The notes under the pieces: generated by a model
What the model saw: only the letters and a program-made list of their open reading frames with translations
What the model was told of the DNA's origin: nothing
The model's database searches: none
Part shown: positions 1-37,240 of the stretch, piece after piece
Numbering within the stretch: position 1 is the stretch's first letter
Layout of the letters: every line of letters begins with the position of its first letter
Program-made: the position numbers and the translations under genes
NCBI GenBank assembly: GCA_016189945.1
Contig: JACPRN010000173.1
Span: 1 to 37,240, forward strand
Source: Betaproteobacteria bacterium
GTDB taxonomy: Bacteria > Pseudomonadota > Gammaproteobacteria > Burkholderiales > SG8-39
Length of the DNA: 37,240 nucleotides
Direction of reading: 5' to 3'

Positions 1-99
1 GCGGGGGCGGGAATCCAGAGTAGTTCAGCGATGAGCACTGGATCCCCGCTTTCGCGGGGATGACGGAGGCACGTCATGCGGTTATGTAATCCTCAATAA
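1..99. repeat. Dispersed palindromic (REP/MITE-like) repeat, copy 1, truncated by window edge
   Basis: gcgggaatccagagtagttcagcgatgagcactggatccccgctttcgcggggatgacgg...catgcggttatgtaatcctcaat; shares core and outer end with 12284-12455 and is inverted relative to 20684-20822. Confidence 0.85.
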
Positions 100-345
100 A
101 TGGACGAAAACGAAATCCGCGCCCTTGTCCTGCAGGCCCTGGACGAAGTGGCGCCGGGCGTCGACAAATCGGGCCTGCGGCCCGAGCAGCCCCTGCGTGC
201 CCAGATAGACCTCGATTCCATGGATTGGCTCAACTGCCTGGCCGAACTGGGCGGCCGACTGAAAATCGAGATCCCGGAGGCCGACTACGGCAGGCTCGGC
301 ACCCTGGAGGCGCTCGTTTCCTATCTGAAGGAAAGACTTTCATGA
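100..345 (+). CDS. Acyl carrier protein
   Basis: 81 aa, acidic, phosphopantetheine attachment-like motif DLDSMDWLN. Confidence 0.85.
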   Translation: MDENEIRALVLQALDEVAPGVDKSGLRPEQPLRAQIDLDSMDWLNCLAELGGRLKIEIPEADYGRLGTLEALVSYLKERLS

Positions 346-917
346 ACGCGTCCGAGCCGCCGCGATTGCCGCCGGCGGGAAACGCGGACAAGCCGGTCTA
401 TCCCGCGGCGCTCGCGCGAAACCGCCGCCTGTTCGACGGGACGCCGGTTGCCATCCGGCCGATTCGGCCGGAAGATTCGGGCATGGAGCAGGAATTCGTG
501 CGCCATCTTTCGGAGGACTCGCGCTATTTCCGCTTTCTCGGCAGCATGCGCGAGCTGCCGCCGAAGAAACTCAAGTACTTCACCGAAATCGATTACGACC
601 TGCACATGGCCTTTGTCGCGGTGGTGCTGCGCGAGGGCAAGGAAGTGGAGATCGGCGTTGCGCGCTATGTCGGCGGCGCGCAGCGCGACAAGTGCGAGTT
701 CGCCGTGGCCGTGGACGACGACTGGCAGGGGACCGGCGTCGCGGGGCTGCTGATGGCCTCGCTCATGGATGCGGCGCGCGAGCGCGGATTCCGCACCATG
801 GAGGGCCTCGTGCTGCGGAGCAACCTCAAGATGCTGAAATTCGCGAAGCAGCTCGGGTTCAAGCTCCGCCCGAGCGAGGACGACGCCGGAACCGTGGTCG
901 TGGCGCGGCCGCTATAA
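342..917 (+). CDS. GNAT family N-acetyltransferase
   Basis: ATG at 342 overlaps ACP stop (ATGA); GNAT-like core CEFAVAVDDDWQGTGVAGLLMASLMDAARERGFRTMEGLVLRSNLKMLKFAKQLGF. Confidence 0.85.
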   Translation: MNASEPPRLPPAGNADKPVYPAALARNRRLFDGTPVAIRPIRPEDSGMEQEFVRHLSEDSRYFRFLGSMRELPPKKLKYFTEIDYDLHMAFVAVVLREGKEVEIGVARYVGGAQRDKCEFAVAVDDDWQGTGVAGLLMASLMDAARERGFRTMEGLVLRSNLKMLKFAKQLGFKLRPSEDDAGTVVVARPL

Positions 918-1085
918 GGCGTTTCGCGCCGGAAGGGGGGAGGGCAGCCGTATCGAGCGCTCGCCGCAGAGCACGCAAGTGCCGCGAATGGCGGCGGTTT
1001 CGCGCGCGACGCCGTCTCGAATCGCCTGTGCCATGTCGCCCAGCTCGTCTGCGAGCGCGCCCACCAGATCGTCAAGCTCTCGCAT
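912..1085 (-). CDS. Small hypothetical protein (57 aa)
   Basis: MRELDDLVGALADELGDMAQAIRDGVARETAAIRGTCVLCGERSIRLPSPLPARNAL; ATG abuts the PRTase stop (TGAATG); below the ORF-track size cutoff. Confidence 0.55.
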   Translation of the reverse strand: MRELDDLVGALADELGDMAQAIRDGVARETAAIRGTCVLCGERSIRLPSPLPARNAL

Positions 1086-1730
1086 TCACGCGCTGCGCGC
1101 GAGCTGAAAATCGCGCAGCAGCCGCACCACCTCGTCGTCTTCGATCTGGCGGAAGTCATCGTAGAATTGGCCCACCGCCGCGAAATACCTGGGCGCAAGC
1201 AGGCATTCGACGTGGGCGCAGAGCGGCCGGAACCGCTCGAGCGCCTCCGGCGGCGCAACGGGAACCGCGACGATGCTTTCGCGCGGCTTCAGGGCATTGA
1301 GAACGTGCAACGCGGCGAGCATGGTCGAACCGGTGGCGATGCCGTCGTCGGTGACGATGACCGAGCGTCCGGCCACGGGCGAGGGCGGTTTTACTGCGCG
1401 GAAAAGCCTGCGGCGACGCTCGATCTCGGCCATCTGGTTCTCCCGCTCCATGCGGACATAGTCGTCGGTCGTCCCCGGAATTTCCCGCGCGAACGAATTG
1501 AGATACACCTCGCCATCCTCTCCGATCGCCCCGATCGCGAGTTCCGGCTGATGCGGCGCCCGCAGCTTGCGCGAGAGAACGACATCGAGCTCGGCGCCGA
1601 GTTCCCGGGCGAGCACGGCGGCGGTCACGACGCCGCCCCGAGGAATTCCAAGAACCAGCGGGTCTGTCAGCGCGCGGGACTTCAGCCGCTGCGCGAGTTG
1701 CAGTGCCGCGTCTTCACGATCCCGGAACAT
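1086..1730 (-). CDS. Phosphoribosyltransferase domain protein
   Basis: GIPRGGVVTAAVLARELGAELDVVLSRKLRAPHQPELAIGAIGEDG and PRPP loop-like VIVTDDGIATGSTMLAAL. Confidence 0.9.
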   Translation of the reverse strand: MFRDREDAALQLAQRLKSRALTDPLVLGIPRGGVVTAAVLARELGAELDVVLSRKLRAPHQPELAIGAIGEDGEVYLNSFAREIPGTTDDYVRMERENQMAEIERRRRLFRAVKPPSPVAGRSVIVTDDGIATGSTMLAALHVLNALKPRESIVAVPVAPPEALERFRPLCAHVECLLAPRYFAAVGQFYDDFRQIEDDEVVRLLRDFQLARSA

Positions 1731-1733
1731 GGA

Positions 1734-2651
1734 TCACCTCGGCTCGAGAAGTCCCAGACCCGCTATCCGCGCGAGAGCCTGCGCGAACAGCGGCGCGACC
1801 GGTACTATCTGTACGCGCGGGTCGGGCGCGGTCGGAACGCTGTCGGTCGCCACGACCTTGCCCACCGCCGAAGAGCAAATGCGCTCCACTGCTCCGGGCG
1901 CCATGACGGCATGAACAAAGACTGCGTGGACCTCCCTGGCGCCCGCGGCGAGCAATGCCTGCGCCGCCGCTGCGATCGTGCCGCCCGTGCTTGCCATGTC
2001 ATCGACGATTACGCAGGCTCGATCCCGCACCTCGCCCAAGACATGCAGCGTGGCCGCAACGTCGATCGCCGGACGGGTCTTCGCGACCACCGCCAGCGGC
2101 ACAGCCAGGGCCGCCGCATAGCGTTGCGCGCGTTTGACTCCACCGGCATCCGGAGACACGAGCGAAAGGTCGGACAATCTCCAGGCGCGAATCGTCGGCA
2201 GCATCAGTTCATCAGCCCGCAAATGGATGAGCGGCATTTCGAATGCGCTCTCCAGAGCCGGTGAATGCAGGTCGAGCGTCACGATCCGCTCGACCCCGGC
2301 ACAGCGCAGGACGCGTGCGGCAAGCTGCGCCGAGCGCGGTTCGCCGGGGTGGTTGCGAACGTCCTGGCGCGCGTAACCGAAATACGGGACCAATGCGCCG
2401 ACGCGCGCGGCGCCTGCGGCGCGGGCCGCGTCTGCCAGCAGGGCGAGCGTCATCAGGTGCCGGCTGGTCGGCGCCGAAGTGGGCTGCACGATGTAGACCT
2501 CGCGATCGCGCACGTCGGCTTCGATCCGGATCCGCGATTCGCCGTCGGCGAATGCCGAGATCTGAGCCGGCGCCAGCGTCGTGCCCGCGAGCTTTGCGAT
2601 GTCGTGCGCGAGCGCAGGGTGCGCGTCGCCGGCGATCAGTACGGGGACCAT
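1734..2651 (-). CDS. prs: Ribose-phosphate pyrophosphokinase (PRPP synthetase) family
   Basis: FADGESRIRIEADVRDREVYIVQ, VPYFGYARQDV, VTLDLHSPA, VSPDAGGVKRAQRYA, CVIVDDMASTGGTI. Confidence 0.9.
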   Translation of the reverse strand: MVPVLIAGDAHPALAHDIAKLAGTTLAPAQISAFADGESRIRIEADVRDREVYIVQPTSAPTSRHLMTLALLADAARAAGAARVGALVPYFGYARQDVRNHPGEPRSAQLAARVLRCAGVERIVTLDLHSPALESAFEMPLIHLRADELMLPTIRAWRLSDLSLVSPDAGGVKRAQRYAAALAVPLAVVAKTRPAIDVAATLHVLGEVRDRACVIVDDMASTGGTIAAAAQALLAAGAREVHAVFVHAVMAPGAVERICSSAVGKVVATDSVPTAPDPRVQIVPVAPLFAQALARIAGLGLLEPR

Positions 2652-2653
2652 CC

Positions 2654-2767
2654 TTAGGAGACCTTGCTCTCGCCGCCTGCGATGCGAATGTCACCGCGCA
2701 ATTGCCGCCCGTCGGCAGTTATGCTGACTTCGGAGGGGTGGGGCCGCACGACCGTGAGGGGAGCCAT
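2654..2767 (-). CDS. Small ORF (37 aa) leading the prs operon
   Basis: MAPLTVVRPHPSEVSITADGRQLRGDIRIAGGESKVS; strong SD GCAGGAGCATCCG-ATG; stop TAA lies 2 nt before the prs ATG. Confidence 0.55.
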   Translation of the reverse strand: MAPLTVVRPHPSEVSITADGRQLRGDIRIAGGESKVS

Positions 2768-2837
2768 CGGATGCTCCTGCGAAGCGTCGAACCGGGCCGA
2801 GCTTCAGCCCTCGCAGGGGAAGGCCGAAGCTCGACAA

Positions 2838-2878
2838 AATATAGCCGTTTGCGGCCAATGCGTGTTGACTTGAGTCAA
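2838..2878 (-). promoter_or_regulatory. Putative class II FNR/ANR-type promoter of the sORF-prs-PRT operon
   Basis: Minus strand TTGACTCAAGTCAA (2878-2865), 21 nt, TATATT (2843-2838). Confidence 0.65.
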
Positions 2879-2892
2879 GACGCGTCCGCCCG

Positions 2893-4233
2893 TCACAAGC
2901 GCCCCGCGCGAGCGCGAAGCTGCTCCAGAAGCGAGCAGACCATGTTCGCGAGCGATGGGGCGGAACGATCCCTTGCCTCGACTTCAACGCGCGCTGCCGG
3001 AAGAGCAATCTGAAGTATCTGCGCCAGGTCGGCGCCGGTACCGAGCAACACGGCCTCGCACGGCACCCTGGCGATCGTCCGGCGCAAGTCCTCGCGCTGC
3101 TCGCGGCTGTAACCGAGGGCGGGCAAAACCGGGCCGAGGTGCGGATACTGCTCGTACGCCGCGGCGATCGACCCGAGCGCATGCGCTCTCGGGTCGACGA
3201 GCGACGCCCCCAGGAGCCTCGCCGCGCGCGCCCCGCCTGCTTCGGCCATGCGGCCGTGGGTTACCGACGGACCGTCCTCGATCACCAGCACCTTGCGGCC
3301 GCGGACGAGCTGGGGGCGGTCAACTCGTTCCTCCAGCGCCATCATCGCGACCTGAGCTTGCGGGTTGAGCTTGCGTGCGGCGCGCAGCGTGGCATCGACG
3401 TTCGCGGCCCCGGCGGCGTTCACTTTGCTGATGACCAGGACATCGGCCGCGCGCACATTGGCTTCCCCCGGAAAATAGCCCTCCTCCTCCCCGGGCCGCA
3501 GCGGGTCCAGGACGGTGACGGTCACATCCGGTTTGAAGAACGCCATGTCGTTGTTGCCGCCGTCCCACAGGATCACGTCCCCTTCGGCGCTCGCGCGTTC
3601 CAGGACCGCCGAGTAATCGACGCCAGCATAGACGGCGGCGCCGTTGTCGACATGCGGCTGGTACTCCTCCATTTCCTCGATGCTCAAGTCCGCGCCGACG
3701 ATGTCGGCGCTCGTCCGATAACGCTCCACGCCGCGATCGAGCGGGCCGTAGGGCATCGGATGGCGCACCACAACGGGCTTCGCGCCCGCCGCCCTCAGGG
3801 CGCTGAACAAATAGCGGCTGATGGTGCTCTTGCCCGCGCCGGTGCGCGCCGCAACGACCGCAACCACTGGCAAACCCGCTCGAAGCATGGTATCGCCCGG
3901 TCCGAGCAGCGCGAACGAGGCACCGTTGGCAAAGGCAATCGACGCGAGGTGCATGACGTGACTGTGGGTGACGTCGCTGTAGCAGAAGACCACGTCGTCG
4001 GCCTGGTGCTCGCGGATCAGCCGCGCAAGTTCCGTTTCGGCGAAGATGGGTATGCCTTGCGGATAGAGAGCACCGCAGAGCGATGCGGGATAAGTCCGGT
4101 TCGCGATGTTGGGTATCTGCGCGGCGGTAAACGCGACCACGCGATACTGCGCTGCGCCGCGAAAGAACACGTTGAAGTTGTGGAAATCACGTCCCGCCGC
4201 CCCCAGGATAATGACTTTGCGCACGGCGGCCAT
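2893..4233 (-). CDS. Cyclic 2,3-diphosphoglycerate synthase-like P-loop protein
   Basis: MAAVRKVIILGAAGRDFHNFNVFFRGAAQYRVVAFTAAQIPNIANRTYP; P-loop AARTGAGKST; ILWDGGNNDMAFFKPDVTVTVLDPLRPGEE. Confidence 0.75.
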   Translation of the reverse strand: MAAVRKVIILGAAGRDFHNFNVFFRGAAQYRVVAFTAAQIPNIANRTYPASLCGALYPQGIPIFAETELARLIREHQADDVVFCYSDVTHSHVMHLASIAFANGASFALLGPGDTMLRAGLPVVAVVAARTGAGKSTISRYLFSALRAAGAKPVVVRHPMPYGPLDRGVERYRTSADIVGADLSIEEMEEYQPHVDNGAAVYAGVDYSAVLERASAEGDVILWDGGNNDMAFFKPDVTVTVLDPLRPGEEEGYFPGEANVRAADVLVISKVNAAGAANVDATLRAARKLNPQAQVAMMALEERVDRPQLVRGRKVLVIEDGPSVTHGRMAEAGGARAARLLGASLVDPRAHALGSIAAAYEQYPHLGPVLPALGYSREQREDLRRTIARVPCEAVLLGTGADLAQILQIALPAARVEVEARDRSAPSLANMVCSLLEQLRARAGRL

Positions 4234-4242
4234 CGATCGCGC

Positions 4243-5394
4243 CTACGCGGGAGCGTGCCGTATCACCACCGTGTCGGGTCCGGGAAAGCCGTTGAACTGC
4301 GTCGCATAGCCGAGAGTGTAGGCGCCGGCATTGGGAAAACAGAGGTAATCGCCCTCGCCGAGGTCCAGCGGCAGCATTTTGTCCCGCTCGATGACGTCCA
4401 GGGAATCGCAAGTCGGTCCGGCCACGGTACAGGGTATTTCGGCGCCTTCGCGCTCGGTGCGCATGGCGTATTGCAGGCCCGCAATCGATTCCATCAGGCC
4501 ATGATAGACGCCGCTGTCAAGATACACCCAGCGCGTGCCGTGGCGCACCGCCGTGCCGATCACGCGGCTCACCAGCCAGGCGCAGTCGCTCACCAGGAAG
4601 CGGCCCGGTTCGGCCATGAGGCGGACTTGCGGCGGCAGATCGGCGACCGCGGCTTCGACAGTCACGCCGATCTTCTCGATGGAGGGGATCGGTTTCAGAT
4701 GGCGCACCGGGAATCCGCCGCCGATGTTGAGCAGCCGCGGATCCAGGCCCTGTTCGCGCATCAGGCCGAAAACCAGTTTGGCGTTTTCGATCCCGATGCG
4801 CCAGTTCTCGAGGTCGCGGCACTGCGAGCCGACGTGGAAGGCAACGCCTGCGACGTCGGCCCTCAGCCTGCGGGCCTCGCGAATGATGTCGGATGCCTCG
4901 GTCAGCGCCGCGCCGAACTTGCCGCTGAGCGGCCAGTCGCTGCCGATGTTCTGTGTCTCGATGCGCAGCACCAGCCGCGCGTCTTTCATGACGCCGGCGA
5001 TCTTGTGCAGTTCGTCGACGCTGTCGACGATGAACCAGCGCACACCGGCGCGCGCGGCGTATTCGATGTAGTCACGCGGCTTGATCGGGTTGTTGTAATG
5101 AATGGCCTGCGCGTGCACGCCGGCCCCGAGGACGGCGTCGAGTTCGGCGATCGAGGCGACCTCGAAGCCGATGTGCTCCTCGGCCATCAGATTCAGCACC
5201 GCAGGCTGCGAATTCGCCTTGACGGCGTAATACACCTGGACTCTCGGCATTGCCGCGCGAAAGCGCCGCAGCTTGTTGCGTATCAGCTCCGGATCGAGCA
5301 ACAGGAAGGGCGTTCTGCGCGCCCTGTCCTTGAGCGCTTGCCGCACCAGCGCGAAATCCAGCGCGACCTCCGGATAACCGTCGTCGGCCTGCAA
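4243..5394 (-). CDS. Fold-type III PLP-dependent decarboxylase (ODC/DAPDC family)
   Basis: YYAVKANSQPAVL (PLP Lys), HVGSQ, LNIGGGFPV, EPGRFLVSDC, GPTCDSLDVI; the track start is TTG, so the exact start is uncertain. Confidence 0.85.
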   Translation of the reverse strand: MQADDGYPEVALDFALVRQALKDRARRTPFLLLDPELIRNKLRRFRAAMPRVQVYYAVKANSQPAVLNLMAEEHIGFEVASIAELDAVLGAGVHAQAIHYNNPIKPRDYIEYAARAGVRWFIVDSVDELHKIAGVMKDARLVLRIETQNIGSDWPLSGKFGAALTEASDIIREARRLRADVAGVAFHVGSQCRDLENWRIGIENAKLVFGLMREQGLDPRLLNIGGGFPVRHLKPIPSIEKIGVTVEAAVADLPPQVRLMAEPGRFLVSDCAWLVSRVIGTAVRHGTRWVYLDSGVYHGLMESIAGLQYAMRTEREGAEIPCTVAGPTCDSLDVIERDKMLPLDLGEGDYLCFPNAGAYTLGYATQFNGFPGPDTVVIRHAPA

Positions 5395-5562
5395 CAGGGT
5401 CTCGGAGCGGACTTCTGGAGGATTCTTGAATATCCCGGTCGGACCGATTTTCCGTCCTCCCCGATAGCGTCCGCCGGATGCCGAAACCGCCTAGAGCGCC
5501 GGCATCGCCCGGCGCGCATCGGAAGCAGCAGCTCGATGACGAAGTCTGAGAATCGAGGAAAC

Positions 5563-5603
5563 ATCCTAGGCGCCGTTGAGGGTTTCATTTTGATTTGCAT
5601 CAA
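5563..5603 (-). promoter_or_regulatory. Putative class II FNR/ANR-type promoter of the decarboxylase/cpgS-like pair
   Basis: TTGATgcaaATCAA (5603-5590 on minus), 21 nt, TAGGAT (5568-5563). Confidence 0.7.
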
Positions 5604-5827
5604 GAGCAAACGAGTCGTTGCCGCGCGCCGCGCGCGTCGCACGCTGAGCGCCGTGTTCGCTACCTAGTTCGTGGTATCGCCGAATATCCGGTTCTGCGGA
5701 TTGCGCCGCTGGTGCAACTAACTACACTTGCGTGCAGGGTCGAAGCGGTCAGGGAGTTTGTCTGCGATCTGCGATCGCATCCGAGCGCAAGAATTCGGCG
5801 CTGGCGCAACCGAGGAATTCTGCAACG

Positions 5828-6832
5828 ATGAAGATTCTTGCGATGGTCCTGGCCGGCGGCGAGGGCAGCCGCCTCTATCCGCTGACCGCCATGCACGCCA
5901 AGCCCGCCCTGCCGTTCGTGAACGGTTACCGGATCATCGATTTCGTGCTCAGCAATCTCGCCAATTCTGGGATTTCCTCGGTGTACGTTCTGGCGCAATA
6001 CAAGCCGTGCTCGTTGATCGATCATCTCGGCGCGGTCTGGGCGCCCCGCTTCAACCGCATCGGGGGCTTTCTGACGGTCATATGTCCGAAGACGGCTGAG
6101 GGCGAGATGCCTTTCAAAGGCACTGCCGATGCCGTCCATCGAAATCTGCATCTGGTCGAGCGCCATGGGCCGGAAGTCGTGGCCGTCTTCGCCGCGGACC
6201 ACGTGTATCGCATGGACGTCTGCCAGATGGCGGAGTTTCACCTCCAGCGCAACGCCGACGTCAGCGTGGCGGCGGTGCCTGTTCCGATCGAGAAAGCGTC
6301 CGCATTCGGCGTCATGGTGACCGAAGGCGACACGAGCGTGCGTAAATTCCAGGAAAAGCCGGCGCGTCCTTTCCCCATGCCGTCCGATCCGACCCGCGCC
6401 TATGCGTCGATGGGCAACTACCTGTTCATGCCCCGCGTCCTGGAGCCGCTGCTGGAGGAGGCGAAGCGCGCCGGCGGCAGCGATTTCGGGCGCCACATCC
6501 TGCCCCATTTGCCCGGCAGGTATCGCACGTTCGCTTATGATTTTTCCAACAACGCGCTTCCCGGCATCGCTCCCCACGAAGAGCGCGGCTACTGGCGCGA
6601 TGTCGGCACGCTCGAGGCGCTGGTCGCCGCGCAGAAGGATACCGAGGGGCCCGAGCCGCGTTTCGATCTGCACAATCGCGCCTGGCCGATAATGGGCAGC
6701 GAAGACCAGGCCGCCCCCGCCAGGGGCAGCGGCCTGCGCAGGAGAACATCGGAGGAGGCGCAGGACCGTCATCCGGTGCCCGTGTTCGGCACCGAACGCC
6801 CGCTTGGGCGCGAGTGGCGCGCGGAAGCCTGA
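5828..6832 (+). CDS. glgC: Glucose-1-phosphate adenylyltransferase-like nucleotidyltransferase
   Basis: MKILAMVLAGGEGSRLYPLTAMHAKPALPFVNGYRIIDFVLSN; GTADAVHRNL; GYWRDVGTLEA; C-terminal beta-helix not apparent. Confidence 0.85.
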   Translation: MKILAMVLAGGEGSRLYPLTAMHAKPALPFVNGYRIIDFVLSNLANSGISSVYVLAQYKPCSLIDHLGAVWAPRFNRIGGFLTVICPKTAEGEMPFKGTADAVHRNLHLVERHGPEVVAVFAADHVYRMDVCQMAEFHLQRNADVSVAAVPVPIEKASAFGVMVTEGDTSVRKFQEKPARPFPMPSDPTRAYASMGNYLFMPRVLEPLLEEAKRAGGSDFGRHILPHLPGRYRTFAYDFSNNALPGIAPHEERGYWRDVGTLEALVAAQKDTEGPEPRFDLHNRAWPIMGSEDQAAPARGSGLRRRTSEEAQDRHPVPVFGTERPLGREWRAEA

Positions 6833-6872
6833 AGGCGGGCACTGAATACAATACAACACAAGGGAGCCAATC

Positions 6873-7148
6873 ATGCGACAAACGCAAAAGGGAACCGCGG
6901 CACGAACGCCGCGAGCGCAGGTCTTTGCGCAGCGAACGAAATCGCCGGACACGGGGAAAAGGACCGGCGGAACCCGCCCGCGCGCCCCGGCAAGGCATGT
7001 TTCCGCCGCCTCTCTGGAGGAGCGGTTCCCGATGAGCGCCGCAGCGGCATTCGTCAGCGCCGAGCAGTTCGACTATTACGCAGGGAACGACGAAGACGAT
7101 TGGCTGGATGCCGAGGCGGAGATCGCGCGACTGCTCGGCAAAGCCTGA
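6873..7148 (+). CDS. Small protein with DUF2934-like C-terminus
   Basis: SD AGGGAG; C-term DYYAGNDEDDWLDAEAEIARLLGKA. Confidence 0.6.
   Translation: MRQTQKGTAARTPRAQVFAQRTKSPDTGKRTGGTRPRAPARHVSAASLEERFPMSAAAAFVSAEQFDYYAGNDEDDWLDAEAEIARLLGKA
7083..7146 (+). repeat. Direct repeat copy A (3' end of the DUF2934-like gene)
   Basis: 64 nt, 3 differences from 8585-8648. Confidence 0.9.
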
Positions 7149-7324
7149 TCGCCTCGGACTGCCGAGGCTGAAAACGTTGACCGGCGGCCCCGCCGGGGTC
7201 GAGAGGGAAAGAGTCGCGTACCGCTCAACGCGACGAGCCTTTCTCCGCTCCGGATACTCGGGCTGCCGGTTACAGCATGGAGGGTACGCGTCCAGCCGTC
7301 CGCAATCTGCGGGGCACTCGGTTT

Positions 7325-8479
7325 TCAGCGAACCTTCAGAAGATGGCGAATGAGGCCTTCCAGGCCGACAAACGTCACGGGCACGCCAGCGTGCTGTTCC
7401 GCAAAGGACGTTTTCACGTCGGAGGCAACGACGAGATTGGCGCCCTCGGGATGCTGTTTCCTGAAGGAGACGAGGTTCGCCGCATCGAAGTTCGTGCTCG
7501 TCGCCTTGCACTCGATGGCAACCGGCGGCCTGCCGCGTCCCGCGAGAATGAAATCCACCTCGTGCCCGCGCTTGTCGCGCCAGTAGCGGATCGCGCGGGT
7601 CTGCAGGCGTGCGTGGATTTCGTTCAGCACGTAATGCTCCCAGAGCAAGCCGAAATCCTCGGCGCGCAGGCGATCGATGCCGCGGTAGTGGCAAACGAAG
7701 CCGGTATCGAAACCGTAAACTTTGGGTGCCGCCACGATCTCGGTGGCGCGGCGTGAACTGAACGGGCGCACTACATGGACAACGAAGGTCGCTTCGAGCA
7801 CCGCGAGGTAGTTGGCGATCGAAGTGCGGCTTACGTCGCAGTCGCGCGCGAAGCGCGTGGCCTCGAAGAGCCCCCCGCTCTGAACGTGCAGAAGCTCCAG
7901 GAATCGCTGGAACGAGTGGCGCCGCTCCAGCCGGAAAAGCTCCAGGATATCCTTCGCCCAATAGGAATCGACCCACTCCTGCACCTCGCGCTCCGGCATT
8001 TCCGGGGCGAGAAAAAATGGCGGCAGTCCGCCGCGCAGAAATCGGTGATCGAGGCTGGTCGTGCCGAAGTCGACCAGGTCCCCGGACATCATCGGCGTGA
8101 GCCAGACCTCGGCCTTGCGCCCGGTCAGGGTGTCGCGAAAGCGCCGCGAGGCGCCAAGGGTCGAGGAACCCGTGGCAAGTATTCTGACGTCCTGATAGTG
8201 ATCTGCGGCGATCTTGAGCAGTTCCGAAGGATTGCCGTGACGGTGGATTTCATCGAGCACGACCGTGCGCCCGCGGCGCGCGTCGAAAAAGGTCTCGGGC
8301 TGAGCGAGAAGCCGCCGAATGCTCGGCAATTCGCAATCGAAATACTCCGCGCGCGGCAGCGAACGCGCGATCGTGGTCTTCCCCGAGCGCCGCACGCCAG
8401 ACAGCCATACGACGGACTTCCCTCGCCAGGCTGCTGCCAAGCGCTTCAGCCAGAAATGTCTTGTTCTAAACGCCACCAT
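7325..8479 (-). CDS. ATP-binding protein, AAA_14 / DUF4143 type
   Basis: SGVRRSGKTTIARSLP (Walker A), RTVVLDEIHR (Walker B), ILATGSS; C-term WRDKRGHEVDFILAGRGRPPVAIECKAT. Confidence 0.85.
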   Translation of the reverse strand: MVAFRTRHFWLKRLAAAWRGKSVVWLSGVRRSGKTTIARSLPRAEYFDCELPSIRRLLAQPETFFDARRGRTVVLDEIHRHGNPSELLKIAADHYQDVRILATGSSTLGASRRFRDTLTGRKAEVWLTPMMSGDLVDFGTTSLDHRFLRGGLPPFFLAPEMPEREVQEWVDSYWAKDILELFRLERRHSFQRFLELLHVQSGGLFEATRFARDCDVSRTSIANYLAVLEATFVVHVVRPFSSRRATEIVAAPKVYGFDTGFVCHYRGIDRLRAEDFGLLWEHYVLNEIHARLQTRAIRYWRDKRGHEVDFILAGRGRPPVAIECKATSTNFDAANLVSFRKQHPEGANLVVASDVKTSFAEQHAGVPVTFVGLEGLIRHLLKVR

Positions 8480-8584
8480 GATGGCAAATAGTAGCACCAA
8501 ACGCCACGCACTTTGCGTTTCGCGCGGGTCCCCGAGGGTCCCCAGAGCTTATAGCCCTGCGCCGAAACAGCTGGAATCGGCGCG

Positions 8585-8648
8585 GGGAACGACGAAGACG
8601 ATTGACTGGATGCCGAGGCGGAGATCGCGCGAGTGCTCGGCAAGGCCT
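8585..8648 (+). pseudogene. Direct repeat copy B: decayed copy of the DUF2934-like 3' end
   Basis: gggaacgacgaagacgattgActggatgcc...; Trp codon TGG changed to TGA. Confidence 0.8.
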
Positions 8649-8656
8649 ACCGCCGG

Positions 8657-9103
8657 TCAGGCGTGCGCTTTTCTCTGCACGCTGCGCAGCCTCTCGTAGC
8701 CGGCGCGCTCTTCGGCGCCGAGCCGCTGCGGCACTTCGACGATCAGGCGCACGTAAAGGTCGCCGCGCCGTGCGCCTCCGAACTGCGGCAGCCCCTTGCT
8801 GCGCAGGCGCAGAACGGCGTTCGGCTGTGTTCCGGCGGGCACTGAGACCTTTGCCGGCTTCTCCAGCGTCGGCACGGTGATCGTCGTGCCGAGAACGGCG
8901 TCGGGAACCTGAATGGTTTCTTCATGCCAAAGATCGCTTCCGGACCTTACAAACCGCGGGTCCGGGGCGCTGCGCACGACCACGAACAAGTCGCCCGGAA
9001 GCGCGCGCCTGTCGGGACCCGGCATGCCGCGGCCGGGAATGCGCAACGCCATCCCTTCCTCGATTCCGGCCGGAATGTCAACCGCCAGCGTCTCTTCGCG
9101 CAA
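8657..9103 (-). pseudogene. DnaJ C-terminal domain fragment (no J domain or zinc finger)
   Basis: [23 protein letters not shown]...GDLFVVVRSAPDPRFVRSGSDLWHEETIQVPDAVLGTTITVPTL...GTQPNAVLRLRSKGLP...GDLYVRLIVEVPQRL; only a TTG start after an in-frame TGA. Confidence 0.8.
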
Positions 9104-9203
9104 GGCTCACGCCCTCGGAGCTGGGGATGATCACGGGTCGGCCGCCGCGCAGGACCGCTGCGGCGGAGTTGGAGGTTCCCAAATCTATTCCGATGATGGC
9201 CAT
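9078..9203 (-). pseudogene. Hsp70/DnaK N-terminal fragment
   Basis: [31 protein letters not shown] = Hsp70 N-terminus, then out-of-frame run to a stop at 9078-9080. Confidence 0.85.
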
Positions 9204-9253
9204 GTGCGCTCCTCGGATGATCCGGCGGCCAGCTCACCGCTGGCATTGCAAAG

Positions 9254-9294
9254 AACTTACACCGTCGCAGCGGCGGCCTTTTGACCCGGATCAA
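9254..9294 (-). promoter_or_regulatory. Putative FNR/ANR-type promoter upstream of the Hsp70/DnaJ remnant
   Basis: Palindrome TTGACccggATCAA (+ strand 9281-9294); minus strand 21 nt then TAAGTT (9259-9254). Confidence 0.5.
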
Positions 9295-9398
9295 GTCCGG
9301 TCCCGCGCCCGACCATTGCGCCACGTCAAACCGGAGCCGGCCCGGAAACAGGAGAATAAAAACGCAAGTGTCCCAGTCAACCCGGGGAGATCGAGATC

Positions 9399-9794
9399 GT
9401 GGCACTTACTCAACTGCGGCAGTCCAGGCTCGGCAAGAAGCTCGACCAGCGCTACGCGTCGCTGCTGGAAGAGGTTCGCGACGAACTGGAGAGAAGCGAA
9501 AACCAGCAGTACATCGAATTGATCGGTCGATCTCCGGCTGATGTCGGCGACGAATCGGTGGGGGACGCGCTGGCCGACCTCAACCTCGAAATCATCGACC
9601 GGCACATTCAGGAAATCCGCGACATCGAGGCGGCCAAGGCGCGCCTGAAGGATCGCAGCTACGGCATCTGCATCGACTGCCGCGGCGAGGTCGACTATGA
9701 ACGGCTGCTTGCCTATCCCACGGCAAAGCGCTGTTTCGCCTGCCAGCGCCAGCACGAACGGACCTTCGCGCACGAGGGAACGCCGAAGCTGTAG
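9399..9794 (+). CDS. TraR/DksA family zinc-finger protein
   Basis: GTG start; DRSYGICIDCRGEVDYERLLAYPTAKRCFACQRQHE (CxxC...CxxC). Confidence 0.9.
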   Translation: MALTQLRQSRLGKKLDQRYASLLEEVRDELERSENQQYIELIGRSPADVGDESVGDALADLNLEIIDRHIQEIRDIEAAKARLKDRSYGICIDCRGEVDYERLLAYPTAKRCFACQRQHERTFAHEGTPKL

Positions 9795-9799
9795 GCTGT

Positions 9800-9871
9800 G
9801 GGGTCAGGTCTTGCTTCTTGCCTCCGGCGCATTCGTTCACTCAGTCGAAGCAAAAGGCAAGACCTGACCCC
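9800..9871. repeat. Inverted repeat GGGGTCAGGTCTTGC / GCAAGACCTGACCCC
   Basis: 15-bp perfect arms at 9800-9814 and 9857-9871, directly after the dksA-like stop. Confidence 0.85.
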
Positions 9872-9872
9872 G

Positions 9873-10274
9873 TCAACGCTCCCGTTCCAGAAGCCGCTCT
9901 TCCTCCCAGCGGAATTGCTGCAGCTCCAGTTGCCTGTCGCGCTCGAACATCTGCTGCTGCTGCTGCATCAGCGCGCGCGCAGCTTCCGGGTCGGCCGGCG
10001 CGGACTGCCGGGAGGCGTCGAATTGGCGCAACTGCTGAGCATTGTGCAGGTGCAACTGCTGTTGTTGCTGCAGACGCAGCGCGTCGAGTTCCCGTTGCGC
10101 GCGCAGATTGCCGGGAGGAGGCCGGGACTGCCGCAGCCGCAGGATGAGTTCATCGCTTCGCTGCTGACGCTCGATCAGCGCCCGGCGCATATCGGCCTCG
10201 GTATCCGCGCCGGCGGCGCCCGCGAGCAGTGCGAGGCCGATCACCAGCGGCAACGGTCGCGCGCGGCCTGCCAT
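9873..10274 (-). CDS. Secreted Gln-rich hypothetical protein
   Basis: Signal-peptide-like MAGRARPLPLVIGLALLAGAAGA followed by Gln-rich coiled region. Confidence 0.65.
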   Translation of the reverse strand: MAGRARPLPLVIGLALLAGAAGADTEADMRRALIERQQRSDELILRLRQSRPPPGNLRAQRELDALRLQQQQQLHLHNAQQLRQFDASRQSAPADPEAARALMQQQQQMFERDRQLELQQFRWEEERLLERER

Positions 10275-10279
10275 GGGAT

Positions 10280-10897
10280 CTACCCGGGCGGCCTGGCGCG
10301 GTTCAGGCGCAGCGGGGCGCGGGCCGATGCGGCCGGTCTGATGGCTGCCCTCGCCTCCGGGTCGACATCGAATCGGCGCGCATTCCGGATCGCCGCGGTG
10401 ACGTTGCCTGCAGTCACGCCGTTGAGCGTTACCTCCGCAACGAACGGTCTTTGCCGGCGCCGGAATTGAGCCGGCGCGACGGGCGGCGGCGAATAGCCGC
10501 CGAGGCTTTCCGTTTCGCAATCGACTCGCCGCTGGGCCAGACATTGCTCATAGGCCGCCCGCGCGGCGGCTGCCTCGGCGGCGAGCAGGTCATGGCGTGC
10601 TTGGCGTTCGGCGGCGAGCGCGCGCTCGAGGCGATCAATCCTGGCGTAGACAAGCGGATCGCGTCTGGATGCCGAGGCGGTTTCGAGCGCTCGCAGAACC
10701 GCCGGATCCTGGGCATAAATGGAGATTCTCTCCGGCACGACGTCCAGTTCTTTCGCGGACTGCGCCGCAACGGGCGGTTTGCCGGCGTAATTGGTTACGC
10801 CGTTCTCGTCGACCCATTTGTAGATCTGCGCGTGAGCGCCCGCGCTCGCCCCCGCGAGGAGCGCTGCGAACGCCACGCCAAACTGACGCGCATTCAT
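10280..10897 (-). CDS. DUF4124-type periplasmic protein
   Basis: Signal peptide then QIYKWVDENGVTNYAGKPP. Confidence 0.8.
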   Translation of the reverse strand: MNARQFGVAFAALLAGASAGAHAQIYKWVDENGVTNYAGKPPVAAQSAKELDVVPERISIYAQDPAVLRALETASASRRDPLVYARIDRLERALAAERQARHDLLAAEAAAARAAYEQCLAQRRVDCETESLGGYSPPPVAPAQFRRRQRPFVAEVTLNGVTAGNVTAAIRNARRFDVDPEARAAIRPAASARAPLRLNRARPPG

Positions 10898-10926
10898 GGT
10901 GGCCTCCGCGTTCTTTCCAAGCCATC

Positions 10927-11012
10927 ATGCTAGCGCAACTGCGATTCGCGTTGAAGAAGAATACATCCCGATACAAATTGTTACTGATATCGCAGTTCGA
11001 GTTTGCTAGCAT
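10927..11012. promoter_or_regulatory. Bipartite long inverted repeat in the divergent intergenic region
   Basis: ATGCTAGC-gc-AACTGCGAT ... ATCGCAGTT-cgagttt-GCTAGCAT. Confidence 0.7.
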
Positions 11013-11042
11013 TCAGGATATCCCTGCTCGGAGCGATTGATT

Positions 11043-11408
11043 ATGAGATGGGCGAAAGCTGCGATCGTAATGGCCACGATCCTGGTCGGGACCGTCGCCA
11101 TCGGCTCGACGCCGGCGTGGGCGCATCGGGGCGGGGGACGCGTGAACTTTGGCTTTGTCATCGGCGGTCCGATTTGGTGGGGGCCGGCGTTCTATCCTCC
11201 GTATTACTACTATCCGCCGTACTATCCTCCGGTCGCGGTCGTGCCTTCTTCACCGCCGACGTACATCGAGCAGGGCAGCGAGGCGCAAGCCCCCTCGCGT
11301 TCGTCCTCGGCCTGGTTCTATTGTGCCGACGCGAAGGCCTATTATCCGTACGTGAAAGAATGTCCAGGCGGCTGGCAGCGGGTGGCGCCGCAGCCTCCGG
11401 GCAATTGA
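11043..11408 (+). CDS. Exported Tyr/Pro-rich hypothetical protein
   Basis: Signal peptide; PPYYYYPPYYPP; C-term WFYCADAKAYYPYVKECPGGWQRV. Confidence 0.7.
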   Translation: MRWAKAAIVMATILVGTVAIGSTPAWAHRGGGRVNFGFVIGGPIWWGPAFYPPYYYYPPYYPPVAVVPSSPPTYIEQGSEAQAPSRSSSAWFYCADAKAYYPYVKECPGGWQRVAPQPPGN

Positions 11409-11428
11409 TCGGGGGAATTTTCCGCCCC

Positions 11429-11929
11429 ATGCATAAACGTTGGCGTCGCGCTGGTTTCGCGGGAGCGCTTTTTCTGGCCGGATGCGCGAGCATACCGAGC
11501 GGTCCCAGCTTGATGGTGCTGCCCGGAACGGGCAAGAACTTCGAGCAGTTCCGCGCCGATGAGTTTGCCTGCCGGCAATACGCCAGCGGGCAGGTGGGCG
11601 GGGCCACTGCGGACCAGGCTGCCGCCGACAGCGTGGCGCGGAGTGCGGCGCTGGGCACTGCAGTCGGTGCAGTTGCCGGGGCCGCGATCGGCGGGCGAAG
11701 CGGAGCGGGTGTGGGTGCCGGCACCGGTCTGGCGGTCGGCGCACTGGCCGGAGCGGGGGCCGGCGACACTTCGGCATACGGATTGCAGCGGCGCTACGAC
11801 CACGCTTTTGCGCAATGCATGTACGCAAAAGGCCACAAGGTTCCGGTCGCGGGGCGCTTCGAGGCTCAAGCAGGGCGATCGCCGAGCGCATACCCGCCGC
11901 CTCCGCCGCCGCCGCCTCCCCCGCGCTGA
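11429..11929 (+). CDS. Glycine-zipper lipoprotein
   Basis: Lipobox LAGC; AVGAVAGAAIGGRSGAGVGAGTGLAVGALAGAGAG; terminal polyproline. Confidence 0.75.
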   Translation: MHKRWRRAGFAGALFLAGCASIPSGPSLMVLPGTGKNFEQFRADEFACRQYASGQVGGATADQAAADSVARSAALGTAVGAVAGAAIGGRSGAGVGAGTGLAVGALAGAGAGDTSAYGLQRRYDHAFAQCMYAKGHKVPVAGRFEAQAGRSPSAYPPPPPPPPPPR

Positions 11930-11938
11930 GGCTTCGAG

Positions 11939-12283
11939 ATGAAATCGGCGAGCGCCGCGCTACTGCTTATGGCAGCCGCGGGTCTTGCCGCGGGCTGCGC
12001 ACCGGGTTGGACGCAGGATGTGCGTCCGTGGTGGACCCTGCATGAGCGGGACTTCGCCCCGATCGTTCCCGCCCAAACCACCAAGGCCGAGGTCCAGGCG
12101 CTGCTCGGCAAACCGCTCTTGACCATGGTTTTCCGCAACCTGGACGAGGAAGTTTGGGACTACCGTTTCAGCGACGGCGTCAAGCGCCACATCGCGCACG
12201 TGTATTTCGACCCGCAGGGGCGCGCGAAGTACTACTGGACCCATCCCGACAATTGCCCGTTCAGTCCGGCGGGGTGTTACTAG
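11939..12283 (+). CDS. SmpA/OmlA-like lipoprotein
   Basis: Lipobox AAGC; TTKAEVQALLGKPLLTMVFRNLDEEVWDYRF. Confidence 0.7.
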   Translation: MKSASAALLLMAAAGLAAGCAPGWTQDVRPWWTLHERDFAPIVPAQTTKAEVQALLGKPLLTMVFRNLDEEVWDYRFSDGVKRHIAHVYFDPQGRAKYYWTHPDNCPFSPAGCY

Positions 12284-12455
12284 AATTATTGATCCTTACC
12301 AAACTGCGTTACACATCGCTGTCATTCCCGCGTGGTAAGCATGCCCCCGCGGAAGCGGGGGCGGGAATCCAAAGTAGCGCGGCGACAGCCACTGGATCCC
12401 CGCTTTCGCGGGGATGACGGGACGGTGTCATGCGGTTACGTAATTCTCAATTATT
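12284..12455. repeat. REP/MITE-like repeat, copy 2
   Basis: gtcattcccgcgtggtaagcatgcccccgcggaagcgggggcgggaatcca...tggatccccgctttcgcggggatgacgg...catgcggttacgtaattctcaattatt. Confidence 0.85.
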
Positions 12456-13961
12456 GCCCCCGAACTTGATGCCCTGTGCGAGCGGCAGGTCGCGGCCCCA
12501 GTTGATGGTGACCGTCTGGCGGCGCATGTAGGCCTTCCAGGCGTCGGATCCCGCTTCGCGTCCGCCGCCGGTTTCCTTCTCGCCGCCGAAGGCGCCGCCG
12601 ATTTCGGCACCCGAAGTGCCGATGTTGATGTTGGCGATGCCGCAATCGCTGCCCAGCGCCGACAGAAAGCGTTCGGCGTTCTGCAGGCTTTCGGTGAACA
12701 GCGCCGAAGACAGTCCCTGCGGCACGCCGTTATTGATGCGAATGGCCTCCTGCAGTGACCGGCAGCCGAGGAGATACAGGATAGGCGCGAAGGTTTCGCG
12801 TTGCACGAGGTCCCAATGCGGCTCGGCCTCGGCAATGGTGGGCTGGACGAAGAAGCCGGGCCCGGGAAGCACTTCGCCGCCGAACAGGATTCGGGCGCCG
12901 CGCCGCTTCAGATCGGCGATCGCCGCGCGGAAGCGCTCCAGCGCCTGTGCATCGATGAGCGGTCCCATGAGCGTGCGGAAATCGAGCGGATCGCCGATGC
13001 GCACCTGGGCGTAAGCGTCGAGGAGGCGCCCGAGGAGTTCGGCGCGGCGTGCCTCGTGCACGATGAGACGGCGCGTCGTGGTGCAGCGCTGGCCCGCGGT
13101 GCCCACCGCGCCGAAGACGATCGCCGGCACGGCGAGGTTCAGGTCCGCAGTCTCATCGACGATGATGGCGTTGTTCCCGGAGCATTCGAGCAGGCACCGG
13201 CCCATGCGCCGCGCGAGCACCTCGGCCACGTGCCTTCCGACCGCGCTGGAACCGGTAAAGGACACCAGGGAGATGCGCTGATCGGCGATGAACTGCTCGG
13301 CGAGCGCATTGTCGTCGCTCACCACGAGCGAGAACACGCCGCCGTAACCTTCTTCCTGCATCACCTTGTTGACGATGGATTGCACCGCGATCGCCGCCAG
13401 CGGTGCTTTGGGCGAGGGCTTCCACACCACGGTGTTGCCGGCCACCGCCGCGATGAAAGCGTTCCACGCCCACACCGCGGTCGGGAAATTGAAAGCGGTG
13501 ATGACGCCGACTACCCCCAGCGGATGCCATTGTTCGTACATGCGGTGATGCGCACGCTCCGAGTGCATCGTGCTGCCGTAGAGCATGCGCGACTGGCCGA
13601 GCGCAAGATCGGCGATGTCGATCATCTCCTGCACCTCGCCATCGCCCTCGGCCTTGATCTTGCCGGTCTCGAGCGCGATCAGGCTGCCCAGGGCGTCCTT
13701 GCGCGCGCGCAGCTCCGCGCCGATCCGGCGGATCACCTCGCCGCGCTTGGGCGCAGGCACCATCCGCCATTGTTCGAAGCTGCGCGCGGCGTTGGCGATG
13801 ACCCGATCGCAGTCCTCGCCCGAGCAGGCGCCGACGGCTGCGATCGCCTCGCCGCTCGCCGGATTCAACGGCGCGAAGCGCCGCTCTCCGGCCAGCCAGT
13901 CGGGGCCGAGACAGGCCCCCGGGTTCTCCGCCGTGATGCCCAGTGCGTGCAGGCAGTCCAT
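12447..13961 (-). CDS. Aldehyde dehydrogenase, ALDH7-like (semialdehyde dehydrogenase)
   Basis: [99 protein letters not shown]. Confidence 0.85.
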
Positions 13962-13986
13962 ATCGCCGTTGCCCGAGCCGCGAGGA

Positions 13987-16125
13987 TCACGCGGCCAGAC
14001 CGAGGGCTCCTTCGAGTTCGGCAAGGGTGGCGCGCAGCGCTGCGAGCGCTTCGTCGATCTGCCCGCGCGAGATCACCAGGGGCGGCGCGAGGCGCACCAC
14101 GGTGTGGTGCGTGTCCTTGGAGAGCACGCCGCGCTCGAGCAGCGCCTCGCACACTTCGCGGGCGCTCGCCAGGGCGGGATCGAACTCCACGCCGATCAAC
14201 AGCCCCTTGCCGCGCACGGCGCGAACGAGCGGGCTCTTCAGCGCGCGCAGCTCGCGCAGAAGGTACTCGCCCAGTTCGGCGGCGCGCTCGACCAGCCCCT
14301 CGTCGATGAGCACTTCCAGCGCAGCGAGCCCCACCGCGCTGGCGAGGGGATTACCGCCGAAGGTGCTGCCGTGATCGCCGGGGGTGAAAACCTCCATGAG
14401 ATCGCGCCGGCCGAGGAACGCCGAAACCGGGAGCAATCCTCCGCCGAGCGCTTTGCCCAAGATGATGCCGTCGGGCTTGACCCCTTCATGTTCGCACGCG
14501 AACAGGCGGCCAGTGCGCCCGAGCCCGGTCTGCACCTCATCGCAGATGAGCAGTACGCCATAGTGGCGGCAGATCTCTGCGCAGGCCGCGAGGTAGCCCC
14601 GCGGCGGCACGATGATCCCGGCCTCGCCCTGGATCGGCTCGACCAGGAACGCGGCGGTGTTCGGCGTGATCGCGCGCTCAAGGGCGCGCGCGTCGCCGTA
14701 CGGAATGCGCACGAACCCGGCCGGGTAGGGGCCGAAGCCGTCGCGGTATTGCGCTTCCGAGGACATGGCGATGATCGCGGTCGAGCGGCCGTGGAAATTG
14801 CCCTCGCAGGCGATGATTTCCGCGCGGTCTGCCGCTATTGATTTGACCTTGTAGCCCCATTTGCGTGCCGCTTTGATCGCGGTTTCGACCGCCTCCAGAC
14901 CGGTATTGACCGGGAGCGCCAGGTCCTGGCCGCTCAGCTCACACAGCCGCTTGAGGAACAGCGGCAGCCGGTCGTTGTAGTAGGCGCGCGAGGTGACCGC
15001 CAGGCGCTTCGCCTGCGCGGTGAGCGCCTCGACGAGCCGCGGGTGACAGTGGCCGTGGCTCACCGCCGAATAGGCGCTCATCATGTCGAGATAGCGCCGG
15101 TCGCGCTCGTCCCACAGGACTGCGCCCTCGCCGCGCGCGAGCACGACCGGGAGCGGCTGGTAGTTGTGCGCACCGTGGCGCTCCTCCATCGCCATCAGCG
15201 AAGGTTCGCTCACCGGCGGCTGTTCGGCGAGAACGCCTTGGGCGAAGCCGATGGCGATTTCGGCCGTGGCCCCGCGGCGGTCGCGCTGCGGGTTGTACTC
15301 GGCGATTTCCAGCCCTGCCAGCGCGGGATTGCCGTGCAGCACCGAGACTGCGTCCAGAAGTTCGCCGGGTGCAATGCCGCCCGCGACCGGCGTGGAGACT
15401 CCCGGCGCCTCTTGCGGGTCGATGGCATCGAGGTCCAGCGTCACGCCAAATCCGGCCGTGCCGTCCTGGACCACGGCGAGCGCTTCGCGCAACGCCGCCG
15501 CCAGTCCGCGCTGCGCAACCTCGTGCTGGAAGACGATGCGCACGCCCAGCTTGCGCAGGAGCGCCTCCTCGCTCGGCTCGAAGCTCCTCACGCCGATCAG
15601 GCATATATGCCGCGGCGAAAGCCGGGCACCGTCCTCCAGATCGCTCAGTTCCGGCTCGCCCAAGCCGAGCAGGCACGCCAGGGGCATTCCGTGGAACGCT
15701 CCGCTCGGGGTGGTCTCCGGCGTGTGCGCGTCCATGTGCGCGTCGATCCAGATCAGTCCCAGCGGTCCGCGCTCGCGCAACGCCGCAGCCGCTCCGTTCC
15801 AGGTTCCGATGGCGCAGGAGTGGTCTCCGCCCACGACCAGGGGCAGCGCGCCCTGCGCCACGATGGCGCGCACGCGCTTTGCAACGCGCCGGCAAACGTC
15901 CTTCACCGCCTGCAGCGGCTGGTCATGCGCGGCTTCGGAAGGACGTATGGTCTCATCCCAACTCGCACGCAGCCCGCGCGCCTGCAGGCGCGAGAGGAGG
16001 CCGGCGTCGAGGAGCGCGTCCGGACCGCCGCTGCAGCGCCGATCCTGCGCGCCATCGCCGCAGGCCACGCCGACGATGGCGACCGCTCTGGCGAGCGGCG
16101 GGGTAACGAGACGAAGATCGCTCAT
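13987..16125 (-). CDS. Arginase::ornithine aminotransferase fusion protein
   Basis: N-half ureohydrolase motifs [47 protein letters not shown]-half class-III aminotransferase [49 protein letters not shown]; one uninterrupted 712-aa ORF. Confidence 0.88.
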
Positions 16126-16335
16126 CGCACCTCCTCCAAGTTGGCCGGGCGCACTCCGATCCCCGAGCGCAGCCCTGCTTCTGTGGCAGGAGTCTAGTGA
16201 GCGGGTTCCGCGAAAGCCGTGGGGCAAGACCCGCGATTCGCCGGGATGAATCCCGCAAGAGCGGGGAGGACCAAACAGTATTTCGCTACGCCAAATGAGC
16301 CGGAACCGGCGATGCTGTTTCTTGCCGTTATTCAA

Positions 16336-16381
16336 TCTCCACGTTTTGTGCGGTTGCTTGCAACCGCACAAAACGTGGAGA
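16336..16381. terminator. Long perfect hairpin (22-bp arms, 2-nt centre)
   Basis: TCTCCACGTTTTGTGCGGTTGC-TT-GCAACCGCACAAAACGTGGAGA; terminator role is inferred. Confidence 0.6.
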
Positions 16382-16391
16382 CGTAATCAAA

Positions 16392-16427
16392 AGCAAATTC
16401 TCGCCACTTTCGTCAACACGCATCTGA
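16392..16427. repeat. 36-bp degenerate repeat, copy 1
   Basis: AGCAAATTCTCGCCACTTTCGTCAACACGCATCTGA; 28/36 match to 20856-20891. Confidence 0.5.
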
Positions 16428-16434
16428 CCAGCCC

Positions 16435-17055
16435 CTAGCGCCCGCCGAACGGCGGCCGGCCGCGCCAGTACTGAATCAGCAGCCACGATCCGAGCATGCC
16501 ACCCAGGTGCGCAAAGTGCGCAACGCCGGCCTGGGTTCCGGTCACGCCGAGGTACAGTTCGAGCAATCCGTAGAGCGTCACGAACAGCCATGCGGGCATC
16601 GGGATCGGCGGAATGAGCAGGACGATCGTACGGTGCGGAAAGTAGCGCGCGTAGCCGAGCAACAGCCCGAAAACGCCGCCGGAAGCGCCCACGGTCGGGT
16701 ATGGGTTGGCGACCACCACGCTGGAGAACACCAGTTGCGTGATCGCCGCCGCGATCACGCTCGCCAAGTAGAGGTTGAGGAAGCGCGCCGGACCCCACAG
16801 GCGTTCGAGTTCGCCGCCGAACATGTACAGCGCGAACATGTTGACGAAGAGGTGCCAGAAGCTCGCGTGGAGAAAGCTGTAGGTGAGCAACTGCCAGGGC
16901 GAGAAACCGAAATATCCGCGCCCCGGAAACGGCGATCCGATCGGCCAGAGCGCGAAATAATAGCTGAGCGCGTCACCGAGGAAGTTGTCGGCAAAGAATA
17001 GGACGACGTTGGCGGCGATGAGTGCCCGGGTTATCGGAGGGAGGGCGTAAAACAC
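16435..17055 (-). CDS. Rhomboid family intramembrane serine protease
   Basis: HLFVNMFALYMFGGELERLWG, GASGGVFGLLLGYA (catalytic Ser), AHLGGMLGSWLL. Confidence 0.9.
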   Translation of the reverse strand: MFYALPPITRALIAANVVLFFADNFLGDALSYYFALWPIGSPFPGRGYFGFSPWQLLTYSFLHASFWHLFVNMFALYMFGGELERLWGPARFLNLYLASVIAAAITQLVFSSVVVANPYPTVGASGGVFGLLLGYARYFPHRTIVLLIPPIPMPAWLFVTLYGLLELYLGVTGTQAGVAHFAHLGGMLGSWLLIQYWRGRPPFGGR

Positions 17056-17163
17056 AAACCGGCTTGCGTCCGAGGAGGCGTTGACAAGAGCAATGGTATC
17101 CCCCGGTTCATGCTTTGCACACTGCCGGGCCGGGCGCAGGCCGGGCGCCCGCGCTGACCGGAC

Positions 17164-17490
17164 TTAGTGCAGCGTCCGGGCGAAGGTCCGGCCGCGCAGC
17201 AGCTCGAAGGCTTCCGGACGCTCGGAAACCACATCGGAGATGGCGGTGCCGATCTGCGTGTAGGCCTCTTCGAGGTCCTGTTCGCCGATCAGCCCGGAAA
17301 AACCGATGTCGGTGACAAAGAGCTTCGGTTCGCCGTCCGGCGCGGCGATGTCCTCGGAAGCCATTAAGGCCAGGTCCTTGATCGCAAATCCGGTGAGCTC
17401 GGGGCAGCGCCCGAAGAGTTCCCTGATCTGCGTTTCGACCTCCGCCGCGGCTCGGCGCAACTTCCGGTCCGAAATCGCAGTCGTTTTCAT
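17164..17490 (-). CDS. Conserved hypothetical protein (108 aa)
   Basis: MKTTAISDRKLRRAAAEVETQIRELFG...; ATG with upstream aaggagacccttatg. Confidence 0.6.
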   Translation of the reverse strand: MKTTAISDRKLRRAAAEVETQIRELFGRCPELTGFAIKDLALMASEDIAAPDGEPKLFVTDIGFSGLIGEQDLEEAYTQIGTAISDVVSERPEAFELLRGRTFARTLH

Positions 17491-17756
17491 AAGGGTCTCC
17501 TTGGTCGAAGGTCTTGATGGCTGCCAAGTTATCGTCAGCGCCCGGTTTGTCCAATAGGGTGATCCCCGCAATTTGCGCGGCGGAAAACCTGTGCCGGGGC
17601 AAGCGATCGGCATGCGGGCGGTTGCGCGTCCGTGCGGTAGTGCGAAAAGTCGGGTGATATCTGCGCGGAACTACGTAGGAATACCCATGCTTCGCGTCGA
17701 TCGCGATCGTCTCGCGCTTCAACGCGGCTGCCCGCGGCGGGGGTGCTGCGCCGGAA

Positions 17757-17870
17757 ATGCATCTCCGCGCGGACCGCAGCACCCCCTACGAGAAGTTGAC
17801 CGACGTTATGGGTTTGGCACAGAAAGCCGGGATTACCAGGATCGCATTCGTCACCGCGCCGCCGAACTAG
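17757..17870 (+). pseudogene. C-terminal remnant of ExbD/TolR-type biopolymer transport protein
   Basis: MHLRADRSTPYEKLTDVMGLAQKAGITRIAFVTAPPN*; no membrane-anchor segment; upstream frame closed by TAG at 17676. Confidence 0.7.
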
Positions 17871-17874
17871 ATCG

Positions 17875-18087
17875 TCAGGCGGTTTTCACCAGGGATAGCT
17901 TCCTGCCGCTCAGATCGAGGGAATTGAGAAAGTCCCGGAGCGCGATGATCTTGTCGGTCCCCTTAAGTTGGGCCAGGCAGTTGAAATCGCCGGCGCAGTC
18001 CGTAAGCCGCAATTCCCTGTCAAACCACGTTTGACCCAAGCTGTAGTGCACGACCGTATTGCCAAGATGGAACACCTGAGTTTTCAT
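17875..18087 (-). CDS. Small hypothetical protein (70 aa)
   Basis: MKTQVFHLGNTVVHYSLGQTWFDRELRLTDCAGDFNCLAQLKGTDKIIALRDFLNSLDLSGRKLSLVKTA; SD GGAG upstream of ATG at 18087; longer start possible at 18201. Confidence 0.5.
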   Translation of the reverse strand: MKTQVFHLGNTVVHYSLGQTWFDRELRLTDCAGDFNCLAQLKGTDKIIALRDFLNSLDLSGRKLSLVKTA

Positions 18088-18197
18088 CCACACTCTCCAG
18101 AAACTTTCCGATGACAGCTTCGCCATAGCTCCTTTTGAATCCTCGAAAGCGCGCGCCTCGATTTCCGCGACGCACCCGCATCCGAGTTCACGGCAAA

Positions 18198-18238
18198 ACA
18201 TTAGCGGCGCGACGTGCGCGGCAATTGATCTATATCAA
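18198..18238 (-). promoter_or_regulatory. FNR/ANR-type box with spaced -10-like hexamer
   Basis: TTGATctatATCAA (18225-18238); minus strand 21 nt then TAATGT (18203-18198). Confidence 0.6.
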
Positions 18239-18504
18239 ACCGTCTTTCCTAACCCTCGAAGCCGACGTGGAAAATGCACGCCGACCCTGAAGGTGCAATG
18301 GAATTTCCCAGGCGGCGGATGCGCCGGCTCCGGTTTCGCGACCGCGGCGTATCGATCTGACATCGGGATAATCTTTCGCCGGCGGCGGAACTTGGCCGGA
18401 AGGGGTCGGGTCGAAATAACGCCCCACAATGGCGGGCCGCGCTCGTTTCAGACGAGCGGCCGCCGGGGGTGTTGTCGATCCAAATTCAATAGGAGAAAGT
18501 CAAA

Positions 18505-18786
18505 ATGGCAGCTCAAGTTCAGAATGTATCGATCGATCCAAGACAAGCGTCGCGACTTCTTCAGATGACATGGAAAGAGATCAACGAGCCGGGAGCATAC
18601 GTCGAGGTCGGTTCGGGCGACCTTTACCGCATCCCGAAAGAAGCTCTGCTTGAAGGGTCTTCGCCCTTGATCCGCAAGGAGAGCTCTGGCTCGTCAACCT
18701 TGCTGCAGATCAGCAAGAATCCCTACATAACGACCTTCGAAGCGCGCATGGTCTGCGCCGAGCACAACGTGCAGCCGAATTTCTGA
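18505..18786 (+). CDS. Conserved hypothetical protein (93 aa)
   Basis: SD aggagaaag; MAAQVQNVSIDPRQASRLLQMTWKEINEPGAYVEVGSGDLYRIPKEALLEGSSPLI...; followed by a strong terminator. Confidence 0.75.
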   Translation: MAAQVQNVSIDPRQASRLLQMTWKEINEPGAYVEVGSGDLYRIPKEALLEGSSPLIRKESSGSSTLLQISKNPYITTFEARMVCAEHNVQPNF

Positions 18787-18810
18787 TCCGGGTTCTCGGC
18801 GACATTCTGT

Positions 18811-18841
18811 GGAGGCCTGCTTCGAGCAGGCCTCCTTTTTC
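18811..18841 (+). terminator. Rho-independent terminator
   Basis: GGAGGCCTGC-TTCGA-GCAGGCCTCC-TTTTTC. Confidence 0.92.
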
Positions 18842-18915
18842 TTGGGGTCACGGCACCCTTTCCCGCCGCCGAATGAAAAGCGGGATCTGACCGGGTCTGA
18901 CCGCGCAAACCCCCT

Positions 18916-19482
18916 TTACCGAATTGGAAAGAGGATCTGCGGACCGCTCGGAGGTTCCGGAAGCTCGGGACGCTTCGGAATGCCAGCGGCAAACCATACC
19001 AGGTTGGTATTGCGGATGAGGAGTACCGGGCTCGCGCAATCAACCGGCGCCGGGTCCAGAACATCGTCGATCCTGAAGTCACCGTTTGGGTCAAGCCGGA
19101 CGCCGGCGAGGTTGGTGTTGCGTTCGGTGAATGGAGCGGCAGCTTCACAAATCAGGGTGGCGAACACGTTCGGGTTGTTGGGGTTGCCTCCGATGTTGTT
19201 GCCTCCGCCGAGCAGGAGACCCCTCCCGTCAACCGTGATCGCCCCGCCGGCTCTCACCGTGGCCCTCAGCACCCTGATCACCCAGGGTTGTCCGGCAGGC
19301 TGGACTCCGCGGACAATGTTGCGATTTACGACCTCGGCCTGAGCGGCTTGTCCCACGCCACTCGAAACCGGAATCACCCCGATACCACCATCGAATTGAA
19401 CCAGGTTGTCGGCCGCCACGAGCGGTGCTGCGGCCATGCCTGCGACGATCCCTAAAGCAGCTACGATTGGACGGGTCTTCAT
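18916..19482 (-). CDS. Secreted hypothetical protein
   Basis: Signal peptide MKTRPIVAALGIVAGMAAAPLVAAD; continuous ORF. Confidence 0.7.
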   Translation of the reverse strand: MKTRPIVAALGIVAGMAAAPLVAADNLVQFDGGIGVIPVSSGVGQAAQAEVVNRNIVRGVQPAGQPWVIRVLRATVRAGGAITVDGRGLLLGGGNNIGGNPNNPNVFATLICEAAAPFTERNTNLAGVRLDPNGDFRIDDVLDPAPVDCASPVLLIRNTNLVWFAAGIPKRPELPEPPSGPQILFPIR

Positions 19483-19745
19483 GCTGTTTGCCTCCTAGTG
19501 ATGGACCTTGGTCTGATGCACCGGCATCGTGACGCTTGTGCGAGCGATGTACAGACGTCGACGCGACACACAGTGAATCTAGCGTGCGAACAAAGAGCGC
19601 CGGTCGATTATTCCGTGGACAGAATCTCTTGGGTCGATCAAGGGAAAAGGGGGCGACGCTCCGACCTCAATCTTCGGGTTGATTTATCGGCGCGCATGTT
19701 GGAAGCTATACGGTTGTGGTCCAACCGATCAACCCTGAACCGGCA

Positions 19746-20675
19746 ATGGAAACCCGCATGTCTCAGACCGGCGACGCAGGCGTGGCGCAGCCGCGCGCGC
19801 TCGGTGCGCAGTCGCGCGCGCGGCTGTTTTTCGACCTGTTCAAGCTGCGCATCGGGCTGGTAATCGGCCTTACCGCGCTCGCCGGGATGGCGGTGGCGCC
19901 GGGGCCGCCGCTGCCCGGTTGGCGCATTCTTGGCCTTGCTTTGGCGGTCACGACGGCCGCTGCCGCTGCAGGCGCCTACAATCAATACGCCGAGCGCGAT
20001 CTCGACGCCCGCATGGGCCGAACGCGCCGCCGCGCGTTTGTAACCGGCCGGCTGCACCCCGGCAGAGGCTGGCTCGCCGCCATCATTGCGCTCGGTGCGC
20101 TCGGCATAGCGCTCGGGGCAGTGGCCACCAATGTGGTTGCGGCAGGCTACATTTTCCTCGGTGCGTTCACCTACGGCGTCGTCTACACGGCATGGCTGAA
20201 GCGCCGCACCTGGTGGAACATCGTCGTCGGCGGACTCGCGGGCAGTTTCGCGGTGCTCGCCGGCGCCGCGGCGGCGGCGCCCTCGGCGCCCGCGCCCCTG
20301 CCGCTTGCGTTCGCGCTCATCCTGTTCCTGTGGACGCCGCCCCATTTCTGGAGCCTCGCGATCGCCTTCCGCCCCGACTACGAGGCGGCCGGAATACCGA
20401 TGCTGCCGGTCGTGGTCGGCGACGAGCGCGCCGCGCGCGCGATATTCGCGGGTTCGATCCTGCTGGTGATCGCCTCGTTCATCCCGGCGCTCATCGGCTT
20501 GGGGTGGCTCTACCTCTTCGCCGCGGCGAGCGGCGGCTACTGGCTGCTCCTGAAGAGCGCGCAGCTTGTGATCGCGCCCAGCCGCCACGCCGCGATGGTG
20601 AACTTCCACGCTTCGCTTGCGCAGCTCGCGCTGCTGCTTGTTGCCGCCATTGCCGACGCCGCGCTGCTGGCGTGA
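19746..20675 (+). CDS. ctaB: Heme O synthase (protoheme IX farnesyltransferase)
   Basis: NQYAERDLDARMGRTRRRAFVTGRLHP; YTAWLKRRTWWNIVVGGLAGSFAVLAG; LFLWTPPHFWSLAIAFRPDYEAAGIPMLPVVVGDE. Confidence 0.93.
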   Translation: METRMSQTGDAGVAQPRALGAQSRARLFFDLFKLRIGLVIGLTALAGMAVAPGPPLPGWRILGLALAVTTAAAAAGAYNQYAERDLDARMGRTRRRAFVTGRLHPGRGWLAAIIALGALGIALGAVATNVVAAGYIFLGAFTYGVVYTAWLKRRTWWNIVVGGLAGSFAVLAGAAAAAPSAPAPLPLAFALILFLWTPPHFWSLAIAFRPDYEAAGIPMLPVVVGDERAARAIFAGSILLVIASFIPALIGLGWLYLFAAASGGYWLLLKSAQLVIAPSRHAAMVNFHASLAQLALLLVAAIADAALLA

Positions 20676-20683
20676 GGCGCGTC

Positions 20684-20822
20684 TATTAAGGATTACATAC
20701 CCGCTTGTCGTGCCTCCGTCATCCCCGCGTGGTAAACATGCCCCCGCGGAAGCGGGGGCGGGGATCCAGTGCTCATCGCTGAACCACTCTGGATTCCCGC
20801 TTGCGCGGGAATGACAGGGAAT
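20684..20822. repeat. REP/MITE-like repeat, copy 3 (inverted relative to copy 1)
   Basis: tattaaggattacatacccgcttgtcgtgcctccgtcatccccgcg...gcggggatccagtgctcatcgctgaaccactctggattcccgc. Confidence 0.85.
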
Positions 20823-20855
20823 TAGGCGTTGGTTTTGCTTTTTTTCAATAAGAAG

Positions 20856-20891
20856 AGCAAATTTTCGGCGATTGCGTCAACACTCGCCTGA
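20856..20891. repeat. 36-bp degenerate repeat, copy 2
   Basis: AGCAAATTTTCGGCGATTGCGTCAACACTCGCCTGA; compare 16392-16427. Confidence 0.5.
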
Positions 20892-20906
20892 TTGGTGCCT
20901 GAAGTC

Positions 20907-21224
20907 TTACTTCAGAAACACCGCCAGGCGCGTCAGGAACGTGTAGTCGCCTTCGATCGCCATGAGCGCGATCAAGACCAGCAGACAGCCCGGAGGAACC
21001 AGGATCGCGAATTTGAGCGCCAGCCTCTCCCAGGCCATGTGCATGAAGATGGACACGATCAGGCCGGCCTTCAGCAGCATGAAGATGAGGATCAGCGACC
21101 AGCGCAGGTAGCCCTGGAGGTGAAAGTAGTCGACGAGATAGGACAGGGTACTCAGAACGAAAAGCATCCCCCATATCCACAGGTAGATGCTGATCGGATG
21201 CTGCTGGCCTTGTGCGTGGTCCAT
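20907..21224 (-). CDS. Cytochrome c oxidase subunit IV-type small membrane protein
   Basis: ISIYLWIWGMLFVLSTLSYLVDYF...KAGLIVSIFMHMAWER, end of cox operon. Confidence 0.8.
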   Translation of the reverse strand: MDHAQGQQHPISIYLWIWGMLFVLSTLSYLVDYFHLQGYLRWSLILIFMLLKAGLIVSIFMHMAWERLALKFAILVPPGCLLVLIALMAIEGDYTFLTRLAVFLK

Positions 21225-21234
21225 GCCGTTGCCT

Positions 21235-21918
21235 CTACCAGAGATAAAAGAGGGCAAAAATGAATACCCATACCAGATCGACGAAATGCCAGTACAGGCC
21301 GGCGATCTCGACGGTTTCGTAAGTGCCCTTGCGCTCGTAGTCTCCGCGCCAGACCCTGAGCGCCACGACGGAGAGGTAGATCACGCCGGCCGATACGTGG
21401 GCGCCGTGAAAACCCGTGATCATGAAAAACGAAGAGCCGAACTGCGCCGCGCCGAGCGGGTTTCCCCACGGGCGCACGCCCTCTTCCACGATCAGCTTGG
21501 TCCATTCGAAGGCCTGCATGCCGACGAAAGTGAGGCCGAAGGCCGCGGTGGTGAGCAGCAACGCCGCGGTCTTGGCCCGATCGCGGCGATAGCCGAAATT
21601 CACCGCCATCGCCATGGTGCCGCTCGAACTGATCAGGATGAAGGTCATGATCGCGATCAGGATCAGCGGGATGTCGGCGCCCCCGATACGAAGAGCGAAA
21701 ACTTCGCTGGGGTTGGGCCAGGGCACGGTGGTGGAAATGCGCACGTTCATGTAGGCGGTCAGGAAGCAGGTGAAGACGAACGTGTCGCTCAGGAGGAAGA
21801 TCCACATCATCGCCTTGCCCCAGGGCACCGGGAAGGCCTGCTTGTCGGCGGCCCAGTCCGAGGCGACTCCGCGCAGGCCCGCGGGGATCGGGAGAGAGTC
21901 GGGGATCATCTTCGACAT
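21235..21918 (-). CDS. Cytochrome c oxidase subunit III family (second III-like)
   Basis: GKAMMWIFLLSDTFVFTCFLTAY, GMQAFEWTKLI, FFMITGFHGAHVSAGVIYL, YWHFVDLVWVFIF. Confidence 0.88.
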   Translation of the reverse strand: MSKMIPDSLPIPAGLRGVASDWAADKQAFPVPWGKAMMWIFLLSDTFVFTCFLTAYMNVRISTTVPWPNPSEVFALRIGGADIPLILIAIMTFILISSSGTMAMAVNFGYRRDRAKTAALLLTTAAFGLTFVGMQAFEWTKLIVEEGVRPWGNPLGAAQFGSSFFMITGFHGAHVSAGVIYLSVVALRVWRGDYERKGTYETVEIAGLYWHFVDLVWVFIFALFYLW

Positions 21919-21967
21919 GGGATTCCCTTCAGGCGCAATTGAGTTCACTCCGGTAACGACGCTTCGA

Positions 21968-22693
21968 TTACAGCGCCTTGACGATCGCCGAACAAATATC
22001 GAGGAAAGCGCTCGTCAAGGAGGTCCCCGACATCAGCACGGCGAACAGCACCAGCCACACCGCAAGCAGGAAATGCCAGTAGAGGGCGCAAAGCTCTATG
22101 CTCAGTCGCACGTCCTCGAGCCTTGCGCGAATGCGCCAGATTCTGGCGGTGGTCCTGCCCCAGACCGCCAAGCCCCCCGCCAGATGCAATCCGTGCAGGC
22201 CGGTGAGCAGGTAGAAGAAAGCGGCTGCGGCGTTGCTCGCCAGGAACTGTCCCGAGGCGTGCAACTGCTGCCAGGCGAGCACCTGTCCGGCGAGAAAAGC
22301 GAACGCGAACAGTCCCGAGAGGACCAGGCCCGCTGCTACGCCCTCGGCATGGCCGCGCGCCACGGCCCATCGCGTCCACTGGAAAGCGGCGCTGCTCGCC
22401 AGGAGCATGGCGGTGTTCGCCCACAGCAGGTCCGGCACCGCAAGCGGCCGCCAGTCCGCCAGTTCCATGCGCATGCCGTAGGCCGATATCAGCAGGCCGA
22501 AGAATGAAGTCATGACGGCGAGCAGCAGCCAGAGCCCGACTCTTGCCGCGGGAAGCGCGAGCGCGGCGCCGCCCGATGCATTGTCGGATTCGATCTGCCT
22601 CTTCTCCCAGGGTTTGGCCGTCAACTGCCGCGCAAACAGCCACCACCCGACGATGCCCACTGCGACGAGGGCAAACAGGGCGGCGACGCTCAC
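21968..22693 (-). CDS. Cytochrome c oxidase subunit III family (first III-like)
   Basis: GTG start overlapping coxI stop (GTGA); FFYLLTGLHGLHLAGGLAVW, ELCALYWHFLLAVWLVLFAVL. Confidence 0.85.
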   Translation of the reverse strand: MSVAALFALVAVGIVGWWLFARQLTAKPWEKRQIESDNASGGAALALPAARVGLWLLLAVMTSFFGLLISAYGMRMELADWRPLAVPDLLWANTAMLLASSAAFQWTRWAVARGHAEGVAAGLVLSGLFAFAFLAGQVLAWQQLHASGQFLASNAAAAFFYLLTGLHGLHLAGGLAVWGRTTARIWRIRARLEDVRLSIELCALYWHFLLAVWLVLFAVLMSGTSLTSAFLDICSAIVKAL

Positions 22694-24444
22694 GGCTTGG
22701 CCCCGTGCTCGCGCCCGCCGGGCGCCTCGGGCGGTTCGTTCTGCGGGATGAAGTCGGACCTGGCGCCCGGCACGCTGAACTCGTAGGCCCAGCGGTAGGC
22801 CACCGGGAGGCGCGCGCCCCAGTTGCCGTGCTTGGGCGGGGTGTCGGGCGTTTGCCATTCGAGTGTCGTGGCGCCCCAGGGATTGCTGCCGGCTTCCCTT
22901 CCGTGGGCGAGGCTCCACACCAGATTGAACAGAAAAACCAGTTGGGCAGCGGCAATCACCAGCGCGGCGACAGTGATGGCCACGTTGACGTCGTGAACGG
23001 AATTCGGGATGAAGGCCGTGTCGCCGAGCGCGTAATAGCGCCGCGGAACGCCAAGGATGCCCAGATAGTGCATCGGCAGGTAGACCGCGTAAGCGCCCAG
23101 GAACGTGGCCCAGAAATGGAGCTTGCCCAGAGCCTCGTTCAGCATTCGCCCGGTGATCTTCGGATACCAGTGGTAGATCGCCCCGAAGACGACCAGAATC
23201 GGCGACACGCCCATGACCATGTGGAAGTGGCCGACGACGAAATAGGTGTCCGAAAGCGGCAGATCCACGGTCACGTTGCCCAGGAACAGTCCCGTCAACC
23301 CGCCGTGTACGAACGTAAAGATGAAGCCGATGGCAAACAGCATCGGCACCCGCAGGTGGATGTCGCCGTGCCAGAGCGTGAGCACCCAGTTGTAGACCTT
23401 GATGGCGGTGGGAATCGCGATGATGAGCGTCGTGGTGGCGAAGAAATAGCCGAAATACGGGTTCATTCCGCTCACGTACATGTGGTGGGCCCAGACCACG
23501 AAGGAGAGGCAGCCGATGGCGAGAATCGCCCACACCATCATCCGGTAGCCGAAGATGTTCTTTCTCGCATGCACGCTCAGGAGGTCCGAGACGATGCCGA
23601 ATGCGGGAAGAGCGACGATATAGACCTCCGGATGCCCGAAAAACCAGAACAGGTGCTGGAACAGCACCGGGCTTCCGCCGTCGTACTTCAGCCCCTTGCC
23701 CATCGAGACCACGGCGGGCATGAAAAAGCTCGTGCCGAGCACGCTGTCGAGGATCATCATGATCGCGCTCACCAGGAGGGCGGGGAAGGCGAGCAGTCCG
23801 AGGATGGTCGCCATGAAGATGCCCCATACCGTGAGGGGCAGGCGCAGAAGCGTCATCCCGCGGCAGCGCGCCTGCAGGATGGTGGTGACGTAGTTCAGCC
23901 CGCCCATGGTGAAGGCGACGATGAAGATGGCAAGCGACACCAGCATGAGAATGATGCCGAGGCCGGCCCCGGAAGTCCCGGGAAGGACGGCCTGGGGCGG
24001 GTATAGGGTCCAGCCGGCGCCCGTGGGGCCGCCTGGGACGACGCAGCTCGCCCTCAGCACTAGCACCGAGAGCAGATAGACCCTGTAGCTCAGCATGTTC
24101 ATGTACGGAAACACCATGTCCCGCGCGCCGACCATCAGCGGGACGAGATAGTTGCCGAAGCCGCCCAGGAACAGCGCCGTGAGCAGATAGATGACCATGA
24201 TCATCCCGTGCATGGTGATGAACTGCAGATAGTTGCTGGGGGTGATGAACGAGAAGGTGTTCGGGAAGCCCAGTTGCAGCCGCATCATCCCGGACAGTAC
24301 CAGCGCGACCAGACCCACTGCGATGGCGGTGACGGAATACTGGATGGCGATGACCTTGTGGTCCTGGCTCCAGATGTATTTCGTGACGAAGGTCTGCGGA
24401 TCGTGCAGATGGACATCGCGGTCCGCAATCGCAACATACGCCAT
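22690..24444 (-). CDS. Cytochrome c oxidase subunit I
   Basis: FWFFGHPEVYIVALPAFGIVSDLLSVHARKNIFGYRMMVWA, VVWAHHMYVSGMNPYFGYFFATTTLIIAIPTAIKVYNW, DTYFVVGHFHMVMG. Confidence 0.95.
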   Translation of the reverse strand: MAYVAIADRDVHLHDPQTFVTKYIWSQDHKVIAIQYSVTAIAVGLVALVLSGMMRLQLGFPNTFSFITPSNYLQFITMHGMIMVIYLLTALFLGGFGNYLVPLMVGARDMVFPYMNMLSYRVYLLSVLVLRASCVVPGGPTGAGWTLYPPQAVLPGTSGAGLGIILMLVSLAIFIVAFTMGGLNYVTTILQARCRGMTLLRLPLTVWGIFMATILGLLAFPALLVSAIMMILDSVLGTSFFMPAVVSMGKGLKYDGGSPVLFQHLFWFFGHPEVYIVALPAFGIVSDLLSVHARKNIFGYRMMVWAILAIGCLSFVVWAHHMYVSGMNPYFGYFFATTTLIIAIPTAIKVYNWVLTLWHGDIHLRVPMLFAIGFIFTFVHGGLTGLFLGNVTVDLPLSDTYFVVGHFHMVMGVSPILVVFGAIYHWYPKITGRMLNEALGKLHFWATFLGAYAVYLPMHYLGILGVPRRYYALGDTAFIPNSVHDVNVAITVAALVIAAAQLVFLFNLVWSLAHGREAGSNPWGATTLEWQTPDTPPKHGNWGARLPVAYRWAYEFSVPGARSDFIPQNEPPEAPGGREHGAKP

Positions 24445-24527
24445 CAGTGTTTTCTCCTAGCCAAGGCGGAACCAGGAAGGCTGGTTTCGCCTTTCGTCAA
24501 TTACGAGACCGCTTACGCTCGTCGCGC

Positions 24528-25877
24528 TCATCTCAGGCTGTTGATATAGGCAACCAGATCGTTGATCGACTGCTCGCGCAGGGCCTTGGCCATGAATGCC
24601 ATTTGCGCACCGGGAAAGTCCTGCGGGTGGCCGCCGCGGACGCCCTGGCGGAAATTGCGCAATTGCCGGGCCAGATACCAGTCGCTCATGCGCGCAAGGC
24701 GCGGCGCGTGGGTCGACCAGACGCCCTCGCCGGCTTCGCCGTGACAAGCCGCGCAGGTCGCGTACAGCGATCTGCCCCTTTCGGCATTGCCCTCCAGGGC
24801 AGGCTTCGCCTGTTCATCGGGCAGCGTTTCGATGTAGGCGACGACGTTTTCGATCGCCGCGGCGTCGAGCGTGCTGGCAAACGCCGCCATCTGCTTGCCA
24901 TACGTGTCCTGGTCGGCTGCACCGCGAATTCCGTGCTTGAAGTTCGTCAACTGCCGTGCCAGGTACCAGCGTTCCTGCCCGCTGAGTTTCGGGGCGTTCA
25001 AAGACGGATTGCCCTCGCCCTTGGCGCCATGACAGGCCGCGCAGGGCGCGAAGGCCGCCTGGCCCGCAGCGGCATCTCCGGCAGCCGGAACCGGCGACTG
25101 CGAAAAAGTCGGCTGGCGCGCCAGCCACGCCTGGAAAACGGGTTCCTCATCAACCACGACGCGGCCGCGCATGGCGAAATGCGCTACCCCGCACAGCTCT
25201 TCGCACAGCACGTCGTAAGACCCGGTTTTCGTCGGGGTAAACCACATGAATGTGACGGTGCCGGGCACCAGATCCATCTTCACCCGGAACTGCGGCACGG
25301 TGAAATCGTGCGTAACGTCCTTGGAGCGCAGCAGCAGCTTGACCGGCTTTCCCACCGGAAGGTGCAGCTCGGGACTGAAAACCAGAACGTCGTCGCGGCC
25401 TTTGGCATCGCCCGGATCGATGCCGAAGGGATTGTCCCGGTTGATGAGGCGGGCGCTGGTGGCGCCGAGCGTCCCGTCATTGCCCGGAAAACGGTAGCTC
25501 CAGTTCCACTGCTGGCCGACCGCTTCGACCACCGTCGCATCGCGCGGAACATCGATGAACTTGGCCCAGACGAACAGGCCCGGGGTCAACATGGCGACAA
25601 CCCCCAGCGTGGTGACCGCGGTCAGCCACCATTCCAGCTTCTTGTTTTCGGGTTCGTACTCGGCGCGCTGCCCCCTGCGGTGGCGGTACCTGAAGATGGC
25701 GTAGGCCATGAACAGGTTGACGGCGACAAAGACGATTCCCGTGACCCAGAAGGTGATGTTGACGGTTTCATCCATCATCTGCCAGTTGGAGGCGATGGGT
25801 GTGAACCACCATGGGCTGAAAAAATGGAACAGCAGCGACCCGGCCACCAACAGAATCAGGACGAGCGCTATTGCCAT
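24528..25877 (-). CDS. Cytochrome c oxidase subunit II with two fused cytochrome c domains
   Basis: CuA motif CEELCGVAHFAM; heme c motifs CAACHGAKGEGN and CAACHGEAGEGV. Confidence 0.93.
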   Translation of the reverse strand: MAIALVLILLVAGSLLFHFFSPWWFTPIASNWQMMDETVNITFWVTGIVFVAVNLFMAYAIFRYRHRRGQRAEYEPENKKLEWWLTAVTTLGVVAMLTPGLFVWAKFIDVPRDATVVEAVGQQWNWSYRFPGNDGTLGATSARLINRDNPFGIDPGDAKGRDDVLVFSPELHLPVGKPVKLLLRSKDVTHDFTVPQFRVKMDLVPGTVTFMWFTPTKTGSYDVLCEELCGVAHFAMRGRVVVDEEPVFQAWLARQPTFSQSPVPAAGDAAAGQAAFAPCAACHGAKGEGNPSLNAPKLSGQERWYLARQLTNFKHGIRGAADQDTYGKQMAAFASTLDAAAIENVVAYIETLPDEQAKPALEGNAERGRSLYATCAACHGEAGEGVWSTHAPRLARMSDWYLARQLRNFRQGVRGGHPQDFPGAQMAFMAKALREQSINDLVAYINSLR

Positions 25878-26455
25878 GCCTGATCCTGCGGCAGCGCTCC
25901 GGTTCGCCTTGCAGACGCCCGGCGCCTGCGTTTGACGGCGCTGAATGGATTGATGAAATGGCTGTCGACTGCGATCAGCTCGGCTTCCGCATGGCGCGCG
26001 CGCATCATCGCCCTGACGGCCGCTTCCTGCTCCTTCCAGGCGTAGATCAGGATCAGATACCTGCCGGCCTCAATGTCGCGGTGAAATCTCTTCAGTTTCT
26101 TGTTTTCGGTTGCGATGCCCGTCAAGCCCCCCTCCCAGGCCCCGAATAGGGTGGCGAGAACGACGAGCATGAAATAGACGATGTCGGGGACATCGGGACC
26201 GAAAGGCTGGAAAGCCATCATCAGTCCGGCGGCCGCCAGTCCGCAGAGGAAACCTATTCCTGCCCCGATCAGGCCGTCGCGGACGAGATCGAGGGTCTCC
26301 AGGTAGTTGCTCGAGTGGATGTGCTGCTGCTTCAGCCCGGATTCATCCTTGCTGATGACGTGTAGAAAGAAGTCGTTGACGCCGGCCGCATGCAGATCAT
26401 CGGAAACTTGGCGCGTGCTCTGCAGCGTGGGCGCGAGGTAATAGAGGCATTTCAT
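25868..26455 (-). CDS. Membrane protein heading the cox operon
   Basis: MKCLYYLAPTLQSTRQVSDDLHAAGVNDFFLHVISKDESGL; two hydrophobic segments; overlaps the coxII start. Confidence 0.7.
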   Translation of the reverse strand: MKCLYYLAPTLQSTRQVSDDLHAAGVNDFFLHVISKDESGLKQQHIHSSNYLETLDLVRDGLIGAGIGFLCGLAAAGLMMAFQPFGPDVPDIVYFMLVVLATLFGAWEGGLTGIATENKKLKRFHRDIEAGRYLILIYAWKEQEAAVRAMMRARHAEAELIAVDSHFINPFSAVKRRRRASARRTGALPQDQAWQ

Positions 26456-26808
26456 GACTTTCCCCAGTGACTAGGTGGACCTTCCTTCGAGCTCGTGTTC
26501 CCCTCGAAGCCTTCCCGTCCAATGCCGCGGTTGCGATTTGGACATCGGCACCCCGCAGCGAATTCCCACAAGCGATTAAATGTTTCCGCGCGCCCCGGGT
26601 ATCCACAAGTCGCTGATGGGTTTTGTCGTGCAGGGCCATGGCCTCTGTACGAGCCGGGTCGGGTGACGCATTCTTGGTAGCTCGAAACGGATATAGGGGC
26701 CGAGGGTCCCTCGCCGGCCTCAGTTCCCGCTGACCGGGCTGGCAAAGGAAGAGTGTCGGAAGAGCCCTGCGGCGAGCGCGTTCTCCCCGCGGGTGAACGG
26801 TTTGCGGG

Positions 26809-27210
26809 CTAGCCCGCTGTGGCCAGGAATTCGGCCAACCCCTTGTCCGCCACCATGATGTCGCGGTTCACCCAACTGTCCAGGATGACGAGCAGCGTCG
26901 TGAATTCCGCGGTAGCGCCTGCGTCGTAGGACGCCTTGAATGTGAGCACGTCCTTGAGAAACCTCTCGTGCATAGCCGTGTGCTCTTTGGCCTTCGGATA
27001 CCGGTGCAGGTCCATGAGCCGCTCTTCGATCGTGAAGTGCTTGCGCGTTTCTTCGACAAACTGCTCGAGCACGTTGCTGCAGAATTCCTTCGACTTCTTG
27101 CTTTCCATGCCATCGGCCAACTGATTGATCAGTTCGACCAGTTTCTCGTGGCCGTGATCCATATCGGCGTTCCCGGTCTTTTGCTTCTCACCCCAGTTGA
27201 TCCACTTCAT
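26809..27210 (-). CDS. Bacteriohemerythrin-like protein with altered ligand motif
   Basis: DMDHGHEKL, HFTIEERLM, HTAMHERF; final HI-type motif reads VNRDIMVAD. Confidence 0.85.
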   Translation of the reverse strand: MKWINWGEKQKTGNADMDHGHEKLVELINQLADGMESKKSKEFCSNVLEQFVEETRKHFTIEERLMDLHRYPKAKEHTAMHERFLKDVLTFKASYDAGATAEFTTLLVILDSWVNRDIMVADKGLAEFLATAG

Positions 27211-27367
27211 GGCGCTTTCCCCTTGAATTCGCCGACCGCGGCCCGCGTCCATGAATACTAGACCCCCCTGCAATTGGTGGCAATTGCGTAGTGCGTCGAA
27301 GCGCCTTCGCGCCTAGCCTTGGCGCTACGGATCGCGCCGCGGCCGCAGCCGTTCCCGGGAGGCAGCG

Positions 27368-27547
27368 ATGAGAGCCTTTGCGTTCGAATTGACGTTGCTG
27401 TGCCTGCTCACCTCCATGGTGTTTCCCGTCGCGCTGCTCGGGGCGATCTCCACCGGCATCGCCCGTCACGAACGCCTGGCGCTGCTCGCATCGGCCGGCC
27501 TCGCTTTATGCGTGGCTGGGGTCTGGTTCGCGATCATGCTGTACTGA
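27368..27547 (+). CDS. Small membrane protein (59 aa)
   Basis: MRAFAFELTLLCLLTSMVFPVALLGAISTGIARHERLALLASAGLALCVAGVWFAIMLY; two hydrophobic helices. Confidence 0.6.
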   Translation: MRAFAFELTLLCLLTSMVFPVALLGAISTGIARHERLALLASAGLALCVAGVWFAIMLY

Positions 27548-27582
27548 GCGCCTATGCCGCCCGCCGTCCTCAGGACCATGAT

Positions 27583-27774
27583 ATGAACGCCCACCGGGCC
27601 GAGGCCTGGTTCCGGCGACTCGGCCGTGCGCTCTTGCGCCTCATCGGCAGGCGCCCGCATCGGCACGCGGCGGTGCGCGATCCGCTCCCGGCCGGAATCC
27701 AGATCCGGCTTGAATCGCAAGGCTTGCTCTACATCGAGCCGCGCGCCGCAGGCGGCGGGAAATCCGACGCTTGA
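27583..27774 (+). CDS. Small basic protein (63 aa)
   Basis: MNAHRAEAWFRRLGRALLRLIGRRPHRHAAVRDPLPAGIQIRLESQGLLYIEPRAAGGGKSDA; overlaps the 3' end of the histidine kinase. Confidence 0.4.
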   Translation: MNAHRAEAWFRRLGRALLRLIGRRPHRHAAVRDPLPAGIQIRLESQGLLYIEPRAAGGGKSDA

Positions 27775-29594
27775 GATTGCACGCCGGGGGCCCCGGCGGC
27801 GAGGGGAAAAACGGCGCGTATTTCGGTCCCGCTGCCCGGACTGGAGCGGATTTCGAGGCGCCCGCTCGCCTGCCTGACGCGCTCTTCCATTCCCATCAGG
27901 CCGAGGCCCCTCTCCGAGAGACGCTCCCGCGCGCCCGCGGCGTCGAAACCTTTTCCGTTGTCGCGCACGCTCAATCGCAGTTGATCCTGGTCCTGCTGGA
28001 AACTCACCCACACCTCGCTCGCGTGCGCATGCCGAGCGACGTTGACCAAGGCTTCCTGCGCCACGCGAAAGCATGCCAGCTCCAGGTCGCGGTTCGGCCG
28101 CGCGGCCTGCGCCGGCGCGTCGAAGTGCAGCGCCCAGCCGGCGGCGTCAGCCTGCTTTCTGCAATGCGCCCCGAGCGCCACGTAGAGCCCGAAGTCCTCC
28201 AGTTGCGGGGGATGCAGGTCGAGCGACATGCCGCGCACGCGCTCCAGCGCCGCGTCCGCGAGCGCGCGCGCGTCGCGCAGATGATCTTGGCCCTCCGGGT
28301 CGCGGCAGTGCGCCTGCAGCTCCTGCAGATGCAGCCCGAGAGTGACGAGTTCCTGACCCGACTGCTCATGCAGCTCGAAGGCGACTTTGCGCCGTTCCTC
28401 TTCCTGGGTGCGCGTGAGCCTTTGCGAAAGCGCCTGCAGACGGTTGAAAGCCGCCGCAAGGGCGTCCTGCGCCTGCTTGCGCTCGGCGATCTCCGCGCGC
28501 AGCGCTTCATCGAGCCGGTTGCGCTCTGTCGCCAGGCGGTCGAAGTCGGCAATCAGTTGGCCGATCTCGTCCTCGCGCCCGACCGGTATCTGCGCCAGCG
28601 GTTCGTCGCCCTCGGCCATTCGCCGCATCGCCGCACCTGCCTTCTTGAGCGGCTCCAACTGCCGCGCCAGAACGAAGTACAGGACCAAACCGACCCCGAG
28701 CGACATCAGCAGGGCTGCCAGGTAGACCTGACGCTGTAGATCGACGATGGGCGCAAAGGCTTCCTTGGTCGGGGCTGCGGCGAGAAGCACCCAGCCGGTT
28801 GTCGCCAACTTCCGGCTTACCGCCAGCGTTTCGACCCCGATAGCGGTAACGGTGATTCCTTCCCCCTCGTATCCCTCGTCGAGCCGCCGGTCGAGATCGG
28901 CGATCACGCCTCTGGGCGGCAGCCGGCTCATGATCCGGCCCGGTTGCGGCGCCGAGAGGATCAAGCGGTCCTTGGGCGAGGCGAGAACGAAGTAGCCGCT
29001 CTCGCCGAACTTGGTGTGTTCGAGTTTGCCAAGCAGAAGCGGGTCCGAAAGCGCGACCAGGCCGACGAGTGCGCCGATCGCGGTGCCCGAGGCGTTCCGC
29101 AATGGATAGGCGATCGGAATAACCGGCCGCTGCTGCTGCGTCGGTGCAGGGGTCGGATCGCCGACAACCGCTTTGCCGGTTGCCATGAGATCGCGAAAAT
29201 AATCGCGTTCCGCAATCGACATGCCCGGAATTGCTGCGCCCTGGGGGTAAGCCGCGGTGATGATTCCCTTGCTGTCCGTCGTGAAGCAGCCGGCGGGGAA
29301 GAGCACGTTCGCCTCGGTGAGTTGATCCAGCGCGCGCTCGAGTTTCTTCGCGTCGGCAAGCATCTCGGGCGTTAGCGATGCGGCGATGCCTTTCAGCGCT
29401 TCGATTTCCAGGCTGATTTCGCGGTCGAGGTCGGCGGCGATAAAGCGGGCCATGGTCGCCAAGTGGTTCGAGACAAGCCGGCTCAGGTCGGTACGCAGAA
29501 CCGCGGTGACGCGAATGGCCAAACCCCAGATGCTGGCGAAGAAAATCGCCACGACCAGGAGCATGATTCTGGTTTTGAGGCTCATCGAGCGCAT
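27729..29594 (-). CDS. Sensor histidine kinase, NarX/HisKA_3 type with N-terminal sensor and HAMP
   Basis: Two TM segments around a cache-like sensor; AFELHEQSGQELVTLGLHLQEL; VRDNGKGFD; GLGLMGMEERV. Confidence 0.9.
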   Translation of the reverse strand: MRSMSLKTRIMLLVVAIFFASIWGLAIRVTAVLRTDLSRLVSNHLATMARFIAADLDREISLEIEALKGIAASLTPEMLADAKKLERALDQLTEANVLFPAGCFTTDSKGIITAAYPQGAAIPGMSIAERDYFRDLMATGKAVVGDPTPAPTQQQRPVIPIAYPLRNASGTAIGALVGLVALSDPLLLGKLEHTKFGESGYFVLASPKDRLILSAPQPGRIMSRLPPRGVIADLDRRLDEGYEGEGITVTAIGVETLAVSRKLATTGWVLLAAAPTKEAFAPIVDLQRQVYLAALLMSLGVGLVLYFVLARQLEPLKKAGAAMRRMAEGDEPLAQIPVGREDEIGQLIADFDRLATERNRLDEALRAEIAERKQAQDALAAAFNRLQALSQRLTRTQEEERRKVAFELHEQSGQELVTLGLHLQELQAHCRDPEGQDHLRDARALADAALERVRGMSLDLHPPQLEDFGLYVALGAHCRKQADAAGWALHFDAPAQAARPNRDLELACFRVAQEALVNVARHAHASEVWVSFQQDQDQLRLSVRDNGKGFDAAGARERLSERGLGLMGMEERVRQASGRLEIRSSPGSGTEIRAVFPLAAGAPGVQSQASDFPPPAARGSM

Positions 29595-29868
29595 GGCGTC
29601 ATGCTACCCGCGAGGAAAAAAAGTCAATATTATCGTACGGCGTTCATGAGCACCCGGCTTGCTCTGGGACAAACACGGCGCTGCTTTTTCTCCGGGACGT
29701 TCATCGGATCGCCGGCGAGGAACCATTCGCCCCCTGCGGATTGGTTCCAATATTGCCTTAGTCTATACCGCTGGCGGCGGTTTTTCGCGGCAGAATACTC
29801 CGCCGGCGCTGCCGTACGGCACGGCAGACCGCCCTACGAGCCTAGCTGCGTGAACGTCCCGCCGAAAC

Positions 29869-30303
29869 CTAGCCCAGGATTTCCAGAATATGCTCGCGCC
29901 GGCGCACCTCGGCGACAAAATCCTCGAGCTCCGGACCCAGCACATCGCGGGCTGAAATCATGCCGACCGGTTTCCCGTTCCTGACCACCGGCACATGCCG
30001 GAATCCTCCCTCGTACATCATGTGCAGAGCGTGGCCGAATTGCTTGTTCGGGTCGATGGTTTGCGGGTTGCGCGTCATGACCTCGGTGAGCTGCGTGGAC
30101 CTCGGATCGCGTCCCTGGGCGATGACGCGGGTGAGCGCGTCGCGCTCGGTGAAGATCCCCACCAGACGGCCGCGCTCGGTGACCACGATGGCGCCGAAAT
30201 CGCTTTTTTTCATCAGGTCGGCTGCTTCGCTGACGGTAAGCTGCGCCGAGCACGCAAGGATCGTCTGCTTTTCGATGATGCTGCTGATCAGTCGCTGGGG
30301 CAT
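29869..30303 (-). CDS. Tandem CBS domain protein
   Basis: TVSEAADLMKKSDFGAIVVTERGRLVGIFTERDALTRVI; HALHMMYEGGFRHVPVVRNGKPVGMISARDVL. Confidence 0.92.
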   Translation of the reverse strand: MPQRLISSIIEKQTILACSAQLTVSEAADLMKKSDFGAIVVTERGRLVGIFTERDALTRVIAQGRDPRSTQLTEVMTRNPQTIDPNKQFGHALHMMYEGGFRHVPVVRNGKPVGMISARDVLGPELEDFVAEVRRREHILEILG

Positions 30304-30610
30304 GACAGGTCTCCGTTTGCAGGTGGTCGAGAAATTGCGCGCGCTCGTGTGCCGCACCCGGTCCGGCGTGCCAACATCCGCAGCCGAGCAAGTTCGTGCG
30401 CGATCGCGCTTCGCCGTCCTAGCGTAGGAACCGGGGAGCACCGTCGAGTTCCCGCTTTGTGGCTGCTGCGCCGCGTCAAAACCATGTCGAGTACGGTGTC
30501 TCGGTCCGCGGGCAGGCTTTTCGCTGCGGGGGGAACGCCGCGCGCGGCGGTAGCATCTTATGTCTTGTGTGTCACGGAACGAAATCCGACGAACTCTATG
30601 AGGAGGCACA

Positions 30611-30850
30611 ATGGCGAGGCTGGTGAAACGGTATCGCAGCAGACCGTACGCAGTGACCATCGGGGGCGAAACCAAATACATCTGCGGTTGCGGGCTCTCA
30701 AGCACCCAGCCGTTCTGCAACGGGACGCACAAGATCACGCAGACCGAGGCACCCGGGACGCTCTCTTGGTATGACCAAGACGGACAGCGGCATGATACCC
30801 CGGACAGCTTCCCGGACATCTGCAGCGACGAACAGACCAAGGACGCGTAG
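30611..30850 (+). CDS. CDGSH iron-sulfur domain protein
   Basis: CGCGLSSTQPFCNGTH; SD aggagg. Confidence 0.9.
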   Translation: MARLVKRYRSRPYAVTIGGETKYICGCGLSSTQPFCNGTHKITQTEAPGTLSWYDQDGQRHDTPDSFPDICSDEQTKDA

Positions 30851-30860
30851 AGGCTGAAAC

Positions 30861-31583
30861 ATGCCGGCGCACGAAACGAGGTTCCTCTCGCGCGAGCAAA
30901 TCGCCGAAGGCACCATGGCCTTTCGCTTCGCCAAGCCGGCCGGTTTCAACTTCAGGGCCGGCCAGTCGATGATCGTCACGCTTCTCGATCCGCCCGAGAC
31001 CGACGCCAAGGGCAATCAACGCTCGTTTTCGATCGCCAGCGCTCCTGCCGAGGCCGATCTGGCGATCGCAACCCGAATGCGCGACACGGCGTTCAAGCGC
31101 GTTCTGAAGGCGATGCCGGAGGGGACTCGGGTGCAGATTCGCGGGCCCGCCGGCAGTTTTGTCCTCGATGAAGGCGAGCGCCGTCCTGCGGTGTTCATCG
31201 CCGGCGGCATCGGCATCACCCCGTTTGTCAGCATGCTGAGGCAGTCGGCGATCGAGCCGCTGGAGCGCAAGCTCTACCTGCTGTATTCCAATCGCAGGCC
31301 GGAGGACGCCGCATTCCTGCGCGAGCTGATGGCGCTCGAGCAGCGCAATTCAAACTACCGCATTGTCGTCACCATGAGCGGCACGGAAGAAGCGCGCGAA
31401 TCGTGGAATGGCGAACGGGGCCGTATCGACAAGGCGATGCTCGAGCGCACTCTCGTCGATCTTCTTGTCCCGGTCTATTACGTGGCCGGGCCGCCGGCCA
31501 TGGTGGAGGCGATGCAGGGGCCGCTCGCCGGCGCGGGAGTGAAGACCGAGGACATCCGCTGCGACGAATTCTTCGGCTACTGA
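30861..31583 (+). CDS. FAD/NAD(P)-dependent ferredoxin-reductase-like oxidoreductase
   Basis: RSFSIASAP, AVFIAGGIGITPFVSMLR, LYLLYSNRRPEDAAF, YYVAGPPAMVEAM. Confidence 0.92.
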   Translation: MPAHETRFLSREQIAEGTMAFRFAKPAGFNFRAGQSMIVTLLDPPETDAKGNQRSFSIASAPAEADLAIATRMRDTAFKRVLKAMPEGTRVQIRGPAGSFVLDEGERRPAVFIAGGIGITPFVSMLRQSAIEPLERKLYLLYSNRRPEDAAFLRELMALEQRNSNYRIVVTMSGTEEARESWNGERGRIDKAMLERTLVDLLVPVYYVAGPPAMVEAMQGPLAGAGVKTEDIRCDEFFGY

Positions 31584-31613
31584 CGGGCTCCCAGTGCGAT
31601 TGGTTTCGGCCGC

Positions 31614-33371
31614 TTATCTCTGCCCGCGGTGCCAGCGCTCCCTGCTGTCGGAGCGCCGGCCCTGGTGCGACGTTTGGCCTTTCTCTCCACCGCCTCGCTC
31701 GTGCGCTCCCGTTCTCGGCGCGCCTGCCGGGGCGGGTGTTCCGCCGCCGGCGCGAACTTGCATCCCGGGTATCGCCGGCGCGTCGGCGCGGATTGCCGCT
31801 TCGCGCCGCATTTCAGGCGGCCGCGTTTCCGCCCGCCCGTGGCGCGCTCGCGGAGATTCCACGAGGTCGGGTACGGTCGCGCGCATCGGGGGCGGGGCGG
31901 GACGAATCTCCGGCCGGAACTCTGCCGCCCGCGGCGCTTGTGGAACATTGCGAACGATTGCCGGCGTCGGGGGCGTGGCTGCTCGATCCTGCGCTTGAAA
32001 GTGTGCGGCGCGCGGCGCTGGTGAAACAGCACTGGGCACCGCGGCTTGTACGGGCGGAGCAGCGGGACGAATCTCCGGCCGGAACCCTGCTGCCCGCGGC
32101 GCTTGTGGAACATTGGGTACGATTGCCGGCGTCGGGGGCGTGGCTGCTCGATTCTGCGCTTGAGAGTGCGCCGCCCGCGGCCCCGTTGAAACAGCGTTGG
32201 GCACCACGGCTTGCACGGGCGGCCCAGCGGGACGAATCTCCGGTCGGGACTCTGCCGCCCGCGGCGCTTGTGGAACATTGGGTACGATTGCCGGCGTCGC
32301 GGGTGTGGCTGCTCGATTCTGCGCTTGAGAGTGCGCCGCCCGCGGCCCCGGTGAAACAGCGTTGGGCGCCACGGCTTGCACGGGCGGCCCAGCGGGACGA
32401 ATCTCCGGCCGGGGCCCTGATCGCGGCCGCTCATCGTTTCGCGCCTGCGCGCGCTGCCTTCCCGGGATCCCGGAAAACCTCTGCGCCGCCGCTTCCCGAT
32501 ATGCGATTCCCCGGCGATGCGCCGGATCATGCTGCCAGGCCCGCGGCGCCTGATTCAACGCCGAAACGTTCGCCTGTGCAGCGACGTTCGCCCGCGGACT
32601 CGCGATCGCCGCCCTGGTACGGTAGTAGGTGTTGTTCACGTTCACCACCTGTACCCGCCGGCGAGGCCAGTCGCAGGCGCCGAAAAAGAATCCTCTCGAA
32701 ACGACGATTCCGGGGCCCCAGTAGAACCTTGCCGCGTGTCCCGGCGGAATGAAATAGCCCGGCCACGGCCGCCAATACGTCGGCGCGGGTCCCGCCCACC
32801 ACCAGGCACCGAAAGCACGCGACGGATCGTAGTAGGGCACATAGACGATTTGCGGATGGACCGGAAGCACCGAGATGGCGCGCGCATCCTGGACCACCTG
32901 GATGCGCTCGTCTGAGCGCAGCGATCCCGCGTTGTGGGCCCGGTAACGGAGCATCTGTAGCGTTTCCATCACCTGCGGCTCCTGCGCAAGGAAGGCGTCT
33001 CCCACGGTGCGCGTCCATTCGGGGTTGTCGTCCATCCAAGCGAGCACCTGCGGAAACGCGACCAGCGACTTGACGCTGGGGTCCCAGTCCTCCTCCGCTG
33101 CCGCGCGCACCGCGTCGTCGCCCTGCAGCTCGGGGTGCATTCTGGACCAGCGCGCCGCTTCGGCCACTTCGAGCGGATAGGTCGCGGCCATCAGCATCTG
33201 GGAGAGCAGCGGATCGGGATAGAGCGCGACCGGCGCGAGCAACTGATCGAGCTGCTGCTGGGAGAACGCGGGCTGGTCCTGCGCAAGCGCGATCACGGGT
33301 GCAAGGCCGGGGGTGAACACGAGCGCGAGCACCAGCAGCCGCGTGGCCGCGTATTTGACCAGCGCTTTCAT
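31614..33371 (-). CDS. DUF3300-type exported protein with repetitive C-terminus
   Basis: FSQQQLDQLLAPVALYPDPLLSQMLMAATYPLEVAEAARW...; C-term tandem 55-aa repeats. Confidence 0.85.
   Translation of the reverse strand: MKALVKYAATRLLVLALVFTPGLAPVIALAQDQPAFSQQQLDQLLAPVALYPDPLLSQMLMAATYPLEVAEAARWSRMHPELQGDDAVRAAAEEDWDPSVKSLVAFPQVLAWMDDNPEWTRTVGDAFLAQEPQVMETLQMLRYRAHNAGSLRSDERIQVVQDARAISVLPVHPQIVYVPYYDPSRAFGAWWWAGPAPTYWRPWPGYFIPPGHAARFYWGPGIVVSRGFFFGACDWPRRRVQVVNVNNTYYRTRAAIASPRANVAAQANVSALNQAPRAWQHDPAHRRGIAYREAAAQRFSGIPGRQRAQARNDERPRSGPRPEIRPAGPPVQAVAPNAVSPGPRAAHSQAQNRAATPATPAIVPNVPQAPRAAESRPEIRPAGPPVQAVVPNAVSTGPRAAHSQAQNRAATPPTPAIVPNVPQAPRAAGFRPEIRPAAPPVQAAVPSAVSPAPRAAHFQAQDRAATPPTPAIVRNVPQAPRAAEFRPEIRPAPPPMRATVPDLVESPRARHGRAETRPPEMRREAAIRADAPAIPGMQVRAGGGTPAPAGAPRTGAHERGGGEKGQTSHQGRRSDSRERWHRGQR
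31901..32413. repeat. In-frame 165-bp tandem repeat, three units plus a partial fourth
   Basis: gacgaatctccgg recurs at 31901, 32066, 32231, 32396 (exact 165-bp spacing). Confidence 0.95.
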
Positions 33372-33610
33372 CTGCACCTCCTGTATCCCGGGTGGGCCAA
33401 CCGGCGATTGGCGCCTGATCGTTAGAACGTGCGAACGACCTCCCCGGTTCACAGGAAAAGTGCAACCATATGTAAGCGGGGAATCCGGTTGGAAACACGC
33501 GCCGGACGAATGCCGGGGCGGGAAAGAAAGCGCCCCGGCCGCTCGCGGTGCGGCAAGGGGCTGGCGCCTGCGGGCGCTATCGGCAGCGCCCGGGACGGGG
33601 ACGGTTCGCG

Positions 33611-33796
33611 TTACGCGTCAGGGGCGATGATCTCGTCGCCGATCGACACGTCCAGGCCGATGGAAAAGCTGTCCCCGAAATCGCCGATGTCGTTCCCGTC
33701 CTCGACCCATCCGCGGCGTGCAAACACGGGCGTGTATTCGATCTCCTCCAGCTCGGGCAGGTCGTCGAGGTCGTAATCGTCGCGCGTGCTATTCAT
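33611..33796 (-). CDS. Small highly acidic protein (61 aa)
   Basis: MNSTRDDYDLDDLPELEEIEYTPVFARRGWVEDGNDIGDFGDSFSIGLDVSIGDEIIAPDA; SD GGAGAG. Confidence 0.65.
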   Translation of the reverse strand: MNSTRDDYDLDDLPELEEIEYTPVFARRGWVEDGNDIGDFGDSFSIGLDVSIGDEIIAPDA

Positions 33797-34008
33797 GATC
33801 TCTCCTGCAGTTCAGTGGCTCTATTCCCGGACGGACCGTGCGTGGAGGCGTCAAACGGATTTCTGTCGATGACGATTCCGCACGCTGGTCCATGGGGGAA
33901 GTCTGGTCGCTCGTCCGCTGCCGCGCAGCCGGGCAAACCCCGTAATTGCCCCCCCGTGGACACCGCAACGTGCATGAGGGTAAAGACGTAGTGCGGCGCG
34001 ACAATAAT

Positions 34009-36270
<2,262 letters not shown>

Positions 36271-36499
36271 TTGGTCTCTCCAGCGCGGCCAGTTCAATCC
36301 GTCGATGCGGGGTGCTCCGACGCTCTTCGCGTTGGTGCCTACGCTACTTGCGCGCACCTACGCTGTCTGTACGGAATATCCGGTATCTCGCGATGGAGGA
36401 AGGACCCCATCATCGCTGCTGGAAATTGCGCAGCGTGGCGACCCCGGATGGGCGAACCCGGGGGAGAGGTGCCGCCGGCGGCTAATGGATCGGGCGCAT

Positions 36500-36943
36500 T
36501 TACTCCGGGCCGCGCAATCGGTGCGCGCCGTCATTTCCGGCGCCGAACGGCCGGCGCCGGAACAGATCGAGGGCGCATTGCGCAAACCGCCGGTCGCTCC
36601 CGGTGATGTGGCCGAGCAGCAGCGTCTTCATCGCCGGTGCCACCCGGTCCCTGGCGCTTTCCCGTCCGACCCTGCGTTCGATATCGGCAATGCGCGCCAA
36701 GGCATTCCGGTGCTCGTCGCGATGCGTCCTCAGCTCCGAATAGGGGATGAGCCGCATCAGGGACTCTTCAACGTCGAAGTGATACTCCATGAATCTGCGC
36801 GTGGACTGCACCAGGGGATGCACCTGGTCCCAATGCGCCCTCCCTTCCCCCATCCTTTCAAATCGCGTGATGATTTCCAGGATGGTCCGGTGCTGGTTGT
36901 CGAGATTGTGTATGCCGGTTGCATACTCGGATTTCCATTTCAT
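36500..36943 (-). CDS. Bacteriohemerythrin with complete ligand set
   Basis: GIHNLDNQHRTIL, HFDVEESLM, HRDEHRNAL, GHITGSD. Confidence 0.9.
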   Translation of the reverse strand: MKWKSEYATGIHNLDNQHRTILEIITRFERMGEGRAHWDQVHPLVQSTRRFMEYHFDVEESLMRLIPYSELRTHRDEHRNALARIADIERRVGRESARDRVAPAMKTLLLGHITGSDRRFAQCALDLFRRRPFGAGNDGAHRLRGPE

Positions 36944-37045
36944 GCCGAATGGTCCTTCAAGGAATGCGCCCGGCTTGACTCGTTCGGCGGATTTGCGCGG
37001 GCAAAGTTCCCCTGCGCCCGCGGCGGCCAAGCCGAACCTGAGGTG

Positions 37046-37240
37046 CTACGATGGCGCCACCACCGCGCCGTTCACGATGCGCACTCGTTCACCCACCGCA
37101 GCCGCAGGCGGTCTCGGTTGCGAAATGGTGCGAAAGGACCCGTCGTCCATGTGCACGGTAACGCGGTAGGAGACGCGCTTTTTCGCCGTCCTTTCAATCT
37201 CGTTTCCCGCCGGCATATCGACGCTGCGCACCCCCGCCAA
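37046..37240 (-). CDS. C-terminal part of an outer-membrane lipoprotein-like protein, truncated by window edge
   Basis: KKRVSYRVTVHMDDGSFRTISQPRPPAAAVGERVRIVNGAVVAPS; resembles the C-terminus of glycine-zipper 2TM proteins. Confidence 0.5.
   Translation of the reverse strand: MAGVRSVDMPAGNEIERTAKKRVSYRVTVHMDDGSFRTISQPRPPAAAVGERVRIVNGAVVAPS

Follow-up and report, generated by a model that had tools for sequence, protein, structure and literature searches.

Two short open reading frames, of 37 and 57 amino acids, flank a gene for a PRPP synthetase (prs) paralogue and a phosphoribosyltransferase (PRTase, or PRT) gene in a 37,240-nucleotide stretch of DNA (hereafter the window) from a draft betaproteobacterial genome (3.55 Mb, 328 contigs, 80% complete). 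An earlier note on this DNA had taken them to be two undescribed small proteins belonging to a dedicated low-oxygen PRPP pathway, which raises the question of what these short ORFs are and what the unit that contains them may do. Comparison with related loci points to a decayed unit, originally composed of a dienelactone-hydrolase-family (DLH) gene, prs, the PRTase gene and a gene for a CBS-domain protein, lying behind an FNR/CRP-type box, in which both short ORFs are gene relics; we assign this reading a probability of about 0.88.

Organization of the locus

The four ORFs were found on the minus strand where the earlier note had placed them (Table 1), and their packing is as tight as had been claimed: the TAA of the 37-aa ORF (sORF37) precedes the prs ATG by 2 nt, prs and the PRTase gene are 3 nt apart, and the PRTase TGA abuts the ATG of the 57-aa ORF (sORF57) as TGAATG. 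Since 4.5 kb of GC-rich DNA at the locus holds 53 ORFs of 25 aa or more, short ORFs being common there by chance, a length of 37 or 57 aa is uninformative by itself; as neither sORF37 nor sORF57 belongs to any family in Pfam or NCBIfam, their identity is decidable only through relatives.

Table 1. Features of the locus and the intact partner genes in related loci.
Feature	Position	Strand	Length	Remarks
Acyl-carrier-protein-like ORF	100..345	plus		orthologue (66%) at the corresponding position in L033
GNAT acetyltransferase	342..917	plus		convergent, downstream; L033 has an orthologue (82%) at the corresponding position
sORF57	912..1085	minus	57 aa
PRTase	1086..1730	minus	214 aa	intact
prs paralogue	1734..2651	minus	305 aa	intact
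sORF37	2654..2767	minus	37 aa
FNR/CRP-type box TTGACTTGAGTCAA	2865-2878			palindromic TTGAY-N4-RTCAA; centred ~104 nt before the sORF37 ATG
P-loop NTPase	2893..4233	minus	446 aa	weak cobW/P-loop matches; upstream neighbour in L033 too (77% identity)
PLP-dependent ornithine/diaminopimelate-decarboxylase family protein	4243..5394	minus		PF02784, 1.5e-58; 77% identity in L033
Intact DLH gene	L033:6394-7077 and L035:6396-7079		227 aa	just upstream of prs; aligned to sORF37
Intact CBS protein gene	L035:8720-9241		173 aa	two CBS domains; directly after PRT; PF00571, 4.2e-20

The closest PRTase orthologues lie in three loci, namely L033 (genome G370, same genus), L034 and L035 (genome G385, same family). 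L033 is collinear with the window: in both, the decarboxylase-family gene opens the gene run, followed in L033 by the P-loop NTPase, DLH, prs and PRT genes and then by the convergent GNAT and acyl-carrier-protein-like genes. The P-loop NTPase, for which a PDB search returned no match, presumably resembles proteins annotated as cyclic 2,3-diphosphoglycerate synthetase. Two further genomes of the same genus, G369 and G371, contain neither this PRTase nor the P-loop neighbour, and are therefore of no use for dating the deletions described below. Elsewhere in the window (13987-16371, minus strand), a single 794-aa frame, judged by eye to be arginase-like and then ornithine-aminotransferase-like, may be a fusion or may result from reading through two neighbouring genes.

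The short ORF upstream of prs

The slot occupied by sORF37 holds an intact DLH gene in both L033 and L035. The L033 product is an alpha/beta hydrolase matching the Pfam DLH family (2.5e-06) and the dienelactone-hydrolase-family structure PDB 2o2g (1.5e-75), whereas the window keeps only the two ends of the corresponding gene. Indeed, sORF37 (MAPLTVVRPHPSEVSITADGRQLRGDIRIAGGESKVS) aligns with the start of the hydrolase from L035 (MQPSPRVQVSIPADGRQLEGELIVPGGASGV; 52% identity over 31 aa) and from L033 (PDHSEVSIPVGGIRLGGNLHIPSG), an N-terminal match that was reached in 0 of 2000 shuffles for each of the two proteins. Its C-terminus matches that of the L033 hydrolase (GGESKV versus GGESKI; 0 of 5000 shuffles), which ends in PGGESKIR with prs starting immediately after; this second match is absent from the L035 DLH. 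Because the similarity is short and the general DLH profile recognizes sORF37 weakly (E 0.0096), the case relies on the position of the ORF and on the two nearest relatives.

On these alignments, sORF37 is read as the first ~30 codons of a DLH gene joined to its last ~7 codons, with ~190 codons between them deleted in frame and the catalytic core thereby removed; the Nucleophile-Asp-His core of a functional dienelactone hydrolase is missing from it. GGCGG-type sequence is found at both break points, which suggests recombination between short repeats as the probable route of the deletion. A separate DLH relic is present at L034:718-888, where the 3' end of the gene, interrupted by an in-frame stop, adjoins a frame that is biotin-carboxylase-like. 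This copy is truncated at its 5' end and lies upstream of intact prs and PRT genes; its lesion is independent, and the hydrolase seems to have been lost repeatedly in the group.

The short ORF downstream of the PRTase gene

A CBS gene lies directly 3' of PRT in both L035 and L034, and the alignments identify sORF57 as the C-terminal remnant of such a CBS-domain-pair protein, covering the last helix of the second CBS domain and the RETAAIRxxCxLCGERSxRLP tail. Over 41 aa, sORF57 and the end of the L035 protein share 68% identity, with an E-value of 1.2e-11 in a whole-genome search, and the N-terminal residues of sORF57 correspond to the last part of the second CBS domain of the L034 copy (LDDLVGALADELGDMAQAI versus IDDILGVLSEELDGIVRAI; 0 of 2000 shuffles). 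It yields no match to the complete CBS motif (PF00571), all of the gene but its C-terminal end having presumably been lost. Comparison of sORF57 with another CBS protein of its own genome gave a chance-level score (578 of 2000 shuffles). No CBS remnant is found between PRT and the GNAT gene in L033, so the CBS gene has been lost to differing extents within the group. From the intact DLH and CBS genes in the corresponding slots of the relatives, the ancestral unit can be deduced to have been DLH-prs-PRT-CBS.

The description of the short ORFs as two undescribed small proteins is therefore replaced by one internally deleted DLH gene and one truncated CBS gene; the relatives carry the full-length genes beside prs and PRT, and the short forms occur in none of those examined, in that sense the kind of non-conservation that the earlier note had named as refuting its reading. 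The latter result also weighs against the very unlikely case that one or both ORFs were kept as functional short products, a translation-coupling leader ORF in the case of sORF37 or a small CxxC protein in that of sORF57. In favour of such roles, sORF37 preserves the DLH frame, start and ribosome site, with its stop 2 nt from the prs ATG, and the tail of sORF57 is well conserved relative to the L035 CBS protein. The parts of DLH and CBS that bear their functions are gone, however, and the conservation may stem from selection on the ancestor. The dN/dS values against relatives (0.26 for the sORF37 stretch and 0.33 for that of sORF57) are not clearly neutral, and most of the divergence of both stretches may predate the deletions. 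As relics, the two ORFs would play at most an incidental part in translation coupling.

The deletions could also have arisen through misassembly of a metagenome-derived draft contig, in which case the organism itself would have full-length DLH and CBS genes. The fragmented and incomplete state of the assembly, the location of both lesions inside one small unit and the short repeats of GGCGG type where the DLH ends are joined, which are typical misassembly points, all speak for this explanation. Nevertheless, sORF37 has diverged from both relatives and is no chimera of them, the DLH lesion in L034 is a different one, and the absence of the CBS gene from L033 as well indicates that partner loss is common in the group; an assembly artefact is thus considered improbable. 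With the short ORFs read as gene relics, two spurious 'novel small proteins' disappear, and the locus illustrates how internal deletions can create convincing small ORFs within tight operons.

The PRPP synthetase and the phosphoribosyltransferase

The product of prs is a ribose-phosphate diphosphokinase (TIGR01251, 2.8e-86, 289 bits against a cut-off of 113) with full-length PF13793 (Pribosyltran_N, 2.2e-34) and PF00156 (Pribosyltran, 2.5e-16) domains and a match to PDB 3dah (1.5e-70). Alignment with the B. subtilis Prs revealed that it keeps KTRP (the catalytic-loop lysine and the arginine that follows), LDLH (the catalytic histidine stretch) and DDMASTGGT (the ribose-5-phosphate loop), and that it differs at several other flexible-loop residues. 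The earlier designation as a paralogue is borne out by a second, canonical prs elsewhere in the genome (G000:C27), to which it is 39% identical.

The PRTase is of the TT1426 type (Pribosyltran, 9.4e-16). It matches the hypothetical phosphoribosyltransferase TT1426 from Thermus (PDB 1wd5) over its full length (residues 2-207, E 2.8e-46) and has an intact PRPP motif (VIVTDDGIATGST; DDGxATGxS/T), and its orthologues in L033, L034 and L035 are 80, 78 and 78% identical, respectively. The same genome encodes a second TT1426-type PRTase (G000:C206:552-1169, L168), which is 38% identical and carries the motif DDGIAAGST. With dN/dS values against L033 of ~0.22 for prs and ~0.14 for the PRTase gene, both genes are under purifying selection and, being intact and conserved, are probably still in use.

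Ordinary salvage of purines or pyrimidines would need a Prs and a PRTase together, and the PRPP motif is that of type-I PRTases. The PRTase nevertheless belongs to an uncharacterized type and falls far under every curated salvage cut-off (apt, hpt, upp, pyrR and xpt; best score 31.5 bits against at least 114), its neighbours are DLH and CBS genes rather than transporters or nucleosidases, and a search of the genome for an AMP-phosphorylase-type gene (TIGR02645) gave a sub-threshold match only, making a salvage role highly improbable. In the decayed unit, Prs would use ribose 5-phosphate and ATP to form PRPP, which the neighbouring PRTase would spend on a putative acceptor, as suggested by family membership and intact motifs. 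A local supply of PRPP would thus most likely feed phosphoribosylation, with a predicted hydrolase step after it in the relatives, whose units also contain the alpha/beta hydrolase and the CBS-domain protein.

The FNR/CRP-type box

The FNR/CRP-type box is real: the pattern TTGAYNNNNRTCAA occurs at 38 sites in the 3.55-Mb genome, against one site for the reversed control pattern. Genes close downstream of the other boxes include those for universal stress proteins (USPs), an S30AE hibernation factor, CBS proteins and a hemerythrin, as well as for a P-type ATPase and for a regulator with a cyclic-nucleotide-binding domain. A box with one mismatch (TTGACGAAAGTCAC) is found at L035:6313-6326, ~70 nt upstream of DLH; the box is not kept before DLH in L033, where there is no room for it. 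FNR-type control of the unit at low oxygen is likely on this evidence, and prs and the PRTase would most likely be used under oxygen limitation.

The compact prs-PRT unit behind such a box thus stands as originally described, as does its link to hypoxia-type genes, through the CBS and DLH neighbours and through the USPs, hemerythrin and S30AE factor of the box regulon, and a dedicated low-oxygen PRPP unit formed by prs and PRT is plausible. Four of the 38 boxes fall within the window, which represents about 1% of the genome; those other than the box at the locus are at 5590-5603, 9281-9294 and 18225-18238. The window also contains, on the minus strand, two typical low-oxygen stress genes, encoding a CBS-pair protein (29872-30261; PF00571, 1.2e-25) and a hemerythrin (26812-27198; 9e-13).

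Relation to known systems

The M. tuberculosis protein Rv0571c, which we take to be a PRT-DLH fusion, resembles the present system, in a comparison made by annotation, in tying a PRTase to hypoxia regulation and in the presumed pairing of PRT with DLH. It differs in that the genes here are separate and include a prs paralogue, the box is of the FNR/CRP type and not a DosR motif (PMC2275270), and the DLH has been lost. Rv0571c is listed in the DosR regulon as a 'putative phosphoribosyltransferase, function not yet characterized' (PMC5309233), so that the likeness to hypoxia-regulon PRTases drawn in the earlier note holds at the level of annotation.

The lxa (low-oxygen-activated) locus of Burkholderia, of about 50 genes (PMC4981469, PMC9104464), is similar by description in that it, too, is a betaproteobacterial set of low-oxygen stress genes, among whose products are USPs, a phosphoribosyltransferase and regulators of the CRP family, but it is a large locus and its PRTase is annotated as a nicotinate PRTase. 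A literature search combining DLH, PRTase and hypoxia found nothing direct. The present comparison brings out a recurrent DLH-prs-PRT(-CBS) neighbourhood, the PRTase of which is akin in type to an uncharacterized hypoxia-regulon protein.

Breadth of the gene neighbourhood

Neighbour clustering over 80 loci was dominated by spurious antisense ORFs, and targeted tblastn was used instead. Among 117 PRTase loci, DLH lies within 1.5 kb of the PRTase gene in at least 49, on the same strand in at least 41 and as an in-frame fusion in at least four, while prs and CBS are found within 2 kb in at least ten and at least 14 loci, respectively; these counts are lower bounds, as many flanks are short and only tblastn matches with E < 1e-3 were counted. 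The main association is that of PRT with DLH, prs being an occasional partner.

A broader proposal would be a dedicated, oxygen-responsive pathway in which Prs and a TT1426-type PRTase place ribose 5-phosphate on an acceptor, with DLH acting at a later step in the relatives; such a pathway, which would be widespread (Betaproteobacteria, Planctomycetes and other groups) and so far undescribed in biochemical terms, is offered tentatively and is, in our judgement, rather doubtful. The contig that carries L034 (L034:1-10093) is labelled Terriglobia, although its PRT and prs are 78 and 70% identical, respectively, to those of this betaproteobacterium; it is either misbinned or the product of a recent transfer.
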